A stretch of DNA of 64,000 bases from NCBI GenBank assembly GCA_016795485.1, contig JAEUHM010000004.1, positions 62,001 through 126,000 on the forward strand, given 5' to 3'. The notes beneath the pieces were generated by a model. The model saw nothing but the letters and a program-made list of their open reading frames with translations, was not told where the DNA came from and made no database searches. Position numbers and translations under genes: made by a program. Below are positions 1-64,000 of the stretch, in pieces (within the stretch, counting starts at the first letter, position 1; every line of letters begins with the position of its first letter). This DNA comes from Verrucomicrobiaceae bacterium. Its GTDB lineage: Bacteria > Verrucomicrobiota > Verrucomicrobiia > Verrucomicrobiales > Verrucomicrobiaceae.

Positions 1-1412
1 TCTGCATTGTGGACGCCCACGATGCCGCCTGTATCAAACGCGGCCACAGTAACGCCAGGGTTGCCCGTGTTGTTGAGATAGAGCCCAGGGGCCTCATTGT
101 GAATGCCCAGGATGATGCGTTGGATACCCAGGTCATTGTTAATGCTGAGTTTACCTCCGTGTTCATTGGCGTGGAGCATAGCGTAGTCCGTACCGTCAGC
201 GGTGCCCACTCTGACGCTGCCCAGGCGCTCTCCTCCCGCCAGAGCGGCCATGCCGCCCTGCTCTCCGCTGGGACCAAAGGCGCTGACGGTGCCGCATTGC
301 TCAGCAACGGTGATCAGCACGCGGCCCTGGTTCTGCTCACTGATCATGATGTTAGGTGTTTCATCCTTTACGGCCACGCTGACGCGGGTAGTGGCCTCGT
401 TGGGAGAGTTGACGGTGAGCAAGTTCATCTCTGGGGTGCTGAGCAGTTGAACGCCCTGCTTGGAGGGCTCTGACTGGAGCTTCAGGTAGGTAGACTCGTT
501 GGGATAGTGTGCCAAGCTGACCACGTCATGCTCTTCCTCATCAGAGAGGACCAAACTTGTGCGATCCTCTGTATGCTCCAGACTGGCACGGCGCACTCCA
601 TGGGTGTCATGGAGGTTGACGCTGCTGCCAATCTGCTCGCCAGCCATGAGGGAGATCTCCGTGGCGTTCCTCAGGGGGCTGGCTGCCTTGGCGGCGATCT
701 GCGCGATTTCCTCCGTGGCTAACAGGGTGATGCTGGCACCCTCGTTGGGCGACTTGAGCATGAGGCTGCCGCCCTCTGAGCCAGAGCTGAGCACGGTGGC
801 CTGAGGCAAGCCGGGCACGGAGAGGGAAAGAATGCCATGGCTGGGGTCTGCCAAGAGCTTGACGACAGTGGAGGCGTTGGCGTCTGCAAAGATGAGCTCG
901 GTGCGGCCGCCATCTTTGGTGTCGGTATGGGCTAACACGCCCCTGGTCTTCCCGTCTGGTTGCAGCACGGCCACACTGCCGCCGCCGGGCTGTGCTTGCA
1001 TCACCGCAGCAGGACAGCCTTCCTCATCAAACACTGCCATGACTCCGCGCTCTGGGTTTGCGGAGATGAGGGCGCGGTCGGTGCCGTCCGGGGCGTGCAA
1101 GAAGATCTCAGGCACGCCTTCCCGCCTAAACCCAGCAAAGAAACCGCAGTTCCGAGCACCGTCCGCCATGGGCTTGTGGAGGATGTTGATGTAGCCGCCG
1201 TTTTCATCGCTGGAGAGGGTGGCGCCGATGCCGCGCCCACCACGCTCTAGGATGGACAAGTGATGGCACTGGAGGGTGTTCCACGGTTTGCCGTCTTCAT
1301 CCACGTCGATGCGGATGACGGAGTGCAGGTCGCGGATCTGGGCTTGCATCTCCAGTATCTGGCGCTGGAGAGTCTCAACGGTGGCTTGGAGTTGGCTGAT
1401 GGAGTCGCTCAT
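1..1412 (-). CDS. Coiled-coil plus beta-repeat protein (partial, runs off left edge)
   Basis: An uninterrupted minus-strand frame begins at the ATG at 1412-1410 and stays open for 470 codons to the window edge, so the C-terminus is missing. Residues 1-33 are heptad-like and hydrophilic (start MSDSISQLQATVETLQRQ), typical of a short coiled coil. The remainder is a succession of short beta-rich units with recurring Gly-Gly turns followed by alternating hydrophobic residues (for example GGSVAVLQPDGK and GGKLSINNDLG). This suggests a beta-solenoid or trimeric fibre on a coiled-coil stalk. There is no signal peptide or membrane segment. I do not recognise a named family. The opposite strand carries only short overlapping frames, which I take as shadows. 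It is divergent from the glycosyltransferase gene, with about 175 bp between the starts. Confidence 0.75.
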   Translation of the reverse strand, partial: MSDSISQLQATVETLQRQILEMQAQIRDLHSVIRIDVDEDGKPWNTLQCHHLSILERGGRGIGATLSSDENGGYINILHKPMADGARNCGFFAGFRREGVPEIFLHAPDGTDRALISANPERGVMAVFDEEGCPAAVMQAQPGGGSVAVLQPDGKTRGVLAHTDTKDGGRTELIFADANASTVVKLLADPSHGILSLSVPGLPQATVLSSGSEGGSLMLKSPNEGASITLLATEEIAQIAAKAASPLRNATEISLMAGEQIGSSVNLHDTHGVRRASLEHTEDRTSLVLSDEEEHDVVSLAHYPNESTYLKLQSEPSKQGVQLLSTPEMNLLTVNSPNEATTRVSVAVKDETPNIMISEQNQGRVLITVAEQCGTVSAFGPSGEQGGMAALAGGERLGSVRVGTADGTDYAMLHANEHGGKLSINNDLGIQRIILGIHNEAPGLYLNNTGNPGVTVAAFDTGGIVGVHNA

Positions 1413-1587
1413 AAGATAAGGCCGGGTGAAGTGGTGGCTTTTAGGCGCGCGGCCAATGAATGGCAAGGGAAACGGGGCCAAGGAAAACGGAATGTGCGGC
1501 CCTGGAGACGTGGATTGGATGCATTGGCTTGCGTTGTGGGAGGTTTTCTAGTTGTCTCGTGGGAAGTTGGAGTCCGCAGCGAGCACA

Positions 1588-3198
1588 ATGACGTTACGAG
1601 CGATGGAGCGGCCATGGTTTAGGCCGTGGATGGTGTTTTGCGCCATGGCGCTGGTGGCCCTGGGGTTCGCGCTGGGGACGGATCGCATCTGGGAGGACTA
1701 TCTGATCACGTACCGGAGCAGCAAGAACCTCGTAGAGGGTAACGGGCTGGTGTTCCACCCAGGGGAGAAGCTTCACACGTTCACTTCACCGTTAGGAGTG
1801 CTGCTGCCGGCGTTCTGCCATTGGGTGAGCGGGCGCTCCAGTGACGCGGTGACGATGTGGTGCTTCCGGGTGCTGAGCATCGCGGCACTGGCAGCAGCCG
1901 CAGCGGTGGCGTTTAGCGTGCTAGATAGACTCCGTTGGCCAGGATGGGCGGCAGGTCTGCTGGCGCTGTGGCTGGTGACTGAAGCTAAGAGCGTGGACTT
2001 CTCCATCAATGGCATGGAGACGGGTTTTCTGCTGCTGTTCGTGGCCCTCACGGTGAGGGCGCACTTCATGCCTGGCCTGGAGAGGCGGTGGATGCACCTG
2101 GGACTGGCCTGGGCAGGCCTGATGTGGACGCGTCCTGACGGCTGTGTGTATGTAGCTGCCTTGGCAGGGGGCTCCATGGCCTTTGCAGTGTGTGGTGGAG
2201 AGAAGGTGGGGCGGATGGAGCTGCTGAGGATGTTCCTCAAAGCAGGTGCACTCTGCACGATCGTCTATTTGCCCTGGCTTGTGTGGGCGTGGTGGTACTA
2301 CGGCACGCCGGTGCCTCATACAATCACCGCCAAGAACGGCACCATGCCGCCCCGGTCTGTGTTGGAGATACTGGGGCGGTGGACTGGCTCTTGGGCACCA
2401 GTGAAGCTTAACTTTGCTGTCACGGATGGGTTGTTCACGCCGTCCGGGTGGCCGGCTGGTGGCTGGCCCATGTGGCTGATCCTGACGAGCCGGGTGATGG
2501 CGTTCGTAGGAGGACTGTGCTGGGTGGTGAAAAGTCTACCTCCGGTGGTGCGCGCTCTGTCGTTAGCGTCTGGAGTGATGCTAGTGTATCTGGGTTACTT
2601 TACCGGGACATCAACCGCTGCGTGGTACATGCCCGGCCCCGGCTGGCTAGTGCTGCTGGCAGTGGCCGGACTGGCGAGCGCGATGCAGGGGAGGCGCCAA
2701 GTGTGGCTAGCAGTCGCTCTAGGGGCTCTCTGGTGCGTGAGAGGTGCTTGGACCACGGTGGAACTAGCCCGCCTGAGCAAGGTGGAGCAGGTCTATGTGG
2801 AGGAAGGGAACCGGAAAGTCATAGGCGAGTGGCTGAAGGCAAATGCCCAACCGGGCGACACGATGTTCATGGAGTGTCTGGGCTACCTCGGATATTACTC
2901 CGGCCTGAAAACGCTGGATTACCCAGGGCTGTCATCCAGGGAAGTCGTGGACGCGGTGAAGGAGGTAGGCACTCAGTGGCATGCCCTCATCCGCAAACTC
3001 AAGCCGGTATGGGTGGTGTTGCGCCCTTATGAGGCAGCGCGCACGGTAGAGGCGGACAGTGCATTGTTAGTGAAGGACTACGAGGAGGTGAAAGTCTTCG
3101 ATGTGAGCCCAAGAGTGGAACGGATGCCGGTGCACGGGCAAGGGCTGCTGTCGTTCGATAGCACGTTCATCATTTTCAAAAGGAGGAGCGAACCATGA
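1588..3198 (+). CDS. Multi-pass membrane glycosyltransferase (GT39/ArnT-like)
   Basis: Hydrophobic protein of about 537 aa with many predicted membrane segments, the first around residues 12-30. The first periplasmic loop carries a pattern common in dolichyl-phosphate-mannose-type and ArnT-like transferases: acidic WEDYLITYR, then LVEGNGLVFHPGE, then a T-SPLG motif. By family this would move a sugar from a lipid-linked donor to an acceptor outside the membrane; substrate unknown. The C-terminal region (from about residue 400) is soluble and probably periplasmic. I chose the ATG at 1588. A TTG at 1552 and ATGs at 1603 and 1630 are alternatives, and none has a strong ribosome binding site. The stop overlaps the next gene by 4 bp (ATGA), so the two are probably translationally coupled. 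Confidence 0.8.
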   Translation: MTLRAMERPWFRPWMVFCAMALVALGFALGTDRIWEDYLITYRSSKNLVEGNGLVFHPGEKLHTFTSPLGVLLPAFCHWVSGRSSDAVTMWCFRVLSIAALAAAAAVAFSVLDRLRWPGWAAGLLALWLVTEAKSVDFSINGMETGFLLLFVALTVRAHFMPGLERRWMHLGLAWAGLMWTRPDGCVYVAALAGGSMAFAVCGGEKVGRMELLRMFLKAGALCTIVYLPWLVWAWWYYGTPVPHTITAKNGTMPPRSVLEILGRWTGSWAPVKLNFAVTDGLFTPSGWPAGGWPMWLILTSRVMAFVGGLCWVVKSLPPVVRALSLASGVMLVYLGYFTGTSTAAWYMPGPGWLVLLAVAGLASAMQGRRQVWLAVALGALWCVRGAWTTVELARLSKVEQVYVEEGNRKVIGEWLKANAQPGDTMFMECLGYLGYYSGLKTLDYPGLSSREVVDAVKEVGTQWHALIRKLKPVWVVLRPYEAARTVEADSALLVKDYEEVKVFDVSPRVERMPVHGQGLLSFDSTFIIFKRRSEP

Positions 3199-3824
3199 TG
3201 GACCCTCAAAAGACATGGGTGCCTAGCTGGCTGGCGTTAGCGCTCTCCATCGGAGCCGCTGTAGGTCTGGTGTTGGTGCAGAAGGGAGTAGATGTGCAGT
3301 CAGAAAGTCCTTCTCTGCATCATGGGCCCATGCTGGAGGCTATGGCCAAGTACTACATGCTCTCCGAGCAGCACGGCAAGGCCGTAGACGCCTTCCGGCG
3401 GGCTCTGATCAACAACCCGAGGTCGTCTACCACGCACATGGACCTGGGAACGATGCTCCTGCTGAGCGGACAGGGAGACATTCTAGCCGTGACGGCAGAA
3501 TACGCAGAGGCAGTGCGGCTAGATCCAGGGAATCTGCCCGCCGTGAACAACCTAGCCTGGCTCAAAGCAACCAATGCGAACGAAAAAGTGCGCGATCCGG
3601 TGAAAGCTCTGGAACTAGCCGAGCAAGCAATGACCCAAACGGATAATCCGGGTGCCTACCGCACCCTCGCCGCAGCATTGGCCGCCAATGGCCGATTTGA
3701 AGAGGCCGTCCAGGCAGCAGAGAAAGGCCTAGCCAAAGCCACTGAAGCCAAAGAGGCGAGTGCAGAGGATCTTCTCCGGGAAATGGTAGCGTTGTTCAAA
3801 GAGAAGAAGGCGCTGAGTCTGTAG
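3195..3824 (+). CDS. Membrane-anchored TPR protein
   Basis: 209 aa. A single hydrophobic segment near residues 12-29 is followed by tetratricopeptide-like repeats (about residues 50-190), for example KYYMLSEQHGKAVDAFRRAL and NPGAYRTLAAALAANGRFEEA. TPRs are protein-interaction scaffolds. The start is well supported: AGGAGG lies at 3181-3186, eight bases before the ATG, and the ATG overlaps the stop of the upstream glycosyltransferase. The pairing suggests it helps assemble or organise that membrane enzyme or its product, which is inference only. It converges with the long Ig-protein gene, with 14 bp between the stops. Confidence 0.85.
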   Translation: MMDPQKTWVPSWLALALSIGAAVGLVLVQKGVDVQSESPSLHHGPMLEAMAKYYMLSEQHGKAVDAFRRALINNPRSSTTHMDLGTMLLLSGQGDILAVTAEYAEAVRLDPGNLPAVNNLAWLKATNANEKVRDPVKALELAEQAMTQTDNPGAYRTLAAALAANGRFEEAVQAAEKGLAKATEAKEASAEDLLREMVALFKEKKALSL

Positions 3825-3838
3825 CCTGCTGAGGGATG

Positions 3839-6800
3839 TCAGGGAATAATGACCTGAGCCGCACCGGAAAGGATGAGACTGGTGCTGGTGCTAGGCAAAA
3901 GGCCCGGCAGAGTGAAGAAGCCTTCGATCCGTGGCCGAGACATGCCAGCAGGTGAGATCAGGACGCCGGAGAGAGTGGCGGTGCGTTGGATGGTGACGGG
4001 ATTGCCTCCAATAGTCTGAGTGTCTTTGACCACGAACGAACCGGAAACGGTGCCGCTGCTGGCACTAAAGGTGAGTTTTGGCAAAGAAGGCTTGGTCGCT
4101 ACGGCAAAAGTAGCGAGATGGGCTTTGGACAGGGTGAAGGCAAAGCTCTGAGGTGAACCTAGGCCACCACCAGTGGCACTGAAGGTGAGATTGCCCGCCT
4201 GGGCAGTGCTCAACCCCAGCAAATACTCGCCCCTAGCCGGAGCCACATAGCGACTGCCAACCGGAGTGAGATCAAGAGGCCCGATCCCGCTGGGATAACT
4301 TCTGCCGGTCGCCGGTGTAGCGGCTTTCTTTGTCCAGACCAGTCTGCCGTCAAGCTCGACCGCCGAGCAATCCACGCTGCCAAGCAGTGAACCCAAGCGG
4401 GAATAGGCGCTGATGAAAACCGGCAGTTCACCGTTAGGCCAAAGGTAACTGGACAAAGTGATGGGAGTCCCATCCGCAAGCTTGCCACTGCCAGATGCGG
4501 CCCCTGTCTTGGCTAGGCTGAACTTGACCCAACCGCTGCCCTCGGGGGCCCCAGTGGGCAGCGGCGAGGGCGGACGAAGTGCCGCTGTGTATTTTCCCAC
4601 GTAGGCCGTGGCTGGATTCGAGGTGGAAGTCCAAGGAATCTGGCTCGCGGTGATGAGTTCCTGAGGAATGCGGTCTCCAGACTGCCAAAGCTGTCCACTG
4701 AGCGCTCCATTCCCATCAAACGTGAGTCGTGCGGCGAGGGAGGGCAGTCCTTTCCTGAGAATGATGGTGTCCGACACGCCTTGTTCGTCAGATGTGCCCT
4801 TAAATGAATACGAACGGCCCGCGAGGTTTACTTTGCCTGTGTAAGTGCCCACTCGGGTGAGGGTGAGGTCAATGCTGCCGCCGAGATCGTTGTTGAGTGT
4901 GGGGCTAGAGCCAATGAGTCCAACATAATGCCCAATACTTGCCGGTGAGTCGAAAGGGTCCTCAATGGTAAGATTAGCCATGGCACTGTCGGCGGCACCG
5001 AAGCGGTTCTTTGCCCGCAAAAACACCTGGAACGCGCTGCCGCTGGCCCAAGGTTCTCCAGCCAGGGTGAGGGAAAGGGTGGAGCGCGTCTGCCCACTGA
5101 TGGCGACCGGTGCCTCACCATCCACCACGCGATACCACTGCAAGGTCGGCGCTGGAATGCCAGAAGCGGCACCGCTGAAAGTCACGATGCTACCGTATTG
5201 AGCAATAGCGTCATCGGGGTCCTCGGTAATCTCTGGCAGGCCATTGAGGATGAGGGTGGCCTCAGAGCTAACAACCGTGCGCACATTGGCACCTGAAGCG
5301 CCATTGCCTATCACGCAGCGGTACCTCCCTGCATCGTCACTGGTAATGCCGATGATGTTAAAAGCCGAACTGGTAAAGCCAGGTACATCGGCCCAACTGC
5401 CTGAATCTTCTTTTTGCCACTGATAGACGTAAGCGGTGGGGAATCCGCCTTTGACCGCAACGCTGAAGCTTACACTCGCTCCAGGGTCAGCCGTGACCGA
5501 CTTGGGAGGGGATGAAACGATAGGTGCAGCGGGCTCTTTAACCGTGAGCACGCCGCTGGCGCTGGTGCCTTTCTTGCTCCCGCACGTGACGGTACAGGAA
5601 TAGCTGCCGCTACTGCTGGTTAGCACATTGGAAAGCATGAGAGTGGTGGTGTTAGCACCTGTGATGGTGGGGCCGTTGGTAAGTGTGACGCCGTTCCGCT
5701 TCCAAAGATACTGGGGGGCGGGACTACCGTTGACTTGCACCTGAAACGTTACCATGGAGCCCGGTAAAGCCTGCTGGCTGGCCGGTTGCTGCATAAAGAC
5801 AGGAGCCACATCGGTATTCACGTGCTTCACCCATGCTAGAGCGCTCTGGCAGTAGCTAAACTCGTTGGACACATGGACGAAGTACGCGCCTGCATCCTCG
5901 GGTTGGAAGTTGGTGATCGTTAACGAGGTGCTCCAGACGCCAGACATGCGGGGATTGCCACCCAGTGGTTCGTATTGATATACCTCTTCACCCCAGGGCG
6001 AGGTAATGATGATGGGCTTGCCATTGGCATCTAGGACGACCTTGAACCACTGCACGATCTTTGTCCCACCGGCTGGTGTCTCGTCCAAAGCGCAAGTGAG
6101 CACCACTGTGGCACCCGTGCGTGCAGAGATGCTGGCCGGAGCGGGTTGTTTGACCATCCGAGGCTGACGGATGCCAAGGACGCTGCGAGTTTCACTCACT
6201 GCGGTGCCGGAGGTGTTGCTGAGACGGCAATAGAACTCCTGCACGCCCTCCGCGTAAGCGGGTTGCACTAGCCAACTGGTAGCACCCTTGACCGGAGCCC
6301 AGTCGCCACCGTTGAGTCGGCGATACCATTGAAAACTCACGCGCTCGCTGAAGCTAACCACCCTCAGTTCCTCTGGGAGGTTGCCTGGAAACACCTTTTG
6401 CATGGGGTCCGTGGGTAACATGGACGCCACAGAAGGTGGGTCGACAATGTGAGGATACCGGCTGAACAGAAGATCCGCATCTGAGCGCGTTTGATCTTCA
6501 GCGGGCTTCAAGAACTGTTCCCGCCATGCGGCATCCATGCCGTAGAGGATATTGAACGGACTCTGCAGGAAGTAGAGCGTATGCCAGTTGTTCATCTCCG
6601 TAAGCCACGCGTCTCGTTTCTGTTTCCAGGGGGTGAAATAGAGGCTTCCCCAAGTCGGAATCTCACGGAGCGCACGTTGTTTGATAGCCAGCAGCGTTGG
6701 GGCGGGACAGACAGAGTCAAACGGAAAGCCTGGCGCGTCGAGAGTGGGTTCTTCCAGCCACTGAACCGTGCCAGTGCCCCAGTGAGTGGCGATGCTGTTG

Positions 6801-8899
6801 TTCAACTCTGTCATTCGATCACTCAGGTCCACGGAACTGGATGCTGAGGCGAGATCACCACCAGCAAAAGGGATCGAAGGCGGGATTGGCAGGTCGGGGT
6901 TCGCCCCTTCCGCTGCTTTGATCACCGCCACCGCATCTGGAGCGGACACATAACCTGTGCCAAGCACATTCTCTAAGTCTTGCCGCAGCGTCATGTATCG
7001 GGCATGGAACACATCATTGACCGCATTGAAGCCGGTGAGGAAGGCCCCATACTTATTCATCACTTGCTGATATGCCATGACAGCTTGTTCACCCGGAAGC
7101 GCGAGCGCCTGCATCACTTCCTCCAACATGGTGCGTAAATGGAACGTGCGGCGAGTCAACGTTCGGTAGACATGACCACCGCTACCCCAGAAATCATAGC
7201 CGCTCATTCCAGAAGCCTCCCCAGGCATCACATCGTAGCTCCAACTCCATCCGCTCGCGTTTAGATACTGGTCTGCTGCCGCTGCCGCAGCCACCATTTC
7301 TGCAAGTCCGACTTCTGCTTGTTGTAAACGCTCGCCAGCCTCCTCGACCTCTGCCAACAACGCTCCATTCAACTCCGCGAATCGGCTTTGCAGTGCGTTC
7401 TTGTTGCTGAGACCCTTCGTGATGGCCTCTGACACTCCGCTACTGAACTCATCGAGTGCGGCGATGTAACCCTCCACTCCGGTACCGAGCTGAGGAGTGT
7501 CGTAGCTGTAGTACGAGATGGTTACGCCCTGGGCGGCTGCCATTTGCACCCACTCGCTCACCTGTACGCGCAGCTCATTGGCCTCTTGCCATTTGGTTGC
7601 TATGAGGTCGAGCTGTCCTGATGCAGCGGGTATTGCACCCATGCGCATGTCAGCTTGTTCGAGTATCCATTTTAGGTCTTTGTGGCCCACTGCTGCTGCC
7701 AGAGGCGTAGCATAGTCGGCCATGTCTAGCGTAGATCCTGCTACTTCAACAAAGACCTGCAAATAACCAAGGTGGAGCATGTCTGACATCGCTCCGGGGC
7801 TTCCCACATCTAACTTAGCCTCATACTGCGCAATCAACTCGTTGTAGTCAGCCATCTTTTGATTGATCGCGCTTCGTAGAGGTAATACCGCGGCATCAGC
7901 AGTGCTGATGATGGTTTGGATTCGACGCAGTTCGTATTGTTCAGGCGATTCCTCCTCGCCTTTTGGCTCAATGTAAGGAGGTGGTTCAGCTACTGGGTCC
8001 GGCAAATCGTTCAGGCGTGCTTCTGCGGCAGCATCTCGCTCTGCCGCGATCTCCTGATTGATGGCATCGTTGAGTGCAAACTGTGCAAATGCCAATTGAT
8101 CGCGGGCATTTAGCTCTTCTGCCTCGGCCTCTGGAAGTTGGAGGAGCGTGTCGTTCTGGGTAGCATCCAACTCGTCTGCAATGTCTTCCAGGGCTTCCTT
8201 GGCCCTAGCTAGGGCTTCCTTCACTCGCTCAAGCTTCACAAGAATGGCCGCATTGTCTGACCAATAGCGCGGATCATTGCCGGGCTTCGTCATGTCATAA
8301 TCAGGGTCTCCAGCGCGGTCCTCATACTCACGAGCGCGTACCGTGTGAAGGTCGGCCTTTAACAACTTCTTCACAGCTTCTATCTCCGGAATGCTCTCCG
8401 AAGCCAAGTGATTGAGGCCAGTGATGCGAACGGTACGCGGTGAAGTGAGCGTCTCAGTATCGAGGCCCATGGTTTTTTTGGCCTGATCCTTCAGGGCATT
8501 GGACAACAACTCTTCTGCAAGTGCACGCACGCCTGCTGCTGCACCAGTGCCGACTTCCACAGCGTCTTTCATTGTCTGCGCTGTTTCAGCTCCAAGCTGT
8601 AGCGTCACCTTGATTAAGTTCTTCTGCTGAATGCTGGCGATGCGGTCGCGCACAACATCGACTTGAGCGCGATCCGAGGCCAATCGCTGGGATCTGCCGC
8701 TGTAGTTGGTGCTGAAGCGTTGGAGAAGCGTCAGGGCATTGCGTGCCTTGAGCCACTCCTGGCGTTTCAACTCCACTTGAGCGCGCAGTTCTGGAACCGT
8801 TGCTGCACTCGCAAAGTTGCACCATGTAACCGCCAGGAAGAAACCAGCAATCAACTGCCATCGCCTTCCTATCGTGAGGGTAGATTCGTTCGATTTCAT
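3839..8899 (-). CDS. Large secreted coiled-coil and Ig-repeat protein
   Basis: 1686 aa from the ATG at 8899, preferred because a signal peptide follows at once (basic MKSNESTLTIGRRW, hydrophobic LIAGFFLAVTW, then ASA-A). The frame also extends upstream to 8986 but gains only unconvincing sequence. Residues about 30-350 are long charged helices, probably coiled coil. Residues about 350-820 are helical without a recognised domain. About 820-1305 hold four to five immunoglobulin-like domains with the usual W and Y-C cores, such as PAPQYLWKRNGVTL and SGSYSCTV. The last about 360 residues are a beta-rich, Gly/Ser/Thr-rich tail with two or three related blocks (YVGLIG, YVGKYTA, YLLGLS). It is probably surface-exposed or outer-membrane-associated. 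Function unknown. Confidence 0.85.
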   Translation of the reverse strand: MKSNESTLTIGRRWQLIAGFFLAVTWCNFASAATVPELRAQVELKRQEWLKARNALTLLQRFSTNYSGRSQRLASDRAQVDVVRDRIASIQQKNLIKVTLQLGAETAQTMKDAVEVGTGAAAGVRALAEELLSNALKDQAKKTMGLDTETLTSPRTVRITGLNHLASESIPEIEAVKKLLKADLHTVRAREYEDRAGDPDYDMTKPGNDPRYWSDNAAILVKLERVKEALARAKEALEDIADELDATQNDTLLQLPEAEAEELNARDQLAFAQFALNDAINQEIAAERDAAAEARLNDLPDPVAEPPPYIEPKGEEESPEQYELRRIQTIISTADAAVLPLRSAINQKMADYNELIAQYEAKLDVGSPGAMSDMLHLGYLQVFVEVAGSTLDMADYATPLAAAVGHKDLKWILEQADMRMGAIPAASGQLDLIATKWQEANELRVQVSEWVQMAAAQGVTISYYSYDTPQLGTGVEGYIAALDEFSSGVSEAITKGLSNKNALQSRFAELNGALLAEVEEAGERLQQAEVGLAEMVAAAAAADQYLNASGWSWSYDVMPGEASGMSGYDFWGSGGHVYRTLTRRTFHLRTMLEEVMQALALPGEQAVMAYQQVMNKYGAFLTGFNAVNDVFHARYMTLRQDLENVLGTGYVSAPDAVAVIKAAEGANPDLPIPPSIPFAGGDLASASSSVDLSDRMTELNNSIATHWGTGTVQWLEEPTLDAPGFPFDSVCPAPTLLAIKQRALREIPTWGSLYFTPWKQKRDAWLTEMNNWHTLYFLQSPFNILYGMDAAWREQFLKPAEDQTRSDADLLFSRYPHIVDPPSVASMLPTDPMQKVFPGNLPEELRVVSFSERVSFQWYRRLNGGDWAPVKGATSWLVQPAYAEGVQEFYCRLSNTSGTAVSETRSVLGIRQPRMVKQPAPASISARTGATVVLTCALDETPAGGTKIVQWFKVVLDANGKPIIITSPWGEEVYQYEPLGGNPRMSGVWSTSLTITNFQPEDAGAYFVHVSNEFSYCQSALAWVKHVNTDVAPVFMQQPASQQALPGSMVTFQVQVNGSPAPQYLWKRNGVTLTNGPTITGANTTTLMLSNVLTSSSGSYSCTVTCGSKKGTSASGVLTVKEPAAPIVSSPPKSVTADPGASVSFSVAVKGGFPTAYVYQWQKEDSGSWADVPGFTSSAFNIIGITSDDAGRYRCVIGNGASGANVRTVVSSEATLILNGLPEITEDPDDAIAQYGSIVTFSGAASGIPAPTLQWYRVVDGEAPVAISGQTRSTLSLTLAGEPWASGSAFQVFLRAKNRFGAADSAMANLTIEDPFDSPASIGHYVGLIGSSPTLNNDLGGSIDLTLTRVGTYTGKVNLAGRSYSFKGTSDEQGVSDTIILRKGLPSLAARLTFDGNGALSGQLWQSGDRIPQELITASQIPWTSTSNPATAYVGKYTAALRPPSPLPTGAPEGSGWVKFSLAKTGAASGSGKLADGTPITLSSYLWPNGELPVFISAYSRLGSLLGSVDCSAVELDGRLVWTKKAATPATGRSYPSGIGPLDLTPVGSRYVAPARGEYLLGLSTAQAGNLTFSATGGGLGSPQSFAFTLSKAHLATFAVATKPSLPKLTFSASSGTVSGSFVVKDTQTIGGNPVTIQRTATLSGVLISPAGMSRPRIEGFFTLPGLLPSTSTSLILSGAAQVIIP

Positions 8900-9076
8900 G
8901 CGACAAACTACGTCCGCAATGAAATGACCGCCTTGGCGAAAGTAGTGCGTGTGTTGACCAAGCATCTGAATCTTGAGATTGCACAATGAGGATTCTGTGG
9001 AACCCTTGAGTTAGCTGGCTGGAATCATGCAGCCGCTAACTTGCCCGAAAACAATGCAACCGGGCAACCCAAGACA

Positions 9077-11239
9077 ATGCAATCTAAACTAATGCGGCTG
9101 TTTGCTCAGCCCGGCTACCGTCCGTCAACGGCACATCAAATCGCAGGAAAGCTGCGGATTGATGTAAACGAACTACAGCCGCTCCTGAATGAACTAGAGC
9201 GGGCAGGCAAGATCATCCGGACCAAGCAGGATCGTTACATCGAAGCACGTGAGGCGGATCTAATCCCGGGTGTCATTCAGATCACGCGGAGCGGCCGCGG
9301 TTTTGTTCAGCCTGATCAAGCAGGCATAGGCGAGATCGCCATAGCCGAACGGGCTACAGCGAACGCACTTCATGGCGACAAGGTTCTGGTACGACTCAAC
9401 CGGACGATGAAGGGTTTGCGCAAGCAAGTGCCTGAAATCGCCACTGGTGCTGTGGTTAAGGTGCTTGAGCGCCGACGGACGCGTTTTGTTGGGACTTTCC
9501 AACGGCACGAAGGTTTCCTCAATGTTGTGCCAGATGACCCCAGACTTCCGAGTGGAGTGATCGTCAGCGAACCACGAGATGTGGGCCGCATGCCGATCCC
9601 TGGCGATAAAGTGGTGGTGGAACTCGTGCAGTGGGAACCACAGGATACTCTGCCCGAAGGACGAGTCGTCGAGGTCCTGGGTGCACCAGATGCGGAGGGT
9701 GTGGATATGCTGTCGGTACTTCGGCACTATGATTTACCACTTCATTTTCCGGAGGAGGTACTCGCAGAGGCCAAGGCTATTGACGATGCGCGCCCGGATC
9801 ATCAACCGTCCTCGCAGGAGTGCCGGGGACGTGTGGATTGCAGACAGCATGATGTGGTCACCATTGACCCAGATGACGCAAAGGACTTTGATGATGCGAT
9901 TTGTATCAAAAGGGAAGGCACTGATAAGTGGAGACTATGGGTCCACATCGCTGACGTCTCCCATTACGTGAAACCCGGCTCCGCCTTGGACAAGGAAGCA
10001 AGAAAGCGCGGAAACTCGACTTACTTGGTGGACCGGGTGATCCCGATGCTTCCAGAGGCACTCAGTAATGAACTTTGCTCGTTAAAACCTAACGTGGATC
10101 GCCTTACCAAGTGTGTGGAGTTTGTGCTTAACGACAACGGTGGCGTGATTAGCTCCAAGTTTTATGCAGCGGTGATTCGATCAAAGCGCCGTTTTACCTA
10201 TCAGGAGGCTTTTGAGGTGCTTAAACGGAAGGCGCGAAATGAAATCGAGTCCATGTTGCATGACGCGAATCACGTAGCACAGGCTGTGAGACGCGAGCGC
10301 TTCAAGCGTGGTTCTTTAGATCTGGATTTTCCAGAACACAAGATACGGCTGAATGAGAAAGGCCGCGTGTCTCATGTGGAGCGAATGGAGAATGACATTT
10401 CTCACCAGTTGATTGAGGAATACATGTTGCTGGCGAATGAAGCCGTGGCTGGACGGTTGATGCAGTTGACCCGTCCTGCGGTGTATCGCGTTCATGAGGC
10501 TCCCAAGGAGAAGAAGCTTGGAGAGTATCGCGAGGAAGTGTTGAGTCACCGGGTGTCGTGTGGAGACCTGACGATCCGCGCTGAAGTTCAGAAACTCCTG
10601 GCTCGTTTGGCGCACCTACCGATCGGTCCCGCACTCAAGTTTGGCTTTCTCAAGTCGATGATGCGGGCCAGGTACGCCACTGAGCCCCTCGGGCATTACG
10701 GACTCGCCAAGAAGAAGTACACTCACTTCACGTCGCCCATTCGACGATATGCGGACCTGATCGTTCATCGGGCCTTGTTTGAGCAGAAACCTCTTCAACA
10801 TGCTGATCTCCAGCACATCAGTGACCACCTCAGCACGACTGAGCGCATCTCATCTGATGCCGAGCGTGACAGTCGTGACGTGAAAATGTATGCATGGCTA
10901 AAGGGACAGATCGAGTCTGGCAATCGGCAAACGTACACGGCACTCATCACGGACATCCGCAATTTTGGTCTACAGATCGAAGTTGAGCCTCTGGGGATGT
11001 CTGGTTTTGTGCCTTTGTCTGCTATGACCGAAGATTTCTTTATCTTTGATCCAGTTCGTTGCCGACTGGTTGGTAAACGGACACGGCGAGAGTTAAAGCT
11101 CGCAGATCGAATCGAAGTGCAAGCGTACCGCTTGGATTTGGCAAAGAAGTTTGCTGACTTCACCCTCGTGGCGGGCCCAAAACCGAGCAAACCGATGCGC
11201 GACAAAAAGAGGCAAGCTCCGAACCGCAAACGCCGCTAA
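9077..11239 (+). CDS. rnr: Ribonuclease R
   Basis: Processive 3'-to-5' exoribonuclease of the RNase II/R (RNB) family, degrading structured RNA in the cytoplasm. About 720 aa, within the usual range. In order: an N-terminal winged-helix domain (residues about 1-60), cold-shock-type OB folds, the RNB catalytic core with the metal-binding motif IDPDDAKDFDDA near residues 263-274, an S1 RNA-binding domain (about 610-690), and a short Lys/Arg-rich tail ending NRKRR as in other RNase R proteins. I prefer the ATG at 9077, where the winged helix begins. An in-frame TTG at 9041 would add 12 residues; neither has a clear Shine-Dalgarno. It converges with the PQQ-propeller gene, 6 bp apart. Confidence 0.95.
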   Translation: MQSKLMRLFAQPGYRPSTAHQIAGKLRIDVNELQPLLNELERAGKIIRTKQDRYIEAREADLIPGVIQITRSGRGFVQPDQAGIGEIAIAERATANALHGDKVLVRLNRTMKGLRKQVPEIATGAVVKVLERRRTRFVGTFQRHEGFLNVVPDDPRLPSGVIVSEPRDVGRMPIPGDKVVVELVQWEPQDTLPEGRVVEVLGAPDAEGVDMLSVLRHYDLPLHFPEEVLAEAKAIDDARPDHQPSSQECRGRVDCRQHDVVTIDPDDAKDFDDAICIKREGTDKWRLWVHIADVSHYVKPGSALDKEARKRGNSTYLVDRVIPMLPEALSNELCSLKPNVDRLTKCVEFVLNDNGGVISSKFYAAVIRSKRRFTYQEAFEVLKRKARNEIESMLHDANHVAQAVRRERFKRGSLDLDFPEHKIRLNEKGRVSHVERMENDISHQLIEEYMLLANEAVAGRLMQLTRPAVYRVHEAPKEKKLGEYREEVLSHRVSCGDLTIRAEVQKLLARLAHLPIGPALKFGFLKSMMRARYATEPLGHYGLAKKKYTHFTSPIRRYADLIVHRALFEQKPLQHADLQHISDHLSTTERISSDAERDSRDVKMYAWLKGQIESGNRQTYTALITDIRNFGLQIEVEPLGMSGFVPLSAMTEDFFIFDPVRCRLVGKRTRRELKLADRIEVQAYRLDLAKKFADFTLVAGPKPSKPMRDKKRQAPNRKRR

Positions 11240-11245
11240 GTAGCT

Positions 11246-12541
11246 TTAAGGGACGGGCTGAGGGCCCGCAGTAAAGCAGTAAAGGGACTTCTCTGTACGC
11301 ATGTAGAGCCGCTGATCGCCAATAGCGGGGGATGCGCTCATGGGCGCATCCAACTTCATAGCCGAGAGCTTCTCGAACTTGTCCCCGGCCTTGATTAGGA
11401 TGAGATCGCCTTGCTGTGAGCCACAGAAAAACTTGCCGTCAGCCGCCACGGGACTGCTGAAAAACTTGGCACTGCCTTGCACACCCTCCACTCGCTCTTC
11501 GTAGATGACCTTGCCGGTCTTGAGTTCTACGTTCCGCAATATGCCGCCATCGCCTAGCAGGTACATGCGATCTCCAATGACCAGCGGGCATGGGACATAA
11601 GGCAGACCCTTTGGGATGTCGTAAGGCACCGCAACTGGCTTGCCAGACTTCAGATCTAATGCGGCAATCTCTGTGACGCCGCCACCTGTCCCGAAAGTGC
11701 AGAAGTAAAAGTCGTCACTGAGCACGCCAGATCCGAGTGAGCGTTTGGTATAACCTGGGTTGTGCTGCCAGTTGATCTTGCCGGTCTTGGTGTCGATACC
11801 CATCACCCCGCTTCCGGTATCAGCGCAGATGAACTCATTTTTGCCGTCCTTGGTGGCGCGGACTACCGGCGTGGAGAAGGTGTTCAGGCAATTTGGGATT
11901 TCGTTTTTCCAGACTTGTTTGCCAGTCGCTGCATCCAATCCCACAACGCAAGCCTTCCACTTCTGCTGCTCAGGGTCCTCAGTGTAGACCTTGCCATCTC
12001 GCTGCCAATCAAACTCACTGCGCACGATGACGATACCATCGGCCACTACGGGAGAAATGGCGGTTCCATGTTCATGAATGTAATCAGCCACGTGATTGTT
12101 GTGCCAAATCAGTTTGCCGGCGTGATCCAGGGCAAGGGCCTCAATGGTGTTGCCCGTGCTCCAATTGATGTAGATGCGCTGCTCATCAATGAAGGCGGAA
12201 CTGGATGCGAAACTGTTGAACTTGTGAATATGATGCTCACTGAACGGTTGCTCAAAACTCCAGAGTTTGGCCCCGGTCTTTGCATTCAGAGCAAGAACTG
12301 CACGCTTGCCGGACTCTGTCTCGGCGGTCAGCACCAGCATGTCCTTCCAAAGCACCGGGGAGGAGTGTCCTTTGCCAAGCTCTATTTTCCACGACACATT
12401 CTTGTCTTCCAGTTTTGCAGGCAAATTGGTGGTCTCGACTACTCCAGAACCGTTGGGTCCGCGAAAGCGATTCCATGTGACCTCAGCGGAAGCTGTGGCG
12501 AGCATGACGAGAAACAGGGAAGCGTGGCAAATGGGTCTCAT
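11246..12541 (-). CDS. Exported PQQ-like beta-propeller protein
   Basis: 431 aa with a signal peptide (MRPICHASLFLVMLATASA, cleavage before EVTW). It begins with WNRFRGPNGSGVV, the entry motif of a family very common in Planctomycetes and Verrucomicrobia. Repeated blades have the pattern ALNAKTGAKLWSFE, GLDAATGKQVWKN, GIDTKTGKINWQH and ELKTGKVIYEE, i.e. the WD-like PQQ blade. None of the residues I can see establishes bound PQQ or dehydrogenase activity, so it is better called a PQQ-binding-like repeat protein, probably periplasmic. It is transcribed away from the downstream cytochrome gene across about 105 bp. Confidence 0.9.
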   Translation of the reverse strand: MRPICHASLFLVMLATASAEVTWNRFRGPNGSGVVETTNLPAKLEDKNVSWKIELGKGHSSPVLWKDMLVLTAETESGKRAVLALNAKTGAKLWSFEQPFSEHHIHKFNSFASSSAFIDEQRIYINWSTGNTIEALALDHAGKLIWHNNHVADYIHEHGTAISPVVADGIVIVRSEFDWQRDGKVYTEDPEQQKWKACVVGLDAATGKQVWKNEIPNCLNTFSTPVVRATKDGKNEFICADTGSGVMGIDTKTGKINWQHNPGYTKRSLGSGVLSDDFYFCTFGTGGGVTEIAALDLKSGKPVAVPYDIPKGLPYVPCPLVIGDRMYLLGDGGILRNVELKTGKVIYEERVEGVQGSAKFFSSPVAADGKFFCGSQQGDLILIKAGDKFEKLSAMKLDAPMSASPAIGDQRLYMRTEKSLYCFTAGPQPVP

Positions 12542-12646
12542 GGGCAGGTAGAATGACGGAACATAACGTGAGTTCTACTTGAATCCTTCCGGCCTGAGTT
12601 TTCTGGGTGAAATGGGCTGGTTGGCTCGTTTAATTGGCCTTCCATC

Positions 12647-15175
12647 ATGATTTCGGCCCGGTTTTTGTCTTTTTCCTTGGCTTTGTGCTCAATCGCCAGT
12701 GCTTCTTCCCAGGCGCCGGAGCGAGCGGAGTTCATTGAGCCTGATTTTCTGTTCTTCTCCTCGGTATTGGACGCCCGAGACCTTGAGCCGGGGAATCTAA
12801 CTCCTCGGGGCTTGATCCTGAATCTGGGAGACGACTTATGGGCTTGTTTCGACACCGAGTTACTTCGGTTAGCAGCGGTTTGGAAGGGTGAAGAGGGAAA
12901 GCCTCCCGTCACGCCAGAGGCGCTAGCCCCCGGTTCTTATCATGTAGCAGGACAGAAGACCAAGGATGGTCAGGACTATCTGCCGAAACTCGTAGGCAAG
13001 CCCTGGGTGCTCAATGGGGTTTATCCAGGGCTTCAAACAAGCAACAAACCACAGCGGACAGACCCGCGGGAACCCGCTCCCTCCCCAGAGGAAGTAGGAC
13101 GTGGCCCGCTCGCGAATGCGAGGTTCGATAGCATTGCATTTACGCCCGATGGAGTGGCACTGAGGATGACGGTGGAGGGTGTTCGTGTGCTTCAGCGCCT
13201 TAGAAGTCTTGGGGATAAGGTTGAACTGACCACCGTTGCGGCTCCAGCGCATAAGCCTTTGTCTCTGATACTGGGTAAGCACGTTGAGACGATGCGGATC
13301 TCTGGTGCTCCGCGGGTTAGTGTCGTTCACCTCACAGCGGAAGGCGTCAAGTCAGTGTCTGTCCAGGCAACAGGACCATCGCCGAATGGCAAAAGAAGAT
13401 GGCCACAGGCGGTAACTACGAAGGCTCATATTGCATCTCTAGATGCTGCTTATGTAAACGATCGCCTGGAGTTGCCTGTCATCAATCCTTGGAAACGAAA
13501 TGTGCGTCTTGCAGATATCGCATTTCTCAATGACAAGGGAGATGCTGCGGTTGTGAGTTTCGATGGCGATGTTTGGAAGGTGTCGGGTCTCACTGGCGAT
13601 CTCAACTCAGTGGTTTGGCAACGGTTCGCGTCTGGATTGCATGAACCGATGAGCATCGTGTCGAGGCGTGGGGAGATTTTTGTTTTCGACCGCAATGGCA
13701 TTTGGAAGCTTGTGGATAGCGACAACAACGGTGAGGCAGATGTGCATGAGTTGTTTTGCAATCTATTTGCCCAGACGGCTGAGACGAGGGAGTTCCCCAA
13801 TAGCATGAAGCTTGGACCCAATGGAGAGTTCTTTCTTTCCAAAGGGGGACAGGAGGGTAGCACGCGTGGCAAACACAACGGGACTGTGATCAAGGTCAGT
13901 GCAGACGGCAAAAAGATGGATGTAATCGGCTATGGGCTCCGGCAGCCGTTTATTGGTGTCAACGAACTCACAGGAATGGTCACTGCGAGTGACCAGCAAG
14001 GCAATTATGTCCCGTCCACTCCCATCCAGGTCATTGCAGATCATCAATTTTATGGGCATTTGCCAACGATTGCAGAGAAAGAAGCGTATCCAGAGAAGAT
14101 CAGCGAGCCGATGGTGTGGATTCCACATCCGGTGAATCCGTCCGGTGCAACACAGGCATGGCTCGTGGGTTCAAAAATGGGGCCAATCGATGGGGAGATG
14201 ATCCACGTGGGTTACAATCGGCCTGAGATCTTTCGCGTCCTTATCAACGAGCGATTTGAACGAAAGCAGGCTGCGGTGATGTCGTTTTCGCGCGATTTCG
14301 ACTTTGGTCCACTCAATGCCCATGTGAATCCGGCGGATGGACAACTCTATGTCATTGGGTTCCAGGTCTGGGGGACGACTGCAAAAGAACTCAGTGGTAT
14401 CACTCGCGTTCGATACACTAACCGGCCTCGTCCGCTGCTCAAGCAAGTGACGCCGACCGACAAAGGTTTGCTGCTCAAGTTCAACATGAAACTGGATGCA
14501 AAACTCGCCACCGACCCAGCCAGCTATAGCGCGGAACGTTGGAACTATCGCCGAACTCACGACTATGGCTCTCCCCACCTGAAGACGGATGGTGCTACTG
14601 GACAAGAATGGATGGTGCCCAGCAGCGCTTATTTGAGCAAAGACGGCTTGTCTGTGCTTGTTGGCTTGCCCCAGATGAAGGAAGGCGTGCATCAAATGCG
14701 GATTGGCTGGGGACTAAAGACTGAAGAAGGACTGAAAGCCGAGAATACCGCGTATTTCACGCCATGGGAGTTGATTAAGTTCGATAGCGAGAAAGAGGGT
14801 TTTGGGAAGATTGAGGTCGATTTGACGCCACGTAAAGCAGTCGCCGTGGCTGAGTCCCCTCCTTCGGCTGAGGATGGAAAGAGATTCTCAGAGATGTTCG
14901 GCTGCATGGCTTGTCATAGCATTGATGGCACGACCGTTGGCAAGGTGGGACCAACCTGGAAGGATTTGTACGGCTCCATGCGCGAGATCGGTAAAGGCCA
15001 AAAAGGCAAGTTTAAGGCCGATGATGCTTACTTGAGAGAATCCATCACCAACCCCACGGCGAAAGTGGTGAAAGGCTTTGAGAAGTTCGACACTGGCATG
15101 CCGATTTATGCTGGAATCCTCACGCCGGGGCAGATTGAATCGCTGATTCTGTACATCAAGTCACTGGCCCAATGA
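12647..15175 (+). CDS. Secreted beta-propeller protein with C-terminal cytochrome c domain (DUF6797-like)
   Basis: 842 aa with a signal peptide (MISARFLSFSLALCSIASAS). The N-terminal part (about 30-170) resembles the PVC-specific DUF6797 region. A beta-propeller-like section follows (about 280-580; blades such as EIFVFDRNGIWKLVDSDNNG), then a beta-sandwich stretch. A class I cytochrome c domain follows from about residue 745 to the end, with the haem motif CMACH near 753-757 and a likely axial Met in FDTGMPIYAG. Haem would be attached covalently in the periplasm. It overlaps the next gene by 4 bp (ATGA), so the two haem proteins are probably made together. The substrate is unknown; relatives are often annotated as sugar-dehydrogenase-like. 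Confidence 0.88.
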   Translation: MISARFLSFSLALCSIASASSQAPERAEFIEPDFLFFSSVLDARDLEPGNLTPRGLILNLGDDLWACFDTELLRLAAVWKGEEGKPPVTPEALAPGSYHVAGQKTKDGQDYLPKLVGKPWVLNGVYPGLQTSNKPQRTDPREPAPSPEEVGRGPLANARFDSIAFTPDGVALRMTVEGVRVLQRLRSLGDKVELTTVAAPAHKPLSLILGKHVETMRISGAPRVSVVHLTAEGVKSVSVQATGPSPNGKRRWPQAVTTKAHIASLDAAYVNDRLELPVINPWKRNVRLADIAFLNDKGDAAVVSFDGDVWKVSGLTGDLNSVVWQRFASGLHEPMSIVSRRGEIFVFDRNGIWKLVDSDNNGEADVHELFCNLFAQTAETREFPNSMKLGPNGEFFLSKGGQEGSTRGKHNGTVIKVSADGKKMDVIGYGLRQPFIGVNELTGMVTASDQQGNYVPSTPIQVIADHQFYGHLPTIAEKEAYPEKISEPMVWIPHPVNPSGATQAWLVGSKMGPIDGEMIHVGYNRPEIFRVLINERFERKQAAVMSFSRDFDFGPLNAHVNPADGQLYVIGFQVWGTTAKELSGITRVRYTNRPRPLLKQVTPTDKGLLLKFNMKLDAKLATDPASYSAERWNYRRTHDYGSPHLKTDGATGQEWMVPSSAYLSKDGLSVLVGLPQMKEGVHQMRIGWGLKTEEGLKAENTAYFTPWELIKFDSEKEGFGKIEVDLTPRKAVAVAESPPSAEDGKRFSEMFGCMACHSIDGTTVGKVGPTWKDLYGSMREIGKGQKGKFKADDAYLRESITNPTAKVVKGFEKFDTGMPIYAGILTPGQIESLILYIKSLAQ

Positions 15176-17919
15176 AGTTCTGCACGTTGGCGTTCGTGGT
15201 TGTCGTTCCAGCGTTGCTGGCACAAGAAAAGCAGGATCGCCTAGTGAGAAACACGGAGCCGCTGGCTCCCGAACAGGAAATGAAGGGCTTTCATCTTCCA
15301 GAGGGTTTCCGTGTTAACTTGTTCGCCTCAGAGCCGATGATCAACAAGCCAATCAACATGGCTTTTGACGCAAAAGGGCGCCTTTGGGTGAGCTCGACGG
15401 TAGAGTATCCGTACGCAGCAGCTAAAGACCGGTGGATGGACAAAGCTGGGTCTAGGGTGAAAGACAGCCGTGACGCCATCAAGATCCTTGAGGACACCAA
15501 TAATGATGGCCGGGCAGATAAGGTAACCAATTTCGCGGATGGTTTGAACATTCCAACGGGCATTGTGCCGTGGACCAAGAAAGGGCACGTGAGCGGTTGC
15601 ATCGCCTGGAGCATCCCAAACATCTGGTACTTCGGTGATGTAGATGGAGATGATGATGCAGATGTCAGAGAAGTGGTCTTCGGTCCGTTAGGATATGAGA
15701 AGGACACCCACGGAATGTGCAGCAGCTTTCGCTTGGGGTCAGATGGTTGGATTTACGCCACTCATGGTTTCAACAACACTAGTCGATTTCGCAAGGCTGA
15801 CGGAACTACCTTGGAGTTGCATAGCGGGAACGTGTTCAGATTTCAGCCCAGTGGTGCTGCAGTGGAGCTGTGGTCTGCTGGACAAGTGAATCCATTCGGA
15901 TTGTGCTGGGACCGGTACCGCAATCTTTATAGCGCGGACTGCCACAGTAACCCAGTGACTCAGTTGTTGAAAGGCGCTGTCTATCCGAGCTTTGGCAAGC
16001 CACACGACGGTTTGGGCTTTGCTCCCGTGATGTGTGAGCATAGCCACGGTAGTACAGGTCTGTGCGGAATCGTTTATGTCGATAATGGCACTTGGGGGGC
16101 AGAGTGGCAGGATCGAATACTGCTGGGCAACTGCGTGACGTCTCGGATAAATCAGGATCAAGTGACGTTCACTGGCAGTACGCCGCGCGCTCGGGAACGA
16201 CCAGATTTCCTAACAAGTGATGATCTGTGGTTTCGGCCGGTGGATTTACAACTGGGACCTGACAGGGCGCTTTACGTTGCGGATTTTTACAATCGGATCA
16301 TTGGGCACTACGAGGTGCCGCTAGATCATCAAGGGCGGGACAAAGAACGTGGACGAATCTGGAGGATTACCGGTCCAGTTACTGGTAAGCCTGCACCTTT
16401 CCAACCCGAGCGAGCTATTTCACTGATCAGGCGAAAGGAAGTTGAGAAAGCAAGCCTGCCCGAGTTGGTGGAGCGGATTCGATTATGCCCAAAAGAAGAT
16501 CCAACTCGAAGGCATGTATTGAGAATGGGATTGCGGGATAAGTTGAGAACGGGAGACGCGGCATTTGTGTCTGCTCGACTGCTTAATGAATCACAGAAGA
16601 AAGTGGTGGATGACGTGGTGATAGCTGTGGCGACACCGTCAGCTGCTGAGTGGGCGCATGAGCGACTCGGGAATGAGGCGCTTTCGTTTGTGGTAAGGAA
16701 TGTATCTGGCACGCGGCTCGAAGGGGTCGTAGACAGTGAGGTGATGAACGGAAATGTGGCACTCTTGCGCAATGTTTACGAGGCGCTCCTAGAACGAGGA
16801 GGCAAGATGCCCCAATCGCTTCTGAAAAGGGCATCAGCGCTTGCGGAGCAACTTCTTACTGAAACAGAGAAACAGTCGGCTGACTGGAGCACAATCGCTT
16901 TTGTGCCACATCCATCTACTGAGTCACCTTGGGGTGTGGATGAGCGCAAAACGACAACCGGAGCTAGCATCAAGGTGGTGACTAGCCTCAACAAGTCTCG
17001 GAAGACGCCTGAGAAGCTGACTGGCGTTTTGAAAAGTCGACCATTCAAAGCTCCGGAGTCAGTCAGCTTTTGGATTTGTGGTCACATAGGTCCACCCAAG
17101 ACCAAGCCAAACGGGTTGAGTTACGTCCGCCTTCTCAGTGATGAAGGCAAAGAGCTAAAGAGGGTGCTCCCGCCACGAAATGACGTTTGCCGCAAGGTGA
17201 CTTGGGATTTGGTTGGGTTTGTTGGGCAAACCGTGAGACTTGAAGTAACCGATGGTGATGCAGGCGGTGCCTATGCATGGATCGGGGTTGGTGGCTTGGT
17301 TGCTGGAAGTCTTAGTTTGGACTCCTTCTCCAGTGAAGAGATGCGGCGTGATGATTTGAAAACGCTCGCGAGCATTCTGCGAGCCTCTGCACCAATTGGA
17401 CTGCGAGACAGGTTAAGACCTTACTCGCCCGAAGTTGTGAAGATCGCCCCGCGGAAGCCTCAGCCTGAGTTGAATGCCCTCATTGCAGGTCGTGTCGATC
17501 GTTACTCAAAACTGAATCCAGATCCGAAGCGGGGAGAGGCTGCATTCAAGGCCGTATGTGCGGTTTGCCACGCAATCAGAGGGCAGGGGGCGAGTTTAGG
17601 CCCCCAGTTGGATGGTATCGGCACGCGTGGTTTGGCTCGACTCATGGAAGACATTTTGGACCCCGCCCGGAACGTGGATAGTCACTTCCTGGTGAAAGAG
17701 TTCACGCTGAGAGATGACAGTCAGGTGACAGGATTTGTGCGGGCTGAACTAGGGCAGTCGTGGGTCCTGGTGGATGCAGCAGGGCAGGAGAGGCGGATAT
17801 CAAAAGGCGATGTTAAATCAGAACGGCTTTTGGGTGTATCGCTTATGCCGCAGGGTTTTGGGCAATCACTGCCTGAGCCATTGCTAGCAGACTTGGTGGC
17901 GTGGCTGCTGACGCAATGA
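15172..17919 (+). CDS. PVC-type haem-binding CxxCH protein (membrane-bound dehydrogenase-like)
   Basis: 915 aa with an N-terminal signal sequence (MKFCTLAFVVVVPALLAQ). Residues about 40-400 match the planctomycete/verrucomicrobial membrane-bound dehydrogenase propeller (GFRVNLFASEPMINKPINMA, SEP-type entry, then DGRADKVTNFADGLNIP). The central part is helical and HEAT-like, followed by a beta-rich region. The C-terminal about 120 residues are a cytochrome c domain with CAVCH at 796-800. By family the propeller is thought to oxidise a sugar-like substrate and pass electrons to haem; this is not shown here. The start overlaps the stop of the preceding haem protein. The terminator at 18042-18077 probably closes this two-gene unit. 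Confidence 0.9.
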   Translation: MKFCTLAFVVVVPALLAQEKQDRLVRNTEPLAPEQEMKGFHLPEGFRVNLFASEPMINKPINMAFDAKGRLWVSSTVEYPYAAAKDRWMDKAGSRVKDSRDAIKILEDTNNDGRADKVTNFADGLNIPTGIVPWTKKGHVSGCIAWSIPNIWYFGDVDGDDDADVREVVFGPLGYEKDTHGMCSSFRLGSDGWIYATHGFNNTSRFRKADGTTLELHSGNVFRFQPSGAAVELWSAGQVNPFGLCWDRYRNLYSADCHSNPVTQLLKGAVYPSFGKPHDGLGFAPVMCEHSHGSTGLCGIVYVDNGTWGAEWQDRILLGNCVTSRINQDQVTFTGSTPRARERPDFLTSDDLWFRPVDLQLGPDRALYVADFYNRIIGHYEVPLDHQGRDKERGRIWRITGPVTGKPAPFQPERAISLIRRKEVEKASLPELVERIRLCPKEDPTRRHVLRMGLRDKLRTGDAAFVSARLLNESQKKVVDDVVIAVATPSAAEWAHERLGNEALSFVVRNVSGTRLEGVVDSEVMNGNVALLRNVYEALLERGGKMPQSLLKRASALAEQLLTETEKQSADWSTIAFVPHPSTESPWGVDERKTTTGASIKVVTSLNKSRKTPEKLTGVLKSRPFKAPESVSFWICGHIGPPKTKPNGLSYVRLLSDEGKELKRVLPPRNDVCRKVTWDLVGFVGQTVRLEVTDGDAGGAYAWIGVGGLVAGSLSLDSFSSEEMRRDDLKTLASILRASAPIGLRDRLRPYSPEVVKIAPRKPQPELNALIAGRVDRYSKLNPDPKRGEAAFKAVCAVCHAIRGQGASLGPQLDGIGTRGLARLMEDILDPARNVDSHFLVKEFTLRDDSQVTGFVRAELGQSWVLVDAAGQERRISKGDVKSERLLGVSLMPQGFGQSLPEPLLADLVAWLLTQ

Positions 17920-18041
17920 TCCAGAGTATGCCGCGGCGCTTATTTTGAGTGCCCTGTAATGAGACAGAAGAAAGCCCGACGTAGAGGTAGAGCTGAGCGA
18001 ACGGACATTCTCCCTAGTAGGTCTGGCTCACTACCTCCCGA

Positions 18042-18077
18042 ACGCAGTCGGGGTGCTCGTCACCTCGACTGCGTTTT
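18042..18077 (+). terminator. Rho-independent terminator after the cytochrome pair
   Basis: A 14-bp stem (18042-18055 with 18061-18074, one G-U pair) closes a 5-base loop CTCGT and runs into a T-run. It lies about 120 bp after the last stop. Just upstream, AGGTAG/TGAGC (17985-17998) can pair with GCTCA/CTACCT (18026-18036), so the transcript end may be more structured than a bare terminator. Confidence 0.75.
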
Positions 18078-18174
18078 CCATTTTCGCCATCGGTGCGCCG
18101 ATTTGTGCTGAACCGTTAGAAATAGCACGTGATTTTCGACTTGGAAGGCGGTGGTCGCTCTCTTAGTGTCCCAA

Positions 18175-18921
18175 ATGTTCCGCCGCATCTCTAATCTCTT
18201 CCGTGGCTTTCTGTCTCTCTTCATCTCTGGGCTCGAAAAGGAGAACCCAGAGGCATTGCTTGAGGTGGAAAAAGAAAACCTCCGTAAACAGATCGCTCAA
18301 TACAATCAGGGACTCGCTTCCCATGCGGGCTTGTGCGAAAAGCTGATCTCTACGGTTAAGCAACTGGAGAGTCAGGAGCGTGATTTGAAAGCAAAAACTA
18401 CCGCTCTGCTGCGTGCCAATGCGCGTGATGCTGCGGGGCAGGCAGCACTGCATTTCCAAAATGTCTCCCGCCAGCTTGCTGAGGCCCGCAGCCAACTTGA
18501 GGCAGCAGAGAAGACCTACAAAGAACTCATCAAGTCCCGAGATGTCGCTATCAAGGCTGCTCAAGACAAGATTGAGAAGCTCAAGTATGCGCTGGATGAT
18601 TTGAAGATCAAAAAGGCGACGGCTGAACTCAATGAAATGGCGTCTGGGATGATCACTGAAATCGGTGGCGCGGGTGATACGCTGGACCGTCTTCATGGCA
18701 TGGTGGAAGAGGAACGCCAAAAGGCCGCAGGAAGAGCCCGAGTGGCTAGGGACTCCATGGACATGTCCGATGTCAATTTGAAAGAGGCCGAGCAACAAGC
18801 TCTTGCTGAATCGGCATTGGCCGACTTTGCAGCGGCAGAAGGAATAGCATTGGATGCGCCTGACGCTGCGGCAGAGGGCGCTGCCCCAGCTGCTAGAACC
18901 ATGGGCCAGGCTGAAGGCTAA
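18175..18921 (+). CDS. PspA/IM30-family membrane-associated protein
   Basis: About 248 aa from the ATG at 18175. The first 25 residues are amphipathic and membrane-binding in character (MFRRISNLFRGFLSLFISGL). They are followed by the long alternating-charge helices of the PspA/IM30 (ESCRT-III-like) fold: ENPEALLEVEKENLRKQIAQ, then coiled coil to about residue 190. The Ala-rich tail is probably disordered. Family members polymerise on the inner membrane and respond to envelope stress. An in-frame GTG at 18151 is an alternative start. The stop TAA is directly followed by the GTG of the next gene with no spacer, so the two are almost certainly co-translated. Confidence 0.8.
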   Translation: MFRRISNLFRGFLSLFISGLEKENPEALLEVEKENLRKQIAQYNQGLASHAGLCEKLISTVKQLESQERDLKAKTTALLRANARDAAGQAALHFQNVSRQLAEARSQLEAAEKTYKELIKSRDVAIKAAQDKIEKLKYALDDLKIKKATAELNEMASGMITEIGGAGDTLDRLHGMVEEERQKAAGRARVARDSMDMSDVNLKEAEQQALAESALADFAAAEGIALDAPDAAAEGAAPAARTMGQAEG

Positions 18922-19707
18922 GTGGCCACACCGGTCCAGAGCGTTCTTTTACATCCAGCTAGCCTACCTGGGCGGTTCGGTATGGGGGAAATAGGCCCTG
19001 AGGCATGGCGCTGGCTGCAAGTACTTGGTGAGGCCGGCGTGAAACGCTGGGTAGTTCCTGGCGGCTTTCACGATGTCATGCTGCTCAGTTTTGATCTGCT
19101 TTTTCAAGACGGTGCGCTGCTTGCCGGTGATCTGCAGATGCTCCCCCATTTTGATGAGCACGCTGGTGCGGCAGCAGCAGCCAACGAAGTTCGGACGGCG
19201 TTTCTAGAACTGGCGTCACGCCGATTTCTCAGTCAGTGCGATGCTAGTCCACTTATTCGTTACGCGGTTGAGCGGTTTGCCGATCAGGAAGCTGAATGGC
19301 TAGACGATCAGGTGCTCTTTGAGGTCCTGCAAAAGGACTTGGGTGAATGCGATTGGCGCAAGTGGCCAGATGAGTTGTCCAAGCGCAAACCCGAAGCCTT
19401 GGACGAGGCCTTGGTTTCCTTGGCGACAGAGATCGAGGAGCGCAAGGCACTGCACTATTTGCTAAATCGCCAAGTGGCTCGGCTCTTTGCCCAAGCTCAG
19501 GTTTCAGGTGTCGAGATCTTGGGTCTACCAGCATGCTCAGCCGTGCGGGATTGGATCGGGACGGCACCCGCGGCAATCGAATTGCCTTCTGATTGTGTTC
19601 GTGCCGAGACTCTTTTCGAGCGTCAAGTTCACGCAGGCTCAGATTGGAGGTTTACGTGGCCAGAAGTCACCGCTGAGGTTCTGAAGCGCTTGTTTCGCGA
19701 AGATTGA
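18922..19707 (+). CDS. Shortened GH77 (4-alpha-glucanotransferase-like) protein lacking the catalytic region
   Basis: 261 aa starting with GTG immediately after the PspA stop. The start VLLHPASLPGRFGMGEIGPE matches the N-terminus of MalQ/GH77 enzymes, and residues about 130-200 match their helical insert (DDQVLFEVLQKDLGECDWRKWP, then a HYLLNRQ segment). In MalQ these lead to the catalytic barrel, but here the protein jumps after about residue 215 to a tail containing WRFTWPEVTAEVLKRL, which resembles MalQ's C-terminal end. The expected length is about 500 aa. The Asp/Glu/Asp catalytic residues lie in the missing part, as does most of the sugar-binding loop. The frame is intact and the spacing to pspA tight, so I regard it as a maintained non-catalytic derivative rather than a pseudogene. 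Confidence 0.7.
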   Translation: MATPVQSVLLHPASLPGRFGMGEIGPEAWRWLQVLGEAGVKRWVVPGGFHDVMLLSFDLLFQDGALLAGDLQMLPHFDEHAGAAAAANEVRTAFLELASRRFLSQCDASPLIRYAVERFADQEAEWLDDQVLFEVLQKDLGECDWRKWPDELSKRKPEALDEALVSLATEIEERKALHYLLNRQVARLFAQAQVSGVEILGLPACSAVRDWIGTAPAAIELPSDCVRAETLFERQVHAGSDWRFTWPEVTAEVLKRLFRED

Positions 19708-19723
19708 AGGAGGTGAGGCCAAC

Positions 19724-19756
19724 AAAAAAGCGGATGTGGAGGGCATCCACATCCGC
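19724..19756 (-). terminator. Rho-independent terminator of the rpsF unit
   Basis: Read on the minus strand, an 11-bp perfect stem (arms 19756-19746 and 19740-19730, GCGGATGTGGA paired with its complement) with loop TGCCC is followed by six T (19729-19724). It lies 30 bp after the rpsF stop. Its stem-loop shares GTGGATGCCC with the lptD terminator. Confidence 0.88.
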
Positions 19757-19786
19757 AGTCGTTAATTGAATGATCTAGTGCCGAGA

Positions 19787-20068
19787 TTAGCGGCGCTGAT
19801 AGTACTGTTGATAGATGTTGTCGTTCAGGCGGAGTTTCTCACGAGCAGCTTCCAGCACTTTCGGGTCGGCCTGGAAATTGATATTGACGAAGTAGCCGGC
19901 CTCAACGTGGCGTGGATTGAAAGGGAACTTCCTTTTGCCGAGATTGTCGACTTGCTCAAGCTTGGCTCCTGCCTTTTCAAGCTCTTTGGTGACGGTTGCA
20001 ACGATCTGGTCCACGGTTTCTTCCTTACCTTTGGTGTCCAGCACGATCATGGCTTCGTATTTGTTCAT
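19787..20068 (-). CDS. rpsF: 30S ribosomal protein S6
   Basis: 93 aa, the usual S6 length. The start MNKYEAMIVLDTKGKEETVD, the central EQVDNLGKRKFPF and the segment EAGYFVNINFQADP are characteristic. S6 binds the 16S rRNA platform with S18. It is the last gene of a minus-strand series prs-rplY-pth-rpsF and is followed by a strong terminator. In many bacteria rpsF is followed by ssb, rpsR and rplI; none of these is here. Confidence 0.97.
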   Translation of the reverse strand: MNKYEAMIVLDTKGKEETVDQIVATVTKELEKAGAKLEQVDNLGKRKFPFNPRHVEAGYFVNINFQADPKVLEAAREKLRLNDNIYQQYYQRR

Positions 20069-20095
20069 CGGTCTTCTTGGTTCTTTATTGTTAGG

Positions 20096-20689
20096 TTACT
20101 TGCGGTTGAAAAGGTTCATCGTGGCAGAAAGGCCATGATTCAAGGAGTGAATGACAGCATCTGCTGCCCTGGAGATGATTTGAGCCACTGAGGCTTCTTC
20201 CTGGCCTGAGAACTTGCCCAAGACATGGCCAACCATCCGATCACCATCAGGACGACCCGAGCAAGCCGCAATCCCGACTTTAATCCGGGGAAACTCGTCC
20301 GTACCGAGATGATGGATTAGCGACTTGATGCCATTATGGCCAGCCGCTGATCCTTTTGCGCGGATGCGCATTGCACCTAGCGGTAGATCGACGTCGTCGT
20401 AGATGACGAGTGCTTCCTGCGGCTCAATTTTGAAGAACTTGCAGATTCCTCCGGCTGCTCGGCCGGAATCGTTCATGTAGGTCTGGGGTTTGGCGAACCA
20501 AGTGTTGCCTTGGCGGGCGGAGAGCACATTCCAGCGCTTGTCGGACTGAAAGCTCAATCCAAGGCGCCGTGCTGCTTCATCCAAGACCATAAAACCGATG
20601 TTGTGACGTGTGTCTTTGTAGTTCTCGCCAGGATTGCCCAGCCCGATGATCAGGCGTGGGCGAATGTCGGGAGTGCCAACAGCATCCAC
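20096..20689 (-). CDS. pth: Peptidyl-tRNA hydrolase
   Basis: About 197 aa. It cleaves the ester bond of peptidyl-tRNAs that fall off ribosomes. The signature LIIGLGNPGENYKDTRHNIG contains the conserved Asn and catalytic His. QTYMNDSG supplies the second Asn, and the central YDDVDLPLGAMRIRAKGSAA segment the catalytic Asp, followed by GHNGIKS. The start is GTG at 20689: a TAG lies four codons upstream in frame and the nearby ATGs are out of frame. Only 13 bases separate it from the rplY stop, so it is probably cotranscribed. Confidence 0.96.
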   Translation of the reverse strand: MDAVGTPDIRPRLIIGLGNPGENYKDTRHNIGFMVLDEAARRLGLSFQSDKRWNVLSARQGNTWFAKPQTYMNDSGRAAGGICKFFKIEPQEALVIYDDVDLPLGAMRIRAKGSAAGHNGIKSLIHHLGTDEFPRIKVGIAACSGRPDGDRMVGHVLGKFSGQEEASVAQIISRAADAVIHSLNHGLSATMNLFNRK

Positions 20690-20702
20690 ATCACCAAGCT
20701 AC

Positions 20703-21344
20703 TTACTTCTTGGCGGCTGCGGCGGCAGGAGCTGCACCTTTGGCTGGAGTTGCTGCTGCTGCTGGAGCTGCGGCAGGGGCTTCTTCAGCCTTGGCTTCTT
20801 CCACGACGGCGATCACAACATCGCCATCAAGGCGAACTTTGACACCCGTAGGGAGAACGATTTGGCTGACATGGAAAGCCTCGCCCATCTGGAGGGGAGT
20901 GACGTCCACGGTGATTTTCTCCGGGAGGTCCTTGGGCAAGCAGTAAACGGTGATCGTATGGAGGAGGAAGTCGAGCTGGCCGCCGGCCTTGACACCTTCT
21001 GCGCTACCGACGAGTTCGATAGGCACATCAGCGTGAATCTCCTCGTCCATATTGATCGCGTGGAAGTCCACATGGAGGATGCCGCCCTTCAGATGGTCGT
21101 GTTGAACTTCCTGAACAAGAGCAAGCTGTGCGTTGCCGTCGATCTGGAGATTAACGAGGATGTTGTCCGAAGCGCTGTGGTCGATGATGCGGGTGAAGGT
21201 CTTGCCGTCTACCTGGATGTTGGCGTTCTCGCGCTTGCGGCCATAAATCACGCCTGGAATGCTGCCGGAGCGACGGAGGCGACCAACGGCACCGGTGCCG
21301 TTCACGCTGCGGTTCTGGGCTTGAAGATCAATGATGGAGGCCAT
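20703..21344 (-). CDS. rplY: 50S ribosomal protein L25 (CTC/long form)
   Basis: 213 aa from the ATG at 21344 (MASIIDLQAQNRSVNGTGAV). The frame extends to 21401 without a plausible N-terminus. It has the 5S-rRNA-binding L25 domain (residues about 1-95; GSIPGVIYGRKRENANIQVD) followed by the TL5/CTC C-terminal beta domain (about 100-180; FLLHTITVYCLPKDLPEKI). The end is an Ala/Pro/Lys-rich tail of about 35 residues, probably disordered. The gene order prs-rplY-pth is widely conserved in bacteria. Confidence 0.96.
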   Translation of the reverse strand: MASIIDLQAQNRSVNGTGAVGRLRRSGSIPGVIYGRKRENANIQVDGKTFTRIIDHSASDNILVNLQIDGNAQLALVQEVQHDHLKGGILHVDFHAINMDEEIHADVPIELVGSAEGVKAGGQLDFLLHTITVYCLPKDLPEKITVDVTPLQMGEAFHVSQIVLPTGVKVRLDGDVVIAVVEEAKAEEAPAAAPAAAATPAKGAAPAAAAAKK

Positions 21345-21415
21345 GACAGATGGTGATGTGGGTTTGCGGAATAATGGAACTGCCTTTTCCTGGCAACACA
21401 AAGTCGCACGCCGGG

Positions 21416-21447
21416 AAAAAAGGGCCGGGAGGATACCTCCCTAGCCC
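21416..21447 (-). terminator. Rho-independent terminator overlapping the prs stop codon
   Basis: On the minus strand a GC-rich hairpin (GGGCTAGGGAGG pairing with CCTCCCGGCCC, one bulged A and one G-U, loop TAT) is followed by six T. The TAG stop of prs (21443-21441) lies inside the left arm, so terminating ribosomes would sit on the hairpin. Confidence 0.7.
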
Positions 21448-22379
21448 CGGATGTCAAACAACGATGTAACTGACTCGCTCGAGTGAATGCGCCGGATGGC
21501 ATCCGCGAGGAGCGGGGAAACGTCCAGGGGAGTCACTTTCGGTCCGTGAGCTTGGGGAACGCTATTGGTAGCGAAAAGCTCTATAATCTCTGAGTTTTGG
21601 AGGCGGTCTTTACCTTTGTCGCCCAATACTCCGTGGCTGACTGCCGCATAAATATTTTTTGCCCCGTGCTTCTTCAAAAGACCAGCTGCGGCCGTTAGCG
21701 TCCCTGCGGTTTCTGTCAGGTCGTCCACCAAGAGCACGTTTTTGCCTTCCACGTCACCGATTACCGACAATGCCTGCACTTCCTCAGCGCTGACGCGGTT
21801 TTTCGCAACGATAGCCATCGGGGCATTCAATGTGCGCGCATACGCATGAGTCATTTTGATCCCACCAACGTCTGGAGACACCACAACGATGTCGTCTCCA
21901 ATCTTCTCCCGGAGGCCATTAACGAGCACAGGGGCGGCATAAAGATGATCTACAGGAATATCGAAGAAGCCCTGAATCTGTCCTGCATGGAGGTCGATCG
22001 TGAGCACCCGATTTACACCCGCTGCCACCAGGAGGTTGGCCACCAACTTGGCAGTAATCGGCACCCGCGGCCTATCCTTTCGATCTTGCCGTGCATAGCC
22101 GAAAAACGGAAGCACCGCCGTGATCCGGTCTGCACTGGCGCGTCTCGCTGCATCAACCATGATGAGCAGTTCCATCAGGTTTTGATTCGTAGGAGGACAG
22201 GTGGGCTGAACGATGAAAACATCTCTACCCCGCACGTTCTCATGAATCTGAACGAACGTTTCGCCGTCTGGAAAGGTGTCTACGGTGGTTTTACAGAGGC
22301 TAACACCCAGATTGGCGGCAATGAGATGTGCCAGTTCAGGATGTGCCGTTCCAGATAGAATCTTGAGCGTGTCGTTCAT
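21441..22379 (-). CDS. prs: Ribose-phosphate pyrophosphokinase (PRPP synthetase)
   Basis: 312 aa, standard length. It makes PRPP from ribose 5-phosphate and ATP for purine, pyrimidine, His and Trp synthesis. Visible hallmarks are FPDGETFVQIHENVRGRDVF, the ATP/Mg region VDAARRASADRITAVLPFFG with YARQDRKDRPRVPIT, the VLTIDLHAGQIQGFF loop and the PRPP-binding VLLVDDLTETAGTL. The start MNDTLKILSGTAHPELAHLI fits the family. pyrE, carA and purA elsewhere in the window are PRPP- or nucleotide-pathway genes, but not in the same operon. Confidence 0.97.
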   Translation of the reverse strand: MNDTLKILSGTAHPELAHLIAANLGVSLCKTTVDTFPDGETFVQIHENVRGRDVFIVQPTCPPTNQNLMELLIMVDAARRASADRITAVLPFFGYARQDRKDRPRVPITAKLVANLLVAAGVNRVLTIDLHAGQIQGFFDIPVDHLYAAPVLVNGLREKIGDDIVVVSPDVGGIKMTHAYARTLNAPMAIVAKNRVSAEEVQALSVIGDVEGKNVLLVDDLTETAGTLTAAAGLLKKHGAKNIYAAVSHGVLGDKGKDRLQNSEIIELFATNSVPQAHGPKVTPLDVSPLLADAIRRIHSSESVTSLFDIRG

Positions 22380-22526
22380 TCGAGGAGCAGTGCAGGGGAG
22401 CGAGTAGAACGTTGCTCCTGAACAAAATCAACCGTGCATTGGCATCAGTTGAAAATGCTAGAGGCTCACAGGGAACTTTACTGCCCCTGCCAATGGCTAA
22501 ATGTCGGCGCGGCGTGTCTTTTCAAC

Positions 22527-25500
22527 TCACTTCGGCAGCATCGCAAGATACTGGTCATTGAGTTGTTTGACCTTGGCTTTCAAGGGTTCCAGCTGCGGCT
22601 GAAGTTTAGCCAGTTCCGCTTTAGCTTCGGCAACGTTCTTCTCCCGATCAGGGATTTCCTTCGTGGCGGCTGCAATGGCGGTCTCAGCATCCGTTTTTTT
22701 CTTTTTGTTACCCTCTGCTGCGGCTTGTGCCTTGCCGACTTCGGCGCGTTTAGCTTCCACGATCTTCATTTCTGCTGCCGTTTTCGCGGTGGCATCAGCC
22801 TGTGCCTTTTCAAGCGCTGGTAGGCCCGCCTTGAGCTGTGCTATTTCTGCATTCACAGGAGTAGCTTTCGCGGCAAAGTCTTTTTCGAGTGCTGCTGGAG
22901 CCGCTTGTTTTTCAGCAAGCGCCTTCTGAGCGCCTTCGAGTTTTGCTTTAGCACCGTTGTGTGCCGCTACCAGCGGGGCGGCGGCTTTCTCTGCCGCTTG
23001 GAGTTGGGCTGTGGCATCGGCCAAAGCTTTATCCTTGGTCTTTGCTGCTTGTTCGGCATTGGCGAGGTTGGTCTTTGCCTTACTGAGAGCCTGACTTGCC
23101 AAGTTCTTAGCCGCTTCACTGTCGGCAAGAGCCTTCTTGCTCGCCACAACCGCCTTATCGAGGCCATCAAGCTCCTGGGTGCCATCGGTGACTCCTTTCT
23201 CCAATGAAGCGATGAATGCCTTCTGTTCGTTCACCTTCTTCTCCAACTCGACCACCTCCGGTTGCTGCATGACGCGTGCGGCAGCGAGAGCCTTCTCGGT
23301 AGCGGCAAGCGATGTCTTGGTGCCAGGGATGAGAGCTTTGGATTTGTTTACGGCAGCGCGCTTGTCATTGGCGGCTTTCGTCACGGCTTCAAGTCCTGCA
23401 CGAGCAGCGGGCACTGCGGTGTCCTTGGTTGCGTAGTCGGTCGTCTTGGCATCAAAATCTGCCTTTGCGGCGGTTGCGGCCTGCTTGGCGGCAGCGAGAT
23501 CGGCCTCGGCCTTGGTGCGCGAGGCTTTGCGGGCTTCAACCGTCTTGGCTGGCCCCGCAAGTTTTGCAGCGGCTTCGGTCAATGCTTTCTGGTGGGCTGC
23601 AATTTGCTTTTGGATTTCCTCTGCAGCTTTCTTGGCTGCGGCGATGCCTTCATCCTTTGCTTTCGCTAGCGCGGCTACAGCTGCTTCTTTAGCTGCGAGC
23701 GCCTGTTTTTGCTCATTCACCTTACCAGCAGCCACGTCCTGGGCGTTGCGGGCATCAGTGTAGTTTTTTTCGATCGGCTGGAGCTCCTCTATTTGCTTTT
23801 GAAGTGCTGCGTCAAGGCCCGCCTGGGCAGCAGTGGCCTCGGCGATTGCTTTTTTGCTGTCTTCGATCCGTTTTGCAGCAGCGACTTTGGCCTCCTCGTT
23901 CTCTTTTTGGCCTGCTGTGTATGCTTCGATATCGGACTCCAGTTTGGCCAGCGATTCTTTCTCTTTCAGTACCCCGACATTGAATGCTGCTGCCTTTAAG
24001 GTGGGCACCATTCGCTGCATCAGCACCAGTTCATCTTGAACCGCTTTGGCATCTGCCACTGACTTGGCTAGGGTTGCTTGCGCGGCCACCACTGCTGCCT
24101 CGCTGTTCTTGATAGCTTCAGGGAGCTTCTTGATTGTCTCGGGCAGTTTGGCGAGCTCAGCCTTTTTGGCTGCGATCACGCCGGGAGCATTTTTGATTTT
24201 GTTATCCAGATCAGCAATGAGCTTGTCGAGATCTGCAACTGGAGCGGGTTCGGCACCAAATTGCTGTTTTGCTTGAGCGATCTGAGCTGTGACGGCAGTC
24301 GCCTGAGTTTTTGCATCCGTAGCAGCCTTTTTTGCGGCTTGAGCGGCTGTCGTTTTGGTTGCGTCTTTAGCGGCGAGCGCTGCTTTTTCGGCGGCTTCTG
24401 CCTCGGGCAACTTAGCTGCGGCGGCGGTTAGGGCTGCCAGTTGCTTTTCAAGTTCTGCAAGCTTGGTCTTCTTCTCGCCAAAAGCCTTGATGGCCAACAA
24501 ACAAGCCGCCTTATCCTTGTCAGCTTGTGCTCGTGCTGCCTTATCTTTGTTCAGTTGGTCTTCAGAGGCCTTGATTTCACCTGGCAGCGCTTTGTTGCTC
24601 GCTTCTGAGGCAGCCAAATCCGCCTTGGCCTTGGCTGCGGCGTCTTGCTTGGCTTTTACATCGGCCTCGGCCTTCTTGATCGCGTCTTGAGCGGGAGCGA
24701 CTTTGCCGCTCAACTCACCAGCTCGTTTTTCTGCCTGCACGATGCGATCTGCGATAAGTGCTGGGTTGCTTGCCATGGCACCGATCTCAGGCATGCCCTT
24801 GTCTAGGCTGAGCATCTTGACGTTTCCACGCCAGTCTGCAGCCACACACGCTTTGGAGTCGTGAAGCGCCACGACTTGGGTAGCTACATCACCGAAACTT
24901 GGAGATTCAGACAGCTTGTTTCCATTGATGTCCCATGTGGCGACTTTTCCGTCCATGCCGCATGTCACGACCTTGCCGTCTGGGGTGAAACTCACTGACT
25001 CGACCCCGCCGCCATGAGCATTCCAGGTCTTGAGTTGTTTGCCTTCGTTCATCTCCCACAGGATCACTGTCCCATCACGAGAGCACGATGCGAGTACGTT
25101 AGAGTCTGCACGCCAAGCAAGGTCTTGGGCAGAGGCCTTGTGCTGCCCGAGCAAGAAAAACTCACCTCCGTTGTCAGCTTCCCAAACAAAAACGTTGCCG
25201 TTTCGGTCCGCAGTCGCGAGCAAGACCCCGTCTGGGCTGAACTCGGTGCCCAGAACCCACTCGGTGTGCTTGCTGATCACGTAAAGCTCTTCACCAGTGG
25301 CTAGGTCATAGCACTTCACCTTTTTGGATGGGCTACCGATCACCACTTTGGTGTGATCAGGACTGATGTCCGCCGACATGACGGCATCGGATTCCTTTCC
25401 GATCTCTGCTACGCGCTTACCACTCTTCACGTCCCACACGATGGCGTGTCCGTTTTTGCCGCCTTTGCCACCACCCATGACGAGGAGAGCACCGCTGGCG

Positions 25501-26135
25501 CTAAACTTGAGCGACCTCGCATATCCCTCGGTGTAGGGGAACACACCAGCCAATTGACGAGTGTCGGTGTCGTAAAGCAGGATTTGGTGAGGTGCCGCAA
25601 ATGCCACGAGTGAGGTCCACGGGCTTGCTGCCATGGCGACCACTGCTGTGGTGCGAGGCGGCACGATGACCGGCTCTAGCAAAACATGTTCTGGGCGTGC
25701 AATGGGGCCGGAAGGCTTGCCTACGCCCGCAGCTACATTGAGGTCTACCTTCGGCTTGTCAGACTTCTTGGCCACGCTGCTTGCGGTGTCCAGCACACCA
25801 CCAGCAATCCACTTTTTGAGCACCTCGATCTCCGCCGGGCTCATCGGGGGGCCTTCAGGTGGCATGAAGGGCTCCTCTTTCTTCAAAACGGTGAGGATGA
25901 GTTTACTTCCATCCGGATTGCCAGGATCAATGACCGAGCCACCGCCACCGCCCGCCATGGTGCCCGCGTAGGTGGTGAGATCCAAGTCCCCCTTTTTCTT
26001 GTCAGGATTGTGGCAAGAGAAGCACTTATTCTCCATGGCCGCACGGGCATGGTCGGCATAAGTGACCTTTTCCTGAGCGGCGAGCGGCGAGATGAGGGAT
26101 GCCGTGCCGAGAATGGCGACGAGTTTTTGGGTCAT
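22527..26135 (-). CDS. Planctomycete-type cytochrome, WD40 propeller and giant Ala/Lys coiled coil
   Basis: 1202 aa from the ATG at 26135, chosen because a signal peptide follows (MTQKLVAILGTASLISPLAA). Residues about 25-125 are a PSCyt1-type cytochrome domain with CFSCHNP at 38-44 and the MPPEGPPMSPAEIEVLKKWI ending. Residues about 155-460 form a WD40 propeller (WDVKSGKRVAEIG, FSPDGVLLATADRNGNVFVW, ILWEMNEGKQLKTW). From about 475 to the end lies more than 700 residues of Ala/Lys/Glu-rich heptads with occasional Gly/Pro breaks, i.e. a very long rod. No membrane segment follows the signal peptide. The first two modules are a known PVC combination; the rod length is striking. Function unknown. 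Confidence 0.88.
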   Translation of the reverse strand: MTQKLVAILGTASLISPLAAQEKVTYADHARAAMENKCFSCHNPDKKKGDLDLTTYAGTMAGGGGGSVIDPGNPDGSKLILTVLKKEEPFMPPEGPPMSPAEIEVLKKWIAGGVLDTASSVAKKSDKPKVDLNVAAGVGKPSGPIARPEHVLLEPVIVPPRTTAVVAMAASPWTSLVAFAAPHQILLYDTDTRQLAGVFPYTEGYARSLKFSASGALLVMGGGKGGKNGHAIVWDVKSGKRVAEIGKESDAVMSADISPDHTKVVIGSPSKKVKCYDLATGEELYVISKHTEWVLGTEFSPDGVLLATADRNGNVFVWEADNGGEFFLLGQHKASAQDLAWRADSNVLASCSRDGTVILWEMNEGKQLKTWNAHGGGVESVSFTPDGKVVTCGMDGKVATWDINGNKLSESPSFGDVATQVVALHDSKACVAADWRGNVKMLSLDKGMPEIGAMASNPALIADRIVQAEKRAGELSGKVAPAQDAIKKAEADVKAKQDAAAKAKADLAASEASNKALPGEIKASEDQLNKDKAARAQADKDKAACLLAIKAFGEKKTKLAELEKQLAALTAAAAKLPEAEAAEKAALAAKDATKTTAAQAAKKAATDAKTQATAVTAQIAQAKQQFGAEPAPVADLDKLIADLDNKIKNAPGVIAAKKAELAKLPETIKKLPEAIKNSEAAVVAAQATLAKSVADAKAVQDELVLMQRMVPTLKAAAFNVGVLKEKESLAKLESDIEAYTAGQKENEEAKVAAAKRIEDSKKAIAEATAAQAGLDAALQKQIEELQPIEKNYTDARNAQDVAAGKVNEQKQALAAKEAAVAALAKAKDEGIAAAKKAAEEIQKQIAAHQKALTEAAAKLAGPAKTVEARKASRTKAEADLAAAKQAATAAKADFDAKTTDYATKDTAVPAARAGLEAVTKAANDKRAAVNKSKALIPGTKTSLAATEKALAAARVMQQPEVVELEKKVNEQKAFIASLEKGVTDGTQELDGLDKAVVASKKALADSEAAKNLASQALSKAKTNLANAEQAAKTKDKALADATAQLQAAEKAAAPLVAAHNGAKAKLEGAQKALAEKQAAPAALEKDFAAKATPVNAEIAQLKAGLPALEKAQADATAKTAAEMKIVEAKRAEVGKAQAAAEGNKKKKTDAETAIAAATKEIPDREKNVAEAKAELAKLQPQLEPLKAKVKQLNDQYLAMLPK

Positions 26136-26229
26136 GTTGGATGGGGTTGAGGTTCTACGCCCTGACTTTAGCCAAACTTTCGGTTGGCTGCGGGATCGTT
26201 GAGGTCTGGTTTTACAGTTAAACGACCAG

Positions 26230-26259
26230 AAAAAAGCGAGGTGGGCATCCACCTCGCTT
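26230..26259 (-). terminator. Rho-independent terminator of lptD
   Basis: On the minus strand an 11-bp perfect stem (arms 26259-26249 and 26244-26234, AAGCGAGGTGG with its complement), loop ATGC, then T residues to 26230. It lies about 35 bp past the lptD stop and shares GTGGATGCCC with the rpsF terminator. Confidence 0.88.
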
Positions 26260-26293
26260 CCGATTGATAATAATGCGCCGGACAGCGCAATGA

Positions 26294-28795
26294 TCAGCGA
26301 TTCCCGCCCCGACCAGTCGGATTTGGGTCCATGTCCAGCGGGAGGCTCACTTGTGGGAACTCCTTCAAGGTCATGGAGAAGATCAGGCCATAATCGGTGG
26401 CACCACGGTTGTCGCGGACCAGGGCACCAATGCTGGCCACCCAGCTGCTCAGGTCGCGGTGGAGGGCGTAGCTCTGATACTCAAGCGTGCCGTCATCCAA
26501 CTCGTAAACATGGTTTGCGGAAAGCCCCCAGTTCTCGTTCAGACGAGCGTAGATCCGGCTGTAGACCAAGCTGCTGTCTGGGAAGAATGGGTGATCGCTG
26601 AGGAACTGATGTCCAAGAGACAGCGACAGAGCACGGATCGGTCGGTAGGTGATACCGTAGTTGGCTTCAGTGAAGTTAGCATCGTCGCCCGCGATTGGGA
26701 GTTGGGTATCAGCCCAGAAGCGAATCCATGGTACTGGGCTCCAGAACAACTCATTGTAGAGGTTGCCCATCGAGCGATCAAACTCAGGATCGTCCATGAA
26801 TACGTCCACATAGGTGTTCAAGCCCGCCCATGAGTAAGTTTGCACGTTGGAGTCATCGGCGGTGCGGAACTGCCAGTCCTGATAGGTGCTCGTGTAGTCC
26901 CGGCGAGTCTGTAAGAGGTTCCTCACACCCACGCGGGCGATGTTCCAGCTTCTCAAGTCATCGATCGCCGTCCACATCGGCACATCCAGAGGACGTGGGC
27001 GGGTGGTGGGCACCATTTGGTCAATCGCAGGCAAGCCCTCGATCTCGTCCGCATTGAGGTAGGAGTAGTTGATATAAGGCTGAATCGTGTGCTTCAGGCC
27101 ATTCAAACCGAGCCCTGGATTGGAGACATCTTCCCAGGTCTTTGTTAGCTTGAACGACACATCCATGCCCGCATGGAAAATGGGGCGGGTATCGCTGCTA
27201 AGATCAAGATCGCCACCTTCCACGCTGGAATAGTGAGTGACGCCACCACCAATGCGCGGAACGAGATTCAGCCAGCCAAACAGCGTCTTTGGCATCAACA
27301 CTTCATGATAGCTGTGAATGCGTTGGAAGCTGTTCTCGGAAAGTTGTGTCTGCAACAGCGCCAGAGATTGCTCCACTTCATCACGCCCGAAGCGTGCAGC
27401 GGGGTCCAGACCCACCGTGCGCTTCAAGCCCGTGTTATCGAAGTCAAAGTCACGATTGATCTTGTCAGCATCGAGCAAGGTATCCAGATCACCGTCTTCG
27501 CCATTCTCCTTGGCAGACTTGTCCAGCAGTCCCAAAGCATATTTGGCGGACTTCATGGTGTTCTCAGCCTGAAGTCGCTCCACACTGCCAAGCTTCTCCT
27601 TCAAGAATCCCCAGGATGTATTCCCTTGGTAAAACAGACCCGTGTTAAAGATCGGCGACCGCGTGAAGTCGAAAGCAACCTCAGGAAGGCGGGTATCAGT
27701 GGTGTAGAAGTCGTTGAGTTGGAACTTCGCCATCAATGTGGCCGTATAGCGAGGGTCCGTGCGCACCAGGGAGACTTGGTTGTCTGGCTCACGATTGGAC
27801 CTGAACTCTTCCATGAAGAAGTCCTCGTAGAAGAACTCGTCAGACATCTTGTTAATGTCGAAATCAAGGTGCCATGTGCGGCTCGCTGGCCCAGTGATGT
27901 AGATCCGGTGTTGGAAGTTGATGCGGTAGCGGCTGGAGTCCACGTCCGTGCGCACTTCTTTTGCCTGACTACGAAGTGGGTCTGAGTCATTGGCGTAGTA
28001 GAGCTTCAGGCGGCCAATGTTCGGGTTATCCTTGTGCTTCATGGAGATGAAGTCTGCACCGCCTGCAATGCCGCGAGCACTGCGCAAATCCAGGTGATAC
28101 TTGGCAAGGGTATGATCGCCGTGGATCACGCCATACTGGTTCAAAAGGAACGCTCCCCAGTTTTGTCCATATCCGGGGCTAAAGGTGTATCCGACCTCGT
28201 CGTCCAGCGGTTGGGACATATAAGGCAACCAGAAGATCGGCGTGTTGCCGGCATAGACCTTCACCCCTTTCATCACAATGCGGTCATCGGGGTAGATCGT
28301 GATCTTGCGGGCCTTTACTTTGTAGTTGGGGTTCGCCACGTCGTGCGTGGTGAAGAATGCACCCTCTCCGTCCACCCGCTCCACGTATTTGGTCTCCGTC
28401 TCAAAGCTGTCCATCTCGTAGAAGAGTTGTCCGCCCTTGTGCATCATCCCGCTGCGGATATCCGCTCCGTGGAGGTCATTGGTTTTCGTGTTGTAGACGA
28501 TCCGCTCACCCTGGTAGATCACTCCCGCCTTCACCACCGTCACTGAGCCCCGCGCGATCACGTCCCCCGTATTGTAGTTGTAGTCAGCTTCTTGACCTTT
28601 GATCTCCGTGTCACCGTACTTGATGTGCACGTTACCCTTGGCAGATGCGATCCCGGTTTCTGGGTCGAAACTCGTCTCCAGTCCTTCAATGTCCACATTG
28701 CTCTCCAGGGAGCTTAGTAGGCTGTCGGTGGGGAGCTGAGCACCTGCCATGAACGGCATGGCAAAGGTCAGTGCAAGGAGGCGGAAGGTTCTCAT
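26294..28795 (-). CDS. lptD: LPS-assembly outer-membrane protein LptD (OstA)
   Basis: 833 aa with a signal peptide (MRTFRLLALTFAMPFMAGAQ). Residues about 35-190 are the beta-jellyroll LptA/OstA-like domain (FDPETGIASAKGNVHIKYGD, GDVIARGSVTVVKAGV, VMKGVKVYAGNTPIFWLPYM). The rest is a beta-barrel with alternating aromatic strands, containing the LptD C-terminal pattern WSPVPWIRFWADTQLP and closing strands. LptD inserts lipopolysaccharide into the outer leaflet, so the cell is diderm with LPS or a similar glycolipid. The start is ATG at 28795 next to the signal peptide; its own terminator follows. Confidence 0.93.
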   Translation of the reverse strand: MRTFRLLALTFAMPFMAGAQLPTDSLLSSLESNVDIEGLETSFDPETGIASAKGNVHIKYGDTEIKGQEADYNYNTGDVIARGSVTVVKAGVIYQGERIVYNTKTNDLHGADIRSGMMHKGGQLFYEMDSFETETKYVERVDGEGAFFTTHDVANPNYKVKARKITIYPDDRIVMKGVKVYAGNTPIFWLPYMSQPLDDEVGYTFSPGYGQNWGAFLLNQYGVIHGDHTLAKYHLDLRSARGIAGGADFISMKHKDNPNIGRLKLYYANDSDPLRSQAKEVRTDVDSSRYRINFQHRIYITGPASRTWHLDFDINKMSDEFFYEDFFMEEFRSNREPDNQVSLVRTDPRYTATLMAKFQLNDFYTTDTRLPEVAFDFTRSPIFNTGLFYQGNTSWGFLKEKLGSVERLQAENTMKSAKYALGLLDKSAKENGEDGDLDTLLDADKINRDFDFDNTGLKRTVGLDPAARFGRDEVEQSLALLQTQLSENSFQRIHSYHEVLMPKTLFGWLNLVPRIGGGVTHYSSVEGGDLDLSSDTRPIFHAGMDVSFKLTKTWEDVSNPGLGLNGLKHTIQPYINYSYLNADEIEGLPAIDQMVPTTRPRPLDVPMWTAIDDLRSWNIARVGVRNLLQTRRDYTSTYQDWQFRTADDSNVQTYSWAGLNTYVDVFMDDPEFDRSMGNLYNELFWSPVPWIRFWADTQLPIAGDDANFTEANYGITYRPIRALSLSLGHQFLSDHPFFPDSSLVYSRIYARLNENWGLSANHVYELDDGTLEYQSYALHRDLSSWVASIGALVRDNRGATDYGLIFSMTLKEFPQVSLPLDMDPNPTGRGGNR

Positions 28796-29015
28796 AGGCC
28801 AAAAAGAAGCGGGGGAAGTCGGGGACTGGACGGAAAACGAAAAACTATGGAGGTGTTAAACTATACCAAATAAGGCGCAACCGAGGGGGTGACAAGGAAA
28901 ACGAAAGGAAAAATCCACTCTCCTCCTCGGCTCACTCCCCCAAAATTGACTGCAATCCCCACCAGTTCGCCTTCGTTCGCACCTTTCCCATCCCTCTCCA
29001 CAGCCTTTTTTGACC

Positions 29016-30350
29016 ATGAATACGCGCAGAAACTTCCTCAAGCAGTCCGGCATCGTTGCCGCAGGCACCTTTGGTTTTCCGGCCATCACGCGCTCCCAGT
29101 CCCCCAACTCCCTCCTCCATGTCGCCTCCGTAGGCGTTCATCGCATGGGGGGAAACACCATGCGCAGTGTCGCTGCCCACCCCAAGGTCAAGATCACCGC
29201 CATCTGTGATGTGGACGCCAGTCACCTCGCCATTGCCGCAGAGCTCCACCCTGACGCCAGCAAGCACAAAGACTGGCGCGAGTTGCTCGCCGACCACTCC
29301 TCCAAGTTCGACGCCATCACCGTTGGCACCCCAGATCACTCCCACGCCCCGGTCGCCGTCACCGCCATGCGCGCCAAGAAACACGTCTACCTTCAGAAAC
29401 CCATGGCCCCCACCATCCACGAGTGCCGGGTCATCGCCGCTGAGGCGGCCAAAGCCGGCGTGGTTACCCAACTCGGCAATCAGGGCCGCTCCTCCATCGA
29501 AAGCCGCATGATGGTCGAGCTCCTCCGCTCCGGCGCGATTGGCAAAATCAAAGAAATCATCATGTGGGAGAACAAAAAACTCTCCTGGTGGCCCAAAAAC
29601 ACCACACTTCGGCCAAAGGCAGACCCCATTCCTGATGGCCTCGACTGGGATCTCTGGTGCGGCGTTCGCAATCCCGTGCCCTACCTCGATGAAACCTACC
29701 ACCCCCAGACCTGGCGCGCCTGGTTCGACTTCGGCGTTGGCGAACTCGGCGACATGGGCTGCCACCATTTCGACGCCACCGTAGACGCCCTCAAGCTCAC
29801 CCCGCCCAAACGCGTCAAACAAACCGTTGGCGGCTCAGACGGCCCCCTTTGGTCAGACAAGCGCGTGGTCGAATACCACTTCGGCGGCACCGAGATGACC
29901 GCTAGCGACACCCTCAAGCTCACCTGGATGGACGGAGAGGCTCTGCCTGACCAATCCTTGATCCAGATGCCCAAAAGCCAACGCAAGTTCCCACCCTCAG
30001 GCGGCTTCTGGATTGGCGAAAAGGGCGTCATCTTCAAACAATACGCCCAGCGCCCCTTCGTCCTGCCAGAGGAGGACTTCCCCAACTCACGCTACCCCAC
30101 CGGCTTTGCCAAGCAGGACCACTACCTCGACTGGGTAGACGCCATCCTCGAAGGTCGTCAGAGTTGCGATCCCTTCTCCCACGGCTCAAACCTCACCCAG
30201 TGCGTCCTCGTAGGCACGCTAGCAGATCGCTTCCCTGGTCAAACGCTCGAGTGGGATGACGCCAACATGAAAGTCACCAACCTCCCCGCCGCCAACGCTA
30301 TGCTCAAGCGCGACTACCGGGACGGCTGGAAGATCGAAGGTCTGGGCTGA
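29016..30350 (+). CDS. TAT-exported Gfo/Idh/MocA-family oxidoreductase
   Basis: 444 aa from the ATG at 29016 (an upstream TTG at 29010 is less likely). A twin-arginine signal is explicit: MNTRRNFLKQSGIVAAGTFG. The Rossmann domain follows, in the form usual for PVC exported members (KITAICDVDASHLAIAA, then DAITVGTPDHSHAPVAV and HVYLQKPMA with the conserved Lys-Pro). The C-terminal alpha/beta domain has GELGDMGCHHFD. Family members oxidise or reduce sugars or polyols with tightly bound NAD(P). The codon choice is strikingly C-ending compared with upstream genes, giving long shadow frames on the other strand. Confidence 0.93.
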   Translation: MNTRRNFLKQSGIVAAGTFGFPAITRSQSPNSLLHVASVGVHRMGGNTMRSVAAHPKVKITAICDVDASHLAIAAELHPDASKHKDWRELLADHSSKFDAITVGTPDHSHAPVAVTAMRAKKHVYLQKPMAPTIHECRVIAAEAAKAGVVTQLGNQGRSSIESRMMVELLRSGAIGKIKEIIMWENKKLSWWPKNTTLRPKADPIPDGLDWDLWCGVRNPVPYLDETYHPQTWRAWFDFGVGELGDMGCHHFDATVDALKLTPPKRVKQTVGGSDGPLWSDKRVVEYHFGGTEMTASDTLKLTWMDGEALPDQSLIQMPKSQRKFPPSGGFWIGEKGVIFKQYAQRPFVLPEEDFPNSRYPTGFAKQDHYLDWVDAILEGRQSCDPFSHGSNLTQCVLVGTLADRFPGQTLEWDDANMKVTNLPAANAMLKRDYRDGWKIEGLG

Positions 30351-30456
30351 TCCTTGGCCGTTCTGGCCCCCAGCACCCGCGTTTCCCGCCATCCCGGAGG
30401 CCCTTTGGCACGTTTCAGAGGCGTTTTGGGGCCTTTTGGGCCTCTTTTGGGCAGGT

Positions 30457-30765
30457 ACAGAATGATTCTGCACCGTCGCAGAATGGTCTTGCGCCGTCGC
30501 AGAATGATTTTGCACCGCCGCAGAATGGTTTTGCACCGTCGCAGAATGATTCTGCACCGCCGCAGAATGGTTTTGCGCCGTCGCAGAATGATTCTGCACC
30601 GCCGCAGAATGATTCTGCACCGCCGCAGAATGGTTTTGCACCGTTGCAGAATGATTTTGCACCGCCGCAGAATGGTTTTGCACCGTCGCAGAATGATTTT
30701 GCACCGCCGCAGAATGATTTTGCACCGTCGCAGAATGATTCTGCACCGTCGCAGAATGATTCTGC
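30457..30765. repeat. Tandem array of 15 units of 21 bp with palindromic core
   Basis: Fifteen contiguous copies of a 21-base unit: a 15-base core GCAGAATGATTCTGC (perfect 7-bp inverted repeat about a central G) and a 6-base spacer ACCGYC. The differences I find between full units are all transitions, at core positions 1, 9, 11 and 12 and three spacer positions, and most keep Watson-Crick or G-U pairing in the core. The last copy ends at the core. Because 21 is divisible by three, several frames are open on both strands with 7-residue periods (for example NHSATVQ on minus). I see no ribosome binding site or conserved start and treat the array as non-coding. It fills most of the 542-bp gap between two oxidoreductase genes; the remainder is low-complexity T/G/C sequence. 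Confidence 0.93.
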
Positions 30766-30892
30766 AAAGGCATAAATCCATCCTGGAAAGCGTCCAAACG
30801 ACATCGCAAATGCGGCGGCTGAGATCGGCTTGGCTAGGATGAGAATACCATCCCTACCGACTGATTTTGCGTCTGGCCGTCGTTGATCTGGC

Positions 30893-32989
30893 ATGTCCTG
30901 TCTCCGCCTCCTGATTTGCTTCAGCTTCACCACCCTCGCCGCCGCGGAGACGATTCAGACGGACTTGCTCATCGTCGGTGGCACGGAATCTGGCTGGGCG
31001 GCAGCGATCCAGGCGGCGCGGATGGGCTGCAAGTCGGTCACCATCGTGCATGACGGCCCATGGCTCGGCGGGCAATACACGGAGCAGGGCCTCGTGTGCG
31101 TGGATGAGAGCAAAGGAACGGGCGAGGTCGGCTGGGGACCGGCCTGGCATCCCATGAAGCGCTCGTTTCATCGCTTCGGCCTTTTCAAGGAGCTGATGGA
31201 CCGCATCGAGGCGCACAACACGCAGAAATACGGCTCGCCCATGCCCGGAAAGCCGATGCACGGCCCCACTACCTTTCGTCCGGCGGAAGCAGAGGCGATT
31301 TTTCGCGAGATGCTCCAGCCTTACATCACGAGCGGTCAGGTCACGCTGAAGCTGAATCACATCCCGGTCTCGGCGATGAAGTCGGACGGAAAAGTCACCG
31401 GCATGACCTTTCGTTCGGACAATGGCGACACACTGGAGGTGAAGGCCGCGCTCACGATTGATGCGAGCGATTGGGGCGATGTCGTGCAGCTCAGCGGCAC
31501 CGAGTTTGAAGTCGGACCTGATCCGAAGTCACGCTATGGCGAGCCGAGCGCACAGGAGGACGTGTCCATGAATCCGCCGAACGAGATGAATCCGATCACC
31601 TGGACGCTTATCGTCGAAGAAGGCAAAACGGACACGCCGATCCCGCAGCCGCCGCGTTACGATGAGCGCGGCTTTTTCCGCAGCACCTCGTTTGGACGAA
31701 AAGAGGCCGCGAAACTGCAGTGGGAGCATCCGGTCAAGACGGGCAACAACTCGCCCTGGCCCGCCAAAGGCACGGAAAGCAAACGCCAGGGCACCATCCT
31801 CAGCATGAGGCGCATCGTGGAGGGCACCACGAGCACTGATGGCATCACCAGCGCTCTCATTTGCTACTCCAACGGCCAGGATTATCCGCTGGAACGACTG
31901 CCGCGTCATGTGTGCGAGGCACTTGAGGCCACGGAGCGCGGCGCCTCGATGAAGAACCTCGTTTCGATGAGTCGCGACCAGCGCCAGATCGTGTTCGAAG
32001 ACTGCAAAGCGCACTCGCTCGGCCTGCTGCATCATTTGCAGACGACGGTGCATGATCGTGCCAAGGATAAAACGAACAGCCTGCGGCACTACCATCTCAG
32101 CGCCGAGTTCGGCACGCCCGATCAACTGCCGATGAAGCCCTACATCCGCGAAAGCCTGCGACTGAAGGCCCTCTACATGATGCGCGAGCAGGACAGCCTC
32201 ACCGAGGGCAAAACCGCCGCCAATGCCAAAGAAGCCTTGGCGAGTGTGATGTATCCTGATGGCGTCTTCGCGTGGCAATTTCACTACGACTTCCACGACA
32301 CGGGACGCACCTATTTGAAGAGCGCGGGCGACTCCGGCCCCTGGACGCACTACGGCAAGCCCGGACGCGACATCCATAACCTCAGCGACCGCAGCGTCTT
32401 CCCACTCCGCAGCCTCGTGCCAGTAAAAATGAACGGCCTCATCGGTGCTCAGGGCAATGTGGGCTTCAGCAGCATCGTCAGCAGCGCCGTGCGTCTGCAC
32501 GATCATCGCGTCCACATCGGCCAGGCCGCCGGAGCACTCGCCGTGCTCGCCTTGAAGCATCAAAAGCAGCCGCGAGACCTCGCCGCGAGCCGAGCCCACC
32601 TCGAAGAAATCCAGCACGCCCTCTGCGGCGGCACCAAAGGCACTCCGATCCTCCTCTGGCCCTGGCGCGACCTCCCCACCGATCACAGCGCGTTTGTGGC
32701 GATCAACCGCCTCAGCGCCCGCGGCCTCATCCCCGCCGCCCGCGACGAAGTGGACTTCCAACCCGATGCACCTGCCACTGAAGAGTGGCAAAAAACCATC
32801 CTCACCCGCACCAACCTCGAAATACCCCTCAACAACAAACTCACCCGAAGCCAGTTCGCCGCCCAAGTCTGGTCCAAACTCGAAAAACAGCCCCCCAAGC
32901 CCTGGACTCCCCAAAAACCCAATGATGCCGATGCCGACGGCATTCCCGATCTCGATGACCCGCTGCCGTTCGGTGAGTCACACTTTTGA
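30893..32989 (+). CDS. Exported FAD-dependent oxidoreductase
   Basis: 698 aa with a signal peptide (MSCLRLLICFSFTTLAAAE). The FAD-binding Rossmann motif follows directly (TDLLIVGGTESGWAAAIQAA), then GPWLGGQYTEQG, and near residue 520 a second FAD contact typical of the FAD_oxidored family (QGNVGFSSIVSSAVRLHDH and HIGQAAGALAVLALKH). The C-terminus carries an Asp-rich calcium-type loop DADADGIPDLDDPLPFG, as in thrombospondin type 3 repeats, and a domain that looks like an S-layer or repeat module. Function is probably oxidation of a sugar or other small molecule in the periplasm. The large antisense frames are shadows of its GC-rich codon use. Confidence 0.88.
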   Translation: MSCLRLLICFSFTTLAAAETIQTDLLIVGGTESGWAAAIQAARMGCKSVTIVHDGPWLGGQYTEQGLVCVDESKGTGEVGWGPAWHPMKRSFHRFGLFKELMDRIEAHNTQKYGSPMPGKPMHGPTTFRPAEAEAIFREMLQPYITSGQVTLKLNHIPVSAMKSDGKVTGMTFRSDNGDTLEVKAALTIDASDWGDVVQLSGTEFEVGPDPKSRYGEPSAQEDVSMNPPNEMNPITWTLIVEEGKTDTPIPQPPRYDERGFFRSTSFGRKEAAKLQWEHPVKTGNNSPWPAKGTESKRQGTILSMRRIVEGTTSTDGITSALICYSNGQDYPLERLPRHVCEALEATERGASMKNLVSMSRDQRQIVFEDCKAHSLGLLHHLQTTVHDRAKDKTNSLRHYHLSAEFGTPDQLPMKPYIRESLRLKALYMMREQDSLTEGKTAANAKEALASVMYPDGVFAWQFHYDFHDTGRTYLKSAGDSGPWTHYGKPGRDIHNLSDRSVFPLRSLVPVKMNGLIGAQGNVGFSSIVSSAVRLHDHRVHIGQAAGALAVLALKHQKQPRDLAASRAHLEEIQHALCGGTKGTPILLWPWRDLPTDHSAFVAINRLSARGLIPAARDEVDFQPDAPATEEWQKTILTRTNLEIPLNNKLTRSQFAAQVWSKLEKQPPKPWTPQKPNDADADGIPDLDDPLPFGESHF

Positions 32990-33016
32990 GTTAGGTTAAC
33001 CGCCTCCGTTCTTCAT

Positions 33017-33072
33017 GCCCAGGGCACTAAAGTCATCCCTGGGCCGTGCACCGGAAGCCTCCGCGGCTTCCG
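33017..33072. repeat. Intergenic palindromic elements (two hairpins)
   Basis: GCCCAGGG at 33017-33024 pairs with CCCTGGGC at 33037-33044. CGGAAGCC at 33052-33059 pairs with GGCTTCCG at 33065-33072 around a 5-base loop. Neither is followed by a T-run. The first stem recurs at 37810-37838, so these look like dispersed REP-like elements. The rest of the 32990-33372 gap holds no gene I can support. Confidence 0.6.
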
Positions 33073-33192
33073 CTACACACGACCTCCGCGTTTCTGCTGG
33101 TTAACGCAAGGAACCCAGCCCCACGCCTGCCGCCTCACAGAGACGGCCTACAGCAAGCCCACCGCCCAAACGAAGCCCAGGGCCAACTGTAG

Positions 33193-33211
33193 CTTGGGTC
33201 TGTGACCCAGG
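33193..33211. repeat. Short intergenic palindrome
   Basis: CTTGGGTC (33193-33200) pairs with GACCCAGG (33204-33211) across a 3-base TGT, with one G-U pair. There is no T-run, so it is probably another dispersed palindrome rather than a terminator. Confidence 0.5.
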
Positions 33212-33372
33212 AGACGTCGGACAACCTTCAAGGCCAACGCCAAGCAATCCCGCCCGCCTCCCCTAACCACTTTAGGATTGACTTTAGATGCCATACGGGA
33301 AAGCCTGAATGGTTTCCGCATTTCTCTGCGGACAGTTCCGCTAGCTCGACTCCATCACCTACCTCCCCACCC

Positions 33373-33564
33373 ATGAATAAGCCAACGCTTCTCTCCACCC
33401 TCGCCGCAGCCGCGCTCGGCTTGTGGCTCAGCTTCACCACTGCTCAGGCGCAGACCTTTGAGACGCTGTTCTCGGACAATCAGGGCCGCAATCCGTATGC
33501 CAACCTCATCCAAGGCAGCGATGGCACTGGAGCCACCCACTTGGTGCATGTGGAGGTGCCTTAG
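33373..33564 (+). pseudogene. Remnant of a secreted repeat protein (signal peptide plus both ends)
   Basis: 63 codons from the ATG at 33373. Residues 1-28 are a good signal peptide (MNKPTLLSTLAAAALGLWLS, then TTAQAQ). Next comes TFETLFSDNQGRNPYANLIQ and GSDG, which looks like the opening of a GloVer-type repeat protein. It then jumps straight to GTGATHLVHVEVP and a stop. That ending closely matches the C-terminus of the downstream delta-60 protein (GGTHLLHVAVP). The simplest reading is a large in-frame internal deletion, possibly by recombination between related genes. It could still be expressed as a short secreted peptide. The frame extends upstream to 33202, but that part looks non-coding. 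Confidence 0.6.
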
Positions 33565-33628
33565 TCGGGCATTGGACAGCCCCGAATCACCTTGAAATGA
33601 ATCCCGAACAATCTGCCAATACAACTCC

Positions 33629-36600
33629 ATGAAGACACTAACCTTCCTCTCCGCACTTGCCTGTATTTCATCACTGGCCACATCGGCATTGAGCCAGACT
33701 TACCAATTCACCTATCACATCAATTCCACAACGGCTTCAGCCAACACCACTCAAGTACTTGACGTGCCTGCAAGCGACGGTGTGATCGATATTGCCGAGA
33801 ATGGGACGGTTCAGATCCCGCAGTTTCAGTCGTACACTTTCATCAACACCTGTGCGTTTGGAAACTTCAGCGGGGGAGGGACATCTAACCGGGGTGCAAC
33901 TGTCGATGGTGTGAGCAAAACGGGGAATCTAAATCAGTCGATGAACTTTGTTCTGTGCTCTGGTGGTTCTGCATCGCTAGGGACGTCACAACCTATAACT
34001 TGGACGCCTGATGTGGGGGGCGGTGATAGGAAATTGCTGACATTGGTGATTGGCTCGAGCAGCAGTAGTTCAACCGGATGGATGCCTGGAACGTTCACTC
34101 TTGCTGAGGCGAATGACAATCCGATAGCGGTGATTCAAGGGGCACCTGCCTACTTCTTCAGGGGGGGCACACTCACCCTGGATGGGTCTGAGTCCCGAGA
34201 TGTCGATGTAGCAGGCAGTATCACGGGGCTGCATTGGGATGTGGACAATGATGGCCAATTTGACGATGGGACTGGTCCGGTGCTAACGGTCCTCCCGGGC
34301 AGTTACCCTGCGAGTTGGACCGCTGGCAGCAACGCGACTATTCGACTCAGAGCTACGGACAACTCTGGAGCAACCCACATTGCCACCATTACACGCCTTG
34401 TAGATCCAACGGGAGCTGTTGCACCTGACTCGGTTCTGGATTTGACATTCAATGGTACCGGCACGGCGGTCACCCCAATAGGCAGCAGCCATGAATATGG
34501 CCGGGGAGTCGCGGTGCAGAGTGACGGCAAGATTTTGGTCGCAGGCGAGTCCTACAACGGCAGCAACTACGACTTTGCGCTGGTGCGCTATACGGAAGCT
34601 GGCGTGCTGGATACAACTTTTGGAACAGGGGGCAAGGTCACTACGGCCATTGGCTCCAGTTCAGACATTGCGTTTGCTCTGGCGCTTCAGGATGACGGGG
34701 GGATCGTGTTAGCCGGATATTCTTACAACGGCAGTAACAATGACGTAGCGTTGGCTCGCTACACGGCTACGGGGGCATTGGACACCACGTTTGGCGTGGG
34801 AGGGAAGGTCACGACTCAAATCGGAAGTGGCGAGGACATCGCCCGGGGCGTGGCCGTGCAGAGCGATGGCAAAATTGTGGTGGCTGGCTACACTTACAAT
34901 GGCAGCAACGAAGACGTGGCCGTTCTTCGCTACAATAACAATGGCACACTCGACACTAGCTTTGGCACTGCGGGTAAGGTCACAACACCGATTGGGGGCA
35001 GCACGGCTGACCTGGGGAGACAGCTAACGATCCAGAGTGATGGCAAGCTATTGGTCGTGGGAAATAGCCATAACGGTAGCAATAACGACGTGATCTTGCT
35101 CCGCTACACCACGAGTGGAGCGCTGGACACAACATTCGCAACTGGGGGTAAAGCGGTGACCGCTATTGGCACGGACGATGACTATGGCTTTGATGTAGCG
35201 GAGCAATCGGATGGTAAACTCGTGGTTGCAGGGTCAACGAAGACCGCAGGCTTGTACGACTTTGCATTTGTCCGCTATACCGCAACAGGGCTGCTAGACA
35301 CGAGCTTTGATGGAGATGGGAAGGCGAGTTTTGCCATGGGGAGCGCCGGAGGAAATGATCACGCTTATGGCGTGGCGGTGCAAAGTGACGGAAAGATCAT
35401 CGCTGCTGGAGCGGCTTCAAATGGCGCAAACAACGACTTCGCGCTGCTACGCCTCACAAGCTCAGGTGTGTTGGACCCACTGTTCGGGCAGAACGGACGA
35501 CTCACCCAGAGCTTTGGGTCTGGAGAAGATGTTGCTTATTCGATGGCACTTCAGGCTGACGGTAGATTCGTAGTGGCTGGCTACACCAACAACGGAAGCA
35601 ATGACGACATCGCGATCGCTCGCTATTGGATCGATCGAGTCCCTGCGGTGGTGACCACAGGAGTCACCGCGCTTGGTGGAACCAGTGTCACACTGAATGG
35701 CTCGGTAAACCCCAACGGCAATGCGACTACTGCCGAGTTTCACTATGGGCTCACGACAAGCTATGGAAGCACGGTTTCTGCACCCATTCCCCAACCCAGC
35801 GGCACCTTGCCCCAAAATGTCAGCGCTCAGCTCACTAACTTGACGCCAGGAACCACCTATCACTATCGGCTCACGGCTAGCAATGTTTTTGACGACGTTG
35901 CCGGAGACGACATGACCTTTACCACGCTCAACGACGATGCAGTTCTGATGGGACTCACCTTGAATGTGGGTGATTTGAGTCCACCTTTCGCAAGTAACGT
36001 CTTCAGCTACTCCGCTACCGTAGCAAGCAACGTCAGCAGCGTCACCATCACTCCCACGCTATCAGACCCTGCCGCGAGTTTTACTGTAAATGGTGCGCCG
36101 AACGGCCCAATCCCACTTAGCTTTGGCAACAACATCATTACCGTATTGGTTACTGCCGAGGATGGCACTACCACCCTAGCCTATAGTGTAACTATCACTC
36201 GTCTCAGTGATCCACTCTTCACCACACTGCACTCCAAAGGCGGGGCGGTGCCTAACGCAGGAGTGGTGGGCAGTGGCATCCCGGCGGGAGCGATTTGGAG
36301 CAAGCTGGGTGTCCCGAGCATCAATGACGCGGGTCACCTCGCGGTGTTGGGTGATTGGGCAGCAGGCACGGTGCGGGGATCGAGCATCTTCCGTGGCGGT
36401 CCTGGTGCCGTGACACTGCAAATCTCACTCAGCAAGGGCACAGCAGTGCCAGGGCTGACCAATGTGGTGCTGGGCACACTGAAGGACCCGATCTTGGGTC
36501 CAGATGGGTCCATCGCGGTGGTAGCAGGCCTAGCCAACGCCCCAAGCACGACCGGAGCAGTGACCACAGCAGACAACGCAGCCCTGGTGCTGGATGCCGA

Positions 36601-37741
36601 TGGCTCAGGTGCTGGTGGTGCGGTGGTAATCGCGCGCAAAGGCACTGCGGCCCCTGGAGCAGGTGGTGCGCTGTGGAAGACCTTTGACTCAGTAGCAGTG
36701 GGGAACAACGCCGTGGCCATCCTTGGTAAGCTCTCCGGTGCAGGTATCGGAACCGGGAACGATCAGTGCCTGTGGATCTACAATCGCAACACCATGACCA
36801 CGACTCTGGCACTGCGGGAGGGCAATACGCTGATGGGTTCCACGGTGAAGGTGTTGGGAGCACTGGTGGCCCGTGCAGCAGCCGGAGCCCAAGGCCGTGG
36901 GGTGGAGAATGATGGTGCACAGGATCAAGTGGCGGCTCGCGTGACGCTGGCGAACAACAGTGTGCTGGTATTGGCAATCAACGACGATGGCAGTGTCTTA
37001 ACCTTGGGCTATCAGACCGGCAACGGTGTAGCAGACTTCGGGACGGGTGCGACCTGGAAGAGCTTTGGCTTGCCAGGGCAGAACACGGTGACGGCCCTGA
37101 CGTTCTTGGGCACGGTGCAGGGTGGCACGGCTACGACGGCTAACAATGTGGCGCTCTTCACCGAGGACGACAGCAGCTTTGCCCTCAGCAAGCGAGTGAC
37201 AAAGGGCGATGCCGCACCTGGATTCCCAGGGGGAGTGTTTGGAGGGTTCAAAGACCCGGTCTTGGGCACGGGAGGAGCGTTCGCGTTCGTGGGCAGCACG
37301 GCAGTGAGCAGCAGCGCGGGGATCGCCTCTACTAGCAACGACGGTGTATGGCATCACGACGGCAGCACACTGAGCTTGATCGCCAGAGAGAGCACGCATC
37401 CCGCCGGAACGGCCACTGGCACGAACTGGAAGGCGTTTACTTCGGTGGCGCTGCCGAACGGGCGCAAGCCACTGTTCTACGCCACGCTTGTTGTGGGCCC
37501 CGGAGGAGTGACGACCGCCAGTGACACCGGCATCTGGGCGGTGGATAGCCTGGGCCAAGTGAAGAAGCTCATCCAGGAGGGAGGCACCTTCGGTAGCAGC
37601 ACGGTGAAGAGCTTCAAGGCTCTGCTCCCGCTGACCGGAAGCCCTGCTCAGACGAGGAGCTTCAACAACAACGGCGAGGTGGTGATGCAGGTGACGGATG
37701 CAGCGGGTGGGACGCATTTGCTGCACGTGGCGGTGCCGTAG
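33629..37741 (+). CDS. Secreted delta-60-repeat protein with fibronectin- and cadherin-like domains
   Basis: 1370 aa with a signal peptide (MKTLTFLSALACISSLATSA). Residues about 170-265 are PKD/Ig-like (DGSESRDVDVAGSITGLHWD). About 270-665 hold seven delta-60 repeats spaced by about 58 residues (GVAVQSDGKILVAG, LDTTFGTGGKVTT), likely a propeller. About 670-780 is fibronectin-like (VTLNGSVNPNGNATTAEFHY), about 780-865 a cadherin-like beta-sandwich (LNVGDLSPPFASNVFSYSAT). About 865-1370 is a Gly/Ala/Val-rich domain with repeated AVPNAG, AAPGAGG and AAPGFPG units, ending THLLHVAVP. The gene is probably a cell-surface or secreted adhesin-like protein. Internal repetition makes copy-number change likely. 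Confidence 0.9.
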   Translation: MKTLTFLSALACISSLATSALSQTYQFTYHINSTTASANTTQVLDVPASDGVIDIAENGTVQIPQFQSYTFINTCAFGNFSGGGTSNRGATVDGVSKTGNLNQSMNFVLCSGGSASLGTSQPITWTPDVGGGDRKLLTLVIGSSSSSSTGWMPGTFTLAEANDNPIAVIQGAPAYFFRGGTLTLDGSESRDVDVAGSITGLHWDVDNDGQFDDGTGPVLTVLPGSYPASWTAGSNATIRLRATDNSGATHIATITRLVDPTGAVAPDSVLDLTFNGTGTAVTPIGSSHEYGRGVAVQSDGKILVAGESYNGSNYDFALVRYTEAGVLDTTFGTGGKVTTAIGSSSDIAFALALQDDGGIVLAGYSYNGSNNDVALARYTATGALDTTFGVGGKVTTQIGSGEDIARGVAVQSDGKIVVAGYTYNGSNEDVAVLRYNNNGTLDTSFGTAGKVTTPIGGSTADLGRQLTIQSDGKLLVVGNSHNGSNNDVILLRYTTSGALDTTFATGGKAVTAIGTDDDYGFDVAEQSDGKLVVAGSTKTAGLYDFAFVRYTATGLLDTSFDGDGKASFAMGSAGGNDHAYGVAVQSDGKIIAAGAASNGANNDFALLRLTSSGVLDPLFGQNGRLTQSFGSGEDVAYSMALQADGRFVVAGYTNNGSNDDIAIARYWIDRVPAVVTTGVTALGGTSVTLNGSVNPNGNATTAEFHYGLTTSYGSTVSAPIPQPSGTLPQNVSAQLTNLTPGTTYHYRLTASNVFDDVAGDDMTFTTLNDDAVLMGLTLNVGDLSPPFASNVFSYSATVASNVSSVTITPTLSDPAASFTVNGAPNGPIPLSFGNNIITVLVTAEDGTTTLAYSVTITRLSDPLFTTLHSKGGAVPNAGVVGSGIPAGAIWSKLGVPSINDAGHLAVLGDWAAGTVRGSSIFRGGPGAVTLQISLSKGTAVPGLTNVVLGTLKDPILGPDGSIAVVAGLANAPSTTGAVTTADNAALVLDADGSGAGGAVVIARKGTAAPGAGGALWKTFDSVAVGNNAVAILGKLSGAGIGTGNDQCLWIYNRNTMTTTLALREGNTLMGSTVKVLGALVARAAAGAQGRGVENDGAQDQVAARVTLANNSVLVLAINDDGSVLTLGYQTGNGVADFGTGATWKSFGLPGQNTVTALTFLGTVQGGTATTANNVALFTEDDSSFALSKRVTKGDAAPGFPGGVFGGFKDPVLGTGGAFAFVGSTAVSSSAGIASTSNDGVWHHDGSTLSLIARESTHPAGTATGTNWKAFTSVALPNGRKPLFYATLVVGPGGVTTASDTGIWAVDSLGQVKKLIQEGGTFGSSTVKSFKALLPLTGSPAQTRSFNNNGEVVMQVTDAAGGTHLLHVAVP

Positions 37742-37807
37742 AAGAGATCAACGGAGGTTTGGGAGCCTCTCGTGCCCCTTCAGGGCACCTCACGTTGCGT
37801 GATGGGG

Positions 37808-37845
37808 AACCCAGGGCATCGCTACGCTCAGCCCTGGGCTGGGTT
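37808..37845. repeat. REP-like palindrome downstream of the delta-60 gene
   Basis: CCCAGGGC at 37810-37817 pairs with GCCCTGGG at 37831-37838, and the flanking AAC/GTT extend the symmetry. It resembles the stem at 33017-33044. A smaller hairpin GTGCCC/GGGCAC lies at 37772-37788. None is followed by a T-run. Confidence 0.55.
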
Positions 37846-37876
37846 CTGCCGACCCTTTGGGCCGGAGGGGGGGGAC

Positions 37877-38044
37877 GTGCCTCGGTCATCGCGGGATGCG
37901 CCTCGGTCATCGCGGGATGCGCCTCAGTCGTCGCGGGATGCGCCTCAGTGATCGCGGGATGCGCCTCAGTGATCGCGAGATGCGCCTCGGTCGTCGCGGG
38001 ATGCGCCTCAGTCGTCGCGGGATGCATCTGAATCGTCCCGGGGA
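37877..38044. repeat. Second tandem array: eight units of 21 bp
   Basis: Eight consecutive 21-base units built from GCGCCTC, a variable middle (GGTCATC, AGTCGTC or AGTGATC) and GCGGGAT; the eighth is degenerate. The unit length equals that of the array at 30457 but the sequence is unrelated and the palindrome weak. Frames are open on both strands with 7-residue periods (GCASVIA on plus, HPATTEA on minus), which I consider non-coding. Confidence 0.9.
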
Positions 38045-38379
38045 TTGGGTGCGATCTGCTGCAACTCTTTAGCGGTTCTGAGGGACTTGAGCCACGGCAA
38101 GGTGGGCGAGTCGATTCTCTGTGTGCTCAGAGGCGCTGTTTCAAAAAACGTCAGATGTTCAGTGCCAGATGCCAGACCGATCACTGATCATCGACCGCTG
38201 TGGTGGGAAAGTAGCCCGGACGAATGCCGCAGTCTGGGGAGACTCGGAGACCTGGAGTGGAGGATTTGTTCTTGGTTGTTGGGACGGGGTCCGGACCAAG
38301 CACTAAAATCAATGAACGAAGAACGGCCTGAAGGACCTGTGATCCTTGATCCAAACAATCGCAAACCACCGATAGCTGG
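38045..38379. other. Intergenic stretch without a supported gene
   Basis: About 335 bp between the second tandem array and the pseB-like gene end. It contains a short imperfect hairpin (CCCGGA near 38215 with TCTGGG near 38232). The frames present are short and show no recognisable protein or start signal. Confidence 0.5.
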
Positions 38380-39387
38380 TTAGGCTTTGAAGTCGGGGTC
38401 GAGGTGGTCGGTGATGAGTTTCCGGATTTGCTCAACGGAGAGGAAGTCCTCGTTGGTGCCGGAGTTGTAGCAGAAGCCGGTGGGGAGGGTTTTGGCTCCT
38501 TTGCTTTCGTAGTGTTTCTGGATGGCTTCCATGCCGGCGGGGAGGATGGAGTAGTAGCGGCCCGCGTCTACGGAGCAGAGGGCGTCTGCGGTGGAGATCA
38601 TTTCCTCATGGATCTTCTCGCCGGGGCGGATGCCTACGATGGGGTGCTGGCAGTCAGGGCCGATGGCTTGGGCGAGGTCGGTGATGCGGTAGGAGGGGAT
38701 CTTGGGGACGAGGATCTCGCCGCCAAAGGCATCGTTGGCGGCGTCGATGACCATTTGCACGCCTTCTTCGAGCGTGATGTTGAAGCGGGTCATCTCGGGG
38801 TCGGTGATGGGGAGGATGCCGGTCTTGCGGCGGTCCATGAAGAAGGGGATGACGGAGCCGCGGGAACCCATGACGTTGCCATAGCGGACGACGGAGAAAC
38901 GGAGGTCACTGCCGCCACGGATGCGGTTGGCTGCAATGAAGAGTTTATCGGAGCAGAGCTTGGTGGCGCCATACAGGTTGATGGGGGCGCATGCTTTGTC
39001 TGTGGAGAGGGCCACGACTCGCTTGACGCCGGAGTCGATGCAGGACTCGATGACGTTCTCGGCTCCGAGGACGTTGGTCTTGATGAACTCCATGGGGTTG
39101 TACTCGGCGGCGGGGACTTGCTTGAGGGCGGCGGCGTGGATGACGACGTCGATGCCGCGCATGGCGCGCATGAGGCGATCGCGGTCGCGCACGTCACCAA
39201 TGAAGTAGCGGAGGCCTTTGTATTTGGCGGTGGGGAAGGTTTGCGACATTTCGAACTGCTTGAGTTCGTCGCGGGAGTAGACGACCAGCCGGGGGACGTC
39301 TGGGTTCATTTTCAAGATGGTTTCGACGAACTTCTTGCCAAAGGAACCGGTGCCACCGGTGACGAGGATGCGCTGGTTGCTAATCAT
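38380..39387 (-). CDS. pseB: UDP-N-acetylglucosamine 4,6-dehydratase (PseB/FlaA1-type)
   Basis: 335 aa. Extended SDR with the NAD motif LVTGGTGSFGKKFVETIL, YSRDELKQFEM, and HAAALKQVPAAEYNPMEFIK. The catalytic stretch VALSTDKACAPINLYGATKL supplies Thr/Asp/Lys and the YxxxK Tyr-Lys. The short inverting dehydratases of the PseB group share exactly these motifs. It converts UDP-GlcNAc to a 4-keto-6-deoxy sugar for pseudaminic acid or related surface sugars. No other pse genes are visible, so the end product may differ. The upstream glycosyltransferase gene is in the same direction, 42 bp away. Confidence 0.9.
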   Translation of the reverse strand: MISNQRILVTGGTGSFGKKFVETILKMNPDVPRLVVYSRDELKQFEMSQTFPTAKYKGLRYFIGDVRDRDRLMRAMRGIDVVIHAAALKQVPAAEYNPMEFIKTNVLGAENVIESCIDSGVKRVVALSTDKACAPINLYGATKLCSDKLFIAANRIRGGSDLRFSVVRYGNVMGSRGSVIPFFMDRRKTGILPITDPEMTRFNITLEEGVQMVIDAANDAFGGEILVPKIPSYRITDLAQAIGPDCQHPIVGIRPGEKIHEEMISTADALCSVDAGRYYSILPAGMEAIQKHYESKGAKTLPTGFCYNSGTNEDFLSVEQIRKLITDHLDPDFKA

Positions 39388-39429
39388 GAGCGGGGTGTGC
39401 TTGACTCAGAATGGTGGGCTGTTCAAGCG

Positions 39430-40743
39430 CTATCCTCGGATGAAGGAGTCGAGGTCGAAGCTCTTGCTGCTGGCGGGGGTGGCGCGGTGCCGGAGTTGGG
39501 GTGTCCAGAATCGGCGGAGGGTGTGGAGGGACTGGAAGTGGCTGAGGAGGGATTTCCCGGTGGCGTCTCGGGTGAAGTGGCGCTCGGCATGGGCGAGGCC
39601 GGCGGTGCCAAATTGGGTGCAGAGGGCTTCGTCATCGAGCAGGGTGCCGATGCGGTCTGCCAAGGCGGCTGGGTCTCGCTCGCCGACGAGGAAGCCGGTC
39701 TGGCCATCGATTACCATTTCTGGGACTCCGGCTAGGCGGGTGGAGACGCACGGGAGGGAGGCAGCCATGGCTTCCATCAGGACAGTGGGGAGATTGTCCA
39801 TGCCACCGTCTTTCTCTGTGGCACAGGCGAGGGCAAATACCTGAGTTTCCTCCGCGAGAAGGCGGCGGATTTCATCAATGCCGAGGGGGCCGGTGAGTTG
39901 GACGTGCTGGTGGAGGTCTAGCGCAGTGATTTGGGCCTTGAGTTCTTGTTCTAGGGGGCCTTCTCCGACGATGCGGCAGCGGAAGGTCTTCCCGGCATCG
40001 CGTAGGAGGGCACAGGCGGCGATGAGGTCTGGGTAGCCTTTTTTCTCAATGAGGCGTCCCACGCTGAGGATACCGCCGCGTGCTGCGGCACGTTGGGTGG
40101 CGGCGGCCCGGGCGTCTTTGAAGGGCTGGAGGTCGAGGCCATTGTAAACACGTTGGACTCTGGCGGCGGCGTTAGGGAATCTTTGCCTCAACTGAGCTGC
40201 GGTGAAGTCGCTAACGGTGATGATGAGGCCTGCGTTCTCAAAAAGACTGGGGAAGGGGACGGTCTCGTCGTCTGGCTTGCAGAAGATATCGTTGGCATGG
40301 GCCGTGAAGCTGTAGGTGACGCCAGTGAACTTCCGCAGCCACCAGCAGGTGCGCGCGCCAACTCCTGCAAAGTGAGAGTGGATGTGCTGGGGACGGCGTG
40401 CGGCGGGGATGTCTGAGAGGATTTTGGCAATGTAGGCTGCCTCGTAGACGCGGGCTTTGTCTGGGCGGTCGTCCCAGGCACGGAGGGTGAGGGCGGCTCC
40501 ACGGGGGAGCTGGTGTTGGTCTTTCCACTGGCGGACCTTGGCCTTGAGGGCGTCTCGCTCAGGAAGGAAGTGGACGAGATCAAAGAGGGCCTGGGGGAAG
40601 TGTTGGATTTCCTCGTGCCTTGTGTCTCGGATGGAAAAGATGACGGGCTGGACTCCGAGGCGGCGGAGTTGCTCCACTTCACGGACGCAAAAGGTCTGGG
40701 TGAAGGATGGAAAGCGCTCGAAGACGTAAGCCAGTGGCCGCAT
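39430..40743 (-). CDS. GT4-family glycosyltransferase
   Basis: 437 aa, GT-B fold. The N-terminal domain opens with YVFERFPSFTQTFCVREVEQ, typical of the WcaL/colanic-acid-type family. The C-terminal domain has the GT4 donor-site features: SVGRLIEKKGYPDLIAACAL, CRIVGEGPLEQELKAQI, the VLMEAMAASLPCVSTRLAGV Glu region and EMVIDGQTGFLV. It transfers an activated sugar to a surface-polysaccharide intermediate at the cytoplasmic membrane. It sits directly upstream of the PseB-type dehydratase, implying the same glycan pathway; the acceptor is unknown. Confidence 0.92.
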   Translation of the reverse strand: MRPLAYVFERFPSFTQTFCVREVEQLRRLGVQPVIFSIRDTRHEEIQHFPQALFDLVHFLPERDALKAKVRQWKDQHQLPRGAALTLRAWDDRPDKARVYEAAYIAKILSDIPAARRPQHIHSHFAGVGARTCWWLRKFTGVTYSFTAHANDIFCKPDDETVPFPSLFENAGLIITVSDFTAAQLRQRFPNAAARVQRVYNGLDLQPFKDARAAATQRAAARGGILSVGRLIEKKGYPDLIAACALLRDAGKTFRCRIVGEGPLEQELKAQITALDLHQHVQLTGPLGIDEIRRLLAEETQVFALACATEKDGGMDNLPTVLMEAMAASLPCVSTRLAGVPEMVIDGQTGFLVGERDPAALADRIGTLLDDEALCTQFGTAGLAHAERHFTRDATGKSLLSHFQSLHTLRRFWTPQLRHRATPASSKSFDLDSFIRG

Positions 40744-40781
40744 GGAGGTGTCTTAGCGGCAGGGGGCCGTGGAGCCAAGGA

Positions 40782-41216
40782 CTACTTTTTGAGTCGGTAG
40801 CCGGTGCCGCAATACATGCACCTAAAGCGGAGGGCAAAGACGATGCTAAGCGCGGCGGAGATGCGATAGCTGAGACCGGGGAGCTTGAAGGCGTGCTGAT
40901 GCTTGTGGCAGCCGCGGTCCTTTAGCACGGGGCCATGGCAGAGGTGGCAGGTCAATTGACGAGTCATCCAGCCGCCGAAGACTTTGCTCAAAGCGAAGAG
41001 AACGAAGCCGCCGAGCGCCTTGATGCCATCAGCGCGGCTCTCAAGGGCAACGGTGCGTGCTCCACACACGACGAAGAAGACCAACCCAGCCGCGCCAAGC
41101 AAAATGATCGCTGCTGTCACAAACAAACTGAATCGACGGTGCCATGACCGATAGCGACGGCTTGAACTGGAGTGTGGATCACATTGGACCTCGGAAATGG
41201 GGCGTGCGGCGATCAT
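40782..41216 (-). CDS. Small membrane protein with paired Cys motifs (zinc-ribbon-like)
   Basis: About 144 aa from the ATG at 41216; the frame also extends to 41276. A basic N-terminus precedes a strong hydrophobic segment (LFVTAAIILLGAAGLVFFVV), with a second weaker one (GGFVLFALSKVFGGW). The C-terminal half contains CHLCHG, then a CHKHQH cluster and CMYCGTGYRLKK, enough Cys/His to bind a zinc ion. Probably an inner-membrane protein with a cytoplasmic metal-binding tail. I do not recognise the family. It lies upstream of the glycosyltransferase in the same direction (38 bp), so it could share its transcript. Confidence 0.65.
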   Translation of the reverse strand: MIAARPISEVQCDPHSSSSRRYRSWHRRFSLFVTAAIILLGAAGLVFFVVCGARTVALESRADGIKALGGFVLFALSKVFGGWMTRQLTCHLCHGPVLKDRGCHKHQHAFKLPGLSYRISAALSIVFALRFRCMYCGTGYRLKK

Positions 41217-41385
41217 GGGTGGAGAGGGGAGTTCGCGGTGAAGTTCAAAAATAAGGCATTTGGACAAGAATATCAATAATCTTCAGTATTTTGGTAGTGT
41301 GAGTTAATCACTTTCGCCGGCCGGCTTGCTTTTTGTGGCCCTTTCCTGGATGATCGAGTCTCTCCCGAGAAAAAAGATTGTTCCC

Positions 41386-42162
41386 ATGAGCAGGATATTG
41401 ATCAAACTCGGCTCGGTAGCCCAGATGGCCCTGGGGTTTGCCGTTTTATGCGTGGTGTCGGGAAGTAGTGCGGCTGAACCGACTGATCCTGCCGATACTC
41501 GTTTTGATTTGAGCTTCAAAGGCGGGACGGCCAGCGAACTGGTGGCACGTGTGCATCGGCATCTAGCGGATCAGAAGGTGGAGTCGGCTCTGAACATCCA
41601 CGTGATGCCAGAGCAGGCGGCCACACCAATACCGCCGCTGACTCTGCACAACATCACGTTCCGTGAGCTAGCTGCGTTCCTGAAAGGGTTCAGCAAAGAG
41701 CGGGCAACAGCGAGTGTGAGGGCGGGTAGAGCGGCTCAAGTGTATGGATTTGAGAAGAGCGGTGGCATTTGGTTCTTCACGGTCTCAACGAATGACGGAG
41801 TGGGAAGGACGAAGGTGAGCCCGGTGACGGCAAGAGCCGCGGTGTATCGCGTGAAAGCCGCGCCTGACCTGGATGTGGTAGGTGTGCTGACGCAAACGCT
41901 GACCAGTAACGGCAGAGCCGTGCCGAAGGCGATGGTTTACCAAGCAAGCAGTCATGCACTGGTGATGAGGGGGACCGAAGCGGAGCATCAGGCAGTCAAG
42001 CAGGCGCTGAGACTGATGCAGCCACCCGCAGCCTCGGTGGCACTGGACAGCGTGGAGCAATTGAAAGAAGAGAAGCGTCAACTGGCCGCTCGCTGTGAGC
42101 AGTTGGAGCGTGACTTGTTGGAGCTGAAGAGTCAGGTGCGGCGATTGTCTGGCAGGGAGTGA
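41386..42162 (+). CDS. Secreted STN/secretin-N-like protein with C-terminal coiled coil
   Basis: About 258 aa from the ATG at 41386 (the frame reaches 41326). A hydrophobic signal (IKLGSVAQMALGFAVLCVVS) precedes GSSAAEP. Residues about 45-110 resemble the short N-terminal STN fold of secretins (LTLHNITFRELAAFLKGFSK). Residues about 145-220 resemble a secretin N1-type domain (AVYRVKAAPDLDVVGVLTQT, then KAMVYQASSHALVMRGTEAE). The last about 35 residues are a coiled coil (LKEEKRQLAARCEQLERDLL). No beta-barrel secretin domain follows, so it may be an accessory or free-standing fragment of that architecture. No other secretion genes are adjacent. Confidence 0.65.
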   Translation: MSRILIKLGSVAQMALGFAVLCVVSGSSAAEPTDPADTRFDLSFKGGTASELVARVHRHLADQKVESALNIHVMPEQAATPIPPLTLHNITFRELAAFLKGFSKERATASVRAGRAAQVYGFEKSGGIWFFTVSTNDGVGRTKVSPVTARAAVYRVKAAPDLDVVGVLTQTLTSNGRAVPKAMVYQASSHALVMRGTEAEHQAVKQALRLMQPPAASVALDSVEQLKEEKRQLAARCEQLERDLLELKSQVRRLSGRE

Positions 42163-42213
42163 GAAAAAGCCTTGCCCTAGGGGCTTGATCCTGGAAACTG
42201 GCCGCTCATTGCG

Positions 42214-43578
42214 ATGCTGATTCGTCGTCTACGAGTTGTAGTTCTATTTTCCACCTTGAGCCTGGGTCTCACGGGTTGTGACCGGGTGAAATCCAAGGTC
42301 CGGTCTCTTTTGGAAGCCGGGAAGTCCGCCGAACAAGTGCGGCAAGCAGTGCTGACGCCGGAAGAGCAGGCGATGAACAAAATCCTGGAGAACCCGGAAG
42401 TCTTCGAGGCGGCTCCAGAACCGGAAGTTCCCAAGGCGCGGGCGTTTGAGCTGAACAAGTCAGCCACGGTGTCCATTTTGGGTTATCACGACTTCAGGGA
42501 GAGGGGAGGGACGCCGATGATCATTTCGGAGCCGAAGTTCCGTGAGCAAATGAAGGCCATCAAGGAGTCAAAGATTCCTGTCGTGCCACTTTCCCTTGTG
42601 ATGGATTGGAAGAAGGGTCGCGCCAACATCCCTGAAGAGTGCATTGTGATCACGATGGATGATGGCTGGCAGGGCGTATACACTTATGCATTTCCGGTTC
42701 TCAAGGAGCATGGCTTTCCGTTCACGGTGTATCTCTACAAGAACTATGTGAACATCGGCGGCAGGTCGATGACTTGGGCGCAGATCAAGGAAATGATGGA
42801 GCACGGATGTGAAGTAGGCAGTCACTCGGTGTCTCACGATGCACTCACACGCAAAGGTGGCCGCAGTGAGGCGGATTATCAGCAGTGGCTACTCACCGAG
42901 TTGAAGGATTCCAAGGAGTTTCTGGAGACGAACCTGCCAGGAGCACGCATTTCTTCGTTCGCCTACCCGTTTGGTAACCACACGGACGATATCGCAGCGC
43001 TCTGCCTTCAGGTGGGTTATGACAATGCGATCACAGTGAACAATGCCAAGGTCACATTTGAGACGCCGAACGCGAAACTCGGTCGCTACATCATCCACGG
43101 TGAGAGCGATGGGAACTTCCGGCTGGCTACGTCATTTCGCTCTCGTGGTGGGGACATCGGATCAGGGAAAGTTATTGCCGTGGATGCCAAGGATGAATCT
43201 GGCAACAAGCTCGTCGACCTACTTCCTGCTCCAGAGTCAGTGACACCGGAAAGGAAGCCGGTGATTTCAGCCAATCTCTCACGTCTCGGCCCGATTGACC
43301 CAACGACCATCACAATGCGCGTCTCTGGGATGGGACTAGTGCCTGTGGATTATGATCCCGGCACTGGAATCGCCAGTTATCAACCGCCTATCCGTGTTAG
43401 GCGACGAGACATGAGCGTTACTCTGAGTTTCAAGCGTGCTGCGGACCAGCCTGTGGAACTGATCAATTGGAACTTCAAGATCGACTTAGTGGCTTCGTAT
43501 TTACCCACAGAGCCAGTCGTTGTTCCCTCGATGCTGGGAGCACCAGCACCGACTCAAAACACGCCTGCTACGAACTAA
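42214..43578 (+). CDS. Lipoprotein polysaccharide deacetylase (CE4/NodB)
   Basis: 454 aa. Lipoprotein signal with lipobox LTGC (MLIRRLRVVVLFSTLSLGLT before the Cys). The NodB domain (about 85-280) shows VSILGYHDF, the catalytic Asp pair in CIVITMDDGWQGVY (near 149-150), and the metal-binding HxxxH in GSHSVSHDAL (near 202-208), then ISSFAYPFG. A C-terminal beta-sandwich follows. CE4 enzymes remove N- or O-acetyl groups from chitin-like polymers, peptidoglycan or exopolysaccharide. It would face the periplasm or cell surface, consistent with the glycan genes at 38-41 kb. It converges with pyrE, 8 bp apart. Confidence 0.9.
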   Translation: MLIRRLRVVVLFSTLSLGLTGCDRVKSKVRSLLEAGKSAEQVRQAVLTPEEQAMNKILENPEVFEAAPEPEVPKARAFELNKSATVSILGYHDFRERGGTPMIISEPKFREQMKAIKESKIPVVPLSLVMDWKKGRANIPEECIVITMDDGWQGVYTYAFPVLKEHGFPFTVYLYKNYVNIGGRSMTWAQIKEMMEHGCEVGSHSVSHDALTRKGGRSEADYQQWLLTELKDSKEFLETNLPGARISSFAYPFGNHTDDIAALCLQVGYDNAITVNNAKVTFETPNAKLGRYIIHGESDGNFRLATSFRSRGGDIGSGKVIAVDAKDESGNKLVDLLPAPESVTPERKPVISANLSRLGPIDPTTITMRVSGMGLVPVDYDPGTGIASYQPPIRVRRRDMSVTLSFKRAADQPVELINWNFKIDLVASYLPTEPVVVPSMLGAPAPTQNTPATN

Positions 43579-43586
43579 CGCTCGGC

Positions 43587-44159
43587 CTAAACGTCGACGA
43601 GTTCACCCCGCTTGAACAGCGAGGCAACGGGATAGCCTTTGGACTCAATGTTGGTGCGACCGCCTTCATCGCGGTCGACTAACACGAGCACGAAAGCGAC
43701 TTTGGCACCTTCTTCTTCCACGGCTGCAATGGCCTTCAGAGTGGAATCGCCAGTGGTGATGACATCATCCACGACAACCACCGTGTCGCCTGAGGTAAAG
43801 TTGCCTTCGATCCGCTTGCCGCGACCATGACCCTTGGCTTCTTTTCTCACCACGAAGCAGCGCATTGGAGTGGAATCTCCAGCCATGCTGGAAGTCATCG
43901 CGGTGGCCAGAGAAATGGGGTCTGCACCCATCGTAAGACCGCCAAGAGCGTCGATTTTGATCCCGCGTGAAGCTTCTTCCTTTCGGAGAAGCTCATGCAT
44001 AAGCTTGCCGACAAGTACGGCCCCCCTGGGATCAAGGGTCGTTACCCGGCAATCCACATAGAGATTACTGCGGGCGCCAGAGGCGAGGACGAAATCGCCT
44101 GTCTTAACGGATTTGGCGAGGAGGATAGAACGGAGTTCTGAGCGGTCGGAGTCGGACAT
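43587..44159 (-). CDS. pyrE: Orotate phosphoribosyltransferase
   Basis: 190 aa, typical length. It makes orotidine 5'-phosphate from orotate and PRPP in pyrimidine synthesis. Visible features are the opening SILLAKSVKTGDFVLASGAR, NLYVDCRVTTLDP, the loop KEAKGHGRGKRIEG with the catalytic Lys, and the PRPP motif TVVVVDDVITTGDST. The ROK kinase gene lies immediately upstream in the same direction (24 bp gap), so the two are probably cotranscribed. Confidence 0.96.
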   Translation of the reverse strand: MSDSDRSELRSILLAKSVKTGDFVLASGARSNLYVDCRVTTLDPRGAVLVGKLMHELLRKEEASRGIKIDALGGLTMGADPISLATAMTSSMAGDSTPMRCFVVRKEAKGHGRGKRIEGNFTSGDTVVVVDDVITTGDSTLKAIAAVEEEGAKVAFVLVLVDRDEGGRTNIESKGYPVASLFKRGELVDV

Positions 44160-44183
44160 GAGTGGTGTGGCGAATGAGAAGGT

Positions 44184-45128
44184 TTAGATGCTGTCAGCGG
44201 CGAGAGCGGCGTTTCCGATTATGCCCGCCTCATTGCTAAAGCGAGCTGGAAGGATTTGAAGTTTCTCCCAAACGATGGTGCTGAGCATGGACTTTACCTT
44301 GCGCTCTAGGGGATCAAAGAGAAGCGGTCCAGCCTGAGCGACACCACCACCGATCACAAAAGCATCTGGATTGAGTAGCCAAGCGATGCTGGAGAGCGCG
44401 GTACCGAGCCAGTCGGCTACTTCGGCCCATATCTGCCGTGCAATGTCGTCTCCAGCCTGTGCAGCGAGCGCAATGTCTTTAGGACGGCACTCCTCCACAC
44501 TCCGCTCCACGCCAGCCTCTGCGTAACGGACAACTGCGTGCTCAGCGATTTGATTGTTGCCAACGTATTTCTCCAGCGCGCCGAGATTCCCATAGTGACC
44601 GGGTTTACCGTCAAAATGAACGCTCATCTGACCGATCTCACCCGCGCAGAAACTGCTGCCTCGGTAAAGCTGCTGATTGATGACCACACCACCGCCTACA
44701 CCTGTGCCAAGTGTGAGGGCAATGACGTTCTTCAAGCCTTTGCCAGCGCCATAGCGCCACTCAGCGTAGGTCATCGCATTGGCATCATTCTCGATGACGC
44801 ACGGAAGGCCGGTGCGCTCGTGAAGGATCGTGCGGAGAGGAATGTGTTTCCACCCCGGCACATTGGTCAGCTCATGAACGAAGCCGCGGTCAAAGTCCAC
44901 CAGACCAGGAACGCCGCAGCCAACGGCAGCGACTTCAGGAAAGTGAGCGCGAATCTCGTCAATGCGCTCCACCATGGCACCAATGAGCGCCTGCGGGCCA
45001 GGATGGGCTTGGGTAGGGATGGGTTCCGCCGAGTGAAGCATTTCTGGGCCACGAGCGACTCCGATTTTGACGCTTGTGCCGCCGAAGTCGATGCCAATGG
45101 CGGTGATGTTTGAATCCTGAAGGCTCAT
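44184..45128 (-). CDS. ROK-family sugar kinase lacking the usual zinc motif
   Basis: 314 aa from the ATG at 45128 (MSLQDSNITAIGIDFGGTSV); the frame extends to 45338 but that stretch lies over the divergent promoter region. ATP-binding DFGGTSVKIGVA, catalytic ENDANAMTYAEW with the conserved Asp, and LGTGVGGGVVINQQLY are all present. The Cys-rich zinc-binding segment of classical ROK proteins (CxCGxxGCxE) is replaced by KPGHYGNLGALEKYVG, with His and Glu but no Cys. No DNA-binding domain, so an enzyme rather than a repressor. The substrate is probably glucose or a related hexose, not certain. Confidence 0.9.
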   Translation of the reverse strand: MSLQDSNITAIGIDFGGTSVKIGVARGPEMLHSAEPIPTQAHPGPQALIGAMVERIDEIRAHFPEVAAVGCGVPGLVDFDRGFVHELTNVPGWKHIPLRTILHERTGLPCVIENDANAMTYAEWRYGAGKGLKNVIALTLGTGVGGGVVINQQLYRGSSFCAGEIGQMSVHFDGKPGHYGNLGALEKYVGNNQIAEHAVVRYAEAGVERSVEECRPKDIALAAQAGDDIARQIWAEVADWLGTALSSIAWLLNPDAFVIGGGVAQAGPLLFDPLERKVKSMLSTIVWEKLQILPARFSNEAGIIGNAALAADSI

Positions 45129-45230
45129 TAGGTTCTTTGAAGGTGGGGGTGCGCATCTATCGGCATTCCGTCCGCTGGCGCAAGCCAAACTCCTTGCCCA
45201 CCGGCCCGTGTCCGCTAGCATCCGCGCCGC

Positions 45231-46028
45231 ATGGCAAGAGCAACTAGCGATCCAGTACTTCAGGTGGACAACATAAAGTTCCGCCGAGGGCGTGACATTC
45301 TCAGAGGTATCCATTGGACGGTCGAAAAGGGCCAGCACTGGTGTGTCCTGGGCCCGAATGGCTGCGGCAAGACGACGTTGATCAATGTGGTGACCGGTTA
45401 CGACTCACCAACAGACGGTTCCATCGTGGTAGATGGGCAGCGATTTGGCGACTCCGACTGGCGGGAAGTCCGCAAGCGTGTGGGAATCGTTGCCAGCACT
45501 CTGACAACGTTTTTGGAGTCTTCCGAGCCAGTCATTGACGTTGTGGCCAGTGGTCGGGATGCCAAACTCAACCTCATCGACATTGTGCCCGCTGCACTTC
45601 AGAAACAGGCGCGCTCGCTGTTGCAACAGTTCGGCTGTGGGTATCTCCAGGACTCCCTTTGGGGGCCCCTTTCTCAAGGAGAAAAGCAAAAAGTGCTCAT
45701 TTGCCGAGCCCTCATGTCGCGATTTAGGGTGCTGATACTCGATGAACCATGTGCAGGACTCGATCCTGTGGCACGAGAACATTTTCTGCATTGGCTGGGA
45801 GGACTTGGTTCTCAACAAGGCGCTCCCTCGCTGATCATGGTGACTCACCACGTCGAGGAGATTCTGCCCTGCATGAGTCACGTGCTGGTCTTGAAGTCGG
45901 GGCAGGTGCTCGCGGCGGGCCAAAAGGAAGATGTCCTGTCGAGCACCGTGCTCAGCGAGGCATATGGAGCTCCCGTGAAGCTTAGTTCGCGTCAAGGTCG
46001 CTATACTTTGAGCGTAGCATCAACATGA
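45231..46028 (+). CDS. Stand-alone ABC ATPase (ModF/YlmA-like)
   Basis: 265 aa. Walker A LGPNGCGKTTLINVVTGYDS, signature LSQGEKQKVLICRALM, Walker B LILDEPCAGLDPVAREHFL and the switch His in MVTHHVEEILPC are all intact. The region between (VGIVASTLTTFLESSEPVID) resembles ATPases of the YlmA/ModF branch. No permease or binding-protein gene is adjacent. The stop overlaps the ATG of the PfkB kinase by 4 bp, so the two are translationally coupled. Its transport partner must be encoded elsewhere, or it acts as a non-transport ATPase. Confidence 0.92.
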   Translation: MARATSDPVLQVDNIKFRRGRDILRGIHWTVEKGQHWCVLGPNGCGKTTLINVVTGYDSPTDGSIVVDGQRFGDSDWREVRKRVGIVASTLTTFLESSEPVIDVVASGRDAKLNLIDIVPAALQKQARSLLQQFGCGYLQDSLWGPLSQGEKQKVLICRALMSRFRVLILDEPCAGLDPVAREHFLHWLGGLGSQQGAPSLIMVTHHVEEILPCMSHVLVLKSGQVLAAGQKEDVLSSTVLSEAYGAPVKLSSRQGRYTLSVAST

Positions 46029-47044
46029 ACCGCAATGGCATCCTCGCTGGAGGCAATTTCATCATCGACCACGTCAAAATCATCGACGGATGGCCAGAGC
46101 AGGACATGCTCGCTAACATCCGGCGTGAGACATCATCCAATGGGGGAGGGCCTTACAATGTGCTGAAAGACCTCGCCGCCATGAAGGCGAGTTTCCCACT
46201 CGCGGCGGCTGGGTTAGTGGGTGATGACGCGAACGGACGATGGATTCTGAACGATTGCACTACAGCGGGCATCGATACCTCACGTCTGACACAGACTGCT
46301 GATGCCCCCACTTCGTACACCGATGCCATGACCGTGGAGGGCACGGGGAGACGCACGTTTTTTCATCAACGAGGAGCCAATGCGCTGCTAGGAGAGGCCC
46401 ACTTCGATTTCTCGGGGCAGAGTTACCGCTGGTTTCACCTCGGTTATCTAATGCTTCTCGATGAAATGGATCGTTTGCTGCCGGATGGCAGAACGGTGGC
46501 TTCTAAAGTGTTAGAGAAGGCAAAGCAGGCTGACTTGATTACCTCTGTCGATATCGTCAGTGCCGATGACCCGCACTTTAGAGAGATTACGTTGGCTTCC
46601 TTGCCTTACACAGATCATTTGATCATCAACGAGATAGAGGCCGGAAAAGCCGCAGGGTTGCCGATTCGGCAATCCGATGGTGGGTTGGAGAAGCAGGCAG
46701 CCATTGAAGCGGCTAGAGTGCTGTTGGAGTATGGTGTGAGTTCCACCGTGGTGATTCATTTCGTCGAAGGTGCGGTGGCGATGGATGCACGAGGAGACGT
46801 GACGGTTCAGGGCTCGTGGAGTCTGCCAAAGAAAGGTTTCATCGTCGGAGCTACTGGTGCTGGGGATGCCTTTGCCGCGGGCTATCTCCATGCCATGCAT
46901 GACTGTGCCAGTGTGCCGGATGCTTTAGAACTGGCAGTGACGACCGCAGCAGCTTGTTTGACCGATCCCACGCCCTCTGGGGGCCTAAGACCCATCCCAG
47001 ACTGTCGCTCACTTGTTAGCGGCATGTCCCAGTTTTCCTTGTAG
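46025..47044 (+). CDS. PfkB-family carbohydrate kinase
   Basis: 339 aa. PfkB signatures: the N-terminal GG region (SSNGGGPYNVLKDLAAMKAS) and signature 2 near the end (VGATGAGDAFAAGYLHAMHD) with the catalytic Asp. The substrate region opens with GNFIIDHVKIIDGWPEQDML, which suggests an adenosine/ribokinase-like sugar or nucleoside kinase rather than phosphofructokinase. The start is fixed by the ATGA overlap with the ABC ATPase. The following serine hydrolase begins 6 bp later, so the three may form one operon. Confidence 0.92.
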   Translation: MNRNGILAGGNFIIDHVKIIDGWPEQDMLANIRRETSSNGGGPYNVLKDLAAMKASFPLAAAGLVGDDANGRWILNDCTTAGIDTSRLTQTADAPTSYTDAMTVEGTGRRTFFHQRGANALLGEAHFDFSGQSYRWFHLGYLMLLDEMDRLLPDGRTVASKVLEKAKQADLITSVDIVSADDPHFREITLASLPYTDHLIINEIEAGKAAGLPIRQSDGGLEKQAAIEAARVLLEYGVSSTVVIHFVEGAVAMDARGDVTVQGSWSLPKKGFIVGATGAGDAFAAGYLHAMHDCASVPDALELAVTTAAACLTDPTPSGGLRPIPDCRSLVSGMSQFSL

Positions 47045-47050
47045 CATTTT

Positions 47051-48268
47051 ATGAAGATCTTCTTTGCCCTTATCGTCTCAGTGGGAGCATTTGCTGCCGA
47101 TTACTTTCCTCCACCGGACAGTGCTGGCGGCTGGCGAACTGCGTTGACTGTGGAAGAATGTAAAACCAGAGCTGGGGTGGACTTGCAGGGCATTGAAGCC
47201 GCGTTCGTTCACACGCAACGCTCCACAGCTCATGGAGGTCTCTTGGTCGTGCGAAAAGGATGGCTTTGTTTTGAGAAATACTTTGGGCGTGCCAGCAGAA
47301 ATGCAAATCCAGACATGGCATCTACGGGCAAGGGCTTTTGTAGCATCGCCTGCGGAATCATGTTAGATGAGTTCAGAGACAAAATCCCTGCTGGGCTCGA
47401 TACAAAGGTTTTCACGGAGCAATATCTGCCAGAAGCCTTCCCGTTAAATGATCCGCGCAAGGCTGACATCACTCTGGGGCAGTTGCTTTGTATGACTGGC
47501 GGATACTGGGGTGAAGGGCAGACGCCAAGTGGGTATAAGACAGGCGATCTGAAGCCAAGCCCGCTTCAGCCGAAATCAGGGCAGAACATTCGGGACCTAG
47601 ACAAGTCATCGCTCAATGTGCCGCTCTGGTGTGCACCGGGTGAAGGCTACTCTTATTCATCCCCCTCACCCCACATTGCGAGCATTGTGCTCCGGCATGT
47701 CACTGGAATGGAACTCAAAGATTACATTCATGAGCGACTTGCAAAGCCACAGGGATGGGGAGCCTGGGACTACTGCCTGCATCGCGGAGACTATGTCATG
47801 CCCCACGCGAATGGCGCTGGGAGCACCGCCCTGCACGCCACGGATGCTGTGCGCTTTGGCTATTGTCTGGCCCAACAAGGAAAATGGCAAGGCAAGCAAC
47901 TCGTGCCTTCAGAATACATCCGCAAATGCCAGACATGGAGCCCATACAATCCGCACACGCCGTTCAGTCTTCAGTGGGAGCACAATGCTGATGGTCACGT
48001 GCCCGCCGCGCCAAAGGATGCGTTTTGGAAGAGTGGCGCTGGAGGCTTCTGCCTGTATATCGTGCCCTCCCTTGACTTAGTCATATACAAATTGGGCGGC
48101 AAGACAGGGCAGTATGATCCAACGCTCACTCGCATTCCTCAGCCGAAAGCTGACACGAGCCGAGACAACTGGGAGCCCATTCCTGGCAATGGGTTCACGG
48201 AAGGCACGGCTGGAGCGACCCTGGGAAGAGTCTTGGAGCTGGTTTGTTCAGCGGTAAGGGTCGATTGA
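47051..48268 (+). CDS. Secreted serine hydrolase of the beta-lactamase (class C/PBP) family
   Basis: 405 aa with a signal peptide (MKIFFALIVSVGAFAA). The serine-lysine motif is visible as MASTGKGFCSIACGIML (Ser near residue 91). The YxN position is represented by GYSYSSPSPH, with Ser in place of Asn as in many esterase-type members. No clear KTG triad was found; the region SGAGGFCLYIVPSL takes its place. Such proteins are esterases, D-aminopeptidases or transacylases more often than antibiotic-destroying lactamases. It follows the PfkB gene by 6 bp and converges with the spermidine-synthase-like gene. Confidence 0.85.
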   Translation: MKIFFALIVSVGAFAADYFPPPDSAGGWRTALTVEECKTRAGVDLQGIEAAFVHTQRSTAHGGLLVVRKGWLCFEKYFGRASRNANPDMASTGKGFCSIACGIMLDEFRDKIPAGLDTKVFTEQYLPEAFPLNDPRKADITLGQLLCMTGGYWGEGQTPSGYKTGDLKPSPLQPKSGQNIRDLDKSSLNVPLWCAPGEGYSYSSPSPHIASIVLRHVTGMELKDYIHERLAKPQGWGAWDYCLHRGDYVMPHANGAGSTALHATDAVRFGYCLAQQGKWQGKQLVPSEYIRKCQTWSPYNPHTPFSLQWEHNADGHVPAAPKDAFWKSGAGGFCLYIVPSLDLVIYKLGGKTGQYDPTLTRIPQPKADTSRDNWEPIPGNGFTEGTAGATLGRVLELVCSAVRVD

Positions 48269-48292
48269 CCCCATCGAGCTAACCAAGCGCCA

Positions 48293-50635
48293 TCAATTGG
48301 ATGCTGTCGCATTCGTTTTGTCGACATGGATGTACTTTTTGGACGTGCCCCACAGTGCCGGGATGGCTAGTTCGTCTCTCGGGAGCATGTCTGTGTTGAT
48401 GTCGTCGATTCCAGAGCGATCAAAGTCTGGACCGATAAGGCCGATCTGAGCTCCTTGGCTGATCACGGGCATTAGAATCTTCTCGATGTCCATGTTGGCT
48501 GATTTGAAGTGCTCTACGAAGTAAAGATCGCGCACTCGTGCGTGGATCACATCACGGTTGAGCAAGATCGGGTCTGGGCTGCCCACAAGGATGAGATTTC
48601 CAAAGTTCATCATGTGAGGAAAAACTTTGGCGAATGTCTGAATGACACGATCCGATGGTGCCCAGGAAACCGCGAGCCCGCCTTTGTTGAGTCGGGCTAG
48701 AACAAGTTCGAAGAACTCTCTTGAGTAGAGCGCGTTCGCATGTGCGCTCGTGGGTCTCACGGCATCCGCTTCGATGATGTCGTATTTCTCTTCCGAGTCT
48801 GCGAGATACTTTCGGCCATCTCCAGAGATCATTTTCACTTTAGGGCTGGCGAGAGCAGTCTTGAGAGGGGCATAGTGCGGCTTCATGTTGAAAGCCCGCA
48901 GGAGTTCCGGTTGGGATGCTATGATTTCAATGCAGTGGACGGTTTTCGTCTGCTCCCTACCCAACAGCGCATGCAATGTGTCACCAGAGCCAAGCCCTAT
49001 GACCGCTATCTTGGTTGGGTGCGGGTGAATGAAAGTTGGCAATATTCCGAGGACCGTGTGAATGCCGCCGAAAGGAATCCAGCTTTGTCCGATTCCATTG
49101 ACATACACGGAGGCCCGTCCTCCATCCGCAATGCTGTTTGACCCTGTCACAACAGCGGCTACCCCAGCGGCGTCCTCTCTAACGGTGACAGTTTGGGCCT
49201 GTGCTCCATGAATCGAGGCCCAGAGCGCTCCATTTTCAGGAATCGCAAAAACTCCAGCGGTGGACAACGCGGCTAGAGTATAGCCAAGTGGTTGTAGCCT
49301 TGCGCTGCAGATCCAAGTCGCCAGTGCGCAGAAGACCACGGCGATGATCGAAAAGAGACGCAGGCAGCCGCCAGTGCCGACGGCTGGTAGTAGTATGAGC
49401 GTGACCAAAAGCGAGCCCGCAATGCAACCAATGATGTTCGCAGCCATGAGAAAGCCCGCACTTCTCGCTGCCCTAGCTCCTGTCGCGAGTGACAGACTGT
49501 GTAGAATCGGGAAAGACGCTCCAAGAATGCCAATCGGAATCATCATCAGGAGAAACGGTATGACAAAATGGAAGATCGGATACGTCCATGGTCCCACGGC
49601 TGAACTTGCCTCCGGGGCCGCCGTCCCACGCCAAAGTTCGAGTGCCGTATTGGCATCCACGGGTTCGTAGCTGGCTAGATAGTTCTCCAAGGGCTGGAGG
49701 GAGTCGATAGTGACGATCAAATCCAGTGCTATAGGTACGCCCCAGGAACCGGTGATCGCGGCTATACCCAGCAGCATGAGGACAATGGCAGTGGATCTGA
49801 GTCTCCGTGCTACAATCGATCCAACAATGCTTCCAACGGCAGTCAGTGAGAGATAGACGGCCAACAAGGTGCCGAGCGTGTGGCCCGTGGATTTGGCCAT
49901 GGCCCCTAGAGAGCGGAACCAAATGATTTCCAATCCGATGGCCAGGAATCCAACCAGTGAATAGAGCGCGCACAGGTGGAGCATGTTTATGCTAGGTGAA
50001 GCCCACGATTTCGGCGTCGAATCTTCCGAAGTTGAAGGTGAGTCTGGGATGGGCAGTGCACTCAGGATCAAACTGCTCAGCGCACAAGTCAGGTTGATTC
50101 CTGCGGCAACTGAAATAGCCCCATCAAGGCCCCAGAGCGGCAGCAGTGCCCAGGTGCATGCCATCGCTCCAAGGGCTGCTCCGGCGGTATTAGCTGAGTA
50201 AAGAAACCCAGTGGTAAGACTTGCGGCTCGCAAGCTCACATTGCTGCAGCGCACTACAAATGGAAGGGCCATGCCCATCATCAATGTCGGGATGGTCGCC
50301 AAAGCGAACCAATTGACCCATGATGAATCAGCAAGAGTGCTGACGAGCAATGATGCATCACGGCTGAACCATCCGAACCCTGCAATGAGAAGTTCGAGTG
50401 CACCAAAAGTCACGAGAGCCGTGCGCGGGCTCATGCGCTCAGCGGTCATTCCGCCCACAAAACTTCCTAGACCTAGCCCGGTCATGAATGCGGCTACAAT
50501 GACCGTCATCGACGTCACATCTCCCCCAATCTCAGGGATGGCCATTCTCTGCCAGACAAGTTGGTAGATCAAAGCTGCCGCCCCAGAAAGCAGGTAAACA
50601 GACAGCAGCAGAGAAAGCCTGAGTTTTGGAAGCAT
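48293..50635 (-). CDS. Fused multi-pass membrane protein and spermidine-synthase-like domain
   Basis: 780 aa. About twelve hydrophobic segments occupy residues 1-450, beginning SVYLLSGAAALIYQLVWQRM and GLGLGSFVGGMTAE, an MFS-like topology. The soluble C-terminal domain (about 490-760) has the SAM-binding motif KIAVIGLGSGDTLHALLGRE and the acidic YDIIEADAVRPTSAH with NALYSREFFELVLARLNKGG, as in spermidine synthase. Fused proteins of this kind are common in bacteria but their substrate is usually unknown; polyamine synthesis should not be assumed. It probably transfers an aminopropyl group, or another group, at the membrane. Confidence 0.88.
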   Translation of the reverse strand: MLPKLRLSLLLSVYLLSGAAALIYQLVWQRMAIPEIGGDVTSMTVIVAAFMTGLGLGSFVGGMTAERMSPRTALVTFGALELLIAGFGWFSRDASLLVSTLADSSWVNWFALATIPTLMMGMALPFVVRCSNVSLRAASLTTGFLYSANTAGAALGAMACTWALLPLWGLDGAISVAAGINLTCALSSLILSALPIPDSPSTSEDSTPKSWASPSINMLHLCALYSLVGFLAIGLEIIWFRSLGAMAKSTGHTLGTLLAVYLSLTAVGSIVGSIVARRLRSTAIVLMLLGIAAITGSWGVPIALDLIVTIDSLQPLENYLASYEPVDANTALELWRGTAAPEASSAVGPWTYPIFHFVIPFLLMMIPIGILGASFPILHSLSLATGARAARSAGFLMAANIIGCIAGSLLVTLILLPAVGTGGCLRLFSIIAVVFCALATWICSARLQPLGYTLAALSTAGVFAIPENGALWASIHGAQAQTVTVREDAAGVAAVVTGSNSIADGGRASVYVNGIGQSWIPFGGIHTVLGILPTFIHPHPTKIAVIGLGSGDTLHALLGREQTKTVHCIEIIASQPELLRAFNMKPHYAPLKTALASPKVKMISGDGRKYLADSEEKYDIIEADAVRPTSAHANALYSREFFELVLARLNKGGLAVSWAPSDRVIQTFAKVFPHMMNFGNLILVGSPDPILLNRDVIHARVRDLYFVEHFKSANMDIEKILMPVISQGAQIGLIGPDFDRSGIDDINTDMLPRDELAIPALWGTSKKYIHVDKTNATASN

Positions 50636-50735
50636 GGATGGAGATTAGCCCCACCCATCCACAGATTTCATCTGTCCCGCCCTCCCCTGACTTGTAGCGC
50701 TCACCACGAAGTCTGTGTGGCGGGTAAGGCGCGTT

Positions 50736-51146
50736 CTATTCGCCGCCACCAAAGAGCCGCTTGAGAAGGCCCGGCTTCTTTACACTTAAATCTTTGCTTC
50801 CGGCTTTCTTCGCTGGCAGCGGCGGGGGAGGTGCCTCGCCGCTTGGAGCGTGGCGTACGACTCTAGAGGGAGAGGGAGCACCACCGCGCACGGGTCTGAC
50901 CTTGATTTCCGGTTCCTGGTCCTCTTCAGCGGGCTCTTGAGATGGAGTTGGAGCAACGTCGGCTACTTGTGGAGCCCGCGGCACGAACAATGCGGGTTGC
51001 AGGAGGATCGCGGTAGTCCAGTCATCTAGCCCTGGGTGCCAGACGAGGCTATCTCCTTGGAGAGCGCCACTGTCGACCAACCCAGAGAGGGCTGATTCGT
51101 CCACTGGCCCAATACTGACTCCGCTTTGCTCGTAGTACCAGTTCAT
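50736..51146 (-). CDS. GYF-domain protein
   Basis: 136 aa from the ATG at 51146. Residues 1-50 are a GYF_2 domain (MNWYYEQSGVSIGPVDESAL, then DSLVWHPGLDDWTTA), which binds proline-rich peptides. The rest is Pro/Glu/Arg-rich and probably disordered, with a basic GLLKRLFGGGE end. The start overlaps the stop of the SGNH lipoprotein gene by 4 bp, so it belongs to that operon. It has no membrane segment. Confidence 0.85.
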   Translation of the reverse strand: MNWYYEQSGVSIGPVDESALSGLVDSGALQGDSLVWHPGLDDWTTAILLQPALFVPRAPQVADVAPTPSQEPAEEDQEPEIKVRPVRGGAPSPSRVVRHAPSGEAPPPPLPAKKAGSKDLSVKKPGLLKRLFGGGE

Positions 51147-52450
51147 TTGTCTACCTCCTTCATCCATGTGCTGATTTTTGCGGTCAGTTTCTCCGCTCCC
51201 GATTGGAAGAGATGATCAATATCAAAAAAGTCTTCGTGACTGAAGTCGTGCTTACCACCTTGATTGACGTCATGAAACCAAATGTTGTCGTCAGCAGCAT
51301 CCATTGCTGTCAGTAGTGTTGTAAGTCTGCTGAGGTCCTGGCGTGACGTGAAATCTGGGTCGACTGCAGGTGTTTCTGCAGACAGTGGATGCACTGGGGG
51401 AATGAAGAGCATGACCTTTACGCCTTTGGACGTTAAGGCTTTGATCGTACTTTCGAAAGTAGCCCATGACTCGTCCCACCACACCGAGTTTACTTCACTC
51501 ATTTGTTTGATAAGACTTTGTCGAGTTGTCTCATCCAGGGGAACGGGCAACATCCTTTGGTCGCGCTGCCAATATTGCCAGATGTCTTCCGCATCGAGAT
51601 CCAGTTTCGTTAAATCAGCCATCGTTAACGGTCCCGCATCTTTGACGGGCCAGTCCTCGGTGCGGTGGAGTTCGTCATATTTACGTCCCGCACTCGCTAG
51701 AAACCCCTCCATCCGTCTGTTGTTTTTGCGTTCGAGGTTGAAGGATCGCGTGCTCACGCCCCAGATTACCCATTTGAGCTTCGGCAAGTCCTTCACGTAG
51801 TCGTTAATCATCAGGCACTGGTAAGGCATGTGCGATCCAGGAGCGGACAGATTGATGACACACGGTGTCTGGCTGTTCTCTGGCAGCATCAGCTTGTCTG
51901 GAAGAACGCCGACACCTGTATGAGATGTGCCCATGACCACTGCTTTGAGTTGAGGACGAAGTTCCCAATAGGCTCGCATTTGCTTGGAGATCGTTCCTCC
52001 GTAATCCCATCGGAAGTATTTAGGAACCTTTGACTCACCTTGGTAAGTCTCAATGTATTGGCGAAGGCCGGGAGTTTCATCGTCGGGCCTCGTGGACTTA
52101 ACGTCCTCAATGCCCTCGTATTCAGACTTCAGAGACAATGGCAAAATCGCGCGCGCGCCCACTGCTGTATCCACGGGACGCTCCTCCTCGCCGACTACGC
52201 ACCACTGCCCCACCATCATCTGTTTGACCTTCTTGGAGAGCTTACCCTTCACCACGCGAATCACTTTGTATTGCTGCCACACAAGAGCCTCACCGTAGGG
52301 CATAGATTGCTCCACCGTCATTGGAGCAGCGCTCTTCTCCCGTTCCAGTTCGACCACCAGCTCAGACTGCGGAAAAGACTCTCCTTCGTTGTTGCCACAA
52401 CTAACGAGGAATGAGAGAACAAGAGTGCTTATGAATAGTCGGAGAACCAT
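51143..52450 (-). CDS. SGNH-hydrolase-like lipoprotein
   Basis: About 435 aa from the ATG at 52450, supported by the lipobox FLVSC directly after a hydrophobic stretch (MVLRLFISTLVLSFLVS, then C); the frame reaches 52489 but would overlap the upstream gene. The SGNH fold is suggested by the block I serine in VVMGTSHTGVGVLP (near residue 175) and a C-terminal catalytic pair in FFDIDHLFQSGAEKL (DxxH-type, near 410). DltD- and AlgX-like proteins of this type act as O-acetyl or acyl transfer partners for cell-surface polymers. Its exact role here is unknown. It lies between an S8-like protease gene and the GYF gene in one direction. Confidence 0.75.
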   Translation of the reverse strand: MVLRLFISTLVLSFLVSCGNNEGESFPQSELVVELEREKSAAPMTVEQSMPYGEALVWQQYKVIRVVKGKLSKKVKQMMVGQWCVVGEEERPVDTAVGARAILPLSLKSEYEGIEDVKSTRPDDETPGLRQYIETYQGESKVPKYFRWDYGGTISKQMRAYWELRPQLKAVVMGTSHTGVGVLPDKLMLPENSQTPCVINLSAPGSHMPYQCLMINDYVKDLPKLKWVIWGVSTRSFNLERKNNRRMEGFLASAGRKYDELHRTEDWPVKDAGPLTMADLTKLDLDAEDIWQYWQRDQRMLPVPLDETTRQSLIKQMSEVNSVWWDESWATFESTIKALTSKGVKVMLFIPPVHPLSAETPAVDPDFTSRQDLSRLTTLLTAMDAADDNIWFHDVNQGGKHDFSHEDFFDIDHLFQSGAEKLTAKISTWMKEVDK

Positions 52451-52470
52451 GCGCGCCCACACTATTGCTG

Positions 52471-54018
52471 TCACGGCCCGCCTGTCCACCGCAGGCGATA
52501 GAATCTAGGCCCAGAAGGCGGTGTGGTCGTGTCTGTCCACGTAGCCGTCGTGCTAGCCGTAGCATCTGCTGTTCTGATAGAGATGAGCGTGTCCCAAGTG
52601 CCTGCCGTGAGCTCACTACTGGCCTCGATTTCATAACTCACGAACGGATCAAGGCCGCTAAGCGCGAGCACAGGTTCATTCGACTCATTGCGCGACAAAC
52701 TTAGCCGTGGTCCCTGCCCAAGTTGGACTTCCCACGCCAAGCCATAATCAACTGCTAAGTCTGTGGCCGGAATCTCCAACACGTACTGGCCAGAAGGAAG
52801 ATTTCGCAGAAAGACATGCTCCACATTGTCCACCAGACTCGAGCTTTCATCCACCGCACTACCTGACACAACAAACCCATCTGCCTTTCGGATCTTCAGA
52901 TCAAGATTACTCAAAACAGTCGTCTCAAACGGTGGGCTGATCGTTCGGTGCCAAGTTAGTGCGGCCGAAAACGTCGCACCCCAACGTCCCTCAGGGATGG
53001 TGAAAAAGTATCGCCGTGCCTCTGTGTTACTAGTAGTCCCATGGTGCCAACCCTTCAGCCCAACTTCACTCCCATTCGAATGTATCTTCTCGCCTGCACT
53101 CAAAATGTGCCAAGCATTCAGCACATTCAGTTCTCCAGCACCCCACACATTGTCATAGGGTCTGTTGCTCGCAGTGCGGTGCCAAGCAGGAAGATTCACT
53201 TTGGAGGCACCCGCTAATAGAATAGCCTTGAGCACACGAGGATCATCCGCAGCGGGGAGTCCGGGCCGGATGCCATCTAGCAATAGCGCGGCTGCAGAGG
53301 CCACTGCCGGACCTGCAAAACTAGTCAAATCCACCCCCACCACCAAGTCTGGCTTCATCCGACCAGTTCCATCCACGATCGTCCCACTCTGCGGATGGTT
53401 TCCACTTTTTAGGCCCACTGCAATCGAGTGCCAGGCGTTTGAAAGTAGACCATACATCGTGTTGCCGTTGTTCAGCGGCGTGACACACACGGCCTGATCT
53501 CGTGCGATCATGTAGTCCAACCGCCGCAGGGCATCGACGTCTTGTGCTTCCACTCCAAACGATCCCACCCAGCTGTGATTTTGCACGGAAGCAGGGAATA
53601 CCAGCGGATCACCGTTTTCGCCTCCACTTAGGCGCGTGATGAAGTCCTCCGCTTCATAGCAATGCACTTGGGCCACCCCTGGACTTATACTGCCACCGGC
53701 AGTGTAAAAATAAGTTCCCACTGCCGAAGCATGCCCAGAGGCACCTCCAGCCCCCGAATGAGCCGTAAACCACTTTCCCGCAAAACTGCCAGTGCCCTCA
53801 AATGTGCCCGGAGCACCTGTACCTTGTGGCAAATAACTCAGTGCGGGCGGAACTGCCGCATTTGCTTCACTCTGTAGAACTTCTATTCCCGTCCCATCGG
53901 GCAGGGAAGAGCCGAGTTCCACCTGCAAATCGTAGTAGCCCGCATCCGCACGCCAATCCGCTTGCGCGTCAGCCCACCATAGGCTCACCATGACCAAGCA
54001 GAGAATCCGTTCACGCAT
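52471..54018 (-). CDS. Secreted S8 (subtilisin)-like peptidase with atypical acidic residue
   Basis: 515 aa from the ATG at 54018, giving a signal peptide (MRERILCLVMVSLWWADAQA). The S8 fold is visible as GTGIEVLQSEAN (first strand), SGHASAVGTYFY (catalytic His 96), LNNGNTMYGLL (oxyanion Asn region) and LTSFAGPAVASAAALLLDGI (nucleophile Ser 233). The Asp of the V-x-V-x-D motif is replaced: the strand reads VLQSEAN, putting Glu 51 in its place. A beta-sandwich P-domain-like region and a C-terminal tail with LRWTGGP follow. It is probably exported. It may be active with Glu or be degenerate. First gene of a likely three-gene operon with the SGNH and GYF genes; the gap to the next is 20 bp. Confidence 0.75.
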   Translation of the reverse strand: MRERILCLVMVSLWWADAQADWRADAGYYDLQVELGSSLPDGTGIEVLQSEANAAVPPALSYLPQGTGAPGTFEGTGSFAGKWFTAHSGAGGASGHASAVGTYFYTAGGSISPGVAQVHCYEAEDFITRLSGGENGDPLVFPASVQNHSWVGSFGVEAQDVDALRRLDYMIARDQAVCVTPLNNGNTMYGLLSNAWHSIAVGLKSGNHPQSGTIVDGTGRMKPDLVVGVDLTSFAGPAVASAAALLLDGIRPGLPAADDPRVLKAILLAGASKVNLPAWHRTASNRPYDNVWGAGELNVLNAWHILSAGEKIHSNGSEVGLKGWHHGTTSNTEARRYFFTIPEGRWGATFSAALTWHRTISPPFETTVLSNLDLKIRKADGFVVSGSAVDESSSLVDNVEHVFLRNLPSGQYVLEIPATDLAVDYGLAWEVQLGQGPRLSLSRNESNEPVLALSGLDPFVSYEIEASSELTAGTWDTLISIRTADATASTTATWTDTTTPPSGPRFYRLRWTGGP

Positions 54019-54495
54019 CTCCGCACTATCGTCCATTCCAGACCCGAGCGGAAACTAAAAAATCAAAGGCGATATTCCCCCCCAAGACGCCTTGCGATCT
54101 ACAGCAGGGACTTGAGATACTGGACAGCTCTACCCATTTCGGCGCACACAGGGCCAAACGATTCCACTTGTTGCGGGCCTTATAGGTCTGCGGTCCAGAC
54201 ATCTGGATATCGGCTTAGATACTACGCTTTCTTGGTGATCGGCAAGGTAGGCAGCGCATTGTCCTGAGTCACGCGTTGTCCTTGATGCGCTCCACTCCGG
54301 ATCTCAGCCCGAGCGGATTTGAACGCAGGGCAAATAGTGGGAGCACATTATAGCTACAAATCACTAACATGAGTCTCATAAGCCCTAATGGCTCGATCTT
54401 GCTAACTGCAGACCCAGCCTCGGTGTCCTTCCCGGCGAGCCATTAAGGATATTGTCGGCAGAGCACTTAACTGGGCGCATTTTTTCAGAAAACTA
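54019..54495. other. Gene-free divergent region
   Basis: About 475 bp between two divergent gene starts. I found no reading frame with recognisable similarity. A TATAAT on the minus strand near 54350 could be a -10 box for the S8-like gene, but I see no matching -35. The rest shows no repeat or RNA structure that I can support. Confidence 0.4.
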
Positions 54496-54525
54496 CTGAC
54501 AACGCCCGCAAAAATCTTTTAAAAT
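54496..54525 (+). promoter_or_regulatory. Sigma70-type promoter of the NHL/FGE gene
   Basis: CTGACA at 54496-54501, an 18-bp spacer and TAAAAT at 54520-54525 form a near-consensus sigma70 promoter, 60 bp before the ATG at 54585. The sequence between is AT-rich. Confidence 0.5.
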
Positions 54526-54584
54526 GAGCGCTTTAGTTTGTCCTTCCACAGCTAGAAGCTAACTCAGAGTTGAAACCAAAAGCC

Positions 54585-57500
54585 ATGAAGCGTTGCCTCA
54601 GTCTAGTCGTTTACTTGGTTCTCATTTCACACATCAGAGCCCTTTACGCGACTCCGGAAATATCCGTTGAGCAGCCGACTGGGACGGAGCTCACCGATGG
54701 GGCGAGCACGGTGGCTTTTGGCAATGCAAGCGTGCAGGCTTTTGGCACTAACAGGTCCTTTCGAATTCGTAATACCGGCACCGCGACGCTTTCGGGTATC
54801 GCCGTGAGCATTGATGGCGCGGATGCTGGAATGTTCTCTGTGTTCGGCACGGCTCCAGAGACTTCGCTCGCGGCGGGAGGGGAGACGACTTTTACGCTCC
54901 GCTTTTTGCCCACGAGCCTCGGCACGAAGTCGGCGGCGCTGCACATCGCAAGCAACGATGCGGACGAGAATCCGTTCGACATCGCGATGAGCGGGACGGG
55001 TGTGGATGCCACCGGGCCGCAAGGTGGGACTTTTACTATTTCGCCTGCGTCGCCTTTTGTTCCCTACAGTCCGGGAGTGGAGCTGACTGCGACGTTTGCC
55101 GGGTGGACAGATATTTCGCTTCCGCTGTCTTACACGGTAGCGATGGGCAATGTCGGGACGATTTCGCCGCAAGGTTCCTCCACCGTGCGGACATTCAATC
55201 TGCCGGGCGAGCCGGGCATTTACTGGATTATTGGCTCCATTTTTGATTCCTTAGGAAACTCGAATCAACGGGGAGTTGTAGTGGGCGTAAAACCCGTCCG
55301 CTCTTGGGCGGTGCTCGCTGGCAGCGGGTATGCGGACGGCACGGGCGCGGATGCGCGATTCAACCATCCCTACGATGTTGCGGCGGATGCGAATGGGAAT
55401 CTTTACGTGGCGGATGCCGAGGGTGGAATGGTGCGGCGCATCAGCAGTACGGGCGTTGTCACCACGGTCGCCGGGGCATTCTTGCAGGGCGATAACCGTG
55501 ATGGCGTGCGGGGTGCGGCGCGCTTTGATAATCCGCTGGGAATTGCAGTGGATGGATTTGGGAATGTGTATGTCGCGGCTAACCAGCTCCGAAAAATCAG
55601 CCCGGCAGGTGTAGTGACGACGCTGGCGGCCGAAACATTGCAGGGCTGTGTCAGCGCGGCTGTGGATGGAGCGGGGAACATCTACGTTGCGTCGTCGGAT
55701 TTGATTCAGAAAGTCACACCGGCGGGCGTGGCGTCTATTTTTGCGGGCAATCCATTGTCGCCGGGCAGCGCCGATGGCACGGGGATGGCCGCCAGCTTTT
55801 ACTCTCCTGAAGGCGTGGCCGTGGATACCACCGGCAATGTGTATGTGGCGGATTATGCAAATCACACCATTCGCAAAATCACTCCGGCTGGGGTGGTGAC
55901 GACGCTCGCTGGAAGCGCAGGACAGGTAGGATTCACCGATGGAACCGGTGCCGCCGCCCGATTCAGCAATCCACAAGGCGTTGCGGTGGATGCCGCAGGG
56001 AATGTTTATGTGGCTGATTACAGCAATAACGCCGTCCGCAAAGTGACTCCCGCGGGAGTCGTGACGACGCTTGCCGACGCGAGCGATAATCTGGGGTCTT
56101 CGCTCACCGGGATTACGGTGGACCTGTCTGGAAACGTGTTTGTCGCAGACGAGTCTGAGCGCACGATTCGGAAGGTCACCCCCGCAGGAAATGTTTCGGT
56201 TTTCGCTGGAACGTTCGGAGAGCAAATCACGGATGGCTCCGGCAGCGAAGATGGCCTCCCGAGCCGTGCGATGTTTGATAATCCCCGAGGCGTGGCGTGC
56301 GATGCGTCCGGCAACTCCTATGTGGTGGACGCTGCGAACTGCACGATTCGGAAAGTCACGAGCGCAGGAGTGGTCAGCACGTTTGCAGGCTCGCCGGGCC
56401 AATTTGGTTCAGCCGATGGAACTGGCAGCGCGGCGCGTTTCAGCGGCGAAGCGAGCGGGATTGCGATCAACACCGCCGGGGAGCTTTTCGTGGCGGACTA
56501 CGAAACAGTTCGGAAGATTACGCCAGCGGGCGTGGTCACGACGCTCGCTGGGATGGCGGGAGTAGGTGGTGGTAGTGTGGATGGCACTGGGAGCGCAGCG
56601 CGCTTCAGCGGATTGCGGGGAATCGCGGTGGGAGCGACGGGCGACATCTACGCTGTGGACTTGGGTAACGGAACGATCCGCAAAATCACAAGCGCCGGAG
56701 TGGTGACGACACTCGCAGGACTGGCTGGTGCCACGGGCACGGCTGACGGAACGGGTTCCGCAGCGAGGTTCAATGAGCCAGTGGGAATCGCGGTGGATGC
56801 AAACGGTGACTTGCTGGTGACGGATGTCGGCAATCACACGATCCGAAAAGTGACACCGTCGGGAGTCGTGACCACAATTGCGGGCGTTGCAGGTGTGAGC
56901 GGATCCACCGATGGTCCTATAGCGAGTGCTCGTTTTGATCGGCCAACCGAAATCGCTGTGGCCAGCGATGGGACCATCTACGCTTCTCAGGATGGGAGAC
57001 GACTCCGTCGAATCAGCACCACTGGCTATGTCAGCACCATATCAAGTTCATACGCTGAATCGACCGGCCTTTTTGGACAGGAGCTTGATTTGACCTACAC
57101 CGAAGGCATCGCCGCCCGCAGCGACGGCGCGCTGATCGTCACCGACTGGCAGAACCACCGAATCGTTGTTGGCAATTTGCTGAGCAGCAATGCCAATCTC
57201 TCCACCCTCGCCCCGAGCGCGGGCACGCTCAGCCCGGCGTTTGCCAGCGGCACGACTGCCTATACCGCGACGGTGCCGCAAGCCACGGCGAGCATCACTT
57301 TCACACCCGCTCTGGCGCAGGCCGGGGCGACGGTGACGGTGAATGGCTACGCGGGCAACTCGGGCAGCGCGAGCCGGGCTTTCCCGCTCAGCATCGGCAG
57401 TAACTTGTTTTCGATTGTCGTAACTTCGGAGGATATTTCGGAGGTGAAAACCTACACCGTGGACGTCACTCGGGCGTCGGCCCCGCCGACTCCGCAGGAG

Positions 57501-58739
57501 CTATTCGATTCAGCGATGGCCGCTGCCGGGCTCACCGGCCCAGCGGCGCAGGCGGATGCCGTGCCGTTTGGCGATGGCGTCGCAAACCTGCTCAAATACG
57601 CCTTCAACATGAACCTCGCCGCGGCGGACTCGACAACGCTCGTCCCCGGTACGAGCACCGCCGGTCTCCCCGCCGTCGGTGCGCAGGGCAGCCCCGGTGC
57701 GCGGATGCTCCGCTTCGAGTTTCTGCGGGCGATTGGGAAAGGGCTTCATTATTCGCCGATGAAAAGCATGGAGCTGACTCCCGGAACATGGCTCCCGTTT
57801 TCTTCCACGCCCACCGTCAACGCGGTGAACGCCTCTTGGGAGCGCGTCGTGCATCTTGAGCCTGCTGCGGATGCGCGCACTTTCGCACGCGTTCACGTCG
57901 GCTTCGAGCCGTGGGATGGCTTCGAGTGGGCCGCCGTCGGCGAGCCCGGCAACACCGCCGACCCGGCGACTGGTTACGGTGCCGTGGCGCAGTCTTTCCG
58001 CATTTCAAAATACGAGATCAGCATTGCTCAATACGCCGAGTTTTTGAACGCCGTTGCGACGGTCGCTGACCCACATTTGCTCTTCCATCCGTTCATGGCG
58101 ACCGATGCAAACGTCGCGGGAATCCAGCGTTCAGGCGCACCCGGCGCTTACACGTATCAAGCAATCGGCACGGGCAGCAGGCCCGTCGGCTACATTAGCT
58201 GGATGGACGCCGCGCGATTCGTGAACTGGCTCCACAACGGTCGCGGCAACGGCTCCACAGAGAGCGGAGTGTATGACCTCTCGCTGCCGCCGGAGAATAT
58301 CACGCGGTCCGTGAACGCGGCCTATTTTCTTCCATCGGAAAACGAGTGGTATAAAGGCGCATACCATCAACCCGGTGGCACTTGGTTCTTGTATCCTACA
58401 GTCGCTAACACCGTGCCGCTCAATGATGTAACCACCGCACCCGGCGCTGCGAACTTCAAAGCTGCAGACTACACCACGACGCCCGGCAATGGCGTTTATT
58501 CTGCCACGACGCCCTATCTGACGCCGGTTGGCGCATTTCCCGGAAGCGCGAGTCCGTGGGGCGTGTTCGATTTGGGTGGCGGCATGTGGGAATGGACCGA
58601 AGGCCAGTCCGGCATCCAGCGCGTTCGTCGTGGTGGCTCGTGGGGCGATGGCGAAATCCACCTCCGCTCGACCGACCGCACCCTCCGCAACACCGACGAG
58701 GAAAACAGCACAACCGGATTCCGCATCGCCAAACCATGA
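54585..58739 (+). CDS. Secreted NHL-repeat protein with C-terminal FGE/SUMF1-like domain
   Basis: 1384 aa from the ATG at 54585. Signal peptide (MKRCLSLVVYLVLISHIRAL), then a choice-of-anchor-D/ASPM-like beta-sandwich (about 25-145; RNTGTATLSGIAVSIDGADA). About ten NHL repeats follow (about 240-860), e.g. GVAVDAAGNVYVADYSNNAV and RKITPAGVVTTLAG, forming a propeller. Next a cadherin-like domain (about 865-965) and a linker typical of verrucomicrobial exoproteins (DGVANLLKYAFNM). The last about 275 residues are a formylglycine-generating-enzyme-like fold (SKYEISIAQYAEFLNAVA, WGVFDLGGGMWEWTEG, RRGGSWGDGEIHLRSTDRT, GFRIAKP). The Cys that FGE places after GGSW-x is absent, so sulfatase activation is unlikely; a binding role is more plausible. 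Confidence 0.9.
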   Translation: MKRCLSLVVYLVLISHIRALYATPEISVEQPTGTELTDGASTVAFGNASVQAFGTNRSFRIRNTGTATLSGIAVSIDGADAGMFSVFGTAPETSLAAGGETTFTLRFLPTSLGTKSAALHIASNDADENPFDIAMSGTGVDATGPQGGTFTISPASPFVPYSPGVELTATFAGWTDISLPLSYTVAMGNVGTISPQGSSTVRTFNLPGEPGIYWIIGSIFDSLGNSNQRGVVVGVKPVRSWAVLAGSGYADGTGADARFNHPYDVAADANGNLYVADAEGGMVRRISSTGVVTTVAGAFLQGDNRDGVRGAARFDNPLGIAVDGFGNVYVAANQLRKISPAGVVTTLAAETLQGCVSAAVDGAGNIYVASSDLIQKVTPAGVASIFAGNPLSPGSADGTGMAASFYSPEGVAVDTTGNVYVADYANHTIRKITPAGVVTTLAGSAGQVGFTDGTGAAARFSNPQGVAVDAAGNVYVADYSNNAVRKVTPAGVVTTLADASDNLGSSLTGITVDLSGNVFVADESERTIRKVTPAGNVSVFAGTFGEQITDGSGSEDGLPSRAMFDNPRGVACDASGNSYVVDAANCTIRKVTSAGVVSTFAGSPGQFGSADGTGSAARFSGEASGIAINTAGELFVADYETVRKITPAGVVTTLAGMAGVGGGSVDGTGSAARFSGLRGIAVGATGDIYAVDLGNGTIRKITSAGVVTTLAGLAGATGTADGTGSAARFNEPVGIAVDANGDLLVTDVGNHTIRKVTPSGVVTTIAGVAGVSGSTDGPIASARFDRPTEIAVASDGTIYASQDGRRLRRISTTGYVSTISSSYAESTGLFGQELDLTYTEGIAARSDGALIVTDWQNHRIVVGNLLSSNANLSTLAPSAGTLSPAFASGTTAYTATVPQATASITFTPALAQAGATVTVNGYAGNSGSASRAFPLSIGSNLFSIVVTSEDISEVKTYTVDVTRASAPPTPQELFDSAMAAAGLTGPAAQADAVPFGDGVANLLKYAFNMNLAAADSTTLVPGTSTAGLPAVGAQGSPGARMLRFEFLRAIGKGLHYSPMKSMELTPGTWLPFSSTPTVNAVNASWERVVHLEPAADARTFARVHVGFEPWDGFEWAAVGEPGNTADPATGYGAVAQSFRISKYEISIAQYAEFLNAVATVADPHLLFHPFMATDANVAGIQRSGAPGAYTYQAIGTGSRPVGYISWMDAARFVNWLHNGRGNGSTESGVYDLSLPPENITRSVNAAYFLPSENEWYKGAYHQPGGTWFLYPTVANTVPLNDVTTAPGAANFKAADYTTTPGNGVYSATTPYLTPVGAFPGSASPWGVFDLGGGMWEWTEGQSGIQRVRRGGSWGDGEIHLRSTDRTLRNTDEENSTTGFRIAKP

Positions 58740-58921
58740 GGGGCCAGCAATTTTGCGTATTCGGATGAGTGCACCTGGTCCGGACGGAGTCGTTCAAGAA
58801 AAACCGGGCAACGACAGGATGGATTGAGGCAAGAAGTGTTGAAGCCCGATTACACTGCACGACTGCTTCCCAAAAAGCTGCTCCTTGCACCGGGGGTTTC
58901 TTCGCGCTAGGAGCAGGTTTG

Positions 58922-60079
58922 ATGAGAGCACTGTTAGCATTGGAAGACGGCCGGACTTTTGAAGGAACTGCCTTTGGCGCATCGGGAACGGCTACAGGGG
59001 AGGCTTGTTTCAACACGTCGATGACGGGTTACCAAGAAGTATTGACGGACCCAAGTTATCGTGGGCAGATCGTGGCCATGACGGTTCCGCAAATCGGGAA
59101 CTACGGGATCAATCACCTTGATGACGAGTCCTCGCAGCCGCAGGTGCGTGGTTTCGTGATCGAGGAATTGAGTCCAGTGGTGTCTAACTGGCGGAGTGAG
59201 CAAGACTTGGACTCTTACTTGAAGCAGTGGAATATTCCGGGCATTCAGGGAGTGGACACGCGGGCTCTTACCAAGCACCTCCGCACCCGAGGAGCCATGC
59301 GGGCGGTGATTACGTCCCAGGTGGCTACGGAGGCCGAGGCGGTGAGGCTGGCGCAAGAATCTCCCACGATGGAGGGCTCTGACTACGTGAAGGAAGTCAC
59401 AGCAACGGCTGCTTACAAAGTCGAGGACAGTCTGGCTGCCCCGTGGACGATTCCTAGCCCTTCTCAGAAGCTTGAAGGTGGTCCCGAGGGCGTGTTTTTG
59501 CCCCTTCCCGAGGCAAAACACCGCATCGTGGCCTTCGATTTTGGGGTGAAGCGGAACATTTTGCGCTGCCTGAGGCAATCTGGCTTCGAGGTGCAAGTCG
59601 TTCCTGCCACGACCTCGGCAGAGGATGTGCTCCGAATGAATCCTGATGGCATCTTTCTGTCCAATGGCCCAGGGGACCCAGCTGCGTTGGGCTACATCCA
59701 TCAAGAAGTGAAGCAATTGATCGGGAAGAAGCCGATTTTCGCCATCTGTCTGGGACACCAGATCCTAGGCCATGTTTGTGGAGGCAGAACGTTCAAGCTC
59801 AAGTTCGGACACCGTGGCGGTAACCAACCAGTGAAAGATCTTCGCTCTGGAAAGGTGGCGATTACCTCTCAAAACCACGGGTTCGCAGTCGACCCCTCAT
59901 CTTTGCCTGGAAATGTGCAGGTCACGCACATCAATCTCAACGATGGCACTGTAGAAGGCATCCGATACACGGATCACCCGGTGTTTTCCGTTCAGTATCA
60001 CCCTGAGGCGGCTCCCGGACCCAACGATGCAAGGTATTTCTTTGCTGAGTTTGCCAAACTGATTGAAGAAACTCGCTGA
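58922..60079 (+). CDS. carA: Carbamoyl-phosphate synthase small subunit
   Basis: 385 aa from the ATG at 58922 ([20 protein letters not shown]); the frame reaches 58769 but only 385 aa fits the family. It is the glutaminase subunit that feeds ammonia to CarB for arginine and pyrimidine synthesis. The N-terminal domain contains [20 protein letters not shown]. The class I amidotransferase domain shows [28 protein letters not shown] with the catalytic Cys (near 276) and the catalytic His/Glu in [12 protein letters not shown]. No carB is in the window. The next gene begins 43 bp downstream. Confidence 0.97.
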
Positions 60080-60122
60080 ATCCGATAAAAAGGCAGCTCT
60101 AAACGAATCCTTTTCGACCCCC

Positions 60123-60647
60123 ATGCCCCGCATCCAGCTCACCACCCCTGATGGCAGCACGTTTGAAGCCGAGCTTTCTGCTGACCGTGTCACTGTAGGC
60201 CGCAACGAAGGCAATGACATCGTAGTGCCGGACTCTTCGGTCTCCGGTAGTCATGGTGAGTTCAGTAATGAAGGTGGTGCTTGGGTATTTACAGACCTGG
60301 GATCGACCAATGGCACGAAAGTCAATGGCGAGCGTGTGGATCGTCTCGAAGTGACCCATGGTGCGCAGTTTGAGTTCGGCGATGTAGCGGTGATCTTCAT
60401 CGAAGATGCTGCGGCGTATGAGACCCCAGCTCCTGTAGCCACATCGCCCTCTGGACGGCAATCATCAGCAGCATCTGCCCCTGCGGATGGCTACGGCAAC
60501 CGCCCACTCGACCGTTCGAGTCGGATTGGGTTCGGTCCTAAAAAACCGGTTAAGGATGGCAGCCGCAGTCTTTTGATGTTTTTTGGCTTTGTCAGCCTTC
60601 TTGCCGCCCTTGGGTTCATCGGCATGCTCATGTCCTCAGGACTTTGA
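60123..60647 (+). CDS. FHA-domain protein with C-terminal membrane anchor
   Basis: 174 aa from the ATG at 60123 (MPRIQLTTPDGSTFEAELSA); the frame also reaches 60063 inside carA. A full forkhead-associated domain occupies about residues 3-90: VTVGRNEGNDIVVPDSSVSG, SHGEF and TDLGSTNGTKVNGE are the phosphothreonine-binding Gly-Arg, Ser-His and Asn motifs. A low-complexity linker follows, then a single hydrophobic C-terminal segment (LLMFFGFVSLLAALGFIGML). The FHA faces the cytoplasm and would bind phosphorylated partners at the inner membrane. It sits between carA and purA, probably in their transcript; no Ser/Thr kinase gene is nearby. Confidence 0.9.
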   Translation: MPRIQLTTPDGSTFEAELSADRVTVGRNEGNDIVVPDSSVSGSHGEFSNEGGAWVFTDLGSTNGTKVNGERVDRLEVTHGAQFEFGDVAVIFIEDAAAYETPAPVATSPSGRQSSAASAPADGYGNRPLDRSSRIGFGPKKPVKDGSRSLLMFFGFVSLLAALGFIGMLMSSGL

Positions 60648-60660
60648 GGATGCGGCTTGA

Positions 60661-62034
<1,374 letters not shown>

Positions 62035-62035
62035 G

Positions 62036-63286
62036 TTAGGCGAGTGCGGTGTCGATTGCTCGTTGCAGTGCAGCGAACATTGTCTCCAACTCAAGCAGCG
62101 AAACGCATAGCGGTGGCATCAGCACGATGACGTTACCGATGGGGCGCGTCAGGAGGCCATACTCTCGTGCGGCGAGGCAAACTTTTGCTCCCAACCCAAC
62201 TGGCCCGCTGAGTTCGATGCCAGCAATCATTCCGCAGACACGTGCATCAGCGACTCCTGAGAGTGTAGCGGCGAGTTCACCGAACCGGGCTACCTTAGAA
62301 GCCAAATGCAGCATCGTTTGCTCATCTCGGAAGACTTGCAGGTTTCCCAAGGCAGCAGCGCACCCTAGTTGGTTAGCGGTGTAGCTGTGTCCGTAGTAAA
62401 ACGCACGTGATGGATCACCCCGAAAGGCATCGAAAATGCAATCCGTGGTCATCGTGACCGCGAGAGGTAGGTAGCCACCTGTTAGGCCCTTGGCGAGGCA
62501 AAGGAAATCGGGAACAACGTCCTCGTGCTGGCAGGCGAAAAGTTTGCCAGTTCGCCCGAAACCAGTCATGACTTCATCAGCGATCAAGAGCACTCCACTG
62601 GCCGAGCACCACTCACGAAGTTGCTTCAACAAGCCCGGTGGCCAAAGCCTCATACCAGCTGCACCCTGAATCAAAGGCTCAATGATTGCTGCGGCGATCT
62701 CCGAGGCGTTCAGTTTCTCCAACTGCTCGGCACGGGATACTCGAACGACCTTGTAGCCAAAATCATTAGCGACCCCTTTAAACAATCCCAAGCCACCCAG
62801 GCTGGCTGCACCCAATGTATCGCCGTGATACCCATTCTCGAAGGCGAGGATGGTGTTCCGCAAGTGGTCACCCGTCTGGCGGTGATACTGAAACGCCATC
62901 CTCACAGCAGCTTCGATGGCTGTGGAGCCATTGTCTGAATAGAAAACACGATTCAGTCCACTCTCAGGCATAAGGTGGACTAGTTCATGAGCGAGTTGAG
63001 CCGCAGGTGCATGGGTGAAGCCAAGAAATGAAGTGTGGGCCACTCGCTCTAGTTGGCTGCGGATGAAGGCAAGGATCGTCGGGTGACTGTGACCGTGGAT
63101 GTTGGTCCAGATTGACGAGTTCCCATCAATATAGTCGCGGCCATGTTGATCTCGCAGCCAGCAGCCCTTTCCAGATACAAGCATGAGGGGTTCATGGGCA
63201 TCATCGCACCATGGATCCATAGGCGTGAATGGATGCCAGATGTGGCGCTTCTCAGTGCGGACAAGTTGACTGAAGTCCTCAGGCAT
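62036..63286 (-). CDS. bioA: Adenosylmethionine-8-amino-7-oxononanoate aminotransferase
   Basis: 416 aa from the ATG at 63286, close to the usual length. Class III PLP aminotransferase that makes 7,8-diaminopelargonate in biotin synthesis, using SAM as amino donor. Matching features are the opening RTEKRHIWHPFTPMDPWCDD, SNGSTAIEAAVRMAFQYHRQ (as DNGSTAIEAAV), ENGYHGDTLGAASLG, IADEVMTGFGRTGKLFACQH and the PLP Lys in CLAKGLTGGYLPLAVTMTT. The start overlaps the stop of the upstream PfkB-type gene by 8 bp (63279-63286). No other bio gene is in view. Confidence 0.95.
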   Translation of the reverse strand: MPEDFSQLVRTEKRHIWHPFTPMDPWCDDAHEPLMLVSGKGCWLRDQHGRDYIDGNSSIWTNIHGHSHPTILAFIRSQLERVAHTSFLGFTHAPAAQLAHELVHLMPESGLNRVFYSDNGSTAIEAAVRMAFQYHRQTGDHLRNTILAFENGYHGDTLGAASLGGLGLFKGVANDFGYKVVRVSRAEQLEKLNASEIAAAIIEPLIQGAAGMRLWPPGLLKQLREWCSASGVLLIADEVMTGFGRTGKLFACQHEDVVPDFLCLAKGLTGGYLPLAVTMTTDCIFDAFRGDPSRAFYYGHSYTANQLGCAAALGNLQVFRDEQTMLHLASKVARFGELAATLSGVADARVCGMIAGIELSGPVGLGAKVCLAAREYGLLTRPIGNVIVLMPPLCVSLLELETMFAALQRAIDTALA

Positions 63287-64000
63287 AGCCAAGCTCCAGC
63301 AGCATCGCATCCACTTTCTCGCGATTGGGCAAAGAGTCCATGGCTCCCTCGCGCTGAGTCGTCAATGTGCCAGCAGCACCCGCCGCACGGAGAGATCGAA
63401 TGAAGTCTCTGTTCTCTGCCCAGCGTGCGCAAAACACGCCCGCAAAAGCATCTCCCGCACAGGCTGCATCCAGCGGCGACATCTGGCGTGTAGGAATCTC
63501 CATCAATCCCTCTCTCCTGGAAAATACCAGCGTGGAGTCCGGTCCACGAGTGATGATGAGTGTCTGAATGTGGAGTTGCTCTAGCTTATGCAAGACCCAA
63601 GCACCATCGCCCAAGTGGAGAGCCGCACGCGAAAGCAGATCACGTGACTCGGCATCGTTTACGATCACGTAGTCCAACTCAACTTCTCCCCAGGGAAAGT
63701 CAGCACGCCAAGGCGAGGCATTGAGGCAAGTGGCCGTTCCCATCATGGGTGCAAGTCTCAGAGCCGCTAGCGTGACTTCCATTGGCATCTCCAACTGGCA
63801 CAGAAAAATCGCTGCACGAGCAATGAAGGATTGGCGCATCTCCAAATCGCTAGGTTTGAGGGAGTCATTGGCACCCGGAAAAAGCACTGTCTGTGACTCG
63901 CCCCGCGCATTCACAGTGATCATGCCCATGCCGGTAGGCACATCGGGCCGCTGAATGATGGCATCTATCTCCACGCCATACATTTTGAGCGCATTGAGAT
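63279..64000 (-). CDS. Ribokinase/PfkB-family carbohydrate kinase (partial, runs off right edge)
   Basis: The frame is open to the window edge; the segment before the first internal Met reads LNALKMYGVEID, so the true N-terminus lies beyond position 64000. At least 240 aa are visible. The family pattern is plain: PDVPTGMGMITVNARGE near the start, VLFPGAND, VNDAESRDLL, LIITRGPDSTLVFSR, and signature 2 DAACAGDAFAGVFCARWAEN with the catalytic Asp. The Thr-Gly usual in that signature reads Ala-Cys-Ala-Gly. Probably phosphorylates ribose or a similar sugar. It overlaps bioA by 8 bp, so the two are cotranscribed. Confidence 0.9.
   Translation of the reverse strand, partial: LNALKMYGVEIDAIIQRPDVPTGMGMITVNARGESQTVLFPGANDSLKPSDLEMRQSFIARAAIFLCQLEMPMEVTLAALRLAPMMGTATCLNASPWRADFPWGEVELDYVIVNDAESRDLLSRAALHLGDGAWVLHKLEQLHIQTLIITRGPDSTLVFSRREGLMEIPTRQMSPLDAACAGDAFAGVFCARWAENRDFIRSLRAAGAAGTLTTQREGAMDSLPNREKVDAMLLELGYA

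Follow-up and report, generated by a model that had tools for sequence, protein, structure and literature searches.

A shortened, catalysis-less MalQ gene directly downstream of pspA in a Verrucomicrobiaceae genome

The gene pair and its GH77 remnant

What can a malQ gene still be good for once the part encoding its catalytic residues is gone, and does the pspA gene on whose stop codon it abuts have anything to do with its survival? These questions are raised by a gene pair in the window, i.e., the whole stretch of 64,000 nucleotides analysed here (contig JAEUHM010000004.1, positions 62,001 to 126,000). In a preliminary description, the pair had been read as a PspA-like protein fused by zero-gap spacing to a GH77 derivative, strictly linked to it and possibly sensing glucans in connection with envelope stress. 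The genome of the window is called G000 below; G002 (JAEUHN) and G003 (CAUJJC) are two species of one sister genus (g3). The features, in window coordinates, are as follows:

18040..18076, + strand: terminator-like hairpin between an upstream 915-aa gene and pspA, 16 pairs (pattern match only)
18175..18921, + strand: PspA/IM30-family gene, 248 codons from ATG 18175 (PF04012 38.3 bits, cut-off 33.9)
18922..19707, + strand: short catalysis-less GH77 gene (pseudo-MalQ), 261 codons, GTG start (ORF and homology)
18922..19524, + strand: retained N-terminal part, residues 1-201, amylomaltase strands 1-3 and helical insert (AlphaFold pLDDT mostly >80; VIA-align Z 21 to amylomaltases)
19051..19083, + strand: residues 44-54, site of deletion or rewriting of the invariant glucan-contact loop GPTGYGxSPYQSxSxxAGNP (2/20 invariant positions kept)
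19525..19575, + strand: junction between the two retained parts, residues 202-218, site of the missing stretch of about 250 residues that carries the catalytic Asp/Glu/Asp (alignment; low model confidence)
19576..19704, + strand: retained C-terminal tail, residues 219-261 (IEL..., WRFTW...), corresponding to the last barrel strand and helix (tail similarity p <= 0.0015; models align to the amylomaltase C-terminal end)
19730..19756, - strand: terminator-like hairpin between the short malQ and a convergent rpsF-like gene, 11 pairs followed by a T-run (pattern match only)

The pspA frame is open from 18151, and the ATG at 18175 is the start that agrees with the relatives (MFRRISN... vs. MLRRLSN/MYRRLSN); the PF04012 score confirms the earlier assignment of this gene as PspA-like. 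The gene ends with TAA at 18919-18921 and the GTG of the GH77 gene, which likewise agrees with the starts of relatives, occupies the very next base (18922), the stop being a TGA that ends at 19707. The zero gap described before is thus real, but the two genes are not fused, since they are abutting ORFs and not one protein. As the pair is bracketed by the two terminator-like hairpins, a two-gene transcription unit is likely, and pspA and the short malQ are probably co-transcribed and translationally coupled in this genome, judging from their arrangement. By GC content at the three codon positions, the short malQ was not distinguishable from its neighbour genes. A ribosome-binding-like AGGAGGTGA was also observed at 19709-19717, almost directly after the short malQ stop, and the longest ORF behind it has about 18 codons.

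The homology of the short protein to GH77 is evident from a PF02446 (Glyco_hydro_77) score of 78.8 bits (cut-off 25), whose best stretch covers profile positions 58-198, the N-terminal part, and from the match of PDB amylomaltases to its residues 7-202 (E 2e-18). The NCBIfam MalQ subfamily score of 104.6 bits, however, falls short of the cut-off of 477. Alignment with 24 full-length MalQ proteins from the same bacterial family (511-529 aa as aligned) indicated that amylomaltase residues 1 to about 201 and the last 45 or so are kept, in agreement with the preliminary description; the loss amounts to about 250 residues relative to the full-length homologues. None of the catalytic residues D293, E340 and D395 (T. 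thermophilus numbering) has a counterpart in the short protein, while the motifs are present in the full-length relatives. With the middle of the enzyme gone, the 261-aa protein does not have the complete (beta/alpha)8 barrel with its 250s and 460s loops. The local alignment score of the tail with the MalQ C-termini of sister-genus and G008 proteins was higher than in all of 2000 shuffles, and two other MalQ C-termini gave p 0.0005 and 0.0015 (2000 shuffles). The missing middle piece was not found elsewhere in the window, and the genome, at 6.5 Mb and 99.9% completeness, yielded no second GH77 gene. Domain homology is shared with active GH77 4-alpha-glucanotransferases, but the catalytic triad, the full barrel and the subfamily cut-off are not; what the protein does combine is the homology without catalytic residues and the retention by selection that characterize a GH77-derived pseudoenzyme. 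An assembly or sequencing artefact was considered as the origin of the short form and rejected, because two independent sister-genus MAGs have the same kind of short form.

AlphaFold2 models were obtained for the window protein (mean pLDDT 84.5, pTM 0.84) and the short protein of G002 (mean pLDDT 83.9, pTM 0.85). With VIA-align, these were superposed onto amylomaltases with Z 21 and Z 26-27, respectively; on the T. aquaticus enzyme, 255 of 261 residues were aligned over chain 2-494 for the former and 288 of 296 over 1-500 for the latter, so that an amylomaltase-like fold is established for the remnant at the level of prediction. Since the models span both ends of the amylomaltase, the tail would stand where the full enzyme has its last strand and helix. 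In the GH13/GH77 barrel, strands 4, 5 and 7 carry the catalytic residues at their ends, and the loss would therefore remove strands 4-7 and leave 8-1-2-3; as these four strands adjoin each other in a (beta/alpha)8 barrel, the remnant would be a contiguous half-barrel with two free edges. Such a half-barrel, composed of the inferred strands 8-1-2-3 and the helical insert, seems to remain in the models, though it may be forced by the alignment, because the model input was dominated by full-length MalQ.

The explanation that we consider reasonably probable is that of a retained GH77 pseudoenzyme, which is reduced to a half-barrel and serves, with no sugar chemistry involved, as a soluble module for binding proteins. 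The gene would descend from that of a 4-alpha-glucanotransferase of family GH77 (T. thermophilus type) whose barrel lost its middle, and with it every catalytic residue, but retained strands 1-3, the helical insert and, at the C-terminal end, the last strand and helix. The half-barrel could then serve as an adaptor or regulator, using its helical insert and exposed barrel edges to bind a partner protein or a second copy of itself in a self-complementing dimer, and in G000 its gene would share a transcript with, and be translationally coupled to, the gene of a PspA-family membrane protein.

Short and degenerate MalQ in related genomes

Short forms were searched for in 68 genomes of the family, in 387 genomes at the level of the order and 384 at that of the class, and in wider genome contigs. 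Most of the 68 Verrucomicrobiaceae genomes encode a full-length MalQ. In G002 and G003, a short MalQ of about 296 aa was found; its alignment with the window protein extends to the end of the latter, and it is also devoid of the catalytic triad. It shows the same kind of internal loss and the same tail and is about 42% identical, but is longer by some 35 residues and follows a coiled-coil gene rather than pspA. No further clear short MalQ was detected across the order and class genomes and the genome contigs, and a scan of the contigs with a single protein as query gave no match. Known short members are thus three, all from one family. Other GH77 ORFs of <=400 aa (G608, G644 and L112) provided no clear case; L112, the one examined, was rejected as a short form, being an otherwise full gene with one frameshift. 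It was also observed that MalQ proteins of the Verrucomicrobiaceae are of two kinds: compact ones measure about 520 aa and score 555-580 bits, longer ones measure about 570-620 aa and score 300-370 bits, and in some genomes only one kind is present. As a separate observation, of 30 genomes searched for RNase R, 28 had a match and the remaining two, G002 and G003, had none.

The 451-aa MalQ of G004, which represents a third genus, likewise has no catalytic triad; it clusters with the short proteins and has substitutions in common with them, but differs in that its middle part is still there, though scrambled. This genome also differs in carrying a second, full-length GH77 gene and a glycogen phosphorylase split over two frames; the two ORFs (C148:28619-30761) represent either a frameshift or a decaying gene. 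Glycogen phosphorylase scored >400 bits in 63 of the 68 family genomes. In the same search, it was absent from G000, and G002 and G003 gave a divergent 74-bit match only. The link between phosphorylase loss and MalQ degeneration is not strict, however, since G019 and G035 (87-90% complete MAGs) have no phosphorylase match yet keep a full-length MalQ.

It is conceivable that catalysis was lost separately in each lineage, the folded half being kept for an older moonlighting role of full-length MalQ. The ends of the deletion differ between G000 and g3, the G004 protein is a third form in a genome with its additional full-length enzyme, and the three short proteins do not come out as a clade of their own (p-AU 0.149), all of which would fit such recurrent shrinkage. 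In a tree of purA, from which the sister-genus relation of G002 and G003 is taken, G000, G001, G002 and G003 form one clade (99/96), and G001, which has a full-length MalQ, lies inside it. Against separate losses, a branch (78/85) in the tree of the N-terminal part of MalQ separates the four degenerate proteins from the others, the closest to G000 being G004 (91/82), and T25A, F112A and I228L are common to these four in contrast to all active homologues. Because of this grouping and the shared substitutions, a single origin of the degenerate proteins is favoured by the sequences, though not established, and repeated shrinkage is regarded as a possibility of lesser weight.

PspA as a candidate partner

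Could the half-barrel, if it is a binding module, act on PspA itself? According to this proposal, it would bind PspA and modulate its assembly or recruitment, as has been proposed for CesT/Tir-like, band-7 and AAA proteins elsewhere. The zero-gap TAA|GTG junction on one strand between terminator-like hairpins speaks for it, as does the variety of partner proteins whose genes adjoin pspA elsewhere (PMC11237479). In the sister genus, the short malQ also stands behind a coiled-coil gene, whose product has one probable membrane helix by sequence inspection and so a probable membrane anchor. This gene (L032:6617-7564 and its counterpart in L033) encodes a long coiled-coil protein with a serine-rich part, with a dN/dS of 0.107.

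The strict linkage to pspA that had been claimed did not survive the comparison of genomes. No PspA match was found in G002 and G003, though the short MalQ is present in both; in G004, no coiled-coil gene was identified upstream of the degenerate malQ, at a place where the assembly has a gap. Among the 68 genomes, close relatives of the window's PspA (63-68% identical) occur only in G001, G008 and G066, three other genera, where pspA has different neighbours: genes for an NMT1/OmpA solute-binding protein, for the permease and the ATPase of an ABC transporter and for a coiled-coil protein, with an AAA ATPase gene in the same operon seen in G066. An arrangement of PspA with an ABC transporter, a PBPB-OmpA protein and an AAA ATPase has been described (PMC11237479), and it is in such an operon that these three orthologues sit. 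The window's pspA lies outside it, flanked by the short malQ and by the 915-aa gene, whose product looks PVC-type haem-binding-like on inspection, and none of the classical psp partners (pspFABC, liaIH, clgR-pspA) is among its adjoining genes; a related coiled-coil gene stands alone on contig C4. There (G000 C4:193702-194553; L179, L180), the coiled-coil gene of the operon is found without pspA or transporter genes, beside an unrelated 1090-aa ORF.

The adjacency of pspA and short malQ was thus seen in G000 only (n = 1) and may be recent. A search for short MalQ proteins beside pspA, suggested in the preliminary description, yielded the short homologues of G002 and G003, but none of those stands beside pspA; most homologues are full-length and none was seen next to pspA, yet short ones do exist. 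As the two genes are probably co-transcribed and translationally coupled, PspA is a candidate partner of the half-barrel and a reasonable lead, no more; it is not an obligate one, and we consider it rather unlikely that binding PspA is the function of the remnant. In a broader version, the half-barrel would be a dedicated partner of membrane-associated coiled-coil proteins, namely PspA in G000 and the probable membrane-anchored protein in the sister genus, a glycogen enzyme having turned into part of an envelope-maintenance complex after loss of the phosphorylase pathway. This is more speculative still and appears improbable.

Selection, glucan contacts and known parallels

It has to be asked whether the G000 frame is open merely by luck in a pseudogene that decays after loss of the glycogen pathway. 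Its branch is long (1.15 replacements per site), phosphorylase has been lost, and the gene is known from one genome of its genus. In the sister genus, comparison of the short malQ of G002 and G003 gave dN 0.021 and dS 0.31, i.e., a dN/dS of 0.069, which is not near 1 in this close pair; it was 0.02 for the N-terminal part and 0.18 for the tail. The control genes of the same pair had values of 0.044 (purA), 0.034 (malate-dehydrogenase-like) and, for the upstream coiled-coil gene, that given above. For the window gene, a codon model with eight sequences and two topologies gave a dN/dS of 0.12-0.13 on the G000 branch, a rough value, because dS is saturated there, and a branch average that includes any time before catalysis was lost and is compatible with recent decay in G000; dN/dS = 1 was rejected under both topologies (2dlnL 13.2 and 13.0).

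Structural positions were kept selectively: outside the sugar-contact loop, 42 of 54 positions that are invariant in active enzymes are preserved, compared with 57 of 133 variable ones (p 2e-5). The start codon and the tail are intact as well. After the divergence of this branch without constraint, about 17 stop codons would be expected, and the chance of finding none without selection is about 6e-8. Taken on codon comparison, purifying selection is demonstrated in the sister genus and, on average, along the G000 branch, and the low dN/dS in the former and the rejection of dN/dS = 1 on the latter uphold the earlier statement that the frame is intact and selected. Decay is therefore a very unlikely explanation. 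Selection thus retains the remnant in two or more genera of a single family, and it has probably taken on a new, non-enzymatic job.

That this job is glucan sensing, as had been proposed, is not borne out by the residues involved. Amylomaltases bind glucans via Y54, Y101 and Y465 on the surface and via Y59 and others in the active site (PMC8465469). The short proteins have had the loop with the Y54/Y59 equivalents deleted or rewritten and no longer contain the 460s region, and in the G004 protein this loop is altered; the alignments show the short proteins to have lost these contacts as well as the catalytic residues. F112 was tried as the equivalent of Tyr101 and dropped, as it aligns with Tyr97. 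A remnant that still binds glycogen or maltodextrin and reports to an envelope-stress protein would fit its descent from an alpha-glucan enzyme and the partly kept fold, but with both the active and secondary glucan sites (PMC8465469) so affected, no other GH77 and no glycogen phosphorylase in G000, and the pspA adjacency confined to one genome, a glucan-sensing system with PspA is the least probable of the explanations. The lost glucan contacts and the missing phosphorylase argue instead for a role of the fold only, most simply protein binding, as in the half-barrel module preferred here.

Pseudoenzymes in which single catalytic residues have been lost are a familiar class. In the present case, the loss seems to comprise half of a (beta/alpha)8 barrel, the other half being retained under selection, in genomes where a pathway enzyme is missing or divergent; no earlier account of a truncated or inactive MalQ was found in the open-access literature. 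This provides a natural case for asking which roles MalQ may have besides its chemistry and what keeps a half-barrel in solution. There is a practical side as well, in that annotation by domain hit would name the gene a 4-alpha-glucanotransferase and so predict a pathway that is not there.

The closest known system is GH77 amylomaltase MalQ of the T. thermophilus type (PF02446, PRK14508), to which residues 1-201 and the tail are homologous and on which the predicted fold superposes; the window protein differs in having 261 instead of about 520 aa and in being without Asp/Glu/Asp, the 250s loop and the sugar-contact loop. A parallel is offered by plant BAM9 (PMC8774843), a non-catalytic glucan enzyme serving as a regulator, which similarly has an enzyme fold without catalysis. 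BAM9 belongs to the beta-amylase family and to plant starch degradation, whereas the window protein has parted with its glucan-contact residues as well.
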